A stretch of 64,000 nt of DNA from assembly GCF_002258315.1 (NCBI RefSeq), contig NZ_NOYD01000005.1:55584-119583 (forward strand), given 5' to 3'. Origin of the DNA: Rhodococcus sp. 06-462-5 (lineage in GTDB: Bacteria > Actinomycetota > Actinomycetes > Mycobacteriales > Mycobacteriaceae). A model generated the notes under the pieces. It saw only the letters and a list, made by a program, of their open reading frames with translations, did not search any database and was not told the DNA's origin. Of this stretch, positions 1 through 64,000 are shown in pieces. The translations under genes were made by a program, and so were the position numbers. Each line of letters opens with the position of its first letter. The stretch's first letter is position 1.

Positions 1-1110
1 GCCCACACCCTCACCGGTGACGGCATGAGCATCGTGTTCCGCAAGGGTCTTCCCTTGGAGGACATGGAGTTCCACCAGTTCCACCCGACAGGTCTCGCAG
101 GCCTGGGCATCCTCATCTCCGAGGCCGTGCGCGGCGAGGGCGGCATCCTGCGAAACGAGTCGGGTGAACGCTTCATGGAGCGCTACGCACCGACCATCAA
201 GGACCTCGCGCCCCGCGATATCGTGGCGCGTTCGATGGTGCTCGAAGTTCTCGAAGGACGCGGCGGCGGCCCGAACAAGGACTACGTCTACATCGACGTC
301 ACGCACATCCCCGAGGAAGTTCTGGACGAGAAGCTCCCGGACATCATGGAGTTCTCGCGCACGTATCTCGGTGTCGACCCCGTCAAGGAGCCGGTGCCCG
401 TGTACCCGACGTGCCACTACGTCATGGGCGGCATCCCCACCAAGATCCGCGGCGAGGTTCTGCGCAACAACGAGGACATCGTCCCCGGCCTCTACGCGGC
501 CGGCGAATGCGCCTGCGTCTCCGTGCACGGAGCCAACCGCCTCGGCACCAACTCGCTGCTCGACATCAACGTCTTCGGACGTCGTGCCGGCATCGCCGCG
601 GCCGAGTACGCGAACTCGGTCGACTTCACCCCGCTCCCCGAGGAGCCGGCGAAGATGGTCCAGGACTGGCTCGAATTGATCCTGTCGGACCACGGCCACG
701 AGCGCGCAGCCGACATCCGCACCGAGATGCAGCAGTCGATGGACAACAACGCATCGGTGTTCCGTACCGAGGAACGTCTCGAGACGGCGCTCAAGGATGT
801 CCGCGCCCTCAAGGAGCGGTACAACAAGATCACCGTCGAGGACAAGGGCAAGCGCTACAACAGCGACCTGCTCGAGGCGATCGAACTCGGCTTCCTGCTC
901 GAAATGGCGGAGGTCACGGTCGTCGGCGCACTCAACCGGAAGGAATCGCGCGGCGGACACGCTCGCGAGGACTACCCCGAGCGCAACGACGCCGAGTACA
1001 TGAAGCACACCATGGCCTACAAAGAGGGCGAAGGTCTGCTCACCGAGATCCGCTTGGATTACAAGCCGGTAATCCAAACCCGCTACGAGCCGATGGAGCG
1101 GAAGTACTGA
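1..1110 (+). CDS. sdhA: Succinate dehydrogenase flavoprotein subunit (3' part)
   Basis: The first base is already in frame, so the 5' end lies outside the window; 369 residues are visible. SdhA carries FAD and oxidises succinate to fumarate in respiratory complex II on the cytoplasmic face of the membrane. Visible family signatures are the substrate-site FHPTG motif, the RGEGG segment, the APRDIVAR segment around the catalytic arginine region, and GANRLGTNSL near the C-terminus, where the FAD domain closes. It ends one base before sdhB, so the two are cotranscribed. The truncation is a window edge, not a defect. Confidence 0.97.
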   Translation, partial: AHTLTGDGMSIVFRKGLPLEDMEFHQFHPTGLAGLGILISEAVRGEGGILRNESGERFMERYAPTIKDLAPRDIVARSMVLEVLEGRGGGPNKDYVYIDVTHIPEEVLDEKLPDIMEFSRTYLGVDPVKEPVPVYPTCHYVMGGIPTKIRGEVLRNNEDIVPGLYAAGECACVSVHGANRLGTNSLLDINVFGRRAGIAAAEYANSVDFTPLPEEPAKMVQDWLELILSDHGHERAADIRTEMQQSMDNNASVFRTEERLETALKDVRALKERYNKITVEDKGKRYNSDLLEAIELGFLLEMAEVTVVGALNRKESRGGHAREDYPERNDAEYMKHTMAYKEGEGLLTEIRLDYKPVIQTRYEPMERKY

Positions 1111-1111
1111 T

Positions 1112-1894
1112 ATGAGCGCACCCACCCTGGACAAGAAGTCCAACGAGTCCGACCTGCCGCCCGTCCCCGAGGGCGCGGTGATGGTCAACCTCAAGATCGC
1201 GCGCTTCAATCCCGAGAACGGTGACGGTCAGCGCTGGGACACCTTCCAGGTCCCCACCCTGGCCACCGACCGTCTGCTCAACCTGCTGCTGTACGTGAAG
1301 GGCTACCTGGACGGAACGCTGACGTTCCGTCGCTCGTGCGCACACGGTGTCTGTGGCAGTGACGCGATGCGAATCAACGGTGTCAACCGTCTCGCCTGCA
1401 AGGTGCTCATGCGCGACATGCTCCCCAAGGACTCGTCGAAGACGCTGAACATCACCATCGAGCCCATCAAGGGTCTGCCGGTGGAGAAGGACCTCATCGT
1501 CGACATGGAACCCTTCTTCGACGCGTTCCGCGCCGTGAAGCCGTTCCTGATGACGACGGGCAACGAGCCGACCCGCGAGCGGATCCAGTCCGCAGCGGAC
1601 CGCGCCCGGTTCGACGACACCACCAAGTGCATCCTGTGCGCGTGCTGCACCACCTCGTGCCCCGTGTTCTGGAGCGACGGCAGCTACTTCGGTCCGGCCG
1701 CCATCGTCAACGCGCACCGGTTCATCTTCGACAGCCGTGACGAGGGTGCAACCGAGCGTCTGGACATCCTCAACGATGTCGAGGGTGTGTGGCGTTGCCG
1801 CACCACCTTCAACTGCACCGACGCATGCCCTCGCGGCATCCAGGTGACCAAGGCGATCCAGGAAGTCAAGCGCGCGTTGCTGTTCGCACGCTGA
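1112..1894 (+). CDS. sdhB: Succinate dehydrogenase iron-sulfur subunit
   Basis: This 260-residue protein passes electrons from SdhA to the membrane anchors of complex II. The plant-type 2Fe-2S ligands are Cys76, Cys81 and Cys96, with Asp84 where ferredoxins have the third Cys; an Asp here is also known from other SdhB proteins. Cys173, Cys176, Cys179, Cys183, Cys229, Cys235 and Cys239 make up the C-terminal 4Fe-4S and 3Fe-4S motifs. The length is normal. A strong hairpin follows the stop, so this is probably the last gene of the sdh operon. Confidence 0.97.
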   Translation: MSAPTLDKKSNESDLPPVPEGAVMVNLKIARFNPENGDGQRWDTFQVPTLATDRLLNLLLYVKGYLDGTLTFRRSCAHGVCGSDAMRINGVNRLACKVLMRDMLPKDSSKTLNITIEPIKGLPVEKDLIVDMEPFFDAFRAVKPFLMTTGNEPTRERIQSAADRARFDDTTKCILCACCTTSCPVFWSDGSYFGPAAIVNAHRFIFDSRDEGATERLDILNDVEGVWRCRTTFNCTDACPRGIQVTKAIQEVKRALLFAR

Positions 1895-1910
1895 CAGCCT
1901 CTCGCCCCGA

Positions 1911-1950
1911 CGTAAAGCGCCCCTTCGCACACGCGAAGGGGCGCTTTACG
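1911..1950. terminator. Bidirectional terminator hairpin
   Basis: A perfect 17-bp inverted repeat (arms 1911-1927 and 1934-1950), extendable by one C:G pair to a 4-nt loop, lies between the convergent sdhB and acyl-CoA dehydrogenase genes. The outer part of the stem is A/T-rich on both strands. The position and symmetry fit termination in both directions. Confidence 0.8.
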
Positions 1951-1957
1951 TTCTGTG

Positions 1958-3163
1958 TCAGACGAACGCGCCGAAGCCCGTCACTCCGCGGCCGACGATC
2001 AGGTTGTTGATCTGCGCGGTCCCCTCGTAGGAGTACAGGGCCTCGGCGTCGGCGAAGAATCTGATGACGTCGTGCTCGATGAGAATTCCGTTGCCGCCCA
2101 GGATCTCTCGGGCCCAGCCGACGACCTCGCGCAGCCGCGTCGTACAGAACGTCTTGGCCAGCGCCGCATGTTCGTCGTGGTGGACGCCATTGCCCTGCAG
2201 CTGAGAAACACGAATCGCCATGCCGAGCGAGGCGGTGATGTTCGCCGTCATGCGGGCGATCAGGTCGGAGATCAGCTGGAACGACGCGATCGGGGATCCG
2301 AACTGTTCGCGTTCGCGCGCATAGGCCACGGCCCGCTCGTACGCACCCATCATCACGCCCACCGCCTGGAACGCCACTCCTCCGCGGGTCAGACGGAGCA
2401 CCTTCGCGGTGTCGGCGAACGAGTTGGCCTCGGCCAGCTTGTTGGCGACCGGGACTCGGCAGTTCTCCAGATGGATGTCCGCGTTCTCGACCGCGCGGAG
2501 CGAGTACTTGCCCTCGATCTTCTCGGCCCGGAACCCCTCGAATCCCTGCTCGACGACGAAACCCTTGACCTCGCCGTCGGCCTCGTCCTTGGCGAACACG
2601 ATGGTCAGGTCTGCGAAGGTGGCGTTTCCGATCCAGCGCTTGCTGCCGTTGAGGATCCAGTGATCACCGTCGAGGCGAGCGGTGGTCTCGAGTCCGCCTG
2701 CGACGTCGGAGCCACCGTGCGGTTCGGACAGTCCGAACGCGCCGATCGTCTCCATTCGGCGCATGGCGGGCAACCAGCGCTGTCGCTGCTCCTCGGACCC
2801 CAGAATCGAGATACTGCTCATCGCCAGCGAACTGTGCACGCTGAACATCGTTCCGGTGGACGGATCGACCCGCGCGAACTCCATTTCGAGCCAGCCGGTG
2901 AGCAGCTTGCGCGAGGCCTTGCGATCGTCGAACCCGTAGCCGAGACCGGCGATTTCGAGTTCGGCGATCTTCGGCATCAGGTGCACCGGAGAGGCGGCCT
3001 TCTCCCAGAATTCGTTCGCTCGCGGCGCGACCTCGTCCTGCAGGAACCTGCGGGTACGCAGAACGATCTCGGTCTCGGCGTCGTCGAGCATGCTCTGATA
3101 CCCGTAGAAATCGGATTCGAGGAAGTCCGGCGACAATGGTCCGAGGGGCTCGTGCTCGCTCAT
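1958..3163 (-). CDS. Acyl-CoA dehydrogenase, glutaryl-CoA dehydrogenase-like
   Basis: This 401-residue FAD enzyme oxidises an acyl-CoA at the alpha-beta position. The family signature GLSEPHGGSD lies mid-protein. The catalytic base is probably Glu380 within YEGT near the C-terminus; that local motif is shared with glutaryl-CoA dehydrogenase-type members. The substrate cannot be read from sequence, and glutaryl-CoA is only the best guess. The ATG at 3163 is preceded by a GAAGGAGC-type ribosome site. The gene is convergent with sdhB and followed downstream by an unrelated sugar ABC operon on the same strand. Confidence 0.9.
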   Translation of the reverse strand: MSEHEPLGPLSPDFLESDFYGYQSMLDDAETEIVLRTRRFLQDEVAPRANEFWEKAASPVHLMPKIAELEIAGLGYGFDDRKASRKLLTGWLEMEFARVDPSTGTMFSVHSSLAMSSISILGSEEQRQRWLPAMRRMETIGAFGLSEPHGGSDVAGGLETTARLDGDHWILNGSKRWIGNATFADLTIVFAKDEADGEVKGFVVEQGFEGFRAEKIEGKYSLRAVENADIHLENCRVPVANKLAEANSFADTAKVLRLTRGGVAFQAVGVMMGAYERAVAYAREREQFGSPIASFQLISDLIARMTANITASLGMAIRVSQLQGNGVHHDEHAALAKTFCTTRLREVVGWAREILGGNGILIEHDVIRFFADAEALYSYEGTAQINNLIVGRGVTGFGAFV

Positions 3164-3258
3164 GTTCGGCTCCTTCGTCTGGCACCTCCGTCGGGCACCG
3201 CTACCGATCTTCTACCCGCCGCGCCCGATTCTCACGCATGCATCGAGGCCCCGAGATG

Positions 3259-4041
3259 TCAGCGGCGCAGTTCGTCGGACAAGGTCGCCAGTTCGTCGCC
3301 GCCTGCCATTTCCTTGGTGAGGTCGTCGAGCGAGATGTCGTCGCGCGCGCAGTCCAATGTCTGACGTCCACGATCGAGGAGGACGAAGTGGTCGCCGACC
3401 ATGTACGCGTGATGAGGATTGTGGGTGATGAACACGACGCCGAAGCCCTTCTCCCGGGCTGCCGAGATGTACCGGAGAACCATGCCGGACTGCTTGACGC
3501 CGAGAGCGGCTGTCGGCTCGTCGAGAATGAGCACTCGGGCACCGAAGAAGATGGCGCGAGCGATGGCCACGCACTGACGTTGGCCACCGGACAGCGAGCC
3601 GATGGGGGCATCGACATCCGGCAGATCGATACCCATCTTGCGGAGTTCGTCGATGGTTCTCGCGCGCATCGCTCGGGTGTCGAGGGTCTTGAAGATCTTG
3701 CCCTTGCGCAGCTCCTGACCGAGAAAGAAGTTGCGCCACACCGGCCTCAGGGACACGACCGCGAGGTCCTGGTAGACCGTGGAGATGCCCTGATCCACCG
3801 CCTGCTTGGGAGAGCCGAACGTGGTCGCCTCGCCGTCGACGAGCAATTCCCCCTCCGACTGCCGATGCAACCCGGACATGATCTTGATCAGAGTGGACTT
3901 GCCCGCGCCGTTGTCACCGAGAACGCAGGTGACCTCACCGGCACCGACTCGGAGGTCTATCCCGTGCAGGGCGATGATGTTGCCGTAGCTCTTGCCCACG
4001 CCTTTCAGCTCGATCAGGGGCGTGTTCGCGGAAGACGTCAT
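3259..4041 (-). CDS. Sugar ABC transporter ATP-binding protein (FrcA-type)
   Basis: This 260-residue ATPase powers the importer formed with the next two genes. Walker A lies at residues 42-50 (GDNGAGKST), the LSGGQR signature at about 149-154 and Walker B (LILDEPT) at about 171-177. It has one ATPase domain, as in fructose-type FrcA importers, rather than the fused pair seen in RbsA. The open frame runs on upstream to 4497, but that part overlaps the permease and is a shadow. The ATG at 4041, two bases after the permease stop and preceded by AAAAGG, is the real start. Confidence 0.93.
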   Translation of the reverse strand: MTSSANTPLIELKGVGKSYGNIIALHGIDLRVGAGEVTCVLGDNGAGKSTLIKIMSGLHRQSEGELLVDGEATTFGSPKQAVDQGISTVYQDLAVVSLRPVWRNFFLGQELRKGKIFKTLDTRAMRARTIDELRKMGIDLPDVDAPIGSLSGGQRQCVAIARAIFFGARVLILDEPTAALGVKQSGMVLRYISAAREKGFGVVFITHNPHHAYMVGDHFVLLDRGRQTLDCARDDISLDDLTKEMAGGDELATLSDELRR

Positions 4042-4043
4042 GG

Positions 4044-5102
4044 TCACCTTTTCGCCGCGTAGTTGCGGAAGGAGCTGTTCGCGATCACTGCGAACAGCAG
4101 CATCGCGCCGAGGAAGAACTTGAACCAGTCCGGGTTCCAGCCTGCGTAGACGATGCCCTGGTTGGTCATGCCGAAGATGAACGCTCCGATGAAGGCACCG
4201 ACGGCCGTGCCGTATCCACCGGTGAGCAGGCATCCGCCGATGACGGCGGCGATGATGTAGAGGAACTCGTTGCCCACGCCCTGGCCGGACTGAACGGTGT
4301 CGAACGCGAACAGCAGGTGCATGCCGACGAACCAGGCGCAGAAGCCGACGAACATGAACAAACCGATCTTGACCCGGGTGACCGGTACCCCGACCGCACG
4401 CGCCGATTCCTGGTTGCCGCCGACAGCGAAGATCCAGTTGCCGATGCGGGTCTTCATCAGCACCCAGGTCGCGGCGAGGGTGAACACGATCCACCACACC
4501 ACGGTGATGCGGACCGAGACCCCCAGCACCGAGAACGAGGACGAGAACGCTGCCTTGGCCGAGTCGAAACCCTCCATGTCCGAGATGGACGGGGTGGCGA
4601 CCTGGCCGGTGACGAGCTTGGTGACGGCGAGATTGATGCCGGTGAGCATCAGGAACGACGCCAACGTGATCAGGAACGACGGAATCTTGGTCGTCATCAC
4701 CAGGTAGCCGTTGAGAAACCCGACCGCGAGTGCCAGCAGCAGCGCCAGCGCCGAGCCGGCCCAGACGTTCAGGTGCAGGTTGTAGGCCAGCATGGAGGCC
4801 ATGATCGAGGAGAACGTCACCGCGACCCCGGTGGAGAGGTCGAATTCACCGCCGATCATCAACAGGGAGACACCGATCGCCATGATGCCGATGGTCGAGG
4901 ACGCGTACAGCACGGTGGCCAGAGCCTCGGGCGATCGAAACGGCGGTGCCACGATGAAGAAGAAGACGAAAATGGCGACCGCGCCGAACAGCGCCCCGAC
5001 CTCCGGGCGAATCAGCAACCGCTGCAACGGCTTCTGCTTCTTGACCCGCTCGTCTGTGATCACGGTGTGTTCGGACAGAGCCGGATCGGCCTGAGTGGAC
5101 AT
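4044..5102 (-). CDS. Sugar ABC transporter permease (FrcC/RbsC-type)
   Basis: The 352-residue protein is strongly hydrophobic, with roughly eight to ten membrane segments after a charged N-terminal tail of about 35 residues. It matches the branched-chain/sugar permease family (BPD_transp_2) that pairs with Peripla_BP_4 lipoproteins. It lies 29 bases after the binding protein and 2 bases before the ATPase, so the three form one operon. The sugar is unknown. Confidence 0.92.
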   Translation of the reverse strand: MSTQADPALSEHTVITDERVKKQKPLQRLLIRPEVGALFGAVAIFVFFFIVAPPFRSPEALATVLYASSTIGIMAIGVSLLMIGGEFDLSTGVAVTFSSIMASMLAYNLHLNVWAGSALALLLALAVGFLNGYLVMTTKIPSFLITLASFLMLTGINLAVTKLVTGQVATPSISDMEGFDSAKAAFSSSFSVLGVSVRITVVWWIVFTLAATWVLMKTRIGNWIFAVGGNQESARAVGVPVTRVKIGLFMFVGFCAWFVGMHLLFAFDTVQSGQGVGNEFLYIIAAVIGGCLLTGGYGTAVGAFIGAFIFGMTNQGIVYAGWNPDWFKFFLGAMLLFAVIANSSFRNYAAKR

Positions 5103-5131
5103 GAGATTCCTTCCGCGCCGAGGCGACGCAC

Positions 5132-6136
5132 TCAGCGCGTGCCGTTACGGGCGTACTCGGCGACCGCGTCGATGTTGGTCGTATCGATGAACGCGGGACC
5201 GGTCAGCACCGGGGTGCCGCCGCCGATGGTGTTGCCGTTGTTGAGGTAGAGCCACAGCGAATCGATGGCCAGGTAACCCTGCAGGTAGGGCTGCTGATCG
5301 ATGGCCCACGCCACGTCGCCCGACTCGATCGAATCGACGAGTGCGGCGTTGGTGTCGAACGTGACGATCGTGGCGTCGCTGCCCGCATTGTTCTTGGACT
5401 GCACCGCCGTCAGAGCGATCGGAGCGGCCAGTGCGATGACGTGGTCGATGCTCGGATCCTGCTGCAGCTTGGCGGTGATGGTCGACTCGACGGACGGCAT
5501 GTCCTTGCTGTTGACGTTGAGGATCTCGGTCGAGCCCCCGGTGAAGCCTTGCCTGACACCGGCGCAGCGGGCCTCGAGTGCCACGGCACCCTGCTCCTGA
5601 ATGATGCACAGGGTCTTGCGTGCACCGTCCTCGGTGAGCCGGGCCCCGGCAGCCTGTCCGGCGATGGTCTCGTCCTGGCCGAAGTACTGCTGCACTCCCA
5701 TGTCCTTCCAGGAGTCGTAGCCGGAATTGAACGCGACCACCGGAATGCCTGCGGCGGTTGCCGTCTCGACCGAGGGTGCCATCGCGTCGGGCTTGGCCAG
5801 GGTGACCGCGATGCCGTCGACCTGGGAATCGATCGCACTCTGGACGAGGTTGGCCTGGTTGGGCGCTTCTGGATCTGCGGAGTAACGCAGTTCGATGTTG
5901 TCCTTGGCTGCGGCGGCCTCGGCACCCTTGCGAACCAGATCCCAGAAGGTGTCGCCGGGAACCTCGTGCGTGATCATCGCGATCGTCGCCGACGGCGTAT
6001 CGGCTACGCCCGCGTTGCTTCCGTCGTCGGACGAGCGAGGGGCACCACCGGTGCTCGAACAGGCAGCGACAGTCAGTGCCGCGACCGCACAGATCGCTCC
6101 GACCGCGATCGGCCCGCGCCTTTGCCGAAACCTCAT
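5132..6136 (-). CDS. Sugar ABC transporter substrate-binding lipoprotein (FrcB-type)
   Basis: The 334-residue protein has a basic, hydrophobic signal peptide ending in a lipobox with lipidated Cys26, so it should be anchored outside the membrane. The mature part is a Peripla_BP_4 (ribose/fructose-binding) fold, with the typical opening strand (TIAMITHEVPGDTFW) and hinge segments such as VVAFNSGY. It is the first gene of the importer operon, and the 212-bp region upstream should carry the promoter. No nearby sugar kinase or regulator reveals the substrate. Confidence 0.92.
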   Translation of the reverse strand: MRFRQRRGPIAVGAICAVAALTVAACSSTGGAPRSSDDGSNAGVADTPSATIAMITHEVPGDTFWDLVRKGAEAAAAKDNIELRYSADPEAPNQANLVQSAIDSQVDGIAVTLAKPDAMAPSVETATAAGIPVVAFNSGYDSWKDMGVQQYFGQDETIAGQAAGARLTEDGARKTLCIIQEQGAVALEARCAGVRQGFTGGSTEILNVNSKDMPSVESTITAKLQQDPSIDHVIALAAPIALTAVQSKNNAGSDATIVTFDTNAALVDSIESGDVAWAIDQQPYLQGYLAIDSLWLYLNNGNTIGGGTPVLTGPAFIDTTNIDAVAEYARNGTR

Positions 6137-6287
6137 TGCACTTCCCTTTCCAACAACCGGCTCTCGAACACCGACGAATCCGAGCCGCCGACCTGATCAC
6201 TGTAAGAAACGATGGATACCCGCCACGCATCTTCGACGATTATTCGTCAGGCGACGCAACCGGTATGCGCAGCACCGGACCTCGGAC

Positions 6288-6303
6288 ATGAGAGAACTCT
6301 CAT
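6288..6303. promoter_or_regulatory. 16-bp dyad, candidate response-regulator site
   Basis: ATGAGAGAACTCTCAT has perfect 7-bp arms around a central AA and lies 45 bp before the GTG of the first Asp/Trp-rich gene. A related GTTCTCA heptamer occurs twice near the second Asp/Trp-rich gene (9330-9365). Control by the response regulator encoded between them is inferred. Confidence 0.45.
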
Positions 6304-6348
6304 CTCCGATTCACGTAGCCACAATCCACCGTCGTCAGACTCGTCCGT

Positions 6349-6681
6349 GTGCGAACCATCATCGTCTCGGCCCTGGGACTGCTCACGCTCGCCGTGCTCG
6401 TCGCAGCATTGCTGACGACTCGATCGACGGGCGAGCAGACCCCGTTGCCCGCACCCATCGTCGCACCCGCCGCACCCGTGCAATCCGCCCCGGGTACTCC
6501 GGGGCCCGTTCCCCCTGTACCGGGACCTGGTGATCCCGCGCCCACCACCGTGCCCAACACTGCGCCCGCCACCGCCCCGGAGCCGGTGGCACCGGACGGA
6601 TTCGTGCCCCCGCCGCCGCTGCCGCCTGCCGACTGGGACGATGACTTCGACGACGACTGGGATGACGATGACGACGACTGA
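6349..6681 (+). CDS. Small exported protein with Asp/Trp-rich C-terminal tail
   Basis: This 110-residue protein has an N-terminal hydrophobic segment (about residues 4-23) that should act as a signal or anchor. A long Pro/Ala/Thr/Val linker follows, and the protein ends in an almost purely acidic tail built of DDDW-like units (about residues 94-110). I do not recognise a family. The tail resembles that of the protein encoded at 8860-9261, on the far side of the same two-component system. A polyacidic extracytoplasmic tail suggests cation binding, but that is inference. The GTG start has no clear ribosome site, so a leaderless mRNA is possible. It lies 21 bases ahead of the kinase gene. Confidence 0.75.
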   Translation: MRTIIVSALGLLTLAVLVAALLTTRSTGEQTPLPAPIVAPAAPVQSAPGTPGPVPPVPGPGDPAPTTVPNTAPATAPEPVAPDGFVPPPPLPPADWDDDFDDDWDDDDDD

Positions 6682-6702
6682 CCCTGCTGCGAGACCGACC
6701 AC

Positions 6703-8175
6703 GTGATGCGGACGCGACTGCTCGCCCTACGCCCGACGAGCGCTCGGAGCCGCATCTTCTCGTGGGTGCTGCTGCTGGTGCTGGCATCTCTCGCGGCCGT
6801 CACCGTGACAACCTGGCTGCTCATGATCCGCGCGACCGACAATCGCATGCGCGAATCACTGCGCACCGAGATCGCCGAGTTCACCACCCTCACCGACGCA
6901 GGTGTCGATCCAGGAACCGGCGCACCGTTCGACGACATCAACGACGTGCTCCGCGTGGTGATCACCTACAACCTCGCCCGCCCCAACGAGAAGTTCCTGG
7001 GTTACGTGGACGGCGCGTTCGCCGTACAGAGCAGGCAGCAGGCGCCGGTACGACTGTCCGACGACACCGGCTTCACCGCCGAGGTCGGCTCCGTCACCGC
7101 ACCGGTCGAAGGTTCGTATTCGAGCGCGGCAGGCGAAGTGGTGTACCTCGCGGTGCCGGTCTCGCTGGCGGGCGACTCGGTGCCGGGCGTCGTGGTCGCC
7201 GCCTACTTCGCCGATCAGGAACGCGCCTCGGCCGACGAGACCGCGACCCTGATGCTCGTCGTCGGCGGCGTCACCTCGGTGCTGGCGGCAGTAGGGGCGT
7301 GGTTCGTCGCGGGACGCATCATGTCGCCGATCAGACACATCACCGCCACCGCCAGAACGATCACCGAGACCGACCTGTCCGGCCGAATCACCGACGCCAG
7401 AACGACGGGTCGAGGCGACGACATCGGAGACCTCATCGACACCCTGAACTCGATGCTCGACCGAATCGAGTCCGGCGCGGCGAGTCAGCGCCGATTCCTC
7501 GACGACGCCGGCCACGAGCTCCGCACTCCCATCACCATCGTCCGAGGTCATCTCGATGTGCTCGACCACGGCGACCCCGCCGACGTTGGGGAGACCGTCG
7601 CGCTGGTCGACGACGAACTCGATCGGATGAACCGACTCGTCGCCGACCTGTTGCTGCTCACCCGGGCCGACCAGACGAGCTTCGTCACGCCGGTGGACAC
7701 CGATGTCGACGCGCTCACTCGAAGCGTGTTCGACAAGGTGACCACCCTCGCCGACCGGGAGTGGGTGCTGGAGGCGAGCGCAACCGTCCACGCGCCGCTC
7801 GACGCGCAACGACTGACTCAGGCACTGCTGGCGTTGGCGGACAACGCAACTCACCACACCATGCCCGGCAGTCGCGTCGGCATCGGATCGCAACTGTCCG
7901 ACGGTGACATCCGGTTCTGGGTCACCGACTCGGGCCCGGGAATCGAGCGCGACGAGCAGGAACGAATCTTCGAGCGCTTCGCCCGCGGTCGCAACGGAAC
8001 CAGACGCACCGAGGGCGCGGGGCTCGGACTGTCCATCGTCACCGCCATCGCCCAGGCCCACCGTGGACGGGTGAGTGTCGGCAGCGCCCCGGGGCACGGG
8101 GCCACCTTCACCATCACGATTCCACTGACCGATTCCCCTCCCCTGCAGAAGGATCGACCATGGCCCGCATCCTGA
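6703..8175 (+). CDS. Sensor histidine kinase, OmpR-partner type
   Basis: The protein is about 490 residues, with a GTG at 6703 and an adjacent ATG at 6706 as alternative starts. It has an N-terminal membrane helix (about 22-44), an extracytoplasmic domain, a second helix (about 182-204), a HAMP region, a HisKA domain with the phosphoacceptor His in DDAGHELRTP, and a HATPase domain with DSGPGIE and GAGLGLSI. Its 3' end overlaps the response-regulator gene by 16 bases. The Asp/Trp-rich genes on both sides suggest an envelope or cation signal. No orthologue is recognised with certainty. Confidence 0.93.
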   Translation: MMRTRLLALRPTSARSRIFSWVLLLVLASLAAVTVTTWLLMIRATDNRMRESLRTEIAEFTTLTDAGVDPGTGAPFDDINDVLRVVITYNLARPNEKFLGYVDGAFAVQSRQQAPVRLSDDTGFTAEVGSVTAPVEGSYSSAAGEVVYLAVPVSLAGDSVPGVVVAAYFADQERASADETATLMLVVGGVTSVLAAVGAWFVAGRIMSPIRHITATARTITETDLSGRITDARTTGRGDDIGDLIDTLNSMLDRIESGAASQRRFLDDAGHELRTPITIVRGHLDVLDHGDPADVGETVALVDDELDRMNRLVADLLLLTRADQTSFVTPVDTDVDALTRSVFDKVTTLADREWVLEASATVHAPLDAQRLTQALLALADNATHHTMPGSRVGIGSQLSDGDIRFWVTDSGPGIERDEQERIFERFARGRNGTRRTEGAGLGLSIVTAIAQAHRGRVSVGSAPGHGATFTITIPLTDSPPLQKDRPWPAS

Positions 8176-8822
8176 TCGCCGAAGACGAACCCCGCATCGC
8201 CTCGTTCGTCCACAAGGGGCTCAGAGCGAGCGGTTTCAGCACGACGACGGTCTCCGACGGCAGATCCGCATACGAACACGCCCGCAGCGGTGACTTCGAT
8301 CTGGTGGTACTCGACATCGGCCTGCCGATCATGGACGGCTTCGAAGTACTGCAGCGACTGCGCGGGGAACAATGCGAGATACCGGTGATCGTGTTGACCG
8401 CACGCGACAGCGTCCAGGACGTGGTGTCCGGTCTCGAAACCGGTGCCGACGACTACATGGCCAAGCCGTTCCGATTCGAGGAACTGCTGGCGCGCATCCG
8501 AGTTCGTCTGGGCAGCAAACGAACCGTGGACACCAACCAGCTCACGGTCGCCGACCTCAGTCTCGACCTGCGTACCCGGAGAGCTCTGGTGGGAGACCGT
8601 ACCGTCGACCTGTCGGCCCGTGAGTTCGCCTTGGCCGAGACCTTCATGCGCCACCCCGGCCAGGTCCTCTCGCGAGAGCAACTCCTGTCGCAGGTGTGGG
8701 GCTACGACTTCGACCCGGGCTCCAATGTCGTCGATGTCTACGTCCGCTACCTTCGGGCGAAATTCGGTGCCGCACGAATCGAGACCGTTCGCGGAATGGG
8801 ATACCGACTGTCCGAGACATGA
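8160..8822 (+). CDS. OmpR-family response regulator
   Basis: The 220-residue regulator has a receiver domain with acidic pocket residues EDE at 8-10, phosphoacceptor Asp52 and the TAR/KPF signature, followed by a winged-helix DNA-binding domain ending in VRGMGYRL. Translation is coupled to the upstream kinase through a 16-base overlap. Likely targets, by position and shared heptamers, are the two flanking Asp/Trp-rich genes. Confidence 0.95.
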   Translation: MARILIAEDEPRIASFVHKGLRASGFSTTTVSDGRSAYEHARSGDFDLVVLDIGLPIMDGFEVLQRLRGEQCEIPVIVLTARDSVQDVVSGLETGADDYMAKPFRFEELLARIRVRLGSKRTVDTNQLTVADLSLDLRTRRALVGDRTVDLSAREFALAETFMRHPGQVLSREQLLSQVWGYDFDPGSNVVDVYVRYLRAKFGAARIETVRGMGYRLSET

Positions 8823-8850
8823 GTGGCGTCGGCCGATTACCGACGCCACT
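8822..8850. terminator. Bidirectional terminator hairpin
   Basis: A perfect 11-bp stem (8822-8832 with 8840-8850, 7-nt loop) starts at the last base of the response-regulator stop codon and ends 9 bases before the stop codon of the convergent Asp-rich gene. There is no T-run, as is common in actinobacteria. Confidence 0.7.
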
Positions 8851-8859
8851 GCCCGAGTA

Positions 8860-9261
8860 TCAGTCGTCCCAGTCGTTGTCGTCGTTGTCGTCGTTGTCGT
8901 CGTCCAGGTCATCGTCGATGTCGTCGTCCAGATCGTCGTTGCGACCGTCCAGATCGTCGTTGCGGTCGTCCCAGTCGTCGTCACGACCGTTCAGATCGTC
9001 GTTTCGATCGTCCCAGTCGTCGTTGCGGTCGTCCCAGTCGTCGTCGTAGCGGTCGTCCGGGATCTGGGTCGGCGCGGGCTGCTGAGGAGCTGCCGGCGGG
9101 TTCGGAGCCGAATCGGCCTCCGACAGAGGCTGTTCCACCGAGATCGAGGAGGGGCGCTGCTGGGTGGGGTCGTCGTCGGCGATCGCGAGTGCTCCGACGC
9201 TTCCGAGGGTGACGACAACGGCTGCTGCACCGACGATCATGAACTTTCCTGGCATTCTCAT
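8860..9261 (-). CDS. Exported Asp-rich repeat protein
   Basis: This 133-residue protein starts at the ATG at 9261, chosen because GAAGGAG lies at ideal spacing; the longer frame to 9294 lacks this. It has a signal or anchor helix (about residues 8-28), a Pro/Ala/Gln-rich linker, and about 65 residues of near-repeats such as DDRNDDWDD, ending in NDWDD. More than half the tail is Asp. I do not recognise a family. The tail could bind Ca2+ or other multivalent cations; it lacks the spaced EF-hand loops of lanmodulin or calmodulin. It is convergent with the two-component operon whose other neighbour (6349-6681) has a similar tail. Confidence 0.75.
   Translation of the reverse strand: MRMPGKFMIVGAAAVVVTLGSVGALAIADDDPTQQRPSSISVEQPLSEADSAPNPPAAPQQPAPTQIPDDRYDDDWDDRNDDWDDRNDDLNGRDDDWDDRNDDLDGRNDDLDDDIDDDLDDDNDDNDDNDWDD
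8863..9057 (-). repeat. Coding tandem repeats of the Asp-rich tail
   Basis: Degenerate 12- to 27-base units encoding DDRNDD, WDD, LDG and DND alternations recur across the 3' half of the gene. Every unit keeps the reading frame. Such tracts can change length by slippage, so the number of Asp units may vary between strains. Confidence 0.7.
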
Positions 9262-9329
9262 GTCTGCTCCTTCGATCCGAGTTCTGTGGGCCACCGTTTC
9301 GGTGATGACTCAACGATCGCGGTCGAACG

Positions 9330-9365
9330 TGAGAACCGAAGGAGCACAACATGAGCGAGTTCTCA
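9330..9365. promoter_or_regulatory. Inverted heptamers TGAGAAC...GTTCTCA
   Basis: TGAGAAC at 9330-9336 and GTTCTCA at 9359-9365 form an inverted pair 22 bases apart, upstream of the minus-strand Asp-rich gene. They surround a ribosome site and ATG on the plus strand (9342-9353). They resemble the half-sites of the dyad at 6288-6303 and may be response-regulator sites or an RNA hairpin. Confidence 0.4.
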
Positions 9366-9509
9366 TACTGGTGGCAGATGCCTACCCGTCGACTGGACCG
9401 GCCGATTCAGCGGTGCACAGTGATAACGGACCACCGGACGCGCGGTAGCAGTTCGCCGGTGAGTCGTGGCGTCGACCATCCACGGAGCGCCTATGGTGAT
9501 TCGCGATGA
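9351..9509 (+). CDS. Possible 52-residue ORF upstream of dacB1
   Basis: An ATG preceded by GAAGGAG at 6-base spacing opens a frame of 52 codons whose TGA overlaps the ATG of dacB1 (ATGA). The product begins MSEFSYWWQMP, is basic overall, and has no signal peptide or recognised domain. The strong ribosome site and coupling overlap support translation. Rare codons such as ATA and the lack of any family argue against a conserved protein. It may act as a leader that couples translation into dacB1. Confidence 0.35.
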   Translation: MSEFSYWWQMPTRRLDRPIQRCTVITDHRTRGSSSPVSRGVDHPRSAYGDSR

Positions 9510-10819
9510 AAAGGATCAGAAGTTCTGCGGCTGTATGTGCGGTATCGATTGCGCTCGTCGGAATCGGTGCTGGACCTGCCCTGGCACAGCCGGCCGCCGA
9601 GCCTCCGGTTCCGACGACGACCACACCGCCGTTCACGACGCCCGACACCGACAGCTGCCCGTTCGCCGCGTCACCTCCCCCGGCGATCGACCTGTCCGAG
9701 GTACCGGCCCCTGGAAGCACTGCCCCGCAACCGCTCCCGATTCCCGCCGAGGCCGTCGGCGGGGATCGGCTCGCCGAATGTGGGGCGGTGCTGCCGGACG
9801 CGGCTCCCCCGTTGCCTGCCGATATCTCGGCCACCGGTTTCGTGGTGGCCGATATGGACTCCGGCTCAGTACTGGCCGCCAAGGATCCGCACGGGCGTCA
9901 TCGGCCGGCGAGCACGATCAAGGTGCTCCTCGCGATTGTCGCACTCGACGAGCTGAACTTGAATTCCCAGATCACGGCGACCGCAGAGGACGCCGATGCG
10001 GAGGGCAGTGCCGTCGGCATCGGCGAGAACGGTGTCTACACCAATCTCCAATTGATGCAGGGCCTGGTGATGGCATCGGGAAACGATGCAGCGCATGCGT
10101 TGTCCAGGCAATTGGGTGGGGACGCGGCCACCGTGGACAAGATGAATGCCAAGGCCGCAGAACTGGGTGCGCTCGACACCCGCACCGCCACGCCGTCCGG
10201 TCTCGACGGTCCTGGCATGGCGAGCTCTGCCTACGACCTGGCGTTGATCTACCGCGCGGCCATGCGCAATCCGACTTTCGCGCAATTGATTTCGACCGAA
10301 ACCGTTCAGTTTCCCGGCTACCCGAAGGACCCCACGATCCCGGACGACCAGGACCGGCCCGGGTTCACCCTCTCCAACGACAATCAGCTGCTCTACAACT
10401 ACGACGGAGCTCTCGGAGGCAAGACCGGGTACACCGACGATGCTCGCCAGACGTTCGTCGCAGGAGCAGAACGGGGCGGCAGGCGTCTGGTCGTGACGAT
10501 CATGAAGGGTGACGTGCTGCCGATCCGCCCGTGGGAGCAAGCGGCCCGCCTGTTGGACTACGGGTTCGCGCTCGATTCCAGCCGCGGCGTGGGCGAACTC
10601 GTGGAGCCGCAGTCGACGTCCGCGGTGACGAGTACGCGCGCGCCCCAGGCCACTCCGACTCTCGCCCAGCCACCCGCATCGGCGTCCGGGTCGAACTCCC
10701 GCCAGTCCGAAATGCAGGCCCAAGGCGACACCGTCGTCCGCATCGCGATAGGTGTCATCGGTTCGATCGTGGTGATCGGGCTGCTGTGGGGAGCTCGACG
10801 GCTGTCACGCAACCGCTGA
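9506..10819 (+). CDS. dacB1: D-alanyl-D-alanine carboxypeptidase, DacB1-type
   Basis: The 437-residue penicillin-binding protein trims the terminal D-Ala of peptidoglycan stem peptides outside the membrane. A signal peptide (about 1-28) is followed by a Pro-rich segment and a peptidase S11 domain. The nucleophile is Ser136 with Lys139 (PASTIK), the second motif is SGN at 191-193 and the third is KTG at 306-308. A C-terminal helix (about 411-428) with a basic end anchors it. The symbol rests on order relative to sdhAB, the YihY gene and trpS, which resembles M. tuberculosis. Confidence 0.93.
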   Translation: MKRIRSSAAVCAVSIALVGIGAGPALAQPAAEPPVPTTTTPPFTTPDTDSCPFAASPPPAIDLSEVPAPGSTAPQPLPIPAEAVGGDRLAECGAVLPDAAPPLPADISATGFVVADMDSGSVLAAKDPHGRHRPASTIKVLLAIVALDELNLNSQITATAEDADAEGSAVGIGENGVYTNLQLMQGLVMASGNDAAHALSRQLGGDAATVDKMNAKAAELGALDTRTATPSGLDGPGMASSAYDLALIYRAAMRNPTFAQLISTETVQFPGYPKDPTIPDDQDRPGFTLSNDNQLLYNYDGALGGKTGYTDDARQTFVAGAERGGRRLVVTIMKGDVLPIRPWEQAARLLDYGFALDSSRGVGELVEPQSTSAVTSTRAPQATPTLAQPPASASGSNSRQSEMQAQGDTVVRIAIGVIGSIVVIGLLWGARRLSRNR

Positions 10820-10851
10820 ACCGGGTCCTCGGATACAGCGATTGCGAGCAA

Positions 10852-11871
10852 TCAGCGGCGTCGGTTGCGCAATCCCGCGACGCCGAGAGCGGCGAGGGCA
10901 CCGGCACCCACCAGCGCCAGACCCCCCGTCACACCCGGCCCTTCGCTGACCTCGACCCTCGTGTTGATCACCGCCGGCTCCGGGGCCGGGACGTGAGCTT
11001 CGGCCAAGCTCTCGCGAGTCGTCGCGGCGAACGACGTGGAGAACAGCACGAGCCGTGACGTCGTGAACACGAACACCAGCAGACCGATGATGGGTCCGAA
11101 GACCACGCCTGCGGGACCACTCGTCACCGATCCCAGATAGATGGCACCGAGCTGCTTGAAGATCTCGAACCCGACGGCAGCGAGCAGAGCGCCTTTGGCT
11201 GCGCTGTGCCACGAGACCGGCTCGCGCGGCAGACGCGAGATCACCCAGGTGAACAACGCCCAGGTGCCCGCCAGGGCGAGGAGAACCGAGAAGACGCGCA
11301 GTGCGACGCCCACTCCTGGGACGGAATCTAGATTGGCCCACTCGAGAATGCTGCGCATCAGCCCACCTCCGGCCAGTGCCGACAACGCCAACGACAGCAC
11401 CAGCGCGGTCCCCAGCCCCAGCAGCGCGGCGAAATCCTTGGCCTTGGTGGCCAGAAAACCTCCCTGCTCGTGCTGGCTCTCCCACATGGCGGTCAGTGCC
11501 TCGCGCAGGTTTGCGATCCAACCGAGACCCGCATACAGGGCACCGAGCAGACCGATGATGCCGACGCTGGTCCGAGACTCGATGGCCGTCTGGATCAACG
11601 AATTGATCGTCTCGCCGAAGCTGCCGGGCACGTTCTCGGCAATCTGCGACTGGATCTCGGCAAGCCATTCGGGCTGATTCACCAGCACGAATCCGGCGAT
11701 CGCGAAGGCGACCATCAGCAGTGGGAACAAGGCCAACACACTGAAGTACGTCATACCTGCCGCGTAGTAATCGCCCTTCTGACCTTGATACCGCTGCGCA
11801 GCAACAACAGTATGGTCGAGCCAGGGCCACCGTTTGCGCCGGTCTTCGAGGATCGCCTTGAAATCGGGCAT
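10852..11871 (-). CDS. YihY/BrkB family inner-membrane protein
   Basis: The 339-residue protein has a cytosolic N-terminus and about six membrane segments typical of YihY/BrkB, including the YYAAGMTYFSVLALFPL opening. The old annotation of this family as ribonuclease BN is wrong; its transport or envelope role is unsettled. The ATG at 11871 has AAAGGTGAG upstream and is preferred to the GTG at 11880. It lies downstream of trpS on the same strand, with a 114-bp gap in which I see no gene. Confidence 0.9.
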   Translation of the reverse strand: MPDFKAILEDRRKRWPWLDHTVVAAQRYQGQKGDYYAAGMTYFSVLALFPLLMVAFAIAGFVLVNQPEWLAEIQSQIAENVPGSFGETINSLIQTAIESRTSVGIIGLLGALYAGLGWIANLREALTAMWESQHEQGGFLATKAKDFAALLGLGTALVLSLALSALAGGGLMRSILEWANLDSVPGVGVALRVFSVLLALAGTWALFTWVISRLPREPVSWHSAAKGALLAAVGFEIFKQLGAIYLGSVTSGPAGVVFGPIIGLLVFVFTTSRLVLFSTSFAATTRESLAEAHVPAPEPAVINTRVEVSEGPGVTGGLALVGAGALAALGVAGLRNRRR

Positions 11872-11985
11872 GGCACTCACCTTTTCGCTGTCGTCGCCTG
11901 CTGTCGGATCGTGTCGCCGCGGTGCTGCGCCTCGACGTACTCCTTGCCGAAATGCAGCGCGTCCAAACTCGTTGTGCCGTCGATG

Positions 11986-13038
<1,053 letters not shown>

Positions 13039-13098
13039 TCACGACCCCGTCGACGCCCACTTCCTGCCTGCCGAGATGGTCACTCCGCAGGCTCCGCT

Positions 13099-13905
13099 CT
13101 AGCGGTAGCGCACTGTCACCGGAGCATGATCGGACCATCGCTGGTCGTACGCCTCGGCCCGCTCGGTGATCGCTTCCTTGGCGCGCTCGGCCAGATCACC
13201 GGTGGCCAACTGATAGTCGATCCGCCAGCCGGCATCGTTGTCGAAGGCCTTGCCGCGGTAGGACCACCAGCTGTACGGACCTTCGACACCCGGGTGCAGC
13301 GCCCGTACGACGTCGGTCCACGGGGCTTTCTCGGCGAGCAACCGCGTCACCCACTCGCGTTCCTCGGGCAGGAAGCCGGAGTTCTTCCGGTTGGTCTTCC
13401 ACGCCTTGAGGTCGGCCTCGGTATGGGCGATGTTCCAATCGCCGCACACCACCACGTCGCGATTGTCGGACTTCGCGGCCTTGGCCGTCTTCGCCAGATA
13501 CTTCGCGAACGCCGCCATGAAACGTTCCTTCTCGTCCTGACGCTCGGTACCCACCTCGCCCGACGGCAGATACAGGCTGGCGACGGTGACGTCGCCGAAG
13601 TCGCCCTCGATGTAGCGACCGGCATCGGCGAACTCGACGGCCCCGATACCGGTGCGAATCGCATCGGGAGCCGCCTTCGACAACAAGGCCACACCGTTGC
13701 GGCCCTTCGCGGACGGCTCGGCCGAAGCCAGATGCCAGCCCACATCGAGGGCCGGGGCCAGCGCCTTCGTCAGTTCCCCGTCGTTGGCGCGGGTTTCCTG
13801 CAGGCAGATGACATCGGCATCGGTGGCCTCGAGCCACGGCAGCATGCCCTTGCGAACAGCTGCGCGAATTCCGTTGACGTTGACAGTGGAAACAGTGATC
13901 GGCAC
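13099..13905 (-). CDS. xthA: Exodeoxyribonuclease III
   Basis: The 268-residue enzyme is an Mg2+-dependent AP endonuclease and 3'-5' exonuclease of base-excision repair. It shows the family blocks VNVNGIRAA, LQET (metal-binding Glu), VCGDWNIAHTE, and C-terminal WSDHAPV with the catalytic His. The open frame continues upstream, but homology starts at the GTG at 13905, giving exactly the family length, so I chose that start; an upstream ATG at 13962 or 13968 cannot be excluded. It follows yidC on the same strand. Confidence 0.93.
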   Translation of the reverse strand: MPITVSTVNVNGIRAAVRKGMLPWLEATDADVICLQETRANDGELTKALAPALDVGWHLASAEPSAKGRNGVALLSKAAPDAIRTGIGAVEFADAGRYIEGDFGDVTVASLYLPSGEVGTERQDEKERFMAAFAKYLAKTAKAAKSDNRDVVVCGDWNIAHTEADLKAWKTNRKNSGFLPEEREWVTRLLAEKAPWTDVVRALHPGVEGPYSWWSYRGKAFDNDAGWRIDYQLATGDLAERAKEAITERAEAYDQRWSDHAPVTVRYR

Positions 13906-13978
13906 GCCGACGACGGTAGCGGAGCCCACCGACAGACGGCAGCTGGGCCGTTCATCCATGGTCATTCCTGCAGGCCGG

Positions 13979-14881
13979 CTATCGACGCCTCGGCTTGGCT
14001 CCGGGTTTCGGCGCGGTGACCGCCGATGTCGCCTCCGGCTCGACACTCGGTTCTCGGTCGATGCGTCGGTAGACGAGGTGCTGCTGGGCGTAGGTCCAGA
14101 TGTTGTTGCTCACCCAGTACAGCAACACCGCAACCGGAAGTACCGGCCCACCGACGAGCACGCCCGCCGGGAACACCCAGAGCACGAGCTTGTTCATGAT
14201 CGCGGTCTGGGGGTTGGCGAGCGCCGCTGCGTCCTGCCGGGCGACGGACGCCCGCGAGTTCATGTGCGTGGCCCCCGCGGCGACGATCATCAACGGGACC
14301 GCGACGAACGCGATGCTCCACACCGACGGCACTCCCCCGAACGGACCGAAGGCCTCGAGCACCTCCCGAGAGCTGTTGACGGCAGCCGAGATCGGCGCGC
14401 CGAAGAGCCGTGCGTCGAGAAAGGACTGCACATCGGCGGCGCTGAAGACGTAGTTCGCGGTGTTCGCATTCTCCTGCGCCGTCATACCGAGATGACCGAA
14501 TCCGGTTCCGGTTCGGTTGAACGAACGCAACACGTGCAGCAGTCCGATGAAGACCGGTCCCTGCGCCAGCAGGGGCAGGCACCCCATCAGGGGGTTGAAA
14601 CCGTGTTCCTGCTGCAATTTCCGCATCTCGGTTGCCTGGCGAGCGCGGTCCCCGGAGTACTTCTTCTGTACGGCCTCGATCTGTGGTCGGAGCCTTTTCA
14701 TGGCTAGCTGCGAACGAATCTGGCTGACGAACGGCTTGATCAGCAGCGCACGCAGCGTGAAGACCAGGAATATCACCGCCAGGGCCCAGGCGAATCCGTT
14801 GTCGGGGCCGAGCACGGACCCGAAGACTCTGTGCCAGAACCACAGCACCGCGGAAACGGGATAGTAGACGAAATCGAGCAT
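13979..14881 (-). CDS. yidC: YidC/Oxa1 membrane protein insertase paralogue
   Basis: The 300-residue protein matches the 60KD_IMP insertase core. It has an N-terminal helix, a basic cytosolic loop with a coiled-coil-like [22 protein letters not shown] region, and several further helices, ending in a basic tail with PGAKPRRR. It inserts membrane proteins with or without SecYEG. The usual actinobacterial yidC sits beside rpmH-rnpA near the origin; those genes are absent here, so this is probably the second copy. The ATG at 14881 is used, with GTGAGG upstream. Two RAPG-tailed small membrane proteins precede it, which suggests translational control by insertion activity. Confidence 0.93.
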
Positions 14882-14944
14882 GGTGGAGCACCTCACTGTG
14901 AGAGAAGTCGGTCGGTTGGCATCTCGACCGGATCTCGCAGTGGC

Positions 14945-15283
14945 TCAGGAGAACTGGAGCCACCGGTCCGGTCCATGGACCGGACCGGGCGCTCTGGGCA
15001 TGGGGCGACCCGGCGCATCGGGTTGCTGTTGCCTGCGGAACGATCCCCGAAGTCGCCGCCCGTCCGCGCCTGCAGCGCACGACGCCGGCGGTGCGATCAC
15101 TGCGAGGCCGGACGGCGCACCGAGGACGACCAGGGACGCCGCGACCAACGCACCGAACATCGCTATCTGTGCGGCGGGTTGTGCGTCGACGACAGCGAAG
15201 ACGACGAGCAGGACGGCCAGGACGCCGACCAGTGTCCCGGCGTCGCGTCGAATCGTCGGGTGAAGGGTTCGAGAATCGAGCAT
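14945..15283 (-). CDS. DUF6412-like small membrane protein with RAPG tail, putative arrest peptide 1
   Basis: The 112-residue protein starts at an ATG with GAGGAACC upstream. It has two membrane helices (about 15-33 and 38-58), a short loop, then a basic tail with LRGSFRRQ followed by a Pro-rich stretch containing PRAPG (Arg97-Gly100), 12 residues before the end. Its tail nearly repeats that of the next upstream gene. From memory, small actinobacterial proteins of this type (ApcA) upstream of yidC stall ribosomes at an RAPG motif, as MifM does for YidC2 in Bacillus. Its place 63 bp before yidC fits that role. The DUF number is recalled, not searched. Confidence 0.8.
   Translation of the reverse strand: MLDSRTLHPTIRRDAGTLVGVLAVLLVVFAVVDAQPAAQIAMFGALVAASLVVLGAPSGLAVIAPPASCAAGADGRRLRGSFRRQQQPDAPGRPMPRAPGPVHGPDRWLQFS
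14963..14988. promoter_or_regulatory. 26-bp perfect palindrome over the RAPG codons
   Basis: A 26-base perfect palindrome begins within codons 99-100 of the putative arrest peptide and covers the next codons. In mRNA it would form a strong G/C hairpin exactly where a ribosome stalled at RAPG sits. A second stem (14940-14946 with 14957-14963, 7 bp) overlaps the stop codon. Both lie upstream of the yidC ribosome site and could couple stalling to yidC translation. Confidence 0.6.
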
Positions 15284-15328
15284 TTTCGGTTCCTCGTGAC
15301 AGCCTTGCGGACAACGGGTTGCCAAGGC

Positions 15329-15360
15329 GTGGGGGAACTTTCGAGTTAGAGTGCCCCCAC
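15329..15360 (-). promoter_or_regulatory. Stem-loop spanning the end of arrest-peptide gene 2
   Basis: GTGGGGG and CCCCCAC arms (15329-15335 and 15354-15360) form a 7-bp stem whose 18-nt loop holds the stop codon of the upstream RAPG gene. The arm nearer that gene starts about 7 nt after its RAPG Gly codon, so a stalled ribosome would mask it. The other arm overlaps GTTCC, which is complementary to GGAAC in the next gene's ribosome site. The direction of any control is unresolved. Confidence 0.4.
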
Positions 15361-15630
15361 CGATGCACCGGGTGCGCGTGGCTGCGGTCGGCCCGGAGCA
15401 TCCGGGCGATGTTGACGCCGGAACGCACCTCGAAGGTGGCGTTCCTCTGCGGTGGGGCCGACATTCGGTAGTGACCGCAGCAGTGCCGGAACATCGACAC
15501 GGTGCGCGAGCACCATCAGCGTGGCCAGCGCCGCGACGAGAATCAGAGCCACGTCTGTGGTTGCGGTCGGCATCGTCAGGTACAGCGACACGAGGAGAAG
15601 CGAAGTGACGACCATGCTCTGGTATCTCAT
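15346..15630 (-). CDS. DUF6412-like small membrane protein with RAPG tail, putative arrest peptide 2
   Basis: The 94-residue paralogue of the next gene starts at an ATG preceded by GGGAGG. It has two helices (about 5-22 and 25-43), then LRGAFRRQ, PDAPGRP and PRAPG at Arg85-Gly88, only six residues before the stop. The two paralogues align closely in the tail but differ in the helices, as expected if the tail is the selected part. A small inverted repeat, GCACCCGGTGC on the coding strand, falls on its Ala-Pro-Gly codons. It is 62 bp upstream of paralogue 1 and 39 bp after the DUF4173 gene. Confidence 0.78.
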   Translation of the reverse strand: MRYQSMVVTSLLLVSLYLTMPTATTDVALILVAALATLMVLAHRVDVPALLRSLPNVGPTAEERHLRGAFRRQHRPDAPGRPQPRAPGASVGAL

Positions 15631-15669
15631 TCCGCACCTCCCTGGTGTGCCGCTGATCCGAGTCGTTGC

Positions 15670-17100
15670 TCAGGGTACAGATACGGAGGGGTCCGTGCAC
15701 AGGTGCCAGGTATCGCCGAGTAACACCGGACCGCGAGCCTGTACACACGGACGCACGTACTCGGGCAGTCGGTCGAGCTCCGCGTCGGCGTCGGCCGACA
15801 ACCCACCCACGTAGGACGTATCGATGCGTCCGGTCTGCTCGAAGCGATCGACGTTGTGCCGGGCGATGTACGCATCCGGGTTCAGGGCGGCCAGCGCGAG
15901 GACGGTCAGAACGGCACCGACGCCCACGGCTCTCGGTAGCCAGCGCCCCGACATCCGCACGCCCGACACCAGAACCAGTACGAACACCGATCCCAGCCAC
16001 CACTCGACAGCCGTGACGAACAACCTGAGCGTCGTGTAGCCGTACTGCTGCTCGTACAACGACATTCGATGCAGGGCCGACGCAACGATCACCAACGACA
16101 GCAGGCACAGCGCTCCGAGCAACGCCCGCAGTGCAATTCGATCTCCCCGGTCTTGTCGACGAGCCTTCGCGACCGTCACAGCGATGACGAGCAGTGTCAG
16201 TACCGTGACCGCGAGCAATTGCCAGAAGCCCTGCCGGGCGTATTCGGCGTTGGTCAGCCCCTCGGTGGTGAGGACGTGCCCCTGCCCGCCGAACAGCGTC
16301 GGCACCTGGAACCCGACGAACACGACGAACAGGGCCACCACCGCCCCGAGGGGAACCATCCACTCCCACAACTGCACTGTTCGACGCGGCGACGGTGCGA
16401 GGCGATCGAACCGAGGCGGATGCAGCGCGACGTAGGCGACGGCGAGCGCACCTGCTGCGGTGAGCACGAAGACGAGAATGCGCCCGACGACGGACGCGGC
16501 ATCGAACTCGGGTGTCACCGCACTCAGCGCATCCGCAAAACGCTTGTCGGCCGCACCGAACAACGCTGCGAACACGACCAGGAGCGCGATCGTGACAACC
16601 GAGACCATGCCGATCCGCACCGGCCGTGGCCCCTCCAGATCGATCGAACCGGCTCCGCGTCGGGTCCACCGAGCCACGCGCAGCGGCAGAAACACCGGCA
16701 CCAGAGCGCCGAGTGCGATTCCCGTCCACGTCCAGGCACGAGAGAGCACCACCATTGCGACCACGATGGCGAGCGTCGTCGACATCGTCACGATCCACTC
16801 GGCCGCTCGCAGCGCAGACACGCTCGCCAATGCCAGCACTCCTGCCACTCCTGCCCATTCCCACGGCGTGAGTCTGCCGCTGCGCGCTGCGAGCACGACG
16901 GCCACGAAGGCGAGGGCAGTGATCAGCACACCGAATGTGTTGTCCACCAACGTCACCGAACCGATCAGCGCGGCGACAGCGGATCCGATCAGCGCCGCAC
17001 GAGGAGCCTGCGCATACCGCAGCACCGGCCAGGTGCGAGGCCCCCAGAAAGAGTGACCGTGCTTCGCTATCGGGTCTACCGGAGTGTCGATCGTGGTCAT
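15670..17100 (-). CDS. DUF4173/DUF4153-like polytopic membrane protein
   Basis: The 476-residue protein starts at the ATG at 17100 (GAAGGAAG upstream); the longer frame into the kinase gene is a shadow. It has a short soluble N-terminus, at least ten hydrophobic segments, and a C-terminal extracytoplasmic stretch after IARHNVDRF, a segment I associate with DUF4173/DUF4153 proteins. The function is unknown. It lies 88 bp behind a two-component system and 39 bp before the RAPG genes on the same strand, so it may share envelope-related control. Confidence 0.75.
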   Translation of the reverse strand: MTTIDTPVDPIAKHGHSFWGPRTWPVLRYAQAPRAALIGSAVAALIGSVTLVDNTFGVLITALAFVAVVLAARSGRLTPWEWAGVAGVLALASVSALRAAEWIVTMSTTLAIVVAMVVLSRAWTWTGIALGALVPVFLPLRVARWTRRGAGSIDLEGPRPVRIGMVSVVTIALLVVFAALFGAADKRFADALSAVTPEFDAASVVGRILVFVLTAAGALAVAYVALHPPRFDRLAPSPRRTVQLWEWMVPLGAVVALFVVFVGFQVPTLFGGQGHVLTTEGLTNAEYARQGFWQLLAVTVLTLLVIAVTVAKARRQDRGDRIALRALLGALCLLSLVIVASALHRMSLYEQQYGYTTLRLFVTAVEWWLGSVFVLVLVSGVRMSGRWLPRAVGVGAVLTVLALAALNPDAYIARHNVDRFEQTGRIDTSYVGGLSADADAELDRLPEYVRPCVQARGPVLLGDTWHLCTDPSVSVP

Positions 17101-17188
17101 GGCGCTTCCTTCTTCTGTGTTTCGGGCATGGAAGGTCGGCGGCTGCGGTACGGGGACATGCAGTCGCGTTTCGGGTGGATCGAGAGAG

Positions 17189-18163
17189 TCAGTGCTCGGG
17201 GATGGCCACTCTGATGTGGCAGCCGAATTCGCTGTCGAGGACTTCGATGGTTCCGCCGTGCAGTTCGGTGGCCCAGCGGGCGATGCCGAGGCCCAGACCT
17301 GTTCCGCCGTCGGTGGATCCGCCGCGGGTGAATCGGTCGAACACCGCGTGGCGATCGGCGAGCGCGATGCCTGGACCCTGGTCGACGACGTCGAATGCAT
17401 ACGCTCCACCGATCCGATGGGCCCGTACCGTCACGGTGCTCGAATGGGGGGAATGCCGCACGGCGTTGTCGACGAGGTTGGTGATCACCTGTGTCATGCG
17501 AGATCGGTCGGCCACCACAGTCGAATCACCGGGCGAGACGACGATCGACACTCGTTCTCGGTGAACGGCTGTCGCATCCTCGAGGAATTGCCGAACCGCG
17601 AACTCCTCCGGGGCAATGGTGAGCACACCGCCCTCCACCCGCGACAGGTCGAGCAGTTCGCTGACCAGATCTCCGAGTCTCTCGGTTTGGCGCAACGCCA
17701 CCGCCAGCGTTGCGGGATCAGCGTCGGTGACCCCGTCGACCACGTTCTCGAGCACTGCACGCAGGGCAGCGATGGGCGTCTTCAACTCGTGCGAGACATT
17801 GCCGATGAGTTCGCGGCGGTACTTCTCGGCGGCTTCGAGATCACTTGCCATGGTGTTGAACGCCGTGGCGAGCTCGCCCACCTCGTCCCTGGATGTTGCC
17901 CGCACTCGCGTCGAATAATCGCCTCGCGCCATTGCTTTGGCGGCCGATGTCATTTCGCGCAGCGGTGACGTCATCCCGTGGGCGACGAATTGTGTTGCGG
18001 CCAAGGACACGACCAGCGCTGCGAGGAGGGTGTAGCGAAACTGCCAACCCGCTCCGATCCAGAAGACGACGCTCGCGAGCACCAGCACGATGCCCACGAC
18101 GAGTGAGACCTTGAGCTTGAACGACCGCAACGGATCCAACGGGCGCGGCAGCATTCGCGTCAT
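17189..18163 (-). CDS. Sensor histidine kinase (BaeS/CseC-type)
   Basis: The 324-residue kinase starts at the ATG at 18163, overlapping the response-regulator stop by 4 bases. Two closely spaced membrane helices (about 18-36 and 39-58) leave almost no extracytoplasmic loop, so the signal is probably sensed in or at the membrane. HAMP is followed by HisKA with His in NVSHELKTP and HATPase with NAVRHS, DQGPGIA and GTGLGLGIA. The longer frame to 18289 is a shadow inside the regulator gene. Confidence 0.93.
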   Translation of the reverse strand: MTRMLPRPLDPLRSFKLKVSLVVGIVLVLASVVFWIGAGWQFRYTLLAALVVSLAATQFVAHGMTSPLREMTSAAKAMARGDYSTRVRATSRDEVGELATAFNTMASDLEAAEKYRRELIGNVSHELKTPIAALRAVLENVVDGVTDADPATLAVALRQTERLGDLVSELLDLSRVEGGVLTIAPEEFAVRQFLEDATAVHRERVSIVVSPGDSTVVADRSRMTQVITNLVDNAVRHSPHSSTVTVRAHRIGGAYAFDVVDQGPGIALADRHAVFDRFTRGGSTDGGTGLGLGIARWATELHGGTIEVLDSEFGCHIRVAIPEH

Positions 18164-18834
18164 CGCGGCGACTCCACGGCGTAGCCCACGCCGTGCACGG
18201 TGCGGATGAGATCGCCACCGAGTTTGCGACGCAACGCTTTCACGTGAGAATCGACCGTCCTGCTGCTGGCCGAATCGTCCCAGCCCCACAGTTCCGACAG
18301 CAGCGTTTCGCGCGAGACCGCCGTACGCGGCCGGGCGGCCAAGTAGGCGAGGATATCGAATTCGGTTCTGGTCAAATGGATGTCACCGGAGGGATTGGTC
18401 ACCCGCCGTTCGCGGTGATCGATCTGCACGTCACCGACTCGAACTGCCTGGGGTTCGGCGGCCACCGTACGCTCGGCACGCCGAACCAGGGCGTGCACGC
18501 GAGCGACCAACTCGCGCATACTGAACGGCTTACCCAGGTAGTCGTCGGCGCCGACGCCCAGGCCGACGAGCATGTCCGTCTCGTCGGACTTGGCCGTCAA
18601 CATCAACACCGGCACCGGGCGGGCCGCCTGGATACGGCGGCACACTTCGAGTCCGTCGAACCCGGGCAGCATCAGATCGAGCACCACTACGTCGGGATCG
18701 ATCCGGGCGCACGCGTCGACGGCAGACGGGCCGTCGGCGGCCGTGACGACCTCGTACCCTTCGCCGCGCAGCCGAGCAGCAACGGCCTCGGAGATCGTGG
18801 GCTCGTCGTCGACGACGAGAACTGTGCGGCTCAT
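18160..18834 (-). CDS. OmpR-family response regulator
   Basis: The 224-residue regulator has the acidic pair Asp9-Asp10, phosphoacceptor Asp53 (LDLMLPGFDG), the Lys of the KPFSM motif, and a winged-helix domain ending VHGVGYAVE. The ATG at 18834 gives the family length; the frame to 18948 is non-homologous. It is the first gene of a minus-strand unit containing the kinase and perhaps DUF4173. It is divergent from an iron-binding lipoprotein gene. Confidence 0.94.
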   Translation of the reverse strand: MSRTVLVVDDEPTISEAVAARLRGEGYEVVTAADGPSAVDACARIDPDVVVLDLMLPGFDGLEVCRRIQAARPVPVLMLTAKSDETDMLVGLGVGADDYLGKPFSMRELVARVHALVRRAERTVAAEPQAVRVGDVQIDHRERRVTNPSGDIHLTRTEFDILAYLAARPRTAVSRETLLSELWGWDDSASSRTVDSHVKALRRKLGGDLIRTVHGVGYAVESPR

Positions 18835-18953
18835 GAGAACTGACCCTAGAGGGCGTACATGGAGGAGCCCGTCGGGAAATGTGGAGGTTCGGTGAAGGTT
18901 CGAGCAGGGCGTTCGGCGTCGCAGCGGCAACCGAGCGCGGTCACACATCGAAA

Positions 18954-18972
18954 TTAGGGTGGGCTACCCTTC
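18954..18972 (+). promoter_or_regulatory. IdeR/DtxR-type iron box
   Basis: This 19-mer matches 14 positions of the recalled consensus TTAGGTTAGGCTAACCTAA and includes the exact dyad AGGGT-N5-ACCCT. It is centred about 44 bp before the ATG of a siderophore-binding lipoprotein gene. Iron-dependent repression by IdeR is the likely function. Confidence 0.65.
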
Positions 18973-19006
18973 CCGGTGTTAGCCAACCCTCACGAAAGGC
19001 GTCTCG

Positions 19007-20050
19007 ATGCACATCCGACCACTTCACCGAACCTTGGCGGTGTGCGCGATCGCGCTGACCACCGCGGGGATGCTGACTGCATGCTCGAACTCCGCCGACG
19101 AGGCGTCACCGACGGCCAGTACATCCTCCGATTCGGCGGCCTTCCCGGTCGCCATCGAGCACGCGTTCGGTGAGACCGTCGTCCCGGAAGAGCCCACTCG
19201 CATCGTGGTGGCCGGATACACCGAGCAGGACACGGTTCTGGCACTCGGCGTGATACCCGTCGGCGTCACCGAGTGGTACGGCGACCAGCCCTACGCCACC
19301 TGGCCCTGGGCCCAGGCCGCGCTGGGCGACGCGCAGCCCGAAGTGCTCTCGAACGACGACGGATTCGAGACGGAGAAGATCGCCGCACTCGAGCCCGATC
19401 TGATCATCGCCACCAATGCGGGCCTCACTGCGGAGAGCTACAGCGTGCTCAGCGACATCGCACCGACGCTCGCACAGTCCGACGCATCGACTGCCTACTT
19501 CGAGCCCTGGGACGTCCAGGCGGAGAAAATCGGCCGCGCATTGGGCCAGAAGAGCGAGGTCGACGCGTTGATCGACGGCGTGAATCAGAAGTTCGCCGAC
19601 GCCGCGGCCGCGCACCCCGAATTCGCAGGCAAGAAGGCGATCTTCCTCCAGAACGCGTTCTACGAGGGCAAAGCGATCGCGTACCAGAACGGGTTGAGCA
19701 CGGACTTCCTGACCAAAATGGGATTTGTCATTCCCGACGACATCGACGCCTACGTTCCGGCGGACGGCGGCGGCCAGGCGAGCATCCCGCTGGAGAATCT
19801 GTCGGTTCTCAATGCGGCCGACGTGCTGATCTGGGGAACCGAAGGCCCGGGCGACCGCGCCGAATTGGAGAAGGAAGCGGTGTACGACGCCCTCGAGCCG
19901 GTGAAGGACGGCAACCTCGTGTTCACCGACGGCGTGACGGCGGGCGCGATCTACTTCACCAGCGTGCTCAGCCTGCCGTACGTCATCGACAAGCTGACCC
20001 CGGCGCTGGACGAAGCCCTCGGTGGATCGGCAGCGACGATCACCGGCTGA
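19007..20050 (+). CDS. Iron-siderophore ABC substrate-binding lipoprotein
   Basis: The 347-residue protein has a signal peptide with lipobox LTAC and lipidated Cys26, followed by a FecB/FhuD-type (Peripla_BP_2) domain. Family segments include TRIVVAGYTEQDTVLALGV, IAALEPDLIIAT, and the helix pair around YSVLSDIAPTLA. No permease or ATPase gene is adjacent, so it must work with a transporter encoded elsewhere, possibly the importer at 37.3-41.1 kb. The iron box upstream supports an iron role. Confidence 0.9.
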   Translation: MHIRPLHRTLAVCAIALTTAGMLTACSNSADEASPTASTSSDSAAFPVAIEHAFGETVVPEEPTRIVVAGYTEQDTVLALGVIPVGVTEWYGDQPYATWPWAQAALGDAQPEVLSNDDGFETEKIAALEPDLIIATNAGLTAESYSVLSDIAPTLAQSDASTAYFEPWDVQAEKIGRALGQKSEVDALIDGVNQKFADAAAAHPEFAGKKAIFLQNAFYEGKAIAYQNGLSTDFLTKMGFVIPDDIDAYVPADGGGQASIPLENLSVLNAADVLIWGTEGPGDRAELEKEAVYDALEPVKDGNLVFTDGVTAGAIYFTSVLSLPYVIDKLTPALDEALGGSAATITG

Positions 20051-20059
20051 TCCCGGGCG

Positions 20060-21310
20060 CTACCGAGCGGCGGAACGCTTGTCCATCCACATGGCGGTGG
20101 CCAGTACACCGAGACCGGCCACCGCCAGGCCCGAGCCGACGGCGGCGGGTGCCGTGTAGCCGAATCCTGCGGCGATCACGGCACCACCGACGGCAGCTCC
20201 GATGGCGTTGGCCAGGTTGAACGCGGCATGGTTGAGCGATGCGGCGAGCGTCTGGGCGTCCTCGGCCACATCCATCAACCTCGTTTGCAGACCGGGCACC
20301 ACCGAGGATCCGGACGCGCCGATGAGGAACACCAGCAGTAGGGCGCTGATCGGATTGTGTGCGGCCACGACGAACACCGCAAGGAACACAGCAGTGGCGG
20401 CCAGGCCGACGAAGGTGCCCTTGAGCTGGTACCGGTCGGCGAGCCATCCGCCCGCGTAGTTTCCGGCGACCATTCCGAGTCCGTAGATCATCAGGGCCAC
20501 GGGGACGAGGGCGCGGGCCAGACCGGCCACGTCGGTCAGAGTCGATGCGATGTAGGTGTACACCGCGAACATGCCGCCGAATCCGACGATGCCCACGAAC
20601 AGGGTCATCCACACCTGGCTGCGACGCAGTGCGCCCAGCTCGGTGATGGGGCTGGTGGTCGGCATCGCGTCGAGTCGTGGCATCCACAGAGCCAGCGCAG
20701 CGACGGTGAGCGCACCGATGACCGCCACGAGAGTGAATGCACTGCGCCACCCCAGGGCCTGCCCGATCCACGTCGCCACCGGTACGCCGACGACGTTGGC
20801 GACCGAGAGTCCCATCATGACCATCGCCACGGCCTTGGCTCGCTTGCCGGGTTCGGCGAGGTGGGCGGCCACCAGAGCCGCAACACCGAAGTACGCGCCG
20901 TGCGGCAGACCGGCAACGAATCGCGAGGCCACCAATTCGTTGAAACTGGGCGCGAAGACCGTACCGAGGTTGCCCAGAGTGAAGGCCACCATCAGCGCCA
21001 GCAGCAACATCCGCCGGGGCACACGTGCCGCAAGGGCGGCGATGGTGGGAGCGCCGACGACGACGCCGAGCGCGTACGCGGAGATCATGTGGCCGGCCGA
21101 GGGCTCGGAGATCCCCATCGTCGTGGCGATGTCCGGCAACAGACCCATCGATGCGAACTCCGTGGTGCCGATCCCGAAGCCGCCGATGGACAGTGCCAGC
21201 ATCGCGAGCTTGCGTCGGGTCGAGTGCGGTCGGTGACTGACACTCAGGCCACTCGACACCTTGCCGCGCACAGCGCTGACTCGGGCAAGAGCGGAATCGG
21301 TGACAGTCAC
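20060..21310 (-). CDS. MFS transporter, DHA1 family
   Basis: The 416-residue protein has 12 predicted helices after a cytosolic N-terminus of about 35 residues. Segment 1 contains GTTEFASMGLLP, typical of DHA1 drug/sugar exporters related to YdhP/AraJ, and the loop after helix 2 contains a conserved RVPRR-type motif. The substrate is unknown. The GTG start has GAAGG 12 bases upstream. It is convergent with the siderophore lipoprotein gene. The 226 bp between it and the riboswitch show no gene. Confidence 0.9.
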   Translation of the reverse strand: MTVTDSALARVSAVRGKVSSGLSVSHRPHSTRRKLAMLALSIGGFGIGTTEFASMGLLPDIATTMGISEPSAGHMISAYALGVVVGAPTIAALAARVPRRMLLLALMVAFTLGNLGTVFAPSFNELVASRFVAGLPHGAYFGVAALVAAHLAEPGKRAKAVAMVMMGLSVANVVGVPVATWIGQALGWRSAFTLVAVIGALTVAALALWMPRLDAMPTTSPITELGALRRSQVWMTLFVGIVGFGGMFAVYTYIASTLTDVAGLARALVPVALMIYGLGMVAGNYAGGWLADRYQLKGTFVGLAATAVFLAVFVVAAHNPISALLLVFLIGASGSSVVPGLQTRLMDVAEDAQTLAASLNHAAFNLANAIGAAVGGAVIAAGFGYTAPAAVGSGLAVAGLGVLATAMWMDKRSAAR

Positions 21311-21536
21311 AGCAGTACAACCTTCGTGTGCGAATCGGGGGCAGAAGAAGCGGCCGGGAGTCGAGCCTGCGATCGGAGGCCGACCGAAGCAGGAACGTCG
21401 CTCCGGTCAATTGTCTTCCCGAAGGTGGCTCGTTTTCGCGTCTATGAGCGGTGATAGTCCTCACCCGAGCATCTGCTCGAGTTCCGGCCGAGCCCTTGTT
21501 CCGGTTATGTGCCGTCACCCGCTAGGATATTCGCCA

Positions 21537-21659
21537 GGTCATGAGTGCCAGCATCGAGCCCCGGCTTGCTGGCCGGCAACCCTCCAACCGCGGTGGGGTG
21601 CCCCGGGTGAACGACCGGGCCGGTCCGGCATGCGAGTGCCGTATCGACAAGCGCGGGTC
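21537..21659 (+). ncRNA. SAM-IV riboswitch aptamer
   Basis: The segment from GGTCATGAGTGCCAGC to GACAAGCGCGGGTC matches the SAM-IV aptamer almost base for base as I recall the mycobacterial example. Shared blocks include the CCCCGGCTTGCTGGCCGG stretch and the CCTCCAACCGCGGTGGGGTG stretch. Helix P1 pairs GGTC (21537-21540) with GACC (21613-21616). It binds S-adenosylmethionine and lowers expression of the methionine genes downstream when SAM is plentiful. Confidence 0.93.
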
Positions 21660-21716
21660 CGCAGGAAGCGGACCCACTGAACCTTCGGTCCCCCGGGTCC
21701 GAAGCCTGTCAGGAGG
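21655..21716 (+). promoter_or_regulatory. Probable expression platform of the SAM-IV riboswitch
   Basis: A perfect 8-bp hairpin (21655-21662 with 21668-21675) reuses the last five bases of the aptamer, so it and the aptamer 3' helix exclude each other. A second stem (21683-21688 with 21699-21704) follows, then the AGGAGG at 21711-21716. This layout suggests the switch controls translation of the leader ORF or readthrough, but no terminator T-run is visible. Confidence 0.55.
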
Positions 21717-21723
21717 TTCTCTC

Positions 21724-21795
21724 ATGTGTTGCTGTACCGATACGCCCCGTAGCGCTCGACTTCTCGAGCTTCATTCGACATTCGATTCGTCTTAG
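21724..21795 (+). CDS. Polycysteine leader peptide
   Basis: This 23-codon ORF has AGGAGG seven bases before its ATG and begins Met-Cys-Cys-Cys-Thr-Asp-Thr-Pro. Three consecutive Cys codons right after the start are what cysteine-responsive attenuators of mycobacteria show. The stop codon lies in the inverted repeat TTAGAC-N6-GTCTAA (21792-21809), just before the metY ribosome site. Stalling on Cys codons when Cys-tRNA is short would be expected to open metY expression. It is too short for a protein function. Confidence 0.75.
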   Translation: MCCCTDTPRSARLLELHSTFDSS

Positions 21796-21831
21796 ACAGA
21801 CTCGTCTAAAGAAAACGGAGTATCACCAGCC

Positions 21832-23181
21832 ATGACCGATTCCACCCCCGACGTCGTCGACGCCACCGGAGCGCCCACCGAGGATCCGTTCACCGATCCC
21901 GCAGCCGACTGGAGCTTCGAGACCAAGCAGATCCACTCGGGTCAGACCCCGGACGGCACCACCAGGGCTCGCGCTCTGCCCATCTACCAGACCACCTCGT
22001 ACACGTTCGACAACACCGATCACGCAGCTGCGCTGTTCGGCCTGGCAGAACCCGGCAACATCTACACCCGCATCATCAACCCGACTCAGGATGTCGTCGA
22101 GCAGCGCATCGCCGCCCTCGAGGGTGGCGTGGCGGCACTTCTGCTCGCGTCGGGTCAGGCCGCCGAGACGTTCGCGATCCTGAACCTCGCGGAGGCGGGC
22201 GACCACATCGTGTCGAGCCCGCGTCTTTACGGCGGCACGTACAACCTGTTCCACTACACGCTCCCCAAGCTGGGCATCACCGTCTCGTTCGTCGACGATC
22301 CCGACGATCTCGAGCAGTGGCGTGCGGCGATCACTCCGTCGACCAAGGCGTTCTACGGCGAGTCGATTTCGAACCCGAAGAACGACATCCTCGATATCCC
22401 GGGGATCTCGGCAGTGGCCCACGAGAACGGCATCCCGCTGATCGTGGACAACACCGTGGCGACGCCGTACCTGCTGCAGCCGTTGAAGCACGGTGCCGAC
22501 ATCGTGGTGCACTCCGCGACGAAGTACCTCGGCGGACACGGAACGGCCATCGCGGGCGTCATCGTCGACGGCGGGACGTTCGATTGGACGCAGGGCCGGC
22601 ATCCCAACTTCACCACCGCGGATCCCAGCTACCACGGCGTCGTGTTCGCCGATCTGGGTGCGCCCGCATTCGCACTGAAGGCACGCGTTCAGCTGTTGCG
22701 TGACATCGGTGCTGCGGTCTCGCCGTTCAACGCCTTCCTCATCAGCCAGGGTCTGGAAACGTTGAGCCTGCGGATCGAGCGGCACGTGGCGAACGCACAG
22801 AAGGTTGCCGCCTTCCTCGCCGGTCGCGACGACGTCGTCTCGATCAACTACGCCGGACTCGAATCGTCGCCGTGGTACCAGCGCGGGCAGGAATTGTTGC
22901 CGAAGGGGCAGGGCGCGATCATCGCGTTCGAGCTCAAGGGTGGTGTGGACGCGGGCAAGAAGTTCGTCAACGCACTCACTCTCCACAGCCACGTCGCTAA
23001 CATCGGAGACGTGCGTTCACTCGTCATCCATCCCGCATCCACCACGCATTCCCAGCTGACTCCGGACGAGCAGCTGGCGTCGGGCGTCACTCCCGGCCTG
23101 GTGCGCCTCGCCGTGGGCATCGAGGGAATCGACGACATCATCGCCGATCTCGAGGTCGGATTCAGCGCGGCGGCATCTTGA
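21832..23181 (+). CDS. metY: O-acetylhomoserine sulfhydrylase
   Basis: The 449-residue PLP enzyme makes homocysteine from O-acetylhomoserine and sulfide (called metC in M. tuberculosis). The PLP lysine is Lys231 in [11 protein letters not shown], with DNTVATPYL upstream. The length is typical of MetY and longer than MetB/MetZ. It overlaps metX by 4 bases, so both steps of the direct sulfhydrylation route are co-translated. It is preceded by a SAM-IV riboswitch and a polycysteine leader. Confidence 0.96.
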
Positions 23182-24323
23182 GTCACAGCTGCGACACAGG
23201 CGTTCGTCCGGAGGCGGTTCTTCCGTCTCCGGACGGGCGGTTGGGAACGATCGACATCGGTGGTCTCGATCTCGAGAACGGCTCTCGAATCCCCCAGGTC
23301 ACCGTCGCGGTGCAGCGGTGGGGCGAACTCGCCACCGACCGCAGCAACGTCGTACTCGTCGAACATGCCCTGACCGGGGACTCACATGTGTCCGGTCCAC
23401 CGGACGGCGATCACGCTCTGCCCGGTTGGTGGAACGGAATGGTCGGTCCCGGCTGCCCCATCGACACCGACGAGTGGTGCGTGGTGGCGACCAACGTGCT
23501 CGGCGGCTGCGGCGGGACCACGGGCCCGAGCAGCGTCTCTCCCGACGGCACGCCGTACGGGTCTCGCTTTCCGGACATCTCCATCCGCGATCAGGTCGCT
23601 GCCGAGGCGGCCGTGGCCGACGTGCTCGGAATCGAGCGGTTCGCAGCCGTCGTCGGCGGCTCGATGGGCGGGATGCGCACCCTCGAATGGATCGTGGGCC
23701 ATCCCGACCGAGTGGCGGCCGCGTTGGTACTCGCGGTGGGTGCCAGGGCAACTGCCGACCAGATCGGTACCCAGACAACGCAGATCGCCGCGATCAAGGC
23801 CGATCCGGGGTGGCTCGGCGGCAACTATCACGACACCGGCACCTCGCCGACGGCCGGACTCGGCATCGCGCGGCGCATCGCGCACCTGACGTACCGGACC
23901 GAGAGCGAACTCGACATCAGGTTCGGGAACTCACCGCAGAACGACGAAGACCCGTGGGCCGGCGGCAGATACTCCGCACAGAGCTACCTCGAGCATCAGG
24001 CTGCCAAGCTCGTCAACCGGTTCGACGCGGCGACGTACGTCCTGCTCAGCGAGGCGATGAACCGTCACGATGTGGGCCGCGGCCGCGGCGGAGTGGCCGA
24101 AGCTCTTGCGTCCACACCGGTTCCGACGATCGTCGGCGGAGTCGACTCCGATCGCCTGTACCCGCTTCGACTGCAGAAGGAGATCGCTCGCGAACTCCCC
24201 CAGTGCCGCGGACTCGAAGTGATCCAGTCGCGCGACGGACACGACGGCTTCCTCACCGAGGCCGATTCGGTGGCGAAGCTGCTCGCCGAGACGATGGAGC
24301 TGGCCCGCCTCGGACGGCGCTGA
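23178..24323 (+). CDS. metX: Homoserine O-acetyltransferase
   Basis: The 381-residue alpha/beta-hydrolase-fold enzyme acetylates homoserine with acetyl-CoA. The nucleophile Ser lies in [12 protein letters not shown], the acid in [10 protein letters not shown] and the His in GHDGFLTE. It starts with TTG overlapping the metY stop (TTGA), which fits translational coupling. It supplies the substrate of MetY. A long imperfect hairpin follows the stop. Confidence 0.95.
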
Positions 24324-24376
24324 CACCGCCAGGGCCCTGGTCCGGTCGCTCCCGCAGGGTCCGCTCCTGGTGTCAG
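24320..24376. terminator. Long imperfect hairpin between metX and DUF3017
   Basis: CTGACAC (24320-24326) pairs with GTGTCAG (24370-24376), and CAGG (24330-24333) with CCTG (24366-24369) after a 3-nt bulge. The stem overlaps the metX stop and the 3' end of the convergent gene. A terminator role is likely but the loop is long. Confidence 0.4.
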
Positions 24377-24690
24377 TCGGTGCCCAGCGGATCGATCGAC
24401 AAGGACAGAAAGACGATCGCTCCGCCGACGCAGCCCAGCGCCAGCACATCGAACACGCGACTGCGCACTTGCAGTGTGCCGACACGTGTTTCGGGCAGGA
24501 ACAGCCGCAGGACGGCTGCCAGCAGCGCGGCGCATCCGAAGATGAATGCGCCGCGCCGCCAGCGATCGGCCAGCACCAGAATCAGTGCGGCGAGGACGAC
24601 GACCGAGACTGCGACGATCGGTAGATTGCGAGCAACTGCCGCGCGAAATCCCGCGTCGGGCTCGCTGCGTGCATCCTCTGCATCGTTCAC
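24373..24690 (-). CDS. DUF3017 small membrane protein
   Basis: The 105-residue protein has a soluble acidic N-terminus and three hydrophobic segments (about 23-41, 47-64 and 82-98). It matches DUF3017, which in mycobacteria lies next to folD as it does here, 11 bases after the folD stop. The function is unknown; conservation of the pair suggests only co-expression. Confidence 0.85.
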   Translation of the reverse strand: MNDAEDARSEPDAGFRAAVARNLPIVAVSVVVLAALILVLADRWRRGAFIFGCAALLAAVLRLFLPETRVGTLQVRSRVFDVLALGCVGGAIVFLSLSIDPLGTD

Positions 24691-24701
24691 GTCCGGTTCG
24701 C

Positions 24702-25559
24702 TCAGCTCTCGGCGGCGACGCGTTCGGCGCGCTCGACGACATTGGTGAGCAGGAAGGCCCGCGTCAGCGGTCCGACGCCACCGGGATTGGGCGAGAGGAA
24801 TCCGGCCACCTCCGCGACACCGTCGGCGACGTCGCCGCGCAGTCCGTCCTCGGTGCGGGTCACCCCGACGTCGAGCACGGCCGCACCGGGCTTGACCATG
24901 TCCGCAGTGATCAACCCGGGCACTCCGGCAGCGGCGATGACGATGTCCGCACGTGAGACCTCGGCGGCCAGATCACGAGTTCCGGTGTGGCACAACGTGA
25001 CTGTCGAGTTCTCCGAACGCCTTGTCAGCAGCAGGCCGATGGGTCGCCCAACAGTCACTCCGCGGCCGATGACCACCGCGTGCGCACCGTCGACAGCAAC
25101 GTCGTAGCGGCGCAGCAGGTGCACGATCCCGCGAGGTGTACACGGCAGTGCGGCATCCTTGCCCAGCACCAGGCGACCGAGGTTGATCGGGTGCAGACCG
25201 TCGGCGTCCTTGTCGGGATCGATCCGCTCGAGCGCAGCGTTCTCGTCGAGATGCTTCGGCAACGGCAGCTGGACGATGTAGCCGGTGCATTCGGGGTTGG
25301 CATTGAGTTCGTCGATGACGGCTTCGAGATCTGCCTGGGTGACGTCCGCGGGCAGATCGCGACGAATCGAGGTGATGCCGACCTTGGCACAGTCGTTGTG
25401 CTTGCCCCGGACGTACGCGGCCGAACCCGGATCATCGCCCACCAGCACGGTCGCCAGACCTGGGGTGATGCCCTTCTCACGGAGCGTTGCCACGCGGGCG
25501 GTGAGATCGACGAATATCTCGTCACGGGTCGCTTTGCCATCGAGAATCGTTGCAGTCAC
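24702..25559 (-). CDS. folD: Methylenetetrahydrofolate dehydrogenase/cyclohydrolase
   Basis: The 285-residue bifunctional enzyme interconverts methylene- and 10-formyl-tetrahydrofolate with NADP. The substrate-site [13 protein letters not shown] contains the catalytic Lys, and [13 protein letters not shown] and [11 protein letters not shown] match FolD signatures. The start is GTG at 25559. It feeds one-carbon units to purine and methionine synthesis, in keeping with metY-metX nearby. Confidence 0.96.
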
Positions 25560-25615
25560 CCGGTCATTGTTCCAGGTTCGGCGTCAGCGGCGGCGCACCG
25601 GTCCGATCACCACCG

Positions 25616-26224
25616 TCAGCCCTCGACGACGAGCCCATGAGCTGCCGCGTAGGCCACCGCCTGCATCAGCTCGATCTTCGCGTTACGCACGCTCGCGCTC
25701 ACCCACAACGATGCGTCGGCGACGGCTCCTCGCAGATCCGCCTCGTCGAGCTTCGCATCGACGGTGCGGGCACCTGAGAAATCGACCGAGCGCACGGTTG
25801 CCTTCCGGAAGTCTGCGGATACGAGGTTCGCTTCCCGCATCCGGCACCCCGTCAGATCGAGGCCGCGAAGGTCCGCGTTGCCCAGCGATGCGAGGGTGAA
25901 GTCGACCTCGTCGTAGGTCGCTGGACGCATGCGACTGTCGACGAACATGGAGCCCATCATCGTCGAGTGACGAAAAGTGCTGTGCTGCAAGTTGGTCCGA
26001 GTAATGGTGCACGAGCGAAATGCTGAGTTCGTGTGAACCGATTCGGTCAGGTCGGTACCGGTGAAGTCGCATTCGGTGAACACCACCGAGTCGGTTCGAA
26101 CGCCGCTCATGTCCGCGTCGCGAAAAGTACATCGGACGAACTGCCTGCCGGTCCACTCCTGCCCGTCCAGTCGTGTGTCGGAAAAGTCCTCACCGATTGT
26201 CTGTTCGTCGTCCACCTGCCCCAT
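25616..26224 (-). CDS. mfpA: Pentapeptide-repeat protein, MfpA orthologue
   Basis: The 202-residue protein is a right-handed beta-helix of pentapeptide repeats, such as ADLRG and ANLVS. It closely follows M. tuberculosis MfpA as recalled, with matching segments FTECDF, SAFRSCTI, VDFTLASLG and a C-terminal AAAHGL. MfpA mimics DNA, binds DNA gyrase and lowers fluoroquinolone action. The ATG at 26224 gives about 20 more N-terminal residues than the tuberculosis protein. The longer frame to 26701 overlaps trmL and is a shadow. It is divergent from trmL with a 33-bp gap. Confidence 0.88.
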   Translation of the reverse strand: MGQVDDEQTIGEDFSDTRLDGQEWTGRQFVRCTFRDADMSGVRTDSVVFTECDFTGTDLTESVHTNSAFRSCTITRTNLQHSTFRHSTMMGSMFVDSRMRPATYDEVDFTLASLGNADLRGLDLTGCRMREANLVSADFRKATVRSVDFSGARTVDAKLDEADLRGAVADASLWVSASVRNAKIELMQAVAYAAAHGLVVEG

Positions 26225-26257
26225 ACTTCCCGGGCTCGTGATGGCAGAGTGAACCGG

Positions 26258-26722
26258 GTGTTTCGACTCATGTTCTTCGAGCCCCGCATCCCACAGAACA
26301 CCGGCAACGCAATCCGCCTGGTCGCCGGGACAGGCTGCGAGCTGCATCTGGTGGGCCCGCTCGGCTTCGACATGTCCGAGCCGAAGCTCAAGCGGGCAGG
26401 CTTGGACTACCACGATCTGGCCTCGGTCACCGTGCACGCGGACCTCCCCTCGGCCTGGTCTGCGCTGGCACCGACTCGTGTGTTCGCCTACACCGCTCAC
26501 GCTGCCCGGTCCTACGCCGACGTCGCGTACGAACCCGGCGACGTCCTCCTGTTCGGACCGGAACCCACAGGATTGCCCGACGACGTCCTGGACGATCCGC
26601 ACGTGACCGATCGCCTTCGGATCCCGATGATCCCGGGCCGTCGATCGTTGAACCTGGCGAACGCGGCAGCAGTGACGATGTACGAGGCATGGCGACAACA
26701 CGGGTACGAAGGCAGCGTCTGA
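26258..26722 (+). CDS. trmL: tRNA 2'-O-methyltransferase, TrmL/SpoU family
   Basis: The 154-residue SPOUT methyltransferase modifies the wobble ribose of certain tRNA-Leu species. It shows IPQNTGNAIRL near the start, LLFGPEPTGLP, and IPMIPGRRSLNLANAAAV, which form the AdoMet knot. The start is GTG at 26258, giving the VFRLMF opening and 154-residue length of the mycobacterial protein; ATG at 26270 is the alternative. Neighbours match the tuberculosis order. Confidence 0.93.
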   Translation: MFRLMFFEPRIPQNTGNAIRLVAGTGCELHLVGPLGFDMSEPKLKRAGLDYHDLASVTVHADLPSAWSALAPTRVFAYTAHAARSYADVAYEPGDVLLFGPEPTGLPDDVLDDPHVTDRLRIPMIPGRRSLNLANAAAVTMYEAWRQHGYEGSV

Positions 26723-26732
26723 CGGGTTTGCG

Positions 26733-26748
26733 TTCGAGCGCGCTCGAA
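26733..26748. promoter_or_regulatory. 16-bp perfect palindrome before an SDR gene
   Basis: TTCGAGCGCGCTCGAA is fully self-complementary and ends 17 bp before the ATG at 26766, about 10 bp after the trmL stop. It is a good repressor-site candidate. The regulator may have been the frameshifted MerR gene downstream. Confidence 0.45.
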
Positions 26749-26765
26749 GTCATAGCGTGCGTTTC

Positions 26766-27641
26766 ATGACTCGAATATCTACTCCACAACGCACTTGGCT
26801 CGTCACCGGGGCATCCTCCGGTCTGGGGCGCGCTCTGACCGAGACCGCCTTGGCAGCAGGCGACACCGTGGTCGCGGCGATGCGTCGACCCGAACGCATC
26901 GACGACCTGCTCGTCGAACACGCAGGGTCGCTACTGCCGATCGCCTTCGATGTTCGGGACACCCAGTCCGCGCCCGCCGTCGTCGAGGCGGCGATCGACC
27001 GGTTCGGACGCGTCGACGTACTCGTCAACAACGGTGGCGTCGGCCAGATCGGTTCCGCCGAGGAGGTCGACGACGCTCGGCTGCGCGACATGCTCGAACA
27101 ACACGTCGTCGGCCCTGCAGCCCTGACCCGGGCGGTGCTGCCGGGAATGCGAGCGCGGGGCACCGGAACGATAGTGCAGATGAGCAGCCAGGGCGGTCGC
27201 ATATCGTTCCCCGGAGTCGGCTCCTATTCGGCTGGCAAATTTGCACTCGAAGGTTGGTCGGAAGCGCTGGCCGGCGAGGTCGCACCGTTCGGTATCCGAG
27301 TTCTGATCGTCGAGCCCAGCCGATTTCGGACCTGCTTCAACAGCGCCGACGTACTCGAACGCGCCGCACCCGTGGGTGTGTACGCCGACCTCCTCGGCGA
27401 GTTCAGGGCCGACATGCTCGCGGCCGACGGTAGACAGGAAGGCGACCCGCACCGAGCGGCTCTCGTCATCCGTCAGTTGGTCGGGGCCGAGTCCGTTCCC
27501 CTGCGCCTTCCTCTTGGACGCGAGGCCGTCCGGCGGCTGCGCGAGGCGTACCGCCGCGAACTGGCGTCTCTGGAGACCTATGCCGAATTGTCCTCGAGCG
27601 CCGACTTCCCGGGTGTACCCGAATCCGTCCGCCCGGTCTGA
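26766..27641 (+). CDS. Short-chain dehydrogenase/reductase
   Basis: The 291-residue NAD(P)-dependent oxidoreductase has the cofactor motif TGASSGLG near residue 15, NNGG near 90, and the catalytic Tyr-Lys pair in SYSAGK. The C-terminal extension of some 50 residues is usual for the larger classical SDRs. The substrate is unknown. ATG at 26766 is chosen over GTG at 26757. A palindrome lies upstream and a frameshifted MerR gene 29 bp downstream. Confidence 0.88.
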   Translation: MTRISTPQRTWLVTGASSGLGRALTETALAAGDTVVAAMRRPERIDDLLVEHAGSLLPIAFDVRDTQSAPAVVEAAIDRFGRVDVLVNNGGVGQIGSAEEVDDARLRDMLEQHVVGPAALTRAVLPGMRARGTGTIVQMSSQGGRISFPGVGSYSAGKFALEGWSEALAGEVAPFGIRVLIVEPSRFRTCFNSADVLERAAPVGVYADLLGEFRADMLAADGRQEGDPHRAALVIRQLVGAESVPLRLPLGREAVRRLREAYRRELASLETYAELSSSADFPGVPESVRPV

Positions 27642-27670
27642 CGGCTCCACCCGGACTATCTTCTGTACTC

Positions 27671-28139
27671 ATGGCGACGACGGATTTGATGAACAGGGCG
27701 CTGGCGGCCGTGGCGGATTCGGACGCACAGTTGACCGTCGAACTGGTGCAAGAGCTGATCGAAACCCGGAGAGCTCGCCGAACCGCTCGGCATCGCCGAG
27801 GTTGCCGAACTCCTCGACATCTCTGCGCACACTCTGCGGTACTACGAGCGATGTGGCCTGATCGAGGTTGCGCGTGACCGACTCGACCATCGACGGTACG
27901 ACGACGCGGCCGTCCGGCGCATCGTGTTCCTTACTCGCATGCGTTTGTCGGGGATGCCCATGCGCGACCTCCAGCATTACGTAGAACTCGTCGACGGCGG
28001 AGAACACACCGTTCCGGAACGACTCGACATGCTCGTCCGGCATCGAGACACCGTCCGACGACGCATCCGAGAACTGCAACTCTCGCTCGTGGCAACCGAA
28101 TACAAGATCGCGACGTATGGCGGTGCCACCGGTCCGTGA
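27671..28139 (+). pseudogene. MerR-family regulator with +1 frameshift
   Basis: The first frame encodes about 33 residues, up to VQELIETR. The continuation is in the +1 frame and reads ELAEPLGIAEVAELLDIS, HTLRYYERCGLIE and so on to YGGATGP, a clear MerR helix-turn-helix plus effector helix. Skipping one base near 27770 joins the two. No start codon exists at the head of the second frame, and a TGA closes it at 27756. It is either a broken gene, a sequencing error or a rare programmed shift. It probably once controlled the SDR upstream. Confidence 0.75.
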
Positions 28140-28807
28140 AACTCGTGAGGTCAGGTTCCCGGCCGCCGACGGAGGTGGACGGGTTCGTGGGCGGCCGCAG
28201 CGATGCCGGCACTTGCGGTAGCGCGGCACCGTAGGCTCGCATTGCGTTCCAGAAGTTGTCCGGGCTAGCCGGTGTGTCGGCGTCGGAGGTGGATCTTGTT
28301 GTGAGCGTCGACAAATCGATCGGGCCGGAGAGGTAGTTCTTCTGTGACACCGAACTGTCGAGGTCGCCGTGGCGGCTCGACAGGGCCGATTCCGCTTCGA
28401 TCCGTCTGCCTGTGGCCGTGACCGTCATCGTCTCCACTGCGCTGCTTCGGCGGCGGTCGAGAGCTGCCCGGTAACGATTTTTCGTCGTTCGCCCCGCACC
28501 CAGGATTGCTGCCGTTCGGAGTCCCCGGCCATCTCGAGCAGGAGCACGAGACCTGTTTGATTCACCGAAATATCAAGTGATGGAACAGATTTCGACGTAT
28601 CGGACACGGAACACGACAGCGACCCGAACGTGCATCGGACGGCCACGACCGCGGCAGCCGGGGTGCGAGAAACCGGACTTCCACGACGATTCATCCCCGG
28701 ATGCCAGTGGCACCGTTACACAAAGTGCACCGGCCTGCTGCCATGGACTCGCGGGGCGGGGTACCGTGTGCCGCACCGGCCCGTTTCGCTCGTGAAGGAG
28801 CTTTCTT
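28140..28807. other. 668-bp stretch without a convincing gene
   Basis: Minus-strand frames at 27931-28437 and 28425-28694 are open but lack recognised domains or clear ribosome sites, and the first runs antisense through the MerR relic. Amino-acid content is irregular, so they may be decayed coding DNA. The last 80 bp, with a GTTACACA-like element and the GAAGGAG before 28808, probably hold the promoter of the next gene. Confidence 0.5.
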
Positions 28808-29362
28808 TTGTTCTCTGTTTCCCTGCCCCGTCTCTCGTCCCCCAACTCCTCCTCCGCGCGCACGTCCAGTCGGTTCAGTAGTCGAATTGCCCGCACCGCA
28901 GCGATATTCGCCATGGGCTCGGGATTGACCGTCGCAGCCCTGTCTGGCACGGCCACTGCGTCGGCAGCCCCCGTCAACTGCGTGTCTCCGCCTTCGGCCA
29001 ACGACATCCAGGTCGACGACACCGCAAGCTGCGGAGCCACCTCGAACGGCACCGGACGGGCCACCGCAGGTGCTGCCGACAGCGGCACAGCAGTCAGCGT
29101 CAACGACGGACCCGGCGCGACGACCACCTACGCCAACGGATACGGCGTCGCCCTCGGAGCGAGCAAGAATGCAGGCACTGCCTACGCACTGGCACTCGGT
29201 GGCGGAATCGCTCACTCGTGGGCCGACGCCGGACAGACGACTCTCGCAGTCGCCGGGTGGGGATCCGGCGCTACCTCGGAGGCTCAGGGCGTCGATTGTG
29301 TCGGACCCCTGTCACTGGCACTGAACCTCACGAGCGGCCAGTTCTGCGTCCTCGGTAGCTGA
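28808..29362 (+). CDS. Secreted Ala/Gly-rich protein (DUF6764-like)
   Basis: The 184-residue protein starts with TTG seven bases after GAAGGAG. A long Ser/Arg-rich N-region precedes a hydrophobic core and an AXA-type cleavage site near SAAPVNC (about residue 54). The mature part has four Cys residues (NCV, SCG, DCV, FCV) that could form two disulfides, and small-residue-rich segments such as GYGVALGASKNAG. It resembles a secreted family of Rhodococcus that I recall as DUF6764. The function is unknown. Confidence 0.7.
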   Translation: MFSVSLPRLSSPNSSSARTSSRFSSRIARTAAIFAMGSGLTVAALSGTATASAAPVNCVSPPSANDIQVDDTASCGATSNGTGRATAGAADSGTAVSVNDGPGATTTYANGYGVALGASKNAGTAYALALGGGIAHSWADAGQTTLAVAGWGSGATSEAQGVDCVGPLSLALNLTSGQFCVLGS

Positions 29363-29398
29363 TTGCCCGGTTCCACAACACGAATTCAGTCGAACGAA

Positions 29399-29436
29399 GC
29401 CGATTACCCCGACACGAACTCGTCGAGGTAATCGGC
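29399..29436. terminator. Hairpin at the convergent gene ends
   Basis: GCCGATTACC (29399-29408) and GGTAATCGGC (29427-29436) form a perfect 10-bp stem with an 18-nt loop, covering the stop of the minus-strand SDR and lying 37 bp after the secreted-protein stop. It probably terminates both transcripts. Confidence 0.55.
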
Positions 29437-30162
29437 TCCGCCGACATATACGGTGTGGCCGGACTTCTCGATCGGCGTGACGACTGCCGCTGCCACGGCC
29501 GCAGCAAACTCGGCGACGGTCGGGAGCGGACCGTGCGCGGCGCGGGCGGCCACCGCATCGGGATTTCGTCGCTCCAGCAGAGTCACCACGATGGTGCCCT
29601 CGATCATGTCGCCGGACACGACGACCAGGTCGATTCCCCGAGAATTCAATTCGGGAATCATTTCGCGCAGCGCATCCTCCCCTGCTCGCTTGCTTGCAGC
29701 GATGGGCTCGTACTCGACGGGTACGGGCTTCCTGCCGTAGAAGTGCGCCTGATGACTGGTGAGAAAGACGATTCGTGAGCCTGGTTTCATGCGCTCGGCG
29801 ACCGCTAGAGCCATCGCCACTTGCGCGTCGCGATTGATGCTCATGGCGTAGCCGGGATCTGCACCGAGTTCGAGCCCACCTGACGCATTGAGAACAAGAA
29901 CGTCGATTGCGCCGAATTCGGCTCCGACGGCGCTCAGCATCGCGCCGACTGCGTCGGGGTCTATGACGTCGGCACCGACGGCGAGTGCGCGTCCTCCGCC
30001 TTCCTCGATCACGCGCACGACAGCATCGGCTCTGCGCTTCTTCTCTCGATAGTTCACGGCAACCATCGCCCCGGCCGCACCCAACTGCACTGCGGTCTCC
30101 GCTCCGATGCCACGAGACGCACCGGTGATCAACACCGATTTTCCTACCGCGCGATATTTCAC
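29404..30162 (-). CDS. SDR-family protein with displaced active-site Tyr
   Basis: The 252-residue protein starts at GTG 30162, preceded by GGAGG. It has the cofactor motif TGASRGIG at about 14-21 and a Ser in the FLTSHQ segment. The active-site helix reads VEYEPIAASKRAGE: the usual Tyr four residues before Lys is Ile, and the nearest Tyr is seven residues before it. The fold is SDR, but catalysis must differ or be lost. It is divergent from an HxlR regulator with tandem repeats between. Confidence 0.85.
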   Translation of the reverse strand: MKYRAVGKSVLITGASRGIGAETAVQLGAAGAMVAVNYREKKRRADAVVRVIEEGGGRALAVGADVIDPDAVGAMLSAVGAEFGAIDVLVLNASGGLELGADPGYAMSINRDAQVAMALAVAERMKPGSRIVFLTSHQAHFYGRKPVPVEYEPIAASKRAGEDALREMIPELNSRGIDLVVVSGDMIEGTIVVTLLERRNPDAVAARAAHGPLPTVAEFAAAVAAAVVTPIEKSGHTVYVGGADYLDEFVSG

Positions 30163-30171
30163 CGACACCCT

Positions 30172-30210
30172 CCACTTCGATTTTCGAACCACTTCGATTT
30201 TCGAACCACT
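30172..30210. repeat. Tandem 17-bp operator-like repeats
   Basis: CCACTTCGATTTTCGAA occurs twice head to tail (30172-30188 and 30189-30205), followed by a third partial copy, CCACT. Each unit holds a near-palindrome TTCGA-TTTTCGAA. They fill the 61-bp gap between the divergent SDR and HxlR genes and are probably HxlR binding sites. Confidence 0.7.
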
Positions 30211-30223
30211 ATGATCGAGCGCG

Positions 30224-30547
30224 ATGGAAATGGCAAGCGCACCCCGACAATCGATGATGGCGGTACTCGATCTCCTGGGACAGCGATGGAACATGCGCAT
30301 CCTCTGGGAGCTGCAGAGCGGGCCGCTCGGCTTCCTCGAACTCAGGCGACGCAGCGACGACATCTCGTCCAGCGTGCTCGCGACGCGACTGCGGACCCTC
30401 ATCGACGCGCGCGTATTGATCAAGGACTCCGACGGCTCCTATTGCCTCACCGAACTCGGCGATGAGCTGGGGCCTGCACTCGAGCCACTCTGGCAATGGG
30501 CACAACGATGGAACGAGGGCACAGGCTCGGCCGACCACCGCCCCTGA
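30224..30547 (+). CDS. HxlR-family transcriptional regulator
   Basis: The 107-residue winged-helix protein shows the HxlR pattern: LLGQRWNMRILWELQSGPLGFLEL, then LATRLRTLIDARVL and a wing with YCLTELGDELGPALEPL. Proteins of this family usually sense redox state or aldehydes and act on the divergent gene. No Cys is near the N-terminus, so a thiol switch is unlikely. The tandem repeats before it are the probable operators. Confidence 0.9.
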   Translation: MEMASAPRQSMMAVLDLLGQRWNMRILWELQSGPLGFLELRRRSDDISSSVLATRLRTLIDARVLIKDSDGSYCLTELGDELGPALEPLWQWAQRWNEGTGSADHRP

Positions 30548-30660
30548 CCTGACGAGTCGGTCCTCCCGAATCGCCTTTCCATTTCTTGTCGGTGGCCCGG
30601 GTTAGTCTTCCTTCAGTTCGAACGCACGTTCTGAATTGTTGCTCACCGGGGGGTGAAAAG

Positions 30661-33024
30661 ATGGGTGCACTGCCAGCTGTGTCACTGGAGGCGTTGACCG
30701 CTGCCGCACGTGAGGAGAATCGACAGGCGGCCCGCAAGATCACCGCCTGCTACCGCGTGCACTGCGACTGGATCACCCTCGACACCGAACACAAGCATTA
30801 CAGCCGCTACGGGCGCACCGAAATGGCGGTCGCGTTGGGCTGTTCGGCGACGGTCGCCGAATCGTGGGTTTCCGTCGGTGTCGCTTTGCACACCCGGCTC
30901 CCGCTACTCAAGGTCGCGTTCGAGACCGGTGAAATCGACCTCCCGCGGGTGCGGACGGTGTGCCGGATCCTCGACAACCTGAGCGACGAGATCGTCAAGA
31001 AGGTCGAGGACGAGATCGTCGAAGCGGCCCGACGGTCCTCACCGGGTCCGCTCGAGAAGGAGATCTGGGACATCCTGGTGCGCGTCGCACCCGAGGAAGC
31101 CGCGGCACTGCGGGAGTTCGCGAAGAAGTTCCGCACCGTCACCTACACCCCGGCCGGGGAACTGGCCCGCATTCGGGCGGAGTTGACCGCACCCGAAGCT
31201 GCCGCCGCGTGGCAGCTGCTCGAGGAGATGGCCGACACCCTGTGCCCGAAAGATCCGCGCGGGAAGAAGGGACGCCTGTGCGATGCGTTCATGGCCCGCA
31301 TGCACGGCGAACCCCGCCTGGAATGCCTGTGCCAACGGGAGAACTGCCCCAAGAAGGATGCGGTGTTGCCGGATCGGCGGGTGCCGTTGACGATGATCAC
31401 CGTCGACATCGCCACCCTCATCGGACTACTCGCCAACCCTGCGTATCTGGCCGGTCATGGTTCCATCGACCCCGACCTCGCGCAGGAACTTGCACGCAAC
31501 AGTCAGTGGCAGGTCCTGCTCACCGAAGCGATCACCCTCGCCGAATCCCTCGGACTGGCTGTTCGGAACCCGGAGACCGGGGATTGGGAACGAACACCGA
31601 AAGAGCGGAAGCAGGAGTCGGACTCGGGGTCGGATCCGGACGAAGATGCTGATGCGGCGACAACGAACACGAACACGGACACGGACACGGACACGGACGC
31701 CGACTCGGCAACGGCAAGGTCATCAACGACGAACATCGACTCGACAACACACGAGGCAACGGACCGCACGATCACCGACACCGGTTCGCCCGAGACGCCG
31801 GCCACGGACACCGAGACCGAGACCGAGACCGAGACCGAATTCGGCACGCACACCGACACGTTGACCGACACCGAGTCGACGACCACACCATCGCCGACCA
31901 CCGTGGCCCCGTCGCCGGCATCAGCCCCGTCGCCGGCGACGGCAGCGGACTCTGCTTCCGGCCCGGACGCCGAAGCCGGCCGTGGCTCCGATTCAGCACC
32001 AGAGCGTGCAGCATCGGCCCGAGGTGCAGCGAGAGCTTCTGGTTCGACACCCGATCCGACCGGCGAATCACCTCGAACACCGGATCCAGCACAAGCACCT
32101 GCGCCTACGCCTACGCCGACAACTGGACCACCGCCGACAACAATCCCCACTCAGGGAACAGTTCCCGCGCCGGAACCGGGGACAACGCCAGCACCGGATC
32201 CGATGGAGGGCCAGACGGACGACGCCCCTGCCCATTCAGCGTCCGATCCAGCTCCACCCGAGACCGCAGGATGCGCAGACAGACCACGACGGACACAGTC
32301 ACTGACCTCCGCCGCAGCGATGTTCTGCACCCATACCCCCGTCGGCAGGGGCACACGGCACAGCTCTGCCCTCGACCTGGACGCCATCACACATCCCGCC
32401 CACAACATGAGGGCACCCGACCTACCCTCGACGATCCGGTCAGGCAACCGGACCCTCCACACACCCTCCGGCATCTACCTCGGCTCGGCGACCCTTGCCG
32501 CTGCACTCGAAGCCGCCATCGCCGCCGACCCCACCCTCGGAAAATCCGTCCCCCGCGACCCCCTCACCGACCGCGCCCTGATCTACCGCCCCGACACTCT
32601 CACCACCGCAGCGGTCCGACTCCGCGACAAACACTGCCGCTTTCCCGGCTGCCACCGACCCGCCGCCCGCTGCCAACTCGACCACATCAACCCTTTCGAC
32701 CACACCAACCCCCTCGGCGGCGGCTGGAGCACCGTCAACAATCTGCAGTGCCTCTGCGAATACCACCACACCGTCAAAACCGCCGGCTACTGGAAAGCCG
32801 TCATGCTCCCCGGCGGAGCGATCCTGTGGACCTCGACCTCGAAGACCACCCGAATCACCCTGCCCGCCAACGGCACAGCCGTCCCCATCATCGGCAACGA
32901 CCTCAGACCACACATCCCCACCACACCCCGAAACTCCGGAATCATCGCCTACCCCAACCCACCCGACAACCACGAGCCGGTAATAGAACCAACCGCCGAA
33001 GACACCGACGCCCCGCCTTTCTGA
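30661..33024 (+). CDS. DUF222 / HNH endonuclease protein (REP13E12-like)
   Basis: The 787-residue protein starts at ATG 30661 after GGGGGGTGAAAAG. The N-terminal DUF222 domain (about 1-300) is followed by some 240 residues of low-complexity Thr/Asp/Glu, then Pro/Ala/Thr (about 316-556). A C-terminal HNH nuclease (about 655-710) has zinc Cys residues in CRFPGCH, LDHINPF with the catalytic His, and CEYHH. These proteins are multicopy in Rhodococcus and mycobacteria; their role is unproven and may be mobile-element related. TDTDTD runs are encoded by ACGGAC repeats near 31680 and ACCGAGACCGAG repeats near 31820. Confidence 0.88.
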   Translation: MGALPAVSLEALTAAAREENRQAARKITACYRVHCDWITLDTEHKHYSRYGRTEMAVALGCSATVAESWVSVGVALHTRLPLLKVAFETGEIDLPRVRTVCRILDNLSDEIVKKVEDEIVEAARRSSPGPLEKEIWDILVRVAPEEAAALREFAKKFRTVTYTPAGELARIRAELTAPEAAAAWQLLEEMADTLCPKDPRGKKGRLCDAFMARMHGEPRLECLCQRENCPKKDAVLPDRRVPLTMITVDIATLIGLLANPAYLAGHGSIDPDLAQELARNSQWQVLLTEAITLAESLGLAVRNPETGDWERTPKERKQESDSGSDPDEDADAATTNTNTDTDTDTDADSATARSSTTNIDSTTHEATDRTITDTGSPETPATDTETETETETEFGTHTDTLTDTESTTTPSPTTVAPSPASAPSPATAADSASGPDAEAGRGSDSAPERAASARGAARASGSTPDPTGESPRTPDPAQAPAPTPTPTTGPPPTTIPTQGTVPAPEPGTTPAPDPMEGQTDDAPAHSASDPAPPETAGCADRPRRTQSLTSAAAMFCTHTPVGRGTRHSSALDLDAITHPAHNMRAPDLPSTIRSGNRTLHTPSGIYLGSATLAAALEAAIAADPTLGKSVPRDPLTDRALIYRPDTLTTAAVRLRDKHCRFPGCHRPAARCQLDHINPFDHTNPLGGGWSTVNNLQCLCEYHHTVKTAGYWKAVMLPGGAILWTSTSKTTRITLPANGTAVPIIGNDLRPHIPTTPRNSGIIAYPNPPDNHEPVIEPTAEDTDAPPF

Positions 33025-33119
33025 AGACCGGACTCTCCGGGGAGGCCAGTTGACCGCGTCGACGTCGGTCCATGCGGCCTGCAGAACGGTCGTCGCTCGT
33101 CGACCGGCATACTCGAGAA

Positions 33120-34073
33120 ATGAGCAATCAACGTGCAGCCGCTCGCCCCCGAGCACTGTCGTTGCACGGCCGCATCCGAGTGTTGACGATGAGCGTGGCA
33201 GCCCTGGCGGTCGCAGTGAGTGCTCTCGCGATATACCTCGTCGCGGAGCAGGCCCTCCGCTCACAGATCGTGGACCGCGTGCAACGCAACAGCGACGCTC
33301 TCATTGCCAGCGCTGCATCCGGCGTTCCGGCAGGTCTCTTCGGGTTCGGTATAGAAGACACCGAGGGCACCGCCGTGAAGGCCGCTCTGGTGACGCCCGA
33401 CGGCACGTTGGTGACGTCCACGACTGGCACCGAACCGTTCACCAATTCCAACGGGATTCTGGACGACGCAGAGAAATCTGTCGTCGACGGCACCGTCGAG
33501 CAGTCGCTGCGCGAGGTACGAGGCTATTACCTGTCGGCAGCACGCACCGGCTCCGGCGGAACGATCATGGTGGCCGAGTCGCTCAGTGAAGCGTCACCGC
33601 TACTCGGCAAGCTCACACTCGCCCTCGTCATCGTCGGAGCATTTCTGGTCGCGCTTGCCGGCGTCGCCGGTGCAGCCGTGGCCCGTACCGGACTCAGGCC
33701 GGTGCGCCGACTCCGCGCGGGCACCGAACGAGTTGCCAGGACCGGGGATTTCGAGCCCATCGACGTCAACGGAGACGACGAGCTGGCGTCGCTCGCCAAC
33801 AGCTTCAACGAGATGTTGGCGTCCCTGTCTCGATCGCGCGCACGGCAGGGGCAACTGATCGTCGACGCAGGAGCGGAACTGATGGAGCCGCTGACAGCGT
33901 TACGCACCAACATCGACCTGTTGATGTCCCTGGACCGACCGGACACTCCTCATATGCCGGAGGAGCAGCAGGACCGATTACGCGTCGAAGTCATCGCTCA
34001 AATGGACGTCATCATCGGGTTGGTTCACGACCTTGTCGACCATGCCCGGGAGCCAGCACCCAACCCGCAGTGA
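33120..34073 (+). CDS. MprB-like histidine kinase relic lacking His and ATPase domain
   Basis: The 317-residue protein has helices at about 21-43 and 163-186, an extracytoplasmic domain between them, HAMP (about 187-240) and a dimerisation helix pair (about 243-300). The phosphoacceptor motif expected as DAGHELRTPLT reads DAGAELMEPLT, with Ala252 in place of His. The protein stops after that domain, with no HATPase. The frame is intact, so it may survive as a membrane receptor or dominant-negative partner. No response regulator is adjacent. Confidence 0.8.
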   Translation: MSNQRAAARPRALSLHGRIRVLTMSVAALAVAVSALAIYLVAEQALRSQIVDRVQRNSDALIASAASGVPAGLFGFGIEDTEGTAVKAALVTPDGTLVTSTTGTEPFTNSNGILDDAEKSVVDGTVEQSLREVRGYYLSAARTGSGGTIMVAESLSEASPLLGKLTLALVIVGAFLVALAGVAGAAVARTGLRPVRRLRAGTERVARTGDFEPIDVNGDDELASLANSFNEMLASLSRSRARQGQLIVDAGAELMEPLTALRTNIDLLMSLDRPDTPHMPEEQQDRLRVEVIAQMDVIIGLVHDLVDHAREPAPNPQ

Positions 34074-34103
34074 CGGCCGAGCACCGTCGAGAACCATTGT
34101 CGT

Positions 34104-35033
34104 TCAGGACGAGAGCCGCACACCGGTCAGCTGTTCCGAGGCCTCCCACAAGCGACGCGCATCGTCCATGCTGGACATCGGCTTCCACATGTCGACCTCG
34201 GTCGGTGGCCCGCCGATGAGTCGCTTCGGGCCGAAGAACTGATCCCCACCCGCGTCACTACACGCGGCTGCAATCAATCCCGGCTGCGCTGCGCTGTCCA
34301 CAGTGCCCGCAATGCCGACACGGGCAAGAACGCCGATCAATCGTCTGCTGCCCGAATCCTTCGGCCGCCCCAATCCCGGTTGTGCTGCAAGCAGATTGGT
34401 CGGCGACACTCCCGGGTGGGCGATGTTGCTGGTGATCCCCCAGCCGCCTGCCCTGCTGCGTGCCTCGAGTTCGCGTGCGAACAGAGCCACCGCGAGCTTC
34501 GATTGGCTGTAGGCCTTCATGACGTCGTAGGAACGCTCCCAGTTGAGGTCGTCCCAGTTGATGGTCCCCGACCGTGCCGCGATGCTCGTCTGATGCGTGA
34601 CCCGCGCATGACCTTTCCGCAGCAGCGGCAGCAGACCGAGCGTGAGCGCGAAGTGGCCGAGGTGATTGGTGCCGAACTGCAGCTCGAATCCATCCTGGGT
34701 GACCTGACGCGCAGGTGGCTGCATGACACCGGCATTGTTGACGAGTATGTCGATCGCCCGGCCATCGGATGAGAAATCGTTCACCAGAGCGGAAACGGAT
34801 TGCAAGGACGACAGATCCAGCGCCCGGGTGGTGACCTTCGCTCCCGGTACCGCGACTCGGATCGATTCGGCTGCCCGCTCCCCCTTGGTAGCCGAGCGCA
34901 CCGGCATGACGACCTCGGCACCGGAGCGGGCGAGCTGCGTGGCGATGACCGTTCCGATCCCGTCGCTCGCTCCCGTGACGACGGCGATCTTTCCCGTCAG
35001 ATCGGGAATGGATGTGTGTGCTGTACGGCCCAT
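34104..35033 (-). CDS. Short-chain dehydrogenase, retinol dehydrogenase-like
   Basis: The 309-residue classical SDR has TGASDGIG near 20, NNAGVM near 100, and the active-site [19 protein letters not shown] is typical of the retinol-dehydrogenase/WWOX-like branch. The substrate is unknown. It lies 122 bp downstream of an XRE/MmyB-type regulator on the same strand, a common pairing in actinobacteria, so that regulator probably controls it. Confidence 0.88.
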
Positions 35034-35155
35034 GACAAGCTCCTGTGCTGGTGTTGATCGTGCGGTTTCGACCTGCAGAACCCATGTTGGACGATTGCCA
35101 CAGGCTCATCCAGGACTTCCCGATCCACTGATACGACCGCCACCGTTGAATCGTG

Positions 35156-35995
35156 TCAGGACAGAACCTGAGTTCCCACCACCGCGAGCAGTTCCAATTT
35201 GGCGTAGCTCTCGCTGCCGGGCACTGCCGTGTACACCAGCAGTCGATGCGCTTGCTCGGAGTCCAGCAGGGTCTGGCAGTTCAGTTGCAGCAGGCCGACC
35301 GTCGGGTGCAGAAACCGCTTGGACTCGGGTGGGTGAACTCCCACTTCACGCTTCCCCCACAGGGTTCGGAATTCCTCGCTGACTTCGAGCAGCTCTGTGG
35401 ACAGGTGCGCCGCTCTCGAGTCGGGTCCGCGAAGAGTGACGATTTCACGCAGCCCCGACGCATACACCCGAGACAGAACAGCGCGCTCTTCGGGCGGATA
35501 CGACAGCCGGGCCTCGGGGTCGGTGAACCATCGGTATCCCAGACTCCGGTTCGGCCCAGTGCGTAACGACGCATCACCGGTCAGTGCTGCACCCAGCGGC
35601 GTCTGGCGGAGCGTCTCTCCGATTTCGGACACGATCTCGGCTGGTGTGTCGTTCAGGCGGTCCAGAATGCGTAGCATTCCTGGGCTGACGTGCTCGCTCG
35701 ACGTACCGCGGGCAGGAGGATTGTGCCCGGCGAGTCGAAACACGTGGTCACGCTCACCGAGCGACAGATGCAGTCCCTGTGCGATGGAGGCGATCATCTG
35801 CGCCGACGGAGCGGGTCCTGTAGCCCGTTCGAGTCGCGCGTAGTAGTCGGTCGACATGTGGCACAACTCAGCGACCTCCTCACGGCGGAGACCCTGTGTG
35901 CGTCTGCGCTGCCCACGTGGCAACCCCACGTCCTCCGGTTGGAGCGACTGCCGTCGCTGCCGGAGAAACGCTGCCAATTCCGATCGATCGATCAC
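35156..35995 (-). CDS. XRE-family regulator with MmyB-like ligand domain
   Basis: The 279-residue protein starts at GTG 35995, five bases after AAGGAG. An N-terminal helix-turn-helix (GLRREEVAELCHMSTDYYARLERA) is followed by an MmyB-type ligand-binding domain with RWFTDPEARL and LLQLNCQTLLD-like segments. The family regulates neighbouring SDR genes and may bind a fatty-acid-like ligand. It sits between an SDR downstream and a divergent SDR 78 bp upstream, so either may be its target. Confidence 0.9.
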   Translation of the reverse strand: MIDRSELAAFLRQRRQSLQPEDVGLPRGQRRRTQGLRREEVAELCHMSTDYYARLERATGPAPSAQMIASIAQGLHLSLGERDHVFRLAGHNPPARGTSSEHVSPGMLRILDRLNDTPAEIVSEIGETLRQTPLGAALTGDASLRTGPNRSLGYRWFTDPEARLSYPPEERAVLSRVYASGLREIVTLRGPDSRAAHLSTELLEVSEEFRTLWGKREVGVHPPESKRFLHPTVGLLQLNCQTLLDSEQAHRLLVYTAVPGSESYAKLELLAVVGTQVLS

Positions 35996-36073
35996 GTCGG
36001 CTCCTTCTTTCCCGTGCGTGCGGATCGCGCCTGCAGTGAATTGTGCCTGCTGCGCGGTGGCTATTGTCGAGAG

Positions 36074-36799
36074 ATGAGCGCTCCCTTGACCGTCGTCACC
36101 GGCGGAAGTCGCGGAATCGGCGGTGCGGTGTCCAGGCGGCTGGTGTCCGACGGGCACGATGTGGTGATCGGCTACCGGACCGATTCTGCTACCGCTCGAG
36201 CAGTGGCGAGCGAGTTGTCGACCGACGGCCGAACGGTGATCGCCGTACGAGCCGACACCACCGACGAGCAGTCGGTGGTCGATCTCTTCACCGCAGCCGC
36301 CCGTGTCGGCACCGTCACCGGTCTGGTGAACAACGCCGGCTCGGCGCGCGCCGTCGGGGCGCTGGTGGACAACGACATCGAGACCATCAGAGCGGACCTC
36401 GACGTCAACCTCGTCGGGGTACTCACCTGCTGCAAATACGCGATCTCGGCGATGGCCGAATCGGGTGGCTCTATCGTCAACATCTCCTCCGCTGCCGCCA
36501 CCCTGGGCAGTCCGGGAATGTACGTCCACTACGCGGCAGCGAAGGCCGCCGTCGATACGCTGACGGTCGGACTGTCGAAAGAAGTTGCTGCGCAGAACAT
36601 CCGCGTCAACGCAGTGGCGCCCGGGATCATCGAGACCGACTTTCACCGAGATCGGGACCGGCCACGGAAGATGGCGTCGAGCATCCCACTCGGCCGCCCC
36701 GGTGTGCCGGACGAGATCGCCGGGGCGGTGTCGTGGTTGTTGTCCGAGGATGCGCGATACGCGACCGGAACCGTCGTCAGAGTGGCCGGCGGAATGTGA
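36074..36799 (+). CDS. Short-chain dehydrogenase, FabG-like
   Basis: The 241-residue SDR has TGGSRGIG at about 8-15, NNAG near 90, ISSAAA, the catalytic YAAAK, and the IETDFH segment after it. The length and C-terminal YATGTVVRVAGGM resemble 3-oxoacyl-ACP reductase-type enzymes. The substrate is not known. It starts at ATG 36074 and is divergent from the XRE regulator. Confidence 0.9.
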   Translation: MSAPLTVVTGGSRGIGGAVSRRLVSDGHDVVIGYRTDSATARAVASELSTDGRTVIAVRADTTDEQSVVDLFTAAARVGTVTGLVNNAGSARAVGALVDNDIETIRADLDVNLVGVLTCCKYAISAMAESGGSIVNISSAAATLGSPGMYVHYAAAKAAVDTLTVGLSKEVAAQNIRVNAVAPGIIETDFHRDRDRPRKMASSIPLGRPGVPDEIAGAVSWLLSEDARYATGTVVRVAGGM

Positions 36800-36805
36800 G
36801 TACCT

Positions 36806-36833
36806 CGCATCGCCGCTATCGAGGGGCGATGCG
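36806..36833. terminator. Bidirectional terminator hairpin
   Basis: A 9-bp perfect stem (36806-36814 with 36825-36833, 10-nt loop) lies between the convergent SDR and phosphoesterase genes, with the phosphoesterase stop in the loop. Confidence 0.6.
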
Positions 36834-37316
36834 ATGCAGCTCCACGTTCGTCAGCGCACCGCCTTCGGCTGTGGCCGTCATGTACGTACAGAACGGCTGC
36901 CGACGCCGATCCGTCGGCGATCCCGGGTTGAGAAGCCGAAGACCGTTGTCTGCGACCGTGTCCCACGGTATGTGACTGTGACCGAACACGAGCACGTCCG
37001 TCTCCGGGTACGCCGCCGCCATACGTCGTTCCCGTCCCGTCGCGGCACCGGTCTCGTGGGTCACGGTGAACCGCACCCCGCCGAGTACGACGTCGGCGCG
37101 TTCGGGCATCACAGCTCGCAGTTCCTCGCCGTCGTTGTTGCCCCAGCACGCGACCAGTCGACGCGACCGCTGCGAAAGTTGCTCGAACGCAGCCAGGTTC
37201 ACCCAGTCGCCGGCATGGATCACCACATCCGCGTCGTCCACGGCCGCCCACACCTCGTCGGGCGGGTCGCGAGCACGCTTCGGGAGATGAGTGTCGGCGA
37301 TCAGCAGCAACTTCAC
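36816..37316 (-). CDS. Metallophosphoesterase, YfcE-type
   Basis: The 166-residue protein has the five metal-binding blocks of calcineurin-like phosphodiesterases: LIADTHLP, VIHAGDW, WGNND, VTHE and FGHSHIPW, the last with NPGS following. Family members hydrolyse phosphodiesters with Mn2+. GTG at 37316 is the likely start; GTG at 37331 is possible. It is 27 bp after the siderophore ATPase gene and may be its transcriptional tail. Confidence 0.88.
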   Translation of the reverse strand: MKLLLIADTHLPKRARDPPDEVWAAVDDADVVIHAGDWVNLAAFEQLSQRSRRLVACWGNNDGEELRAVMPERADVVLGGVRFTVTHETGAATGRERRMAAAYPETDVLVFGHSHIPWDTVADNGLRLLNPGSPTDRRRQPFCTYMTATAEGGALTNVELHRIAPR

Positions 37317-37343
37317 CCCTCGATTGTGCACGTCGCCGATCGA

Positions 37344-38102
37344 CTACCGCACATAGACGGCAGTGCGGTGTCCCTCGACGACGTGGACGCGAACCGGGGT
37401 GTCGAACACCTCGCTCAGCACGTCGTCCTGCATCATCTCCTCAGCAGTGCCCGTGTTGACGATGATGCCGTCGCGCATGGCGACGATACTGTCGGAGTAG
37501 GCGGCGGCGAAGTTGATGTCGTGCACGATGAGCACGATGGTCTTGCCCAGTTCGTCTGCAGCACGGCGCAATTGCTTCATCATCAGCACCGAATGCTTGA
37601 GATCGAGATTGTTCAAGGGCTCGTCGAGCAGAAGATACTCGGTGTCCTGGGCCAGCACCATCGCCACGAACGCTCGCTGCCGTTGCCCGCCGGAGAGTTG
37701 ATCCAGAAATCGCCCTTCGAGGGCAGCCAGATTCAAGAATTCGAGGGCCTCGTCGACGTGCGCTTCGTCCTCGGGACCGAGCCTTCCCTTCGAGTGCGGG
37801 AACCGGCCGAACCCGACCAGCTCACGGACCGTCAACCGCGCGGTGATGTGGTTTTCCTGACGCAGGATCGACAGGTGCTTGGCAAGTTCCCGAGACTTCG
37901 CGACGCGAACGTCCATCCCGCCCACGGTGATCGTGCCCGTGGTCGGGTCGAGTAATCGCCCGATGACCGTCAGCAAGGTGGATTTCCCTGCTCCGTTCGG
38001 CCCGACGAGAGAGGTGATCCCTCCCTTTGCAATAGCACCGGTGACGGGACCGAGAACGGTGGTGTCCTGATAGGACTTGGTCACATCACGAAAGTCGATC
38101 AC
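37344..38102 (-). CDS. Siderophore ABC transporter ATPase
   Basis: The 252-residue ATPase has Walker A GPNGAGKST near 35-43, signature LSGGQRQRAFVA, and Walker B EYLLLDEPLNNLD. It is closest in type to CeuD/YclP ferric-siderophore ATPases. It overlaps the upstream permease gene by 4 bases and is the last transporter gene of the unit 41074-37344. Confidence 0.94.
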   Translation of the reverse strand: MIDFRDVTKSYQDTTVLGPVTGAIAKGGITSLVGPNGAGKSTLLTVIGRLLDPTTGTITVGGMDVRVAKSRELAKHLSILRQENHITARLTVRELVGFGRFPHSKGRLGPEDEAHVDEALEFLNLAALEGRFLDQLSGGQRQRAFVAMVLAQDTEYLLLDEPLNNLDLKHSVLMMKQLRRAADELGKTIVLIVHDINFAAAYSDSIVAMRDGIIVNTGTAEEMMQDDVLSEVFDTPVRVHVVEGHRTAVYVR

Positions 38103-39118
38103 AGCGTCCCCTTACGAAGAATCATGATGAGGAACAAGATGCCACCGGCGAATTCGATGATGACGGTGAGGAACCCGCCGGCATAGAAGATGTGCTGCAT
38201 GACGAACTGCCCCAGTAGCAATGTCAGGAAGCCCAGCAGGAACGCCATCGGGAGGACGTAGATGTGCTTGTAACTGCCGGTAACCTGGTAGGCCAGCGTC
38301 GCGACGATGAAACCGAAGAATGTCATCGGTCCCACGAGAGCCGTCGAGAACGCCACCAGCAGCGCAATGAGCATCAGCATCGACATCAGTTCGCGCTTGT
38401 AGGACACCCCGATCCCCATGGCTGCCTCCCGTCCGAGCAGCAGAGCGTCCAGGTGGCGTCGGCGCTTCCACAGCACTACCGCGGCGAACAGGCACACCCC
38501 GAACGCCAACGGCAGGTAATCGCCCTTCACAGCGCTGAGTCGGCCGAACAGTTCGACCGACAGCATGTCGTATTCGGTGGGTGAGAGGAGGCGTTGCAGA
38601 AACGTCGAGATGCTGTCGAATGCCAGCCCGAGCACAACTCCGACGAGCAGCATCAGGAACAGGCTGCCGAGCTTGCCGGAGAACAACCAGCCGTACAGAA
38701 CGGTCGCGAGCGCGACCATCAATGCCGTCTGGGCCAACAGCTTCGGGATGCCTTCGGTGTTGGCGATGACGGTGCCACCGAAGACGAACACCATGATCGT
38801 CTGCATCAGCGTGTAGAGCGAATCGAACCCGATGATCGACGGCGTCAGAATGCGGTTGTTGGTGACGGTGTGAAAGACCACCGTGCCGAGGCCGTGCGTG
38901 AACGCCGCAACGGCCATGGCTCCCACCATGTTCAGCCGCCGGGGAAACGCGAAGGCGAACGATCCGCGCACGAACAGGAACAGGAAACACACGACGGCGA
39001 TAGCCACGATCACCGACAGCACCGCCAACCGCATCCTCGGCGTGAAGCGCGACGCCTTCGGTCCGCGCGGCATCGGTCCGGTGATGCGCGGGCCCACACG
39101 AGAACTAAGCACTGACAT
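38099..39118 (-). CDS. Siderophore ABC permease (FecCD family), second
   Basis: The 339-residue protein has a 30-residue cytosolic start and about nine helices; GREAAMGIGV is the cytoplasmic loop that contacts the ATPase. It resembles YclO/CeuC. It overlaps the first permease by 14 bases, so translation is coupled, and pairs with it as a heterodimer. Confidence 0.93.
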   Translation of the reverse strand: MSVLSSRVGPRITGPMPRGPKASRFTPRMRLAVLSVIVAIAVVCFLFLFVRGSFAFAFPRRLNMVGAMAVAAFTHGLGTVVFHTVTNNRILTPSIIGFDSLYTLMQTIMVFVFGGTVIANTEGIPKLLAQTALMVALATVLYGWLFSGKLGSLFLMLLVGVVLGLAFDSISTFLQRLLSPTEYDMLSVELFGRLSAVKGDYLPLAFGVCLFAAVVLWKRRRHLDALLLGREAAMGIGVSYKRELMSMLMLIALLVAFSTALVGPMTFFGFIVATLAYQVTGSYKHIYVLPMAFLLGFLTLLLGQFVMQHIFYAGGFLTVIIEFAGGILFLIMILRKGTL

Positions 39119-40073
39119 ACCGACGCTGCCTCACGATCAGAACGACGAACATGATTGCCCCCAGAACTCCGAGTACAACCGAAGCGGGAATTTCCATGGG
39201 TGCCACGACCGTTCGCCCGACGAGATCACATGCCAACAGGAGACCTGCACCGACGAGCGCCACCCAGGGAAGGTTCTTGCGAACGTCGTCGCCGAGCATC
39301 ATCGACACCAGGTTGGGCACGATGAGTCCGAGAAACGGAATGAACCCGACGACCACCGTGGTGACGCCGGTGGCCACGGCGACCATCGCGACGCCGACCA
39401 GAACGATCTGCTCATACCTCATCCCGACGTTCGTGGCGAGCTCCTTACCGAGTCCGGCAACGGTAAAGCGATGCGCCAGCAGGTATGCCAGCACCGCGAT
39501 GACGATCACTGCCCACATCGGTTCGTAGAACCCTCGCACGATGCCGCTGAATCCGCCGGACCGCCAGGCCGACATCGCCTGCAGGAGATCGAAAGTCCCG
39601 GCGAGGAACGTGGTGACGGCCCCGACGACGGCACCCAGCATGATGCCGACGAGCGGGACCACCAATGTGGTCCGGACCGACAGCCGCCGGAGCACGCCGA
39701 CGAACAGCAGCGTGCCGACCAGAGCGAACACCGTGGCGACGAGCATCTTGGTCATCGGCGGTGCGTCGGGCAGCACAATCAATGTGGCCAGGACGCCGAG
39801 TCCGGCCCACTGCGCCGTGCCGGCGGTGGTGGGTTCGACGAACTTGTTCTGGGTGATCATCTGCATGATCACCCCGGAGATGCTCATGGCCATGGCTGCG
39901 AAGATCAAAGCCAGAGTGCGCGGAACCCGCGAGATCAAGAACATGTTTCTGGCCGCGGGATCGTCGATCATCGTGGCGACGGTGATGTCGTATCCACCGA
40001 CGAGTAGTGACGCGGCGGTCAGCAGGGTCACTACCCCCATGATCGCGGCAAGCAACAGTCTCTTGTTCGTCAT
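39105..40073 (-). CDS. Siderophore ABC permease (FecCD family), first
   Basis: The 322-residue permease shows FecCD features: ISRVPRTLALIFAAMAMSISG near the start, the GLGKELATNVGM coupling loop, and GLIVPNLVSM. It resembles YclN/CeuB. It follows the binding protein by 32 bp. Confidence 0.93.
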   Translation of the reverse strand: MTNKRLLLAAIMGVVTLLTAASLLVGGYDITVATMIDDPAARNMFLISRVPRTLALIFAAMAMSISGVIMQMITQNKFVEPTTAGTAQWAGLGVLATLIVLPDAPPMTKMLVATVFALVGTLLFVGVLRRLSVRTTLVVPLVGIMLGAVVGAVTTFLAGTFDLLQAMSAWRSGGFSGIVRGFYEPMWAVIVIAVLAYLLAHRFTVAGLGKELATNVGMRYEQIVLVGVAMVAVATGVTTVVVGFIPFLGLIVPNLVSMMLGDDVRKNLPWVALVGAGLLLACDLVGRTVVAPMEIPASVVLGVLGAIMFVVLIVRQRRYVSA

Positions 40074-40105
40074 GTCGGTGATCCGACCTACGGTGTTCGT
40101 CCGGC

Positions 40106-41074
40106 CTACGCGGCGTTCTCGAACGCATCCGAGATCGACTGGAACGCTTCGGTGTACGCCTGGATTCCCTCGCGGGTGTAGAAGAACGGATCGAGGTAGA
40201 TGATCTGGTCCTCGGTGGTGAAGGTGGTCCCGGCGAACGCTTCCTGTGCGTCGAACACGGCCTTGGCCGGGGACGAACCGGGCTCACCGGCTGCGGCGTC
40301 GCGGTCCAGAACGATGACCCAATCGGGGTTGGCCTGAGCGATGGTTTCCGGTGCCAGACCCGAGTCACCGTGGACATCGCCTGCCTCACCTGCGAAGACG
40401 TCGGTCAGGGTCAGGGGTTCGAGCAGACGACCGATGCGCGCAGCACCATTGTCGATCTTGCCGCCGTTGACGTTGGCGAGAAATACTGTCTGTCCGGTGG
40501 TCTGCGCCGCAGCAGAAGCCTCTGCAGCGTCGAGCGCCGCGATGATCTCGGCCGCTCTGTCCTGCAGGCCGAAGATGACGCCGAGAGTTTCGGTCTGAGT
40601 CTTCAGCGTCTCGACGAAGTTCTCGTCGTCGGGCGAGATGTCGATGGTCGGCGCGATCTGGCCGAGCTCCTCGGTGTATTCCTGGAATCGATAGCCGCCG
40701 ATGATGAGATCCGGTTCTGCTTCGCTGATCACTTCGAGGTTCGGTTCACGATGGGTGCCGACGTCCAGGATGGCGTCGTTGTCGATCCACTCCTCGAAGC
40801 CCGTCGACGGCATGATGGGTTTGGGCAGAGCAACCGGCTCGACACCGAACGCCCGAAGCGTCTCGAACGAGGTGTTGTCCAGTGCTGCCACGCGCACCGG
40901 ATTTGCCGGAACCTCCATGCTGCCGTTGTTGGTCTCGATGGTGACGGTTGCGGCGTCGGCAGATTCGCCCGTGGTCGAATCGGTGCTGCACGCACCGAGT
41001 ACGAGCATCGAGGTCGCGGCGGCTGCGATGAGTAGACGGGGGGCGCGGAACGTTCTCACTTCGGTGTACTCCAT
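40106..41074 (-). CDS. Siderophore-binding lipoprotein (YclQ/CeuE-type)
   Basis: The 322-residue protein has a signal peptide with lipobox VLGAC and then a Peripla_BP_2 domain with VRVAALDNTSFETLRAFGV, LEVISEAEPDLIIGG and a C-terminal YLDPFFYTREGIQAY. YclQ-type systems bind petrobactin or other catecholates, but the ligand here is unproven. ATG at 41074 is used; GTG at 41059 with GGAG upstream is an alternative. An iron box lies 45 bp upstream. Confidence 0.92.
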   Translation of the reverse strand: MEYTEVRTFRAPRLLIAAAATSMLVLGACSTDSTTGESADAATVTIETNNGSMEVPANPVRVAALDNTSFETLRAFGVEPVALPKPIMPSTGFEEWIDNDAILDVGTHREPNLEVISEAEPDLIIGGYRFQEYTEELGQIAPTIDISPDDENFVETLKTQTETLGVIFGLQDRAAEIIAALDAAEASAAAQTTGQTVFLANVNGGKIDNGAARIGRLLEPLTLTDVFAGEAGDVHGDSGLAPETIAQANPDWVIVLDRDAAAGEPGSSPAKAVFDAQEAFAGTTFTTEDQIIYLDPFFYTREGIQAYTEAFQSISDAFENAA

Positions 41075-41118
41075 TGCTCGATGTTTACCGGGGCTTTGGT
41101 TGAGCAGTAAAGTATCAC

Positions 41119-41137
41119 TTAGGCAAGGCTATGCAAA
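41119..41137 (-). promoter_or_regulatory. IdeR/DtxR-type iron box
   Basis: The 19-mer TTAGGCAAGGCTATGCAAA matches 14 positions of the recalled consensus TTAGGTTAGGCTAACCTAA. It is in the 77-bp gap between dnaE2 and the siderophore operon, at promoter distance from the binding-protein gene. It should repress the importer when iron is sufficient. Confidence 0.6.
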
Positions 41138-41151
41138 TTCAGGCTGCTTGG

Positions 41152-44100
41152 TCAGCGAAAATCCCTCGATCTGGACCCGACTCGTAGATCCATCAGTTGC
41201 AGATGATCGGCCACCACGGTCACCGCACCCTCGGCATTCTGCACTTTGCCTCGAATCAGCAACGCTGGAGCCGTGATCGCCAGCTTGCGATACTTTGCCC
41301 ACAACCCGACCGAGCACACCACGTTGACCATGCCGGTCTCGTCCTCGAGGTTGATGAACGTGACGCCTCCGGCAGTTGCCGGCCGCTGACGATGCGTCAC
41401 CGCTCCGCCGACGAGCACTCGGTCGCCGTCCGGAATCTGCAGCAGCCGGTTCGCGGGAATCACGCCGAGCGAATCGAGCCGATCCCGAAAGAACTGGGTG
41501 GGATAGGAATCCGGCGACACTCCGGTTGCCCAGACGTCGGCCGAGGCCAGATCGAGATCCGACATTCCAGGTAGTGCAGGCGCTTTCGTCGACGCTCCGA
41601 TGCCGGGGAGCAGACCCGGCCGCTCCCCCGCCGCAGCACCCGCAGCCCACAGCGCCTCTCGACGGGTGATGCCGAAACACCCGAGTGCGCCTGCCGTTGC
41701 CAGCGCTTCCGCCTGCGCCACCGACAGTTCGACGCGTCCCGTCAGGTCCAGGAACGAGGTGTACGGCCCGTGCGCGTCTCGCGCGTCGACGATCTTCTGG
41801 GCCACTGCGGTACCGATGAATTTCACATCCGCCAAACCCATGCGGATCTCGAGGCCGTTTCCCTCCAGGTTCGCGTGGCCGAGACTGGCATTGACGTCGG
41901 CACCGTGGACGAGCACCCCGTGCCGCCTGGCGTCGGCGACCAGGGATTGCGGTGAGTAGAAACCCATCGGTTGGGCGCGCAGCAGTCCGGCACAGAATGC
42001 CGCCGGGTGATGCAACTTGAACCAGGAGGAGTAGAACACCAGTGAGGCGAAGCTCTGCGAATGGCTCTCGGGGAAGCCGAAATTGGCGAAGGCCGACAGC
42101 TTTTCGTAGATTCGGTCCGCTGCCGCGCCGGTGATGCCGTGCAGATCGCGCATCCCGTCGTAGAACCGACCACGCAGCAGTTCCATCTTCTCCGGTGATC
42201 GCTTCGACCCCATGGCACGGCGCAGTTGATCGGCGTCGGCAGCACTGAAACCCGCGACATCGATGGCCATCTGCATCAGCTGTTCCTGGAACAGCGGCAC
42301 CCCGAGAGTTCGATCGAGCGCCTTCTTGAGTGACGGGTGCTCGAAGATCACCGGCTCTAGTCCGTTGCGGCGCTTGATGTACGGGTGCACCGAACCACCC
42401 TGGATCGGACCGGGACGGATCAGCGCGACCTCGACCACCAGATCGTAGAAGTTCCGCGGCTTGAGCCGCGGCAGAGTGGCCATCTGCGCGCGGGACTCGA
42501 CCTGGAACACTCCCACCGAGTCGGCTCGCTGCAGCATCTCGTACACCTCGGGCTCGGACAGGTCGATCGAGGCGAGGTCGATGTCGATGCCCTTGTGCTC
42601 GGCGATCAGGTCCATCATGTAGTGCAATGCCGAGAGCATGCCGAGCCCGAGCATGTCGAACTTCACCAAACCCACTGCGGCACAGTCGTCCTTGTCCCAC
42701 TGGAGCACACTGCGGTTCTCCATCGTCGCCCATTCCACCGGGCAGACGTCGGCGATCGGCCGATCGCAGATCACCATGCCCCCGGAGTGAATGCCGAGGT
42801 GCCGAGGGAAGCCCTCGATCTGCCGCGCGAGTTCGAGAACGGACTCGGGAATACCGTCGCCCTCCTGATCACCGATTCCGGACCAGCGGGTGATCTGCTT
42901 GCTCCATGCGTCCTGCTGCCCCTGCGAAAAGCCGAGCGCGCGGGCCATGTCTCGCACCGAGGACTTGCCGCGATAGGTGATGACGTTGGCCACCTGAGCG
43001 GCATGGGTGCGGCCGTACTTGGCGTAGACGTGCTGGATCGCCTCTTCTCGACGATCGGATTCGATGTCGATGTCGATGTCGGGCGGCCCATCGCGTTCGG
43101 GTGCGAGGAACCGCTCGAACAGCAGCTTGTTCGCCACCGGATCGACGTTGGTGATGCCGATCGCGAAGCAGACAGCCGAGTTTGCCGCCGAACCTCTTCC
43201 CTGACAGAGGATGTCGTGTGTCTTGCAGAAGTGGACGATGTCGTGGACCACCAGGAAGTAGCCGGGGAATTCGAGCCTCTCGATGATGTCGAGCTCGTAC
43301 TCGAGCTGCGAATAGGCGGCCGGGTTCGCCGACTGCGAGCCGTACCGGCGGGCGGCTCCCTCGAACGTGAGTCGACGCAAATAGCTGATCTCGGTGTATC
43401 CGTCGGGCACATCGAAGGGTGGCAGACGCGGCGCGATCAGGTTCAGATCGAACGAACACTCACGACCGAGCTCGACGGCACCGCGCACCGCGCCCGGATA
43501 GTGCTGGAACAGTTCGGCCATTTCCGCCCCGGACCGTAGATGTCCACCGCCGGTCGGTGCCAACCACCCGGCAGCCTCGTCCAAGCTGCTCCGTGCGCGC
43601 ACAGCCGCCATCGCCATGGCCAATCTCCTGCTACGCGGCCCGGCGTAGTGCGCGGCCGTGGTGGCGATCGTCGGAAGTCCGTACCGCCGAGCCAGCGTCG
43701 CGAGAGCGTCGTTGCGCTCGTCATCGTCTGCGACGCCGTGCCGGGTGAGTTCGACGGTGACACGATCGGATCCGAACCGATCGACGAGAGTGCGCAGCGC
43801 GGCCTCTGCTGCCTCCGGACCACCACGCGAGAGCGCCTGGCGAACATGCCCCTTCCGGCAACCGGTGAGAATCTGCCAGTGACCGCCCGCCGATTCGGTG
43901 AGTTCGTCGATGTCGTACTGCGGCTTACCTTTGACCCCGCCCGCCAGGTGTGCAGCGGCGATCCGACGCGAGAGCCGGCGATACCCCTCCTGTCCGCGAG
44001 CGAGCACCAGTAGGTGGGTGCCGTCGGGATCGGTCTCTCCGGCTCGGGATCGATGGGTGTCCAACGAGAGTTCGGCACCGAACACGGTTCCGATACCGAG

Positions 44101-44427
44101 AGCTCTGGCTGCCTCGGCGAACCGCACGACCCCGTAGAAACCGTCGTGGTCGGTGATGGCGATGGACTCGAGGCCGAGGCGTACCGCTTCCTCGACCATT
44201 TCCTCGGGCTGCGAGGCACCGTCGAGAAAACTGAACGCCGAGTGCGCGTGCAATTCCGCGTAGGGAGTCACCGACAGAGTGGGCTTGTCGATGGTGCGGT
44301 CGTAGACGTCCCTCTTTCGTGACCAGGCCGGGCTGTCGCCGCCGTCGCCCTCGGCCACCGGCTTGGGGCGCCCGGACAGAACTCGTTCCATCTCCGACCA
44401 CGTGGGTGGTCCGTCGTTCCATCCCAT
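41152..44427 (-). CDS. dnaE2: Error-prone DNA polymerase DnaE2
   Basis: The 1091-residue C-family polymerase performs translesion synthesis with ImuA' and ImuB. An N-terminal PHP domain starts at YAELHAHSAFSFLDG (about 50-64), the polymerase core has the catalytic Asp pair in PDIDIDIESD, and an OB domain is near the C-terminus. The opening MGWNDGPPTWSEMERVL is typical of DnaE2 and marks ATG 44427 as the start rather than GTG 44436. A LexA-type box lies 32 bp upstream. imuA'-imuB are about 6 kb away on the same strand. Confidence 0.96.
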   Translation of the reverse strand: MGWNDGPPTWSEMERVLSGRPKPVAEGDGGDSPAWSRKRDVYDRTIDKPTLSVTPYAELHAHSAFSFLDGASQPEEMVEEAVRLGLESIAITDHDGFYGVVRFAEAARALGIGTVFGAELSLDTHRSRAGETDPDGTHLLVLARGQEGYRRLSRRIAAAHLAGGVKGKPQYDIDELTESAGGHWQILTGCRKGHVRQALSRGGPEAAEAALRTLVDRFGSDRVTVELTRHGVADDDERNDALATLARRYGLPTIATTAAHYAGPRSRRLAMAMAAVRARSSLDEAAGWLAPTGGGHLRSGAEMAELFQHYPGAVRGAVELGRECSFDLNLIAPRLPPFDVPDGYTEISYLRRLTFEGAARRYGSQSANPAAYSQLEYELDIIERLEFPGYFLVVHDIVHFCKTHDILCQGRGSAANSAVCFAIGITNVDPVANKLLFERFLAPERDGPPDIDIDIESDRREEAIQHVYAKYGRTHAAQVANVITYRGKSSVRDMARALGFSQGQQDAWSKQITRWSGIGDQEGDGIPESVLELARQIEGFPRHLGIHSGGMVICDRPIADVCPVEWATMENRSVLQWDKDDCAAVGLVKFDMLGLGMLSALHYMMDLIAEHKGIDIDLASIDLSEPEVYEMLQRADSVGVFQVESRAQMATLPRLKPRNFYDLVVEVALIRPGPIQGGSVHPYIKRRNGLEPVIFEHPSLKKALDRTLGVPLFQEQLMQMAIDVAGFSAADADQLRRAMGSKRSPEKMELLRGRFYDGMRDLHGITGAAADRIYEKLSAFANFGFPESHSQSFASLVFYSSWFKLHHPAAFCAGLLRAQPMGFYSPQSLVADARRHGVLVHGADVNASLGHANLEGNGLEIRMGLADVKFIGTAVAQKIVDARDAHGPYTSFLDLTGRVELSVAQAEALATAGALGCFGITRREALWAAGAAAGERPGLLPGIGASTKAPALPGMSDLDLASADVWATGVSPDSYPTQFFRDRLDSLGVIPANRLLQIPDGDRVLVGGAVTHRQRPATAGGVTFINLEDETGMVNVVCSVGLWAKYRKLAITAPALLIRGKVQNAEGAVTVVADHLQLMDLRVGSRSRDFR

Positions 44428-44458
44428 CGAGCCCACCCACCTTCACACTGCCGTCTCA

Positions 44459-44474
44459 TCGAACACTTGTTCTA
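44459..44474. promoter_or_regulatory. LexA (SOS) box of dnaE2
   Basis: TCGAACACTTGTTCTA matches the actinobacterial SOS consensus TCGAAC-N4-GTTCGA except for one base in the distal arm (GTTCTA). It is 32 bp before dnaE2 and about 90 bp before the divergent MMPL gene. A second dyad, GTTCT-N4-AGAAC, overlaps its right side. Confidence 0.8.
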
Positions 44475-44566
44475 ATCAGAACACGAGGGTCCGACACGGA
44501 TCAACTAGAGTCGAATCGCCATCGATCCCTTTCACCGAATCCCCTTCACAGAGCCGGAGCACAGAC

Positions 44567-46696
44567 GTGACGCGTTGGGCATCGTTCGTCGTATCGCACA
44601 AACGATGGGCACTCGCTGTTGTCGTCGCCGTCGTAGCCGTCGGCGGGATCTTCGGACTCGGCGTCTTCTCGAAACTGAGCGAGGGCGGTTACGCCGACGC
44701 AGGCAGCGAATCGTCCGAAGTCGCGCGACTGGTGCAGGGCATCGGCCAACCGACCCCCGACATCGTCGCGATCTACACCGCCCCCGAGGGCGAGTCGATC
44801 GACGACATCGGACCACAGGTGCAGGCGACGCTCGACGAGTTCAGCAGTCGATACACCCTCGGCAACGTCAGCTCGTACTGGAGCGCAGACCCGATCAGCA
44901 AGGAATTCCTGGTCTCCAAGGACCGAACCAAGGCGTTGGCCACGGTGTACCTCGGTGCGAACTCGGGCGTCACGTTCAACACCTTCGGCGAGCTTCCACC
45001 ACAGCTCGAAGTGCCCGGCATCGAATCGCAGTTCGCCGGCGCTACGGTGGTGGGAGTCTCGCTCAGCGAAACCCTCGAACGCGACCTGATCCGCTCCGAG
45101 ATCATCGCTGTTCCCATCACCCTGCTGCTGCTGATCTTCATCTTCGGCGGCGTGATCGCAGCAGCGGTTCCGGTGTTCGTCGGCATTCTGAGCGTGCTCA
45201 GCTCCCTGGCAATCCTGCGAGTGCTCACCGAATTCACCGAAGTCAGCTCGTTCTCCATCAACGTCGCGTCGTTGCTGGGACTGGGCCTGGCCATCGACTA
45301 CGGACTGTTCATCGTCAGCAGGTTCCGCGAGGAACTACGCGGTGGACTGACGCCGATCGACGCGACCATCCGTACCGTCGCCACCGCAGGCAAGACCGTC
45401 GTCTTCTCCGGACTGCTGCTGATCTGTGCATTCGCCGGGATGCTCGTCTTCCCGCAGGCAGTGATCCGATCTCTCGGGTTCGGGGCCATGGCCGCAGTGG
45501 CGAGTGCAGCCGTCCTGTCCCTGACCGCCGTTCCCGCCCTGCTCGCCATTCTCGGTACCCGCATCAACTCCTGGACGTGGTCGCGCACCGCGTCCGATCG
45601 AAGTGACGCACGCGCACACAGGTTCTGGGGCGGCATCGTCACCCGCGTCATGAAGCATCCCGGCATCGTCGCTGCCGTCATCGTCGCCGGGTTGCTGATC
45701 ATCGCCACCCCGATCCTGAAGGTATCGCTCGGAGAGGTCGACTACACGGCGCTGCCGAAGGACAACCCTGCGCGCATGGCATTCGAGACACTCGGCTCCG
45801 ACTTCGAGTCCACCGGCGAGGGCGCAACGGTGGTTCTGCGCGGCCTGGACGGCGTCAAGCCCCAGGGCGCACCGATTGCAGCGCTCACCTCCGCCGTGGA
45901 ATCCACGCCCGGTATCGCCCGAGCCGAATTCCTGGGCTCGAAGGACGATTTCGTGACGCTGCAGGCGTCCTACAGCGAACCGGCCGACGGACTCAGCGAG
46001 GCCGAATCCCAATCCGAGGCAGTGGCGGCGCTGCGCTCGATCACTCCCCCGGACGGCACCGAGATCCTCGTCGGCGGCGGACGAGCCAATGTCGACGACG
46101 GCAATGCGGCGATCGCGAAATGGCTACCGGTGATGATCGCGATCATGGTCGTCTCGACGCTGGTGTTGCTCTTCCTCGCGTTCGGATCGATCGTGCTGCC
46201 GATCAAGGCGGTCCTGATGGCCGGACTGAGCCTGGCTGCCACCTTCGGCGCACTCACGTGGGTGTTTCAGGAAGGCCACGGAGCCGACCTGCTCGGCGTC
46301 ACCCCCGGACCACTCGAGTCGACGTTCGTGGTCCTCATTCTCGCGGTCATCTTCGGCTTGTCGACCGACTACGAGGTGTTCCTGATGTCGCGCATGGTCG
46401 AGGCTCGCGCGGCTGGAGCGAGCACCGAGGAAGCGGTGATCTTCGGCGCTCAACGCACCGGACGCATCGTCACTGCCGCAGCGCTGATTCTGATCGTCGT
46501 CACCGGGGCCTTCACCATCTCGGGTCTGTCGATCATGAGATTCCTCGGCGTCGGAGTGATTCTGGCGCTGATCATCGACGCCACCATCATCCGCATGCTG
46601 TTGGTTCCGTCCTTGGTCAAACTCATGGGCGAGGCCAACTGGTGGGCACCGGCCTGGATGAAGAAAGTGCACGAAAAGGCCGGTATGGGGCACTAG
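44567..46696 (+). CDS. MMPL-family membrane transporter
   Basis: The 709-residue RND-type protein has the usual two halves, each with an extracytoplasmic domain followed by five helices, plus an N-terminal helix. Mid-membrane motifs are GLGLAIDYGLF in the first half and IFGLSTDYEVFLMSR in the second, giving the proton-relay Asp-Tyr pairs. Such proteins export lipids or siderophores. It starts at GTG 44567 with CGGAG upstream. It is shorter than most lipid-exporting MmpL proteins and lacks a cytosolic tail. Its partner is unknown. Confidence 0.92.
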   Translation: MTRWASFVVSHKRWALAVVVAVVAVGGIFGLGVFSKLSEGGYADAGSESSEVARLVQGIGQPTPDIVAIYTAPEGESIDDIGPQVQATLDEFSSRYTLGNVSSYWSADPISKEFLVSKDRTKALATVYLGANSGVTFNTFGELPPQLEVPGIESQFAGATVVGVSLSETLERDLIRSEIIAVPITLLLLIFIFGGVIAAAVPVFVGILSVLSSLAILRVLTEFTEVSSFSINVASLLGLGLAIDYGLFIVSRFREELRGGLTPIDATIRTVATAGKTVVFSGLLLICAFAGMLVFPQAVIRSLGFGAMAAVASAAVLSLTAVPALLAILGTRINSWTWSRTASDRSDARAHRFWGGIVTRVMKHPGIVAAVIVAGLLIIATPILKVSLGEVDYTALPKDNPARMAFETLGSDFESTGEGATVVLRGLDGVKPQGAPIAALTSAVESTPGIARAEFLGSKDDFVTLQASYSEPADGLSEAESQSEAVAALRSITPPDGTEILVGGGRANVDDGNAAIAKWLPVMIAIMVVSTLVLLFLAFGSIVLPIKAVLMAGLSLAATFGALTWVFQEGHGADLLGVTPGPLESTFVVLILAVIFGLSTDYEVFLMSRMVEARAAGASTEEAVIFGAQRTGRIVTAAALILIVVTGAFTISGLSIMRFLGVGVILALIIDATIIRMLLVPSLVKLMGEANWWAPAWMKKVHEKAGMGH

Positions 46697-46704
46697 CACC
46701 GGAA

Positions 46705-46720
46705 CTTACTTAAGAGTAAG
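46705..46720. promoter_or_regulatory. 16-bp operator-like inverted repeat before acrA1
   Basis: CTTACTTAAGAGTAAG has perfect 6-bp arms around TAAG and lies 10 bp before the ATG of the acyl-CoA reductase, in the 34-bp gap after the MMPL stop. TTACT-N4-AGTAA dyads are typical of TetR-family lipid-metabolism regulators, so this is a candidate repressor site. Confidence 0.5.
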
Positions 46721-46730
46721 GTCGGCTCGC

Positions 46731-48731
46731 ATGGCGAACTACATCGTAACCGGCGGTACCGGGTTTCTCGGGAAGAACGTTGTGCCCCGATTGCTCGAAC
46801 GTGATGCGCTCGCTGCGATCCACGTGCTGGTGCGTCCGAACTCGGTGGCTCGTCTCGAGCGACTCGCACAGCACCTCGACGGCGGCGACCGAATTCACCC
46901 GCTGGTCGGCGATCTCACCGAGCCGGAGCTCGGACTCCGAGACGTGCCTGCCGACATCGACCACATCCTCCATCTCGGAGCCGTCTACGACCTGACCGCA
47001 GGCGACGAGCAGACCCCGACCAACGTCGCCGGAACTGCCTCGGTGATCGGCCTCGCCGAGAAGACCGGGGCCCGCCTGCACCACATCTCGTCGATCGCCG
47101 TTGCGGGCGACTATCGAGGAACGTTCTCCGAGAACGACTTCGACCTCGGCCAGAAATTTCCGACTGCCTATCACCGCACCAAGTTCGAGTCCGAGAAGTT
47201 GGTGCGCGACAGTGCTGCGGACTGGCGGGTGTATCGGCCGGCCGCGATCATCGGACACTCGGAGACCGGTGCGATCGACAAGGTGGACGGACCGTACTAC
47301 TTCTTCCCGTTCTTCGCGGAGCTGGCCAAGCTGCCCTCCGTCGTACCGATCACGGTGCCGAAGATGGGCGCCACCAACCTGGTTCCGGTCGACTACGTCG
47401 CCGACGCCATCGTCGAGCTCGTGCATCGAAACACCGCACCCGGCAGCGTGTTCCATCTGGTCAATCCGACGCCTCAGTCGATGGCAGAGGTCTACGCCGC
47501 GTTCTCGTCGGCAGCCGGATCTCGCGCGAGAATCGTCGACGTGCCAGGAGCGCTGGTCGCTCCCGTGGTCTCCCCCAAGTCCAAGGCCGTGCGCAAGCAA
47601 CGCGACGCCGCCCTTCGTGATCTCGGAGTACCTCCGGTGATGCTCGAACACCTGACTCTGCCCACCGTGTTCGAGTCGGAATCGACACAGAAAGCGTTGC
47701 AGGGCAGCTCGATCACACCGCCACCGCTGCGCACGTACGCCGATCGCGTGTGGACGCACTGGCGGGAGAACTTCGATCCCAAGCGCAATCGCCGAAACGA
47801 CCCACGCGGGCCGCTGTTCGGCCGTCACATCGTCATCACCGGTGGCTCGTCCGGAATCGGCCGAGCCAGCGCCGAAGCAGCTGCCCGCAAGGGCGCGGTG
47901 GTCATTCTGCTCGCGCGTGGCCAGGATCAACTCGACGAGGTGGTCGAGCACATCCGCGAATCGGGCGGCACCGCCTACGGCTACTCGTGCGACGTCACCG
48001 ACAGCGAATCGGTTGACCAGACCGTGAAAACCGTTCTGAGCGAACATGATCACGTCGACATGCTGGTGAACAGCGCCGGCCGATCCATCCGCCGCGCACT
48101 CTATCGATCCACCGATCGATTGCACGACTACGAGCGCACCATGGCCGTCAACTACTTCGGGGCGATCCGTTTGGTGCTGACACTGTTGCCACACATGCGT
48201 GAACGTCAGTTCGGGCACGTCGTCAACCTCTCCAGCGCTGCCGTTCTGGGGCACCCTCCCCGCTTCTCGGCCTATGTTGCCAGCAAGGCAGCACTGGACG
48301 GCTTCACCGATGTGGCTGCCGCAGAGACACTCTCGGACGGAATCACCTACACCACCATTCACATGCCGCTGGTGGACACACCGATGATCACCCCGACGGG
48401 CGACAAGAACGTCGGCCCGGTCTTCTCACCGGAGAAGGCTGCCGCCATCGTGATTCGCGCACTGAGCGACAAACCGAAGCGAATCGACACTCCGCTGGGA
48501 ACACTCGGGCAATTCGGTGCCATGTTCGCCCCCAAGGGCAAAGACCGCACGATGCACCAGCACTACCGCAAATTTCCCGAATCCGCTGCAGCCAAGGGTG
48601 AAACGCCGGTGATGATCGAGAACGGGAAAGTGCCCTACCGAGTCCGCCGGTACGATCCGAAAACTCCGACCGCACGCATCGGCAAAGTGATCCGACGAGT
48701 CGGAAGACTGGTCCCCGGCACCAGTTGGTGA
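46731..48731 (+). CDS. acrA1: Two-domain fatty acyl-CoA reductase, AcrA1-type
   Basis: The 666-residue protein joins an N-terminal NAD-binding-4 reductase domain (TGGTGFLGKNVV at 8-19, YHRTK as Tyr-Lys pair) to a C-terminal SDR domain (TGGSSGIGRAS near 371, YVASKAA as active site). This is the layout of M. tuberculosis Rv3391, which reduces acyl-CoA to aldehyde or alcohol for wax-type lipids. Its place between dnaE2 and imuB also matches. The MMPL gene just upstream could move related lipids. Confidence 0.88.
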   Translation: MANYIVTGGTGFLGKNVVPRLLERDALAAIHVLVRPNSVARLERLAQHLDGGDRIHPLVGDLTEPELGLRDVPADIDHILHLGAVYDLTAGDEQTPTNVAGTASVIGLAEKTGARLHHISSIAVAGDYRGTFSENDFDLGQKFPTAYHRTKFESEKLVRDSAADWRVYRPAAIIGHSETGAIDKVDGPYYFFPFFAELAKLPSVVPITVPKMGATNLVPVDYVADAIVELVHRNTAPGSVFHLVNPTPQSMAEVYAAFSSAAGSRARIVDVPGALVAPVVSPKSKAVRKQRDAALRDLGVPPVMLEHLTLPTVFESESTQKALQGSSITPPPLRTYADRVWTHWRENFDPKRNRRNDPRGPLFGRHIVITGGSSGIGRASAEAAARKGAVVILLARGQDQLDEVVEHIRESGGTAYGYSCDVTDSESVDQTVKTVLSEHDHVDMLVNSAGRSIRRALYRSTDRLHDYERTMAVNYFGAIRLVLTLLPHMRERQFGHVVNLSSAAVLGHPPRFSAYVASKAALDGFTDVAAAETLSDGITYTTIHMPLVDTPMITPTGDKNVGPVFSPEKAAAIVIRALSDKPKRIDTPLGTLGQFGAMFAPKGKDRTMHQHYRKFPESAAAKGETPVMIENGKVPYRVRRYDPKTPTARIGKVIRRVGRLVPGTSW

Positions 48732-48741
48732 CCGGCAGAAC

Positions 48742-49251
48742 TCAGCGCAACAGAGCCTTTGCCCAGACTCGCAGGAATCCCTGACTCAGGTATGTCAGAG
48801 TGCCGATGGCCAGAACCCATTTGACGGTACTGACCACGGTGGTGGTGCGAACGACGGTGTCGGTGATCTGTTCGCGGTTGTCGACCAGTATCAATCCGAC
48901 GATGTTCTCGATGTAGTCGCCGGCAGCGGAGGCCACGGGCGCAACGGCCAATGCCGTCGTCGCCGCGGGGCTGAGCGAGGTCTTCGCCGCCAGGCTCCTC
49001 GCGCCTGCACGTAGTGCGATGGCGTAGATCGCCGGATGCACGAAGTCGGGCAGATAGTGGCTGCGGAACCGAACGATCTCGGTCTCGTCCATGCTCGCCA
49101 GGATCTGCCGATAACGCTGGGCGGACCACGCCGTCTGCACGGCAAGCACTTTCGGGGCTGCAGGACCGAGCAGTCGGGCAATGTTGGCCTGGGATACGAC
49201 GAACAGTGCCGACCAGCCCAGCATCCGACGATCCAGCGCACCGAGAGTCAT
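48742..49251 (-). CDS. Uncharacterised 169-residue protein with hydrophobic segments
   Basis: I do not recognise a family. The protein begins at ATG 49251 and has hydrophobic stretches near 10-25, 85-105 and 140-158, with a conserved-looking DYIENIVGLILVD in the middle. It lies 11 bp after the hydrolase stop and convergent with acrA1. The longer frame to 49467 overlaps the hydrolase and is a shadow. Confidence 0.65.
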   Translation of the reverse strand: MTLGALDRRMLGWSALFVVSQANIARLLGPAAPKVLAVQTAWSAQRYRQILASMDETEIVRFRSHYLPDFVHPAIYAIALRAGARSLAAKTSLSPAATTALAVAPVASAAGDYIENIVGLILVDNREQITDTVVRTTTVVSTVKWVLAIGTLTYLSQGFLRVWAKALLR

Positions 49252-49262
49252 GCCTGCAGACC

Positions 49263-50021
49263 CTAGCGCGTCAGGAACGGGAGAACGGCGGCCTCGAACG
49301 CCGAGTACCCGTCGCGATGGATGCTGTGCCCGGTGCGGAATGCCTCGACACGGCAGGTCGGAATCTCGGAGACCATCGCCTCCAGCCGAATCGGATCGAC
49401 CATGCCGCCGGGACCGCCCCGAAGCACCAGCGTCGGAGCAGTGATGTCGGCCAACGACTCCCACCACTGCGGATTCGGCCGACGGAACTGTTCGAGAGCA
49501 GTGGTGGTCATCGAGCGATCGAAGGCGAGTACCGCGCGGGGATGCAGAAAGACGCTGGTCGCTGCGTGCCAGAGTTCGGTGATCGACGGCATCTTGCCGG
49601 TCAGTGTCGGCGGGGCATCCCCCGGCCGAATCGGTATCGGGAGCTCTTCGAGGACCAGACGGCGAACGAGCTGCGGGCGACGCTGAGCGACGAGTGAGAC
49701 CGCGTATCCGCCGAGGGAATGGCCGACGAGATCGACTTCGTCGAGCCCGAGGTGGTCGATCAACGCCAGCAGGTCTGCCCCGAAGGAATCGAACTCGTAC
49801 GTGGACGTGTGCGCACTCTTGCCGTGTCCGCGCAGATCGACGGTGATCACCCGGCTGCCCTGCGCGGTGAGTGCACGGGTGAACCGATCCCAGGTCGTGC
49901 TGTCGCCGCCCATGCCGTGCACCAGCATCACCGGTGCCGAGTTCGAGTTCGCATGCCCCCGCGGGGTGAACGAGCGATACGCGATATCGACGCCATCGAG
50001 GTCGACCGTCTCCGACATCAT
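49263..50021 (-). CDS. Alpha/beta hydrolase
   Basis: The 252-residue enzyme has the oxyanion HGMGGDSTTWDRF, nucleophile Ser in GHSLGGYAV, a probable acid near LRGGPGGM, and His in GHSIHRDGY. Substrate is unknown. The start is ATG 50021 or 50018, with GAGGGA upstream. It lies 28 bp downstream of imuB and may be transcribed with it. Confidence 0.87.
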   Translation of the reverse strand: MMSETVDLDGVDIAYRSFTPRGHANSNSAPVMLVHGMGGDSTTWDRFTRALTAQGSRVITVDLRGHGKSAHTSTYEFDSFGADLLALIDHLGLDEVDLVGHSLGGYAVSLVAQRRPQLVRRLVLEELPIPIRPGDAPPTLTGKMPSITELWHAATSVFLHPRAVLAFDRSMTTTALEQFRRPNPQWWESLADITAPTLVLRGGPGGMVDPIRLEAMVSEIPTCRVEAFRTGHSIHRDGYSAFEAAVLPFLTR

Positions 50022-50049
50022 CTGCATTCCCTCGACGGTAGCGGTGCCG

Positions 50050-51639
50050 CTATTCGTAGATTCCCTCCACCCGCCACCGACCCTCGTCGAACACCAGCAG
50101 CAGAGCCCTTTCGTCGTCGAGTACCACCTGGGCTCGCGCCGTCGGACCCGTCGACGCGTGGCCACTGTCCCACCATCGCTCGTCCACCGGCCACGGTCCG
50201 GCCAGACCCGTCAACTCCCATTCCTTGGTCCCCCAGCGCAATCTCGACGGCGGCGCATCGAACACACCACGATCTGTGACGCCGATTCCGGTCCCCGCCC
50301 GATTCATCAGCGTCACCGTCGGACGTGTCTCGATCACTGCCGCCGGGGCAGGCTCCGGTAGCCGCCCCGGCCAGGGATCCGACGGATCGGACATCGGCAC
50401 CAGTTCGTCGCCGAGCGGACGCAGGGTGATCCGCTCGGCCGGCCCGCGGCCACCGCTGAGCACACCACCGAGCACCGATTCGCCGCCGAGCAGCCCCTGC
50501 ACGCGCACCAACGCCCGACGCGCCCTCTCGTCCTCGTCCCCGACACTGCCCCACAAACCCAGCTGCAGCTCACCGGCTGCCACCACTTCGATCGGTTCGA
50601 GCCGCAGCACGGTGATCGCGGACGTCGGCTTGTTCTCGCTGCGCCCGGTGATCCAGCCGTCGAGTTGCCACCGCACGCGGTCGGCTGTTCCCTCCGGCGT
50701 CAACGGCTCCGCGCAGCGCCAGATCCGCGACAGATTCTCGCCGTTACCGGTACTGGCATGCACCAACAATCGAGTGCATGCAACGGCAGCGGCAGCGAGC
50801 TTGGTGTGCAACTGCTCGGCCAACCCACGCCCGGCGAACGCAGCTGCGTCGACCCGATCGATCGGTGGATCGCACTGGTACTCCACATCCAGGTCCGGCG
50901 GTAGAGCTCTGGCCGACGGCGGACGTTCGGGCTCACCTCGAGCACTGCGATGCGCCAAGACGGCATCGGTACCGAAGCGCGACGCCACATCCCCGGGAGA
51001 CAGTGCCGCGAAGTCACCGATGGTCCGTAAACCCAAGCGGCGCAACAAGTCCACCAATTCACCGCGATCGGCAGCGGACATGCTCGGTTCCGCCGAGAGT
51101 TCGGCCACCGGCAACGGTGCGAGAAAGCCTGCACCCCCGCCGCGCGGCACCACCTGCGCATACCGCGCGGCGACGACCGCGGTGGACAGCTCGTCGGCGA
51201 TACCGATCTGACATTCCACACCGGCAGCCGACGCTTCGTCGATCAACCGTTCCGCTGCCCGATGCTCGGTACCGAAATACCGTCCGACGCCGCGGGCAGA
51301 GAGAACCAGCAGGCCCGGCCTGAGCACTTCGACTCCCGGCGCGATGGCGGCGACGGCCGAGACCACGGGCTCGAACAGTCGCGCATCACGATCGGTATCG
51401 GCAAGAGCGACATGCACATCCGGGCACCGTGCCTGCGCTTCCCGACGCCGCAGTCCGCGCTTGATACCCGACGCCCGTGCCGTCGCCGAGCAGGCAACGA
51501 CCCGATTGGCCGAGGTGACGACCACCGGATGCGTCGCAGGCAGATCGGCCTGAGCCGCTGCTGCAACAGCAGGCCAATCGGGACACCACAGTGCAAGAAC
51601 ACGGCTGGCAAGAACACGGCTGGGACGGTCGATGCTCAT
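50050..51639 (-). CDS. imuB: ImuB, Y-family polymerase-like mutasome subunit
   Basis: The 529-residue protein is a Y-family polymerase relative that lost catalytic acidic residues and acts as the hub linking DnaE2 to the sliding clamp. It opens [16 protein letters not shown], typical of ImuB, and has fingers/palm-like segments but no YADD/SIDE-type catalytic motif. A candidate beta-clamp motif near QLGLWG lies in the C-terminal half. ATG 51639 overlaps the imuA' stop by 4 bases; the frame beyond that is a shadow. Confidence 0.93.
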
Positions 51640-52448
51640 GTGGAAACCGCGATCGACAACGGATTCTGTTCGAGCTTCTCGGCATGCCACTCGATGCGAC
51701 CGTTCTCCGAACGCAGGTCGAGTCGAACGGTGCGGGGCCGCATCGCCTTGCCGCGAGCGCACACCGACAATCGGACGCCGCGCAGTCGGCCGCGGCCCAG
51801 CTCCCGGCCCGTGCCGAGGCCGTCGTATCCGTGCACCGATGCGTCCAGTCGTAGCTCTGCCCCGTCCCAGTGCCCATCGGTCACCAGCAGCGTCGACCCC
51901 TTGCTCCGCGCTCTGGCCACCACGGCCCTGGCCCGAGTGGGCGATACCGACAGACCGCCGAGACCGAGTACCACCAGGTCGACGCCGTCGAGCAGAATGG
52001 CCGCCACTTCCACCGGGTCGGGACCGGGATCGGGAATCAGGGCCAGCTTGCTCAACTGCGCGCCCATCTCCACCGCGGCCAGAATCCCGAAACGGGGCTG
52101 CCCGATGACGGCGACATGCCCACCGGCACCGGTCACCGCAGCGACCAACCCGATCAGGAGCGAGCCTGCACCGGACACCGAGGCCACCGTTCCACGCACC
52201 AGTCCGCCGTGCGGTAGCACCTCGATCAGCGCAGACGGCACCGGAAGAACGGGCCGTTGACGGGTTGGACGCTGTGTCGACGGTCCCGGGTGCACGGGCT
52301 CGACGGGGTCCGAATTCTCGATGCGCACCGACGCCGTTTCGCCCCGGGAAGGCACGGCAGCCATCCGGCTACGCAGCAACGCCACGCGCTCCGGCAGCGA
52401 CAACCCGTCGAGCGCATCCGGCGTGACGGAAGCTCCCGATACAGTCAT
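51636..52448 (-). CDS. imuA': ImuA', mutasome accessory protein
   Basis: The 270-residue protein is a RecA-fold relative without an intact Walker A lysine; [18 protein letters not shown] occupies that region. It is required with ImuB for DnaE2-dependent mutagenesis in mycobacteria. ATG 52448 has AAGGGGAG upstream. It is translationally coupled to imuB. An SOS box lies about 72 bp upstream. Confidence 0.9.
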
Positions 52449-52519
52449 GTCACTCCCCTTCGCGGCGTGGAAAATCGAGCCGAAACGTCGGTGTTCGACG
52501 AACGCGGGAAGTGGCGTAT

Positions 52520-52535
52520 TCGAACACAATTTCGA
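52520..52535. promoter_or_regulatory. LexA (SOS) box of imuA'-imuB
   Basis: TCGAACACAATTTCGA matches TCGAAC-N4-GTTCGA with a single mismatch in the right arm. It lies 72 bp upstream of imuA' and about 119 bp upstream of the divergent kinase gene, and pairs this operon with the dnaE2 box at 44459. Confidence 0.72.
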
Positions 52536-52653
52536 TCTGCACTCAGTAAAGCCGCTCGGACGGCAACTCGTCAAGGCGATGCCGAAGCCCCTGGTAGATG
52601 CCTCCGTTCCTCGGCTGCAGGCACGTCCCGCCATCGTCAACTAACCTGTGGGC

Positions 52654-53877
52654 GTGACGGATCAGCAGCGTGTTCGACGGGGCGTCGGGCCCGACTACCT
52701 CCTGGCAGGCAGATACCGCCTGGCCGGCAAACTCGGCGGCGGAGGCATGGGCGCGGTATGGCTCGCCACCGACACACTTCTGCACCGTCAGGTGGCCGTC
52801 AAGCAGGTCACGTCCACCACTCGGTTGACCCCACAGCAGGCCGTGGAAGTGCGCAACCGGGCCATGCGCGAGGGTCGCATCGCCGCCCGACTCTCCAGCC
52901 CCCACGCCATCGCGATGCACGACGTCGCTCTTGTCGACGGTGAGCCGTGGTTGGTCATGGAGTACCTGTCCTCGCGCAGTCTCGCGCAGGCACTCGGCAC
53001 CACCGATTCGCTACCACCGTTCGAGGTCGCTCAGATCGGCGCGCAGATCGCCGACGCCCTGACCGAAGCGCACGAGGCCGGGATCGTGCACCGAGACATC
53101 AAGCCGGGCAACATTCTGATCGCCGATCGCGGCAAGGATCTGGGCATCGTCAAGATCAGCGACTTCGGCATCTCCCGCGCCAAAGGCGACGTCGAAGCGG
53201 CCGACGACAGCGTGATCACCGGCACCCCGGCATATTTCGCACCCGAGGTCGCACGCGGACAGGATCCCACCGCGGCCAGCGACGTGTTCTCCCTCGGCGC
53301 AACGCTGTACACGGCCATCGAAGGAAAACCACCGTTCGACATCGATCACGATTCGATCGCGCTGCTGCACCGAGTTGCCAAGGGGCAGATCATCGCTCCC
53401 ACCCGCAGCGGTGATCTCACGGGTCCGTTGCTGCACATGCTAGAGCCCGATCCTGCCCGACGTCCCACCATGGCGCAGGCCCGCGACGAGATCATCGTCG
53501 CCGCGATCAGTAAGCGCGGCACCATAGCTCAGCTGCGCGGGGTACCCCTGACGTCTGCGGACGGCGTGGTGCCGGCGTGGGCGAGACGCTCGACGCCGGT
53601 CTCCGAATCTCGCCGGCCGTCGAGGGAGTTCGGAAGAACAATTGCGGGCCTACCGGCCGTGCAACCCGGTGAGAGCCAAGCCAATCCGGTCCCGTCGACG
53701 TATTCGCCACCGCCGTTCGACCTGCCGAAAAAGAAGAAGAACCCGATCGACGACATCCTGATGCGCATCGAGGACGTCATCGGCGACCGAACGTCGATTC
53801 CGTCGACTGCCGTCCTCGCCGCACTCGTGCTGGCCGTCGTCATCGTTGTCGTACTGCTGATCACACTCGTGGTGTAG
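52654..53877 (+). CDS. Membrane Ser/Thr protein kinase (Pkn-type)
   Basis: The 407-residue protein has an N-terminal kinase domain with GGGGMGAVW, the ATP Lys in VAVKQV, catalytic HRDIKPGN, DFG and GTPAYFAPE. A Ser/Pro-rich juxtamembrane segment and one C-terminal helix (about 386-405) with almost nothing outside follow, so it has no external sensor domain. GTG 52654 is used; GTG 52648 is possible. Its 3' end overlaps the convergent next gene by 17 bp. Confidence 0.93.
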   Translation: MTDQQRVRRGVGPDYLLAGRYRLAGKLGGGGMGAVWLATDTLLHRQVAVKQVTSTTRLTPQQAVEVRNRAMREGRIAARLSSPHAIAMHDVALVDGEPWLVMEYLSSRSLAQALGTTDSLPPFEVAQIGAQIADALTEAHEAGIVHRDIKPGNILIADRGKDLGIVKISDFGISRAKGDVEAADDSVITGTPAYFAPEVARGQDPTAASDVFSLGATLYTAIEGKPPFDIDHDSIALLHRVAKGQIIAPTRSGDLTGPLLHMLEPDPARRPTMAQARDEIIVAAISKRGTIAQLRGVPLTSADGVVPAWARRSTPVSESRRPSREFGRTIAGLPAVQPGESQANPVPSTYSPPPFDLPKKKKNPIDDILMRIEDVIGDRTSIPSTAVLAALVLAVVIVVVLLITLVV

Positions 53878-54367
53878 CTCGGCTGCCGAGTCGCGAGATG
53901 GCGTCGGTGAGCACCGATGGCGCAAGCCTGCGGTGCACCGCGGACAACGGCACCCACACCCACCTCCCGAGACCGCGGTCGTATCGAACGAACGTCGTCA
54001 ATTCGAGCCGTCCGTTTGCTGCGTGGATCACCAGATGCACAGTCAGAGAATGCGATCGGGTTTCCAGGCGAATCCACTGCGAGGTAGCTTCTGCGATGCG
54101 CCATCCTGCCACCGAAGTCGGCGTCCATCCTCCGATCAGCTTCAACTGCAACAAACCCTGCCAGATGAATCGTTCCGCGGCGGTAGGAACATCGCCGAAC
54201 ATGGCCCTTGCCCACCGCTCCGGCGTGGCCGCTACAGCGACGTCCACGAAGAAGTGGTCGACGTAGTCAGCGTGCATGGTCGAGCGAGCGAGTACGTCCT
54301 CGGTCATCTCACCGGCTCCGACCAGACTCTTCACTCGATACCGGTCCTGCTCTTCGGTCTTCGACAC
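53861..54367 (-). CDS. Uncharacterised DUF2867-like protein
   Basis: The 168-residue soluble protein shows HADYVDHFFVDV, FIWQGLLQLKLIGGW, and TTFVRYDRGLGRWVW segments that resemble DUF2867/polyketide-cyclase-like proteins; the assignment is tentative. GTG 54367 has GAGGGGAG upstream. It is divergent from a TetR regulator with two similar dyads in the gap, so it is the likely repressed target. Confidence 0.65.
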   Translation of the reverse strand: MSKTEEQDRYRVKSLVGAGEMTEDVLARSTMHADYVDHFFVDVAVAATPERWARAMFGDVPTAAERFIWQGLLQLKLIGGWTPTSVAGWRIAEATSQWIRLETRSHSLTVHLVIHAANGRLELTTFVRYDRGLGRWVWVPLSAVHRRLAPSVLTDAISRLGSRATPRV

Positions 54368-54384
54368 ACTCGACTCCCCTCAGG

Positions 54385-54400
54385 TATACGGTGGCGTACA
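54385..54400. promoter_or_regulatory. TetR operator candidate 1 (imperfect)
   Basis: TATACGGTGGCGTACA is a degenerate copy of the perfect dyad 34 bp away. It lies 18 bp before the GTG of the divergent gene. Confidence 0.55.
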
Positions 54401-54418
54401 ACGTGATCGTATCCCTTT

Positions 54419-54434
54419 TATACGGTGCCGTATA
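54419..54434. promoter_or_regulatory. TetR operator candidate 2 (perfect)
   Basis: TATACGGTGCCGTATA has perfect 7-bp arms around TG and lies 31 bp before the TTG of the TetR gene. Two copies at 34-bp spacing suggest cooperative autorepression. Confidence 0.65.
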
Positions 54435-54465
54435 GATCGATTTCGTCGACGCTCAGGAGGGCACC

Positions 54466-55035
54466 TTGCCTCGTGCACGCACCCCACGTGACAGGTGGAT
54501 CGAGGAAGGCTTGGCCCTCCTCGTCGAAGGCGGTCCCGATGCTGTCCGCGTGGAGGTTCTCGCCACACGCATCGGAGTGACCAAAGGCGGCTTCTACGGC
54601 CACTTCTCGGACCGTCAGGCCCTCCTCGATGCCATGCTCGACCGGTGGCGCACAGACAGCGTCGACGAAGTACTCGCTGCCGTCGAGCGAGTCGGCGGGG
54701 CTCCGGCGGACCGGGCCGTCCTCGCCGGCCACCTGACATTCGACGGCGGACACCTGCCGACGGACATGGCCGTGCGCGAATGGGCGCGCCGAGACTCGGG
54801 CGTCGCCGAGCGGCTACGAGAAGTGGACAACCGACGAATGGAGCTGTTGCGCACATCGTTCGCGGGCAACGGCACCGAGGGGGTCGAACTCGAAGCTCGC
54901 TGCCTGATTGCCTTCTGTGTCGCAATCGGCAGCCGACTGCTCGACGCCGATCATCCCGGCTTCACCCGTCGGCAGGTTCTCGACGCTGCCACCGAATTGG
55001 TGATCGCCCCCGTCAGCGCGCCTCGTGCACGATGA
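54466..55035 (+). CDS. TetR-family repressor
   Basis: The 189-residue protein starts with TTG after CAGGAGGG. The helix-turn-helix is VEVLATRIGVTKGGFYGHFSDRQALLDAML (about 28-57, read in two parts) and the rest is a helical ligand domain. It should bind the dyads upstream. Its last 23 bases overlap the convergent response-regulator gene. Confidence 0.92.
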   Translation: MPRARTPRDRWIEEGLALLVEGGPDAVRVEVLATRIGVTKGGFYGHFSDRQALLDAMLDRWRTDSVDEVLAAVERVGGAPADRAVLAGHLTFDGGHLPTDMAVREWARRDSGVAERLREVDNRRMELLRTSFAGNGTEGVELEARCLIAFCVAIGSRLLDADHPGFTRRQVLDAATELVIAPVSAPRAR

Positions 55036-55708
55036 TCGCAATCTGAACCCTGTTGCTGCACTCCAGTTTCGTCAGAATCCGTGAGACGTAGGTCTTCACA
55101 GTAGCGACACTCATGTACAGCTCCGCACTGATCTCCGCGTTGGACTTTCCCGATCCGACGGCGACGGCCACCTCACGTTCGCGATCGGTCAGCGCATCGA
55201 GCAGTGTCCTAGCTCGTTCGGTGGCAGCATCATGCGATCGGGCATCCTGCTCGCGCCAGTGCGCAACCAAGCGTCCGACGGCCGTCGGCGACAGCATCGA
55301 CTCCCCGGTTCCGACGCGATGCACCGCGTCGATGATGTCCCGTGGCGGAGTGTCCTTGAGCAAGAACCCATTGGCACCCGCCCGCAGTGCTCGCAGCAGA
55401 TACTCGTCGGTGTCGAAGGTGGTCAACACCAGGATCGCGGCTGTAACTCCCTCTGCTCGAAGCATTTCGGTGGCCGCAAGGCCGTCGACGACCGGCATCC
55501 GCACATCCATCAGAACCACGTCGGGAGACAGCGCGTGCACCGCCTCGATACCGTTGCGCCCGTCGGACGCCTCGCCGACCACAGTGATACGCGGATCCGA
55601 ACTCAGGATCAGCGACAAACCGGCCCGGACCAACGCATCGTCGTCGACCAGCAATACTTCGAGTGCATCGGCCTCGGGAACATCGGTCAGTTCGGGCACG
55701 GTAACCAC
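55013..55708 (-). CDS. NarL/LuxR-family response regulator
   Basis: The 231-residue regulator has a receiver domain with Asp23-Asp24 and phosphoacceptor Asp68 (LMDVRMP), Lys in LLKDTPP, and a C-terminal LuxR helix-turn-helix with TDREREVAVAVGSGKSNAEI. It overlaps the kinase end by 22 bases (GTG 55708; GTG 55699 is possible). Confidence 0.94.
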   Translation of the reverse strand: MVTVPELTDVPEADALEVLLVDDDALVRAGLSLILSSDPRITVVGEASDGRNGIEAVHALSPDVVLMDVRMPVVDGLAATEMLRAEGVTAAILVLTTFDTDEYLLRALRAGANGFLLKDTPPRDIIDAVHRVGTGESMLSPTAVGRLVAHWREQDARSHDAATERARTLLDALTDREREVAVAVGSGKSNAEISAELYMSVATVKTYVSRILTKLECSNRVQIAIIVHEAR

Positions 55709-56820
55709 GCTTCCAAACGGTAGACCACACCGACACTGCTACGGGCGATACCGTACTCGATTCGTCCGCCAGCCAGCTCGATTCGCTCGGTGAGACCGAT
55801 CATCCCCGAGCGAGAACCGGGCACTGTCGCGAAACGCTCTGCACTGATCCCGTTTTCGAGCCACACCCTGATCTCGTTGCCCGTCGGAGCGATTCCGCAG
55901 CGAACCGGCACACCCGGCGCATGCTTTCTGGCGTTGGTGAGCCCCTCCTGGATGACACGGTGAACGGTGCGAGAGGCCGAGGCAGGCAGTGAGAAGCTCG
56001 CGGGCATCTCGTCGACGAACGTCACCTGCGTACCGGCCTTCTCCGAATCCTCGATCAGCGCAGCTATGTCGCCCACACCCGGTTGTGGACGCGGCACATT
56101 CGCGTCGCCCGATCGCAGAACTCCCAATATCTCTCGCAAGTCCTCCAATGCACCGTGCGCGTTGGATCTGATGGTCGACGCGAGCGCTTCGACCTCGCGC
56201 GCACCGACATCCGGCCGGACCTCGAGCGCACCCGCATGGAGACTGACCAACGAGATCCGATGTGCGAGAGCGTCATGCATCTCCCGCGCGATCCGCTCAC
56301 GTTCGAGTCCGCGAACGGTCTCGGCTCGCAGATTCGATTCGGATTCTGCTCGCTCGGCCCGTTCACGTAGCGAGTCGATCACTTCTTCACGCGCTTTGAC
56401 GACCAGCCCCCATGCTGCCGGGATACTGAGCAACGCGGCACTGAGTATCCCGATGTACAGGACGGTCTGCTCGGTCCACGCAGTTGCCCACATTATCGAC
56501 GCCAGCACATGTAGAACGACCACTGCAGTGGTCACCCGCCACGACTTCCGGGAGGCCACGGTGAAGATGGCCACCAGTTCGGCCCCACCGACCGCATCGG
56601 TGAGGATCGTGCAGACAGCCAAAGCCACGGCGATCTCGATCGGCCACCGTCGACGCCACCACAACAGCACGGCACCGAGAACGCCCACGACGATCGAGAC
56701 GACCGTGCGGGTGGTGGTCATGCCCTCGGTGCCCGCCGCCACCGACAACACCAACAACAGCGCGAACGCGATCGCGGCGACATCCCATGCGCGTTCTCGA
56801 TGCCGTCGCAGCACGGTCAT
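55687..56820 (-). CDS. NarL-type sensor histidine kinase
   Basis: The 377-residue kinase has about five N-terminal helices within residues 12-145 and no large external domain, then HisKA_3 with the phosphoacceptor His in RIAREMHDALAH, and a HATPase domain with EGLTNARKHA and SGMIGLTERI. This is the common DesK-like actinobacterial type. It follows a YqeB-type gene by 10 bp. Confidence 0.93.
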   Translation of the reverse strand: MTVLRRHRERAWDVAAIAFALLLVLSVAAGTEGMTTTRTVVSIVVGVLGAVLLWWRRRWPIEIAVALAVCTILTDAVGGAELVAIFTVASRKSWRVTTAVVVLHVLASIMWATAWTEQTVLYIGILSAALLSIPAAWGLVVKAREEVIDSLRERAERAESESNLRAETVRGLERERIAREMHDALAHRISLVSLHAGALEVRPDVGAREVEALASTIRSNAHGALEDLREILGVLRSGDANVPRPQPGVGDIAALIEDSEKAGTQVTFVDEMPASFSLPASASRTVHRVIQEGLTNARKHAPGVPVRCGIAPTGNEIRVWLENGISAERFATVPGSRSGMIGLTERIELAGGRIEYGIARSSVGVVYRLEAWLPCPN

Positions 56821-56830
56821 GATCCGACCG

Positions 56831-57532
56831 TCACGATCGAACCAGGGGGCGCCAGTATTGGCTGGTCTTCTTGTCGCGCACTACTACGCCGAGTCTGTCC
56901 AGCTCCGAACGCAATTCGCGTGCATCGGCACCCGCCTTCTTCTTCAGCGCCATGTCCCGAGCTTTGAGCACCGCATTCACCTCCGGTGCCAGACCCGGGG
57001 TCTCGGGCACCCACAGGTGATACAGGTCGTCGTAGGGATCACCGGGCGCAACCGAGTAACCCCGCTGCTCGAACACCGCCTCGATCGCCTCACGCTTCTC
57101 CTCGCTCGGCACTCGAACCAACTGACGCGACGCCGCGTCCAGCAACACCAGTTCCTTGCCGTCGACGAACGCCGTGCCTACCTGCGATCTGGACACGGTG
57201 ACGGTCTCGCCCTTCTCGGTGATGCGTACGTCCGCCTCCGACACCGCAACCCGCGCGGTGTCGTAGAACGCGGCGGCCACCAGTGCCAGCCCGAGCAGTA
57301 CCCCCACCCCGATGCAGACGTACCGCACCCACCACTGCGACCACGATGCGATCAATTCCAACGGACCCTGGAACGGTATCCAGGTGAGCGACGCACCCCA
57401 TTCCGCCACATACGGGACCGCCAATCCCAGCAACCCACCGATCACCACGGCACCGGCGATCAGGAAGAACCGATCACCACGGGAGAACCACAGCACCGCC
57501 GGTGGCGCATCCCCGAGCATCTTCTCGTCCAT
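56831..57532 (-). CDS. YqeB-like membrane protein
   Basis: The 233-residue protein has two hydrophobic hairpins (about 22-45 and 68-88) and a long cytosolic domain with VDGKELVLLDAASRQLVRV and a C-terminal ELRSELDRLGVVVRDKK. It resembles YqeB-family proteins of unknown function; that name is recalled with moderate confidence. It lies just upstream of the kinase and is probably cotranscribed. Confidence 0.65.
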   Translation of the reverse strand: MDEKMLGDAPPAVLWFSRGDRFFLIAGAVVIGGLLGLAVPYVAEWGASLTWIPFQGPLELIASWSQWWVRYVCIGVGVLLGLALVAAAFYDTARVAVSEADVRITEKGETVTVSRSQVGTAFVDGKELVLLDAASRQLVRVPSEEKREAIEAVFEQRGYSVAPGDPYDDLYHLWVPETPGLAPEVNAVLKARDMALKKKAGADARELRSELDRLGVVVRDKKTSQYWRPLVRS

Positions 57533-57571
57533 ACGCTCACGGTATCGAGAGTGGAAGCTGGTACCCAGTCA

Positions 57572-57600
57572 TCGAAAGTCGACACTTCGCCGACTTTCGA
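57572..57600. promoter_or_regulatory. 10-bp-arm inverted repeat between YqeB and MerR relic
   Basis: TCGAAAGTCG (57572-57581) and CGACTTTCGA (57591-57600) are perfect arms around 9 bases, in the 85-bp gap between the MerR relic stop and the YqeB start. It may be an operator or a terminator; no T-run follows. Confidence 0.5.
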
Positions 57601-57617
57601 CGGTAGGAAGCACTCGA

Positions 57618-58209
57618 TCAGCCGAGAACCGGCATCACCAGTGTCGTCAGAGCGCCGTCGACTGCCGACCGCACCAGCACCGGATGGTCCGGAGCGGCGA
57701 TATCGAGCATCAGGTCCACCTCGACCAGCACGCCCCGCAGCACCGGAAACTCCTCGCTGGTCCCGGCCGCAGACGCGACCTGTTCCACCGCCGACGCGAA
57801 TTCGGCGGCAGATACCGTTGCTGTGCAGTATTTTCGTCGAACAACCGGCGGATGGACACTGCGGCCTCGGCTGCTGCCCGCGCGCGTGCTGCCAGCTCGT
57901 CGACGTGCCGATCCACGATGTCGACCGCCGCAGCTCCCCCGCCGTCGAGAGCGGAGGCCACCTTGTCGAGCAAGGAGTGGAGCCTGCAGGAATGACCATG
58001 AAGACAGGCAAGCCGATCTCGCGCAATTGTCGAATGATGCTCGCCCGCTTCGCTTGTGCTCGGGTGTAGTAGCGATAGCCGGACTTCGCGTCGATGAAGG
58101 CCGGGACGAGCAGTGCACAGTCGTCGTAGAACCGCAGGGCGCTGGGGGTCAGCCCGCTCGAGCGAGCGAACGCACCGATGGTCAGGAATTCTTCGTCCGA
58201 ATCAGTCAT
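57618..58209 (-). pseudogene. MerR-family regulator with two frameshifts
   Basis: The N-terminal frame (from ATG 58209) encodes a MerR helix-turn-helix (FLTIGAFARSSGLTPSALRFYD) up to about VFMVIPAG. The match continues in a second frame with DKVASALDGGG, HVDELAARARAAAE and IRRLFDEN, and in a third with TATVSAAEFASAVEQV and so on to LVMPVLG and a stop. Two single-base shifts, near 57970 and near the AAAA at 57833, explain this. The family has a clamp-like effector domain. It is probably inactive unless the shifts are errors. Confidence 0.75.
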
Positions 58210-58261
58210 GGTGAAATCCTGAGGCTTCGGGTTGGTCGAAGGTCAAGCGTGATCCCGTCAC

Positions 58262-58909
58262 CTAGTCGATTCGACGCTTGTGCGCCCATCGAGTGAGCGC
58301 ATTCCTGTTGGACTGCTGAGTCTTTCGGAGAACGTTCGAGGCATGCGTCTCGACGGTCTTGACCGAGATGAACAGATCCTCGGCGATCTCACGATAGGTG
58401 TACCCGCGCGCCAGCAGCCGCAACACCTCGAGTTCACGGGGCGTCAGCGAATCCAGTTCAGGATCCAGCGGGGGCTCCGGGGCGGCGCTGCGACCCGTGA
58501 ACGAGTCGAGCACGAACCCGGCCAGACGGGGGCTGAAGACGGCATCTCCCCCGGCGACGCGTCGAACACCGTCGGCGAGCTCCGAGCCGGAGATCGTCTT
58601 GGTGACGTACCCCCTCGCCCCGGCACGGATGACGGCGATGACGTCCTCGGCGGCGTCGGACACACTCAGGGCAAGACATACCGGACCCTCGGAGATGCGG
58701 TTCAACACGGCCACGCCGCCGCCGTCGGGCATGTGCACGTCGAGCAACACCACGTCCGGCTTCGTCGATTCGATTCCCGAGACCGCCTCGGACACGCCTC
58801 CGGCTTCCCCGACGACATCGATGTCCGCCTCGCGAGCGAGCTCGGCGCGCACGCCGGAACGGAACACCGCATGGTCGTCGACCAGGAAAACGCGGAAAGG
58901 TTCGGTCAC
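58262..58909 (-). CDS. EsrR-like LuxR-family response regulator
   Basis: The 215-residue regulator has Asp11-Asp12, phosphoacceptor Asp57 (LLDVHMPDGGG), Lys in VTKTIS, and a LuxR helix-turn-helix with TPRELEVLRLLARGYTYREIAEDL. It overlaps the PspC-type kinase by 4 bases. The gene arrangement matches the EsrISR envelope-stress system of Corynebacterium glutamicum as I recall it. Confidence 0.93.
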   Translation of the reverse strand: MTEPFRVFLVDDHAVFRSGVRAELAREADIDVVGEAGGVSEAVSGIESTKPDVVLLDVHMPDGGGVAVLNRISEGPVCLALSVSDAAEDVIAVIRAGARGYVTKTISGSELADGVRRVAGGDAVFSPRLAGFVLDSFTGRSAAPEPPLDPELDSLTPRELEVLRLLARGYTYREIAEDLFISVKTVETHASNVLRKTQQSNRNALTRWAHKRRID

Positions 58910-60342
58910 GTCGGCTGCTCCTGCTGGGTGGATTCGGACGATTCGGTGGTGACGGAGGAGCCGTTGCGGGGCATGAAGATTCGCACTTCGGTTCCCTTGC
59001 CGACTGTCGACCGTACCTGCACCGTGCCACCGCGGCGCTCGATGCGTCCCCGAATGGACTTCGCCAGTCCCTGTCGATCCTCGGGTACTTCGGATTCGTC
59101 GAACCCGGTTCCGCGATCGCGGACGAAAACGCTGACCTGTTCCGGTTCGGTTTCGGCGAACAGATCGATATTGGTCTCACCGGAGTGCTTGGCCGCGTTG
59201 ACAAGAGCCTCGCGCGTGGCACCCAGTAGCGCGGTGAAGCTCTCGCGGGACAGACCCGATTCGACGTCGTCGGGCAGTAGGTGCACGTCGCCGACTGTGA
59301 TGGGTCGAACCGTCACGCCGTGCTGATCCTCGACCTCACCGGAGATGGTCTTGAGCGCGTCGGCCAAGCTGGAGTTGTCGGTGTCGCCGCCGTCGAAGAG
59401 CCATTTGCGTAGTTCACGCTCCTGCCCGCGCGCCAACCGCATCACCTCCTGCGGCTGGTCGGACTGCTTCTGGATCAGGGCCAGCGTCTGCAAGACCGAA
59501 TCGTGCAGGTGCGACGCGATCTCCTCGCGTTCGTCGTTGCGGATGCGTGCAGACCGCTCGGCACCGAGCGCGCGCCAGGTGCGTAACCAGATGGGAACCG
59601 TCAACAGGCCGACGCCGACGAGAGTGACCACCACCGCCAGCAGTGACGAGCGCAGCGCGGCCAGATCGACGCGGGCGAGCACCACCACGGCGAGGCCGAG
59701 CACGATCAAGGTCGCTCCGCCGACGACCCTCGCCCAACTCAGCACGCTCGGATGCTTGGGGAGACCCAAAGCCGTTCGCGGTCCCTCGGAGTCGAACTCA
59801 CGCCAGACCAGGGCCGCCCCGATCACCACGACGATGACCGGCACGATGACCGATGCAGCGGTACCGCTGAGCAGCCACGCGAGCCCGACGGCGAGGCCGA
59901 GACCGATGGCAGCCAACCCGAGCGCACGCTGACGTTCGGCGGCACTCGGATGCGCAGTGTCCTCGCCCGCGGGCGTGAACATCCAGATCAAACCGTATGC
60001 GGCGATGCCTGCACCGGCGGACGCGGCAAGCAGTGCGAACGCCACCCGAACCTTGAACACGTCGACGCCGAGATGGTCGGCGAGCCCGCCTGCGACGCCG
60101 CCGACGATGCGTCCGCCGCCGCGGCGTTGGAAGGGAGCAGGAGCGGAGCCTGCAGAAGCGACAGGAAAAGCAGGAGCGGAGCCTGCAGGAGCGACAGGAA
60201 AAGCAGGAGCGGAGCCTGCAGAAGCGATGGGCAGAACAGGGGTGATGGGCACGGCTGACGTGGTGTGGGCGGCCGTCGCGTCGCCTGCCGGGGACGGTGT
60301 GTTCCGGGCGGCGTCGACGGGTGGATTGTCGACAGGGTGCAC
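58906..60342 (-). CDS. EsrS-like histidine kinase with PspC domain
   Basis: The 478-residue protein has a Pro/Ala-rich repeat N-terminus, a PspC domain (about 70-125) with RIVGGVAGGLADHLGVD, several more helices, then HisKA_3-type EEIASHLHDSVLQTLAL with the phosphoacceptor His, and HATPase with DRGTGFDES. It should sense envelope stress. The start is GTG 60342; internal starts cannot be excluded because the N-terminus is low complexity. It is divergent from a second PspC protein. Confidence 0.9.
   Translation of the reverse strand: MHPVDNPPVDAARNTPSPAGDATAAHTTSAVPITPVLPIASAGSAPAFPVAPAGSAPAFPVASAGSAPAPFQRRGGGRIVGGVAGGLADHLGVDVFKVRVAFALLAASAGAGIAAYGLIWMFTPAGEDTAHPSAAERQRALGLAAIGLGLAVGLAWLLSGTAASVIVPVIVVVIGAALVWREFDSEGPRTALGLPKHPSVLSWARVVGGATLIVLGLAVVVLARVDLAALRSSLLAVVVTLVGVGLLTVPIWLRTWRALGAERSARIRNDEREEIASHLHDSVLQTLALIQKQSDQPQEVMRLARGQERELRKWLFDGGDTDNSSLADALKTISGEVEDQHGVTVRPITVGDVHLLPDDVESGLSRESFTALLGATREALVNAAKHSGETNIDLFAETEPEQVSVFVRDRGTGFDESEVPEDRQGLAKSIRGRIERRGGTVQVRSTVGKGTEVRIFMPRNGSSVTTESSESTQQEQPT
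60137..60235 (-). repeat. Three in-frame 33-bp coding repeats
   Basis: Units at 60137-60169 and 60170-60202 differ by one base, and a third, degenerate at its end, occupies 60203-60235. Each encodes 11 residues of the type PVASAGSAPAF near the kinase N-terminus. The length is likely to vary between strains. Confidence 0.8.
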
Positions 60343-60377
60343 GCCTTCGATCCTGGCACGGATGCGGTGGTGGTCGC

Positions 60378-60395
60378 ATCAGGGTTCGCCCTGAT
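60378..60395. promoter_or_regulatory. Inverted repeat ATCAGGG-N4-CCCTGAT, copy 1
   Basis: This perfect 7-bp-arm dyad is 36 bp upstream of the kinase start. An identical-arm copy occurs 61 bp away. It is a strong candidate for the EsrR-like regulator's binding site. Confidence 0.7.
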
Positions 60396-60438
60396 GTTTC
60401 GCGGATCCGTCGAGGTGGGCCCGATATCGGGGACGAAG

Positions 60439-60456
60439 ATCAGGGGTATCCCTGAT
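60439..60456. promoter_or_regulatory. Inverted repeat ATCAGGG-N4-CCCTGAT, copy 2
   Basis: The arms are identical to copy 1 and only the 4-nt spacer differs. It overlaps an upstream in-frame ATG at 60455, which argues that translation of the PspC protein starts later, at 60491. Confidence 0.7.
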
Positions 60457-60490
60457 GTGTTCGGTGGTCGTGGCGGCCACGATGGTTGGC

Positions 60491-61864
60491 ATGAGCAACG
60501 TGACCGTCTCGGATCAACTTCAGCAGATGTGGCGCACCCGTCCGCACCGCTTGCCGCAACGCGGGCATGTGGCGGGTGTTGCGGCCGGTATCGGCTATCG
60601 CTACGACGTCGACCCCGTTCTGATTCGGATCGCGTTCGTCGTCTCCACCTTGTTCGGCGGTACCGGCATCGTGCTGTATCTGGCGGGGTGGCTGGTGCTC
60701 AACCGCGCCGGTGACACGGCGTCGGGCGCGGAGTCGCTGGTCGGGCGCGGCAACAGTTCCGATTCGACGACCAAGATGGTGGTCGTGGCGGTGGCATTGG
60801 TCATCGCGGTGTCGACGATCGGCCCGGTGGGTGTCGGACTCGGGGGTTCGGGGCTGATCTCGCTGGTGGCGATGCTCGGTGGACTGTGGTTGCTGCACCA
60901 ACGGTGCCCGGAGCCGCCGCCGTACATGCGGACGGCGGAGTTCTCCCGTAACCGTTACGCCCCGATGCCTTTCGGCTCTCCCAGCACGTCGGCCGAGCAG
61001 TGGACGGCCGCGCAGTACCGTCCGCCGCAGTTCCAGCACGAGCGCTACACCCCGTACACGACATTGCCGAAGAGCTACGTTCCGACACCGAAGACTGTCG
61101 AGCACACCGGCACCGACGCGCATACCGTGAACCTGAGCAAGTCGACCGCATCGGCCGAGAAGTCGACCGACACGCCCACCGACATGCCCACCGTGACTCC
61201 ACCGTCGTGGGACCCCCTCGGTGTGGCCCCGTTCGCCTGGGATCTTCCCGAACCGGCAGGCACATTCCCGCCTGCGGCGATCGAACGCAAGCGTCGATCA
61301 CGGTGGACCGCAAGCTTTCTCGGCCTCGCTCTGCTCGCTGCCGGCATCACCGCGGCGGTAGGTGCCGCAACCGGCGGAGACTGGGCCACGGCGGGCCGCG
61401 TCGGGGCCGTCGCTCTCGCGGTCATCTCCGTGGGACTCGTGCTCGGTGCATTCCTGCGCAAGGGCTACGGATTGCTGGTGGTCGCGGCACCCCTGGCCGG
61501 CTTCGTCGTCCTGGCGTCAGCGGTCGGTCCGATGGACGTCGGCAACAGTGCGTCGGGAACGCAGCGCATCGCACCGGTCGCCGTTGCCGATCTCGCGGAA
61601 ACCTACGACGTCGGTATGGGTGAGCTGGACCTCGACCTCACGGGCCTCGACCTCACCGCGAACCGCACCGTGAGTATCGATGTGGCGCTGGGCAGTGCAT
61701 CGGTCACCGTGCCCGATTCGATGAACGTCACCGTGGAGTGCGAGGCGCTGGTCGGCACGTGCCCCTTCGAGACACGGTTCGGTCCGGGAACGAGCAGCGA
61801 TGATCCGGTACTGACGATCGTCGGCGATGTGGCATTCGGCGAACTGAAAGTGGGGAACCAGTGA
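60491..61864 (+). CDS. EsrI-like PspC-domain membrane protein
   Basis: The 457-residue protein starts at ATG 60491. It has a PspC domain (about 20-75) with RGHVAGVAAGIGYRYDVDPVLIRI, a second helix pair, a hydrophilic Thr/Pro-rich stretch (about 135-260), three more helices, and a C-terminal domain of about 120 residues with beta-rich LDLDLTGLDL segments like the toastrack (DUF2154/LiaF-type) fold. In EsrISR the divergent PspC protein inhibits the kinase. The two-fold operators lie upstream. Confidence 0.88.
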   Translation: MSNVTVSDQLQQMWRTRPHRLPQRGHVAGVAAGIGYRYDVDPVLIRIAFVVSTLFGGTGIVLYLAGWLVLNRAGDTASGAESLVGRGNSSDSTTKMVVVAVALVIAVSTIGPVGVGLGGSGLISLVAMLGGLWLLHQRCPEPPPYMRTAEFSRNRYAPMPFGSPSTSAEQWTAAQYRPPQFQHERYTPYTTLPKSYVPTPKTVEHTGTDAHTVNLSKSTASAEKSTDTPTDMPTVTPPSWDPLGVAPFAWDLPEPAGTFPPAAIERKRRSRWTASFLGLALLAAGITAAVGAATGGDWATAGRVGAVALAVISVGLVLGAFLRKGYGLLVVAAPLAGFVVLASAVGPMDVGNSASGTQRIAPVAVADLAETYDVGMGELDLDLTGLDLTANRTVSIDVALGSASVTVPDSMNVTVECEALVGTCPFETRFGPGTSSDDPVLTIVGDVAFGELKVGNQ

Positions 61865-62109
61865 AGAAGAACAAGACAGACCGTGTCGGCCGCGACGACT
61901 CCGCCACCGAGGAGCGCAACTCGAGCCGGCGCGGCCCCTCGGCACTACTGCTGCTCGCCGGGCTGGCCGCCATGGTCGTCTCGGTCGCAGCACTGATCGG
62001 GCAGGGAGCGATCGCCGCACTGGGCGACGTCCAGTTCCGCTGGGTGTTCGTCGTCGCCGCGGTGGTGGTCGGCTTCGCGCTTCTACTGGGCCCCAGCAGA
62101 AAGAACTGA
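61861..62109 (+). CDS. Small two-helix membrane protein
   Basis: The 82-residue protein starts at GTG 61861, overlapping the previous stop by 4 bases, so it is translationally coupled. A basic, Ser-rich N-terminus precedes helices at about 31-49 and 60-77. I do not recognise a family. It ends 5 bp before the guaA stop. It may be a fourth member of the EsrISR-like unit. Confidence 0.75.
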   Translation: MKKNKTDRVGRDDSATEERNSSRRGPSALLLLAGLAAMVVSVAALIGQGAIAALGDVQFRWVFVVAAVVVGFALLLGPSRKN

Positions 62110-62114
62110 GTCCG

Positions 62115-63704
62115 CTACTCCCACTCGATGGTGCCCGGCGGCTTGCTCGTGACGTCGAGAACGACTCGGTTGACCTCCGGAACCTCGTTGGTCACCCGAG
62201 TCGAGATCGTTTCCAGCACGTCGTACGGCAAACGAGTCCAGTCCGCGGTCATCGCGTCCTCGCTCGAGACCGGACGCAGCACGATCGGGTGGCCGTAGGT
62301 ACGGCCGTCGCCCTGCACGCCGACACTGCGCACGTCGGCCAAGAGCACCACCGGGCACTGCCAGATCTGCTGATCCAGGCCTGCGACCGTAAGCTCTTCT
62401 CGGACAATCGAATCCGCGTGACGCAATGTGGCCAGACGGTCGCGGGTGATCTCACCGACGATGCGAATCGCCAGACCGGGTCCGGGAAACGGCTGCCTGC
62501 CGACGATGTCCTCGGGCAATCCCAGTTCACGTCCGACCGCACGCACCTCGTCCTTGAACAGTGCGCGAAGCGGTTCGACCAGGGCGAACTGCAGATCGTC
62601 CGGCAGCCCGCCGACGTTGTGGTGGCTCTTGATGTTCGCGGTACCGGACCCGCCGCCGGACTCGACGACATCCGGGTACAACGTGCCCTGCACCAGGAAC
62701 TCGACCGCGTCGCCGTGCTCGGCGTTCTCGCCCAGCACCTCGGCCACCGCACCCTCGAAGCTTCGGATGAACTCGCGGCCGATGATCTTGCGCTTCTCCT
62801 CGGGGTCCGAGACACCCTCGAGCGCACCGAGGAAGGTATCGACCGCATCGACGGTGACCAACTTGGCACCCGTCGCGGCGACGAAATCCTGCTGCACCTG
62901 CTCACGCTCGCCGGCGCGCAGCAGTCCGTGGTCGACGAAGACACAGGTCAGACGGTCACCGATCGCCCGTTGCACCAGCGCGGCCGCCACTGCGGAGTCG
63001 ACGCCGCCCGAGAGGCCACAGATGGCCTTGCCCGTGGGACCCACCTGCTCCTGCACTGCGTCGACCAGGGCGTCGGCGATGTTGGCTGCAGTCCAGTCCG
63101 GGGCGATGCCCGCCGTCTCGTGCAGGAATCGGCTGAGAACCTGCTGCCCGTGCGGGGAGTGCAGAACCTCGGGGTGATACTGCACGCCCGCCATGCGCTT
63201 GCCCTCGTTCTCGAAGGCGGCGACCGGCGCGCCCGCGCTGGTCGCGGTGACGGTGAAGCCCTCCGGGGCCGCGGTGACAGCGTCACCGTGACTCATCCAG
63301 ACCGGCTGCGTGGCGGGCAGACCGTCGTGCAGACGACCGCCGTCCACGCTGAGTTGGGTGCGGCCGTACTCCCGCGTTCCGGTGTGTTCGACGGTTCCGC
63401 CGAGGGCCTGAGCCATGGCCTGGAATCCGTAGCAAATCCCGAACACGGGGATGCCGAGGTCGAGGAGCGCGGAATCGAGCCCGGGCGCACCCTCGGCGTA
63501 GACGCTCGAGGGTCCGCCGGAAAGAACGAGCGCGACAGGATCTTTCGCTGCGATCTCCTCGGCGGTGGCGGTATGCGAGATCACCTCGGAGTACACATTG
63601 GCCTCGCGCACACGGCGGGCGATCAACTGCGCGTACTGGGCGCCGAAATCGACGACGAGAACCGGGCGTGCGTGTGCGGGATCGTGTGCAGAGGAGTCGG
63701 TCAC
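62115..63704 (-). CDS. guaA: GMP synthase (glutamine-hydrolysing)
   Basis: The 529-residue enzyme converts XMP to GMP. An N-terminal class I amidotransferase domain has the Cys in GICYGFQAM and the His in [10 protein letters not shown]; an ATP-pyrophosphatase domain has GLSGGVDS; the C-terminal dimerisation domain has [13 protein letters not shown] and ends [12 protein letters not shown] 63704 is the start. It follows imuA' at some distance, as in mycobacteria. Confidence 0.97.
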
Positions 63705-63734
63705 CGGGTCAGTCTAGTGGGACTGCCGTAGCGG

Positions 63735-64000
63735 TCATGCAACACCCGAATGCTCGACCGGCCGTGCCGAGGAACCCGACCGGATCTCGACGATCGGCAG
63801 TCGCAGACCTCCGGGAGCATCCACCGGGACGACCGGGGAGTTCGGGGCGATCGGGTCGAGGCGCTGGTACGGCAGGCCCTGTGCCGGACGGAGATCCAGC
63901 TCGCCCTTGTTCGGCCACAGCGCGGCGGAACGCTCGGCCTGCGCGCTGATGGTCAGCGACGGGTTCACTCCGAGGTTGGCCGATACCGCAGCCCCGTCGA
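63735..64000 (-). CDS. GMC oxidoreductase, cholesterol-oxidase-like (3' part)
   Basis: Only the last 88 residues are in the window; the gene continues beyond 64000. ANLGVNPSLTISAQAERSA is the C-terminal signature of GMC flavoenzymes, followed by a Pro-rich tail. The position next to guaA agrees with choD of M. tuberculosis, but the visible part cannot prove the substrate. Confidence 0.75.
   Translation of the reverse strand, partial: DGAAVSANLGVNPSLTISAQAERSAALWPNKGELDLRPAQGLPYQRLDPIAPNSPVVPVDAPGGLRLPIVEIRSGSSARPVEHSGVA

Follow-up and report, generated by a model that had tools for sequence, protein, structure and literature searches.

Two ApcA-like DUF6412 leaders in series upstream of a second yidC in Rhodococcus: predicted arrest peptides most likely brought together when an ABC transporter was lost

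On the leaders MifM and SecM, the stalled ribosome frees the downstream Shine-Dalgarno (SD) sequence. In both systems leader arrest occurs before an insertase or translocase gene, yidC2 in Bacillus subtilis and secA in Escherichia coli (PMC7897499), an arrangement also predicted for the locus described here. However, their arrest sequences are unlike those of the two open reading frames of this locus, ORF1 and ORF2, and SD unmasking is supported here in part of the genus only. ApcA of R. erythropolis is closer. This 108-residue peptide stalls in vitro and, in reporter assays, in vivo, in a RAP-dependent manner (PMC7897499, PMC12992588). In an alanine scan, L83, G85, F87, R88 and arrest-proximal residues proved crucial, and S92A and D78A had an effect in the opposite direction to that of the crucial-residue mutants (PMC7897499). 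The screen of PMC7897499 considered, for each sec or yidC gene, just the ORF next to it on the upstream side. Another survey, limited to uORFs of yidC, secA and secDF, reported 1,590 ApcA-like sequences from actinobacteria, which may include some ORFs of the present loci, and placed the stall on residue three of RAPG-like motifs; neither 'tandem' nor 'duplicat' occurs in its main text (PMC10987492).

Other RAP-type leaders are likewise small membrane proteins with the motif at the C-terminus and lie upstream of diverse genes unrelated to protein localisation, which means that targets beyond that field have a precedent (PMC12992588). Those leaders differ in carrying RAPP and RGPP, not RAPG, and 'transporter' has no occurrence in the main text. 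In Streptomyces lividans, SLIV_33595 and SLIV_33605 are both upstream of ECF sigma-factor genes, and the passages of PMC12992588 on them describe no pair in series. The term DUF6412 was not found in the literature searched, nor was any description of ApcA-type leaders in series or of DUF6297-transporter leaders; subscription papers and supplements lay outside this search.

We analysed a stretch of 64,000 nucleotides of Rhodococcus sp. 06-462-5 (contig NZ_NOYD01000005.1), hereafter the window. The genes of interest follow each other on the minus strand in the order response regulator, sensor kinase, DUF4153, ORF1, ORF2 and YidC-type insertase (Table 1), the response regulator being assigned by reading the ORF and not by profile scan. 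ORF1 and ORF2 match PF19950 (DUF6412) with 36.3 and 31.9 bits (cut-off 26.9), and the insertase passes NF002899 with 487 bits (cut-off 276). These two ORFs are the sole DUF6412 matches of the source genome, which has two YidC genes. A sequence-only reading had described adjacent minus-strand genes for 94- and 112-residue proteins before a yidC-type gene, with near-identical tails on different helices and RAPG starting at residues 85 (ORF1) and 97 (ORF2). Coordinates and both profiles agree with this description and the residue numbers are correct; from LRG to RAPG the tails are identical at 19 of 23 residues, and the N-terminal hydrophobic parts are unlike. With a probability of about 0.68, we propose that both ORFs are arrest leaders, ORF2 serving yidC2 and ORF1 having been stranded by a deletion from an ABC/DUF6297 transporter.

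Table 1. Positions of the predicted leaders and neighbouring elements in the window
Feature	Position	Strand	Basis or remark
ORF1, predicted distal DUF6412 leader, 94 aa	15346..15630	-	PF19950 match; orthology to transporter leaders
ORF2, predicted proximal ApcA-like DUF6412 leader, 112 aa	14945..15283	-	directly upstream of yidC
YidC-type insertase, the genome's second yidC	13979..14881	-	NF002899 and genome search
ORF1 RAPG codons CGC GCA CCC GGT	15367..15378	-	stall expected with the Pro codon in the P-site, from ApcA (PMC10987492)
ORF2 RAPG codons AGA GCG CCC GGT	14984..14995	-	
Inverted repeat GGTGGGGG...CCCCCAC just 3' of ORF1 RAPG, across the ORF1 stop codon	15329..15361	-	
Hairpin CCGGTCCGGTCC...GGACCGGACCGG just 3' of the putative ORF2 arrest site	14963..14988	-	
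ORF2 ribosome-binding region and start, CACGAGGAACCGAAAATG	15281..15298	-	
yidC ribosome-binding region and start, GTGAGGTGCTCCACCATG	14879..14896	-	
DUF4153 membrane protein, upstream of ORF1 with a 39-nt gap	15670..17100	-	context, same strand
Sensor histidine kinase (longest ORF)	17189..18289	-	many weak kinase-family matches, all below cut-offs

Judged by their sequences, both ORFs are most likely translation-arrest leaders of the ApcA (DUF6412) kind. R. erythropolis NBRC 15567 has one DUF6412 match (G528, locus L080), upstream of YidC, with a possible 108-aa reading that has ApcA's letters at ApcA's numbers; DUF6412 is the ApcA family. The two ORFs share with ApcA the DUF6412 tail, with L-G-FR and RAPG at equal spacing, and the hydrophobic N-terminus. 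All ApcA-crucial residues are kept in ORF1 (L83, G85, F87, R88 and the arrest-proximal stretch to R102-A103-P104). ORF2 keeps them except for a Met at the place of Gln100, which by our own count of the stretch limits is among seven arrest-proximal residues where mutation weakened ApcA, and this counts against an ApcA-type arrest. Each ORF has at least two hydrophobic stretches in a hydropathy scan that often split or overlapped segments. The median distance from the last stretch to RAPG is 42 residues in ORF1 (27 sequences) and 36 in ORF2 (23 sequences), the latter below the value of >40 used in PMC7897499. ORF2, like apcA, is immediately upstream of the second yidC. Unlike the single leader of R. 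erythropolis NBRC 15567, however, two stand in series here, and relatives of ORF1 precede an ABC transporter.

In the genus (Rhodococcoides / R. fascians group), 37 genomes were searched; close pairs of DUF6412 matches occur in 23 and single matches in seven, which makes 30 genomes with a match and seven without any. The starts of the hits within pairs are 346-436 nt apart in 19 genomes and about 2.36 kb apart in four. The order kinase, DUF4153, two leaders, YidC and exonuclease homologue is found in 23/23 pairs, always with ORF2 directly upstream of yidC. The gene after ORF1 is ORF2 in 19 pairs and an ABC ATPase in four; since it is never immediately yidC in the pairs, we file ORF1 as a DUF6412 leader of another class and not as apcA. 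A search for tandem DUF6412-yidC loci elsewhere, and conservation of the tail in homologues, had been named by the sequence-only reading as tests of its proposal. The pair is kept in 23 of the 37 genomes and RAPG in 46/46 of its ORFs, and 14 control genomes gave no PF19950 match, which argues that the pair is more than chance. Outside the genus, DUF6412 matches occur in 99 of 301 genomes of the family and in 99 of 394 of the class. No close pair was found among them, with at most 25 candidates scored per family genome and 20 per class genome, so that weak second copies could escape. Two matches in one genome, on separate contigs or at a great distance from each other, were seen in five genomes of the family (G166, G616, G655, G664 and G673) and in one of the class (G161).

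Four of the genus pairs (G007, G008, G013 and G023) have an ABC ATPase (208 aa in all four) and a 462-aa DUF6297 permease between ORF1 and ORF2, and in G007, G013 and G023, the three read with that start, the stop of the permease and the start codon of ORF2 overlap. In G019, G026, G029 and G031, the transporter follows ORF1, and a tblastn search of the 4.5 kb fetched gave no YidC2. A DUF6412 leader also stands before a homologous transporter in G022 and at the second locus of G025. For 80 loci outside the genus, chosen from the family and class matches and not comprising all of them (40 are from the family), the first gene detected downstream was yidC in 62, the transporter in ten, all in the family, and neither in eight. 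Conversely, DUF6297 is present in 21 of 151 family genomes, and 20 of these 21 operons have a RAP-tailed membrane leader before the ATPase; none was found in G034. RAPG was read from the sequence in 17 of the 20 and RAPA in one (G488), and two (G522 and G550) are known from coordinates only, being counted from a DUF6412 match at a fitting distance. No RAP-tailed leader was found at 29 DUF6297 loci outside the family; one leader screen, which included these loci, used a hydropathy filter, unlike the earlier family selections, and recovered three positive controls.

ABC/DUF6297 transporters thus apparently form an undescribed target class of RAP-tailed leaders. A proven arrest-peptide family would thereby extend to an uncharacterised ABC transporter, a kind of target new to it, and the presence of such leaders before it hints that the transporter is tied to membrane-protein insertion stress. 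PADLOC and NCBIfam gave generic matches for the ATPase and nothing for the permease. Seven of the 17 RAPG leaders come from one genus (g170) and gave no DUF6412 match. At these loci (L166, L167, L168, L170, L172, L208 and L209), the DUF6297 transporter follows a small membrane ORF with PRAPG or TRAPG at its end; these ORFs are either relatives that have diverged or RAPG leaders of independent origin. L074, L078, L109 and L110 have RAPG or RAPT tails, with neither YidC nor an ABC ATPase detected downstream, and other targets are possible for them.

How the two leaders might act can be outlined by analogy with ApcA. Sequence, gene order, orthology, conservation, the deletion scar and selection on both arrest modules are observed; we infer stalling, its release by YidC, the resulting regulation and any output that ORF1 may have after the deletion. 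The hydrophobic segments of ORF2 would be inserted by YidC; slow insertion would make the ribosome halt at RAP|G, close to where yidC2 begins, and would raise YidC2 synthesis. Both leaders would stall at RAP|G unless an insertase pulls the chain. ORF1 would represent a second leader class, with the ABC ATPase and the DUF6297 permease as its usual target; now placed before ORF2, it could control ORF2 translation and, through ORF2, yidC2. It is a tentative extension, with the odds against it, that the deletion wired two sensors in series, ORF1 gating ORF2 and ORF2 gating yidC2 as a two-input or two-threshold device, together with an ABC/DUF6297 target class that extends family-wide.

We consider it rather unlikely that ORF1 is a relic which still stalls or is slow to decay, regulates nothing and leaves ORF2 as the only leader that matters for yidC2. 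Its usual partner is absent from 19 of the 23 pairs, and one genome, G003, manages with a single leader; nevertheless, RAPG is retained in 19/19 ORF1s of the transporter-free pairs, and selection on ORF1 has persisted. We calculated dN/dS by the Nei-Gojobori method for the arrest module (22 residues and RAPG), the values being averages over related pairs and not tests. For ORF1 in tandems, three overlapping or separate sets gave 0.081, 0.051 and 0.094, as low as with the transporter present (0.058 and 0.079), which argues that ORF1 has not decayed after transporter loss. The ORF2 module gave 0.023-0.092, and both arrest modules are under purifying selection. After RAPG, dN/dS is 1.3-1.7 in all four sets of ORF2 and 0-1.0 in ORF1, where codons are few; the lack of protein constraint on ORF2 past RAPG is expected if its job ends at the arrest site.

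A modelled ORF1 stall had no consistent effect on the next start in 29 loci, which would suit a relic: the cost of opening its SD was lower in 9/29 and higher in 13/29, including 4/4 genomes with the transporter and no yidC2. With RNAalifold, all 27 aligned regions downstream of ORF1 gave almost nothing (-3.6 kcal/mol); subgroup folds gave a hairpin after the ORF1 RAPG in clade B, that of the window, and in ABC-containing genomes. The inverted repeat at 15329-15361, and at the homologous places, is conserved straight after the RAPG codons and may explain the conserved VGAL C-terminus. Where the transporter is present without yidC2, the ATPase SD is a possible pairing partner of the repeat's 3' arm. 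The relatives offer a natural experiment, in which one leader is found before the transporter, before another leader or, in G003, directly before yidC.

At the ORF2-yidC junction, the alignment covered 22 of 25 prepared references (L034, L051 and L057 were left out), and both alignment and footprint work used RAPG only. In the consensus fold of these 22 regions, the RAP codons pair with the yidC SD, to which they are complementary in most of the genus. In the RAP:SD helix, 96.1% of cells pair, against 34-59% in slid versions. However, none of the pairs varies at both positions across the 22 regions, and shuffled controls perform equally, because other constraints act on each side. In RAPG, Arg is encoded by AGA in 22/23 ORF2s versus 2/27 ORF1s, and AGA makes up 8 of the 189 Arg codons in eight window genes; as the ORF2s are related, this may be one event. 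When the footprint of a stalled ribosome was blocked, the SD-opening cost fell by >0.5 kcal/mol in 16 of 24 ORF2-yidC loci and rose in two. In the window, the modelled stall leaves the yidC SD closed (6.5 vs 6.5 kcal/mol), and modelling thus gives no support there for SecM-like unmasking of the yidC start.

As a control, PRAPG was recoded synonymously 40 times in each of 16 of the 24 loci. Recodings that matched the native release numbered 0/40 in L034, L035, L043, L051, L052 and L040 (L034/L051 and L035/L043 are close pairs), one or two of 40 in L046, L049 and L056, and 9 to 39 of 40 in seven loci, the window having 14; this favours SD masking by the arrest codons in several of the loci. In the fold of clade A the RAP codons cover the SD, and clade B favours other pairings around it. 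Given the clade A fold and the recoding control, set against the null result in the window, masking of the SD by the arrest codons is a fair hypothesis for the sister clade, clade A, as far as modelling goes. No SD-masking structure was found for ApcA according to PMC7897499, a statement that merits another look in the clade whose arrest codons appear to do the masking. A general rule by which RAP codons mask the yidC SD was dropped: in synonymous shuffles of 92 yidC-type loci from 35 genera, the mean of the genus z-scores was -0.08, with 19/35 negative and -1.26 for the genus itself. The null stall in the window, the lack of two-sided covariation, the missing signal across 35 genera and the inconsistent ORF1 effect all count against the explanation proposed here. 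Two observations concern single loci. In G003 (L056), an ORF1-type leader lies directly before yidC2, and its RAP codons, CGAGCACC, show complementarity over their full length to the SD region of yidC, GGTGCTCG. In L034 and L051, the ORF2-yidC spacing is 223 nt vs about 95-119 nt, with several apparent copies of a unit of about 37 nt.

The sequence-only reading had taken the pair for a duplication. An improbable scenario is indeed that the two arose by tandem duplication in place, as a relay or two-threshold device, and that a few genomes later gained the transporter by insertion; the near-identical tails, the retention of RAPG by both copies in 23/23 pairs under purifying selection, and the transporter-free pair as the commoner state (19/23) would suit it. 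The leader tree does not: the 23 ORF2s form one clade (SH-aLRT 98), and the 27 ORF1s with the single leader of G003 form a separate one (85). Built on 86 columns, this tree leaves open 45 of its 84 inner branches and gives no firm placement relative to the leaders from other genera; it omits L072 (too short), the class loci L112-L151, and L074, L078, L083, L109, L110 and L111, for which no YidC or ABC ATPase was detected downstream. Nor does duplication account for ORF1 heading the transporter where yidC2 was not found, or for the transporter leaders in other genera of the family.

The junctions between the leaders also argue against duplication. In G011 (L039; R. fascians type strain NBRC 12155), ORF2 carries the N-terminus of the ATPase as an in-frame fusion: beyond ORF1 the frame gives MLSIDNATRRVGSTAAFDAIS and continues into ORF2, the ATPase start of relatives being MLVINDATRRFGSLTVFSDIS. 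By BLASTN, the first 133 nt correspond to the ORF1-ATPase junction of relatives and position 184 onward to their ORF2, and this fusion is, by its make-up, a deletion scar. Window-type tandems have ABC-side sequence in common up to about the ribosome-binding site and then a different junction; in the window, ORF2 starts with ATGCTCG, as does the ABC ATPase in relatives. The simplest reading of two different junctions is that the transporter was lost at least twice. In the locus tree, genomes with the transporter are scattered among those without, which requires repeated loss, exchange between species, or gain. With the transporter between the leaders in 4/23 genomes and the ATPase scar in G011, ORF1 looks like a transporter leader stranded beside a yidC leader. 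Thus, the pair is most likely not a tandem duplication, and the two became neighbours by loss of the intervening ABC transporter. The ancestral order would have been ORF1-ABC-permease-ORF2-yidC2, and transporter loss with at least two different junctions would have placed ORF1 directly before ORF2.

That the ORFs encode small membrane proteins of an ordinary kind, having their own role and a tail that binds something and stalls no ribosome, is very improbable given the RAP-dependent stalling of ApcA (PMC7897499, PMC12992588) and the unconstrained evolution of ORF2 past RAPG, even though, according to PMC7897499, regulation by ApcA was not demonstrated in its native host. As for the surroundings of the pair, their strand also carries, upstream, a two-component system and the DUF4153 membrane protein (15670-18948), with the 39-nt gap to ORF1, and the whole locus may be under envelope-stress control.
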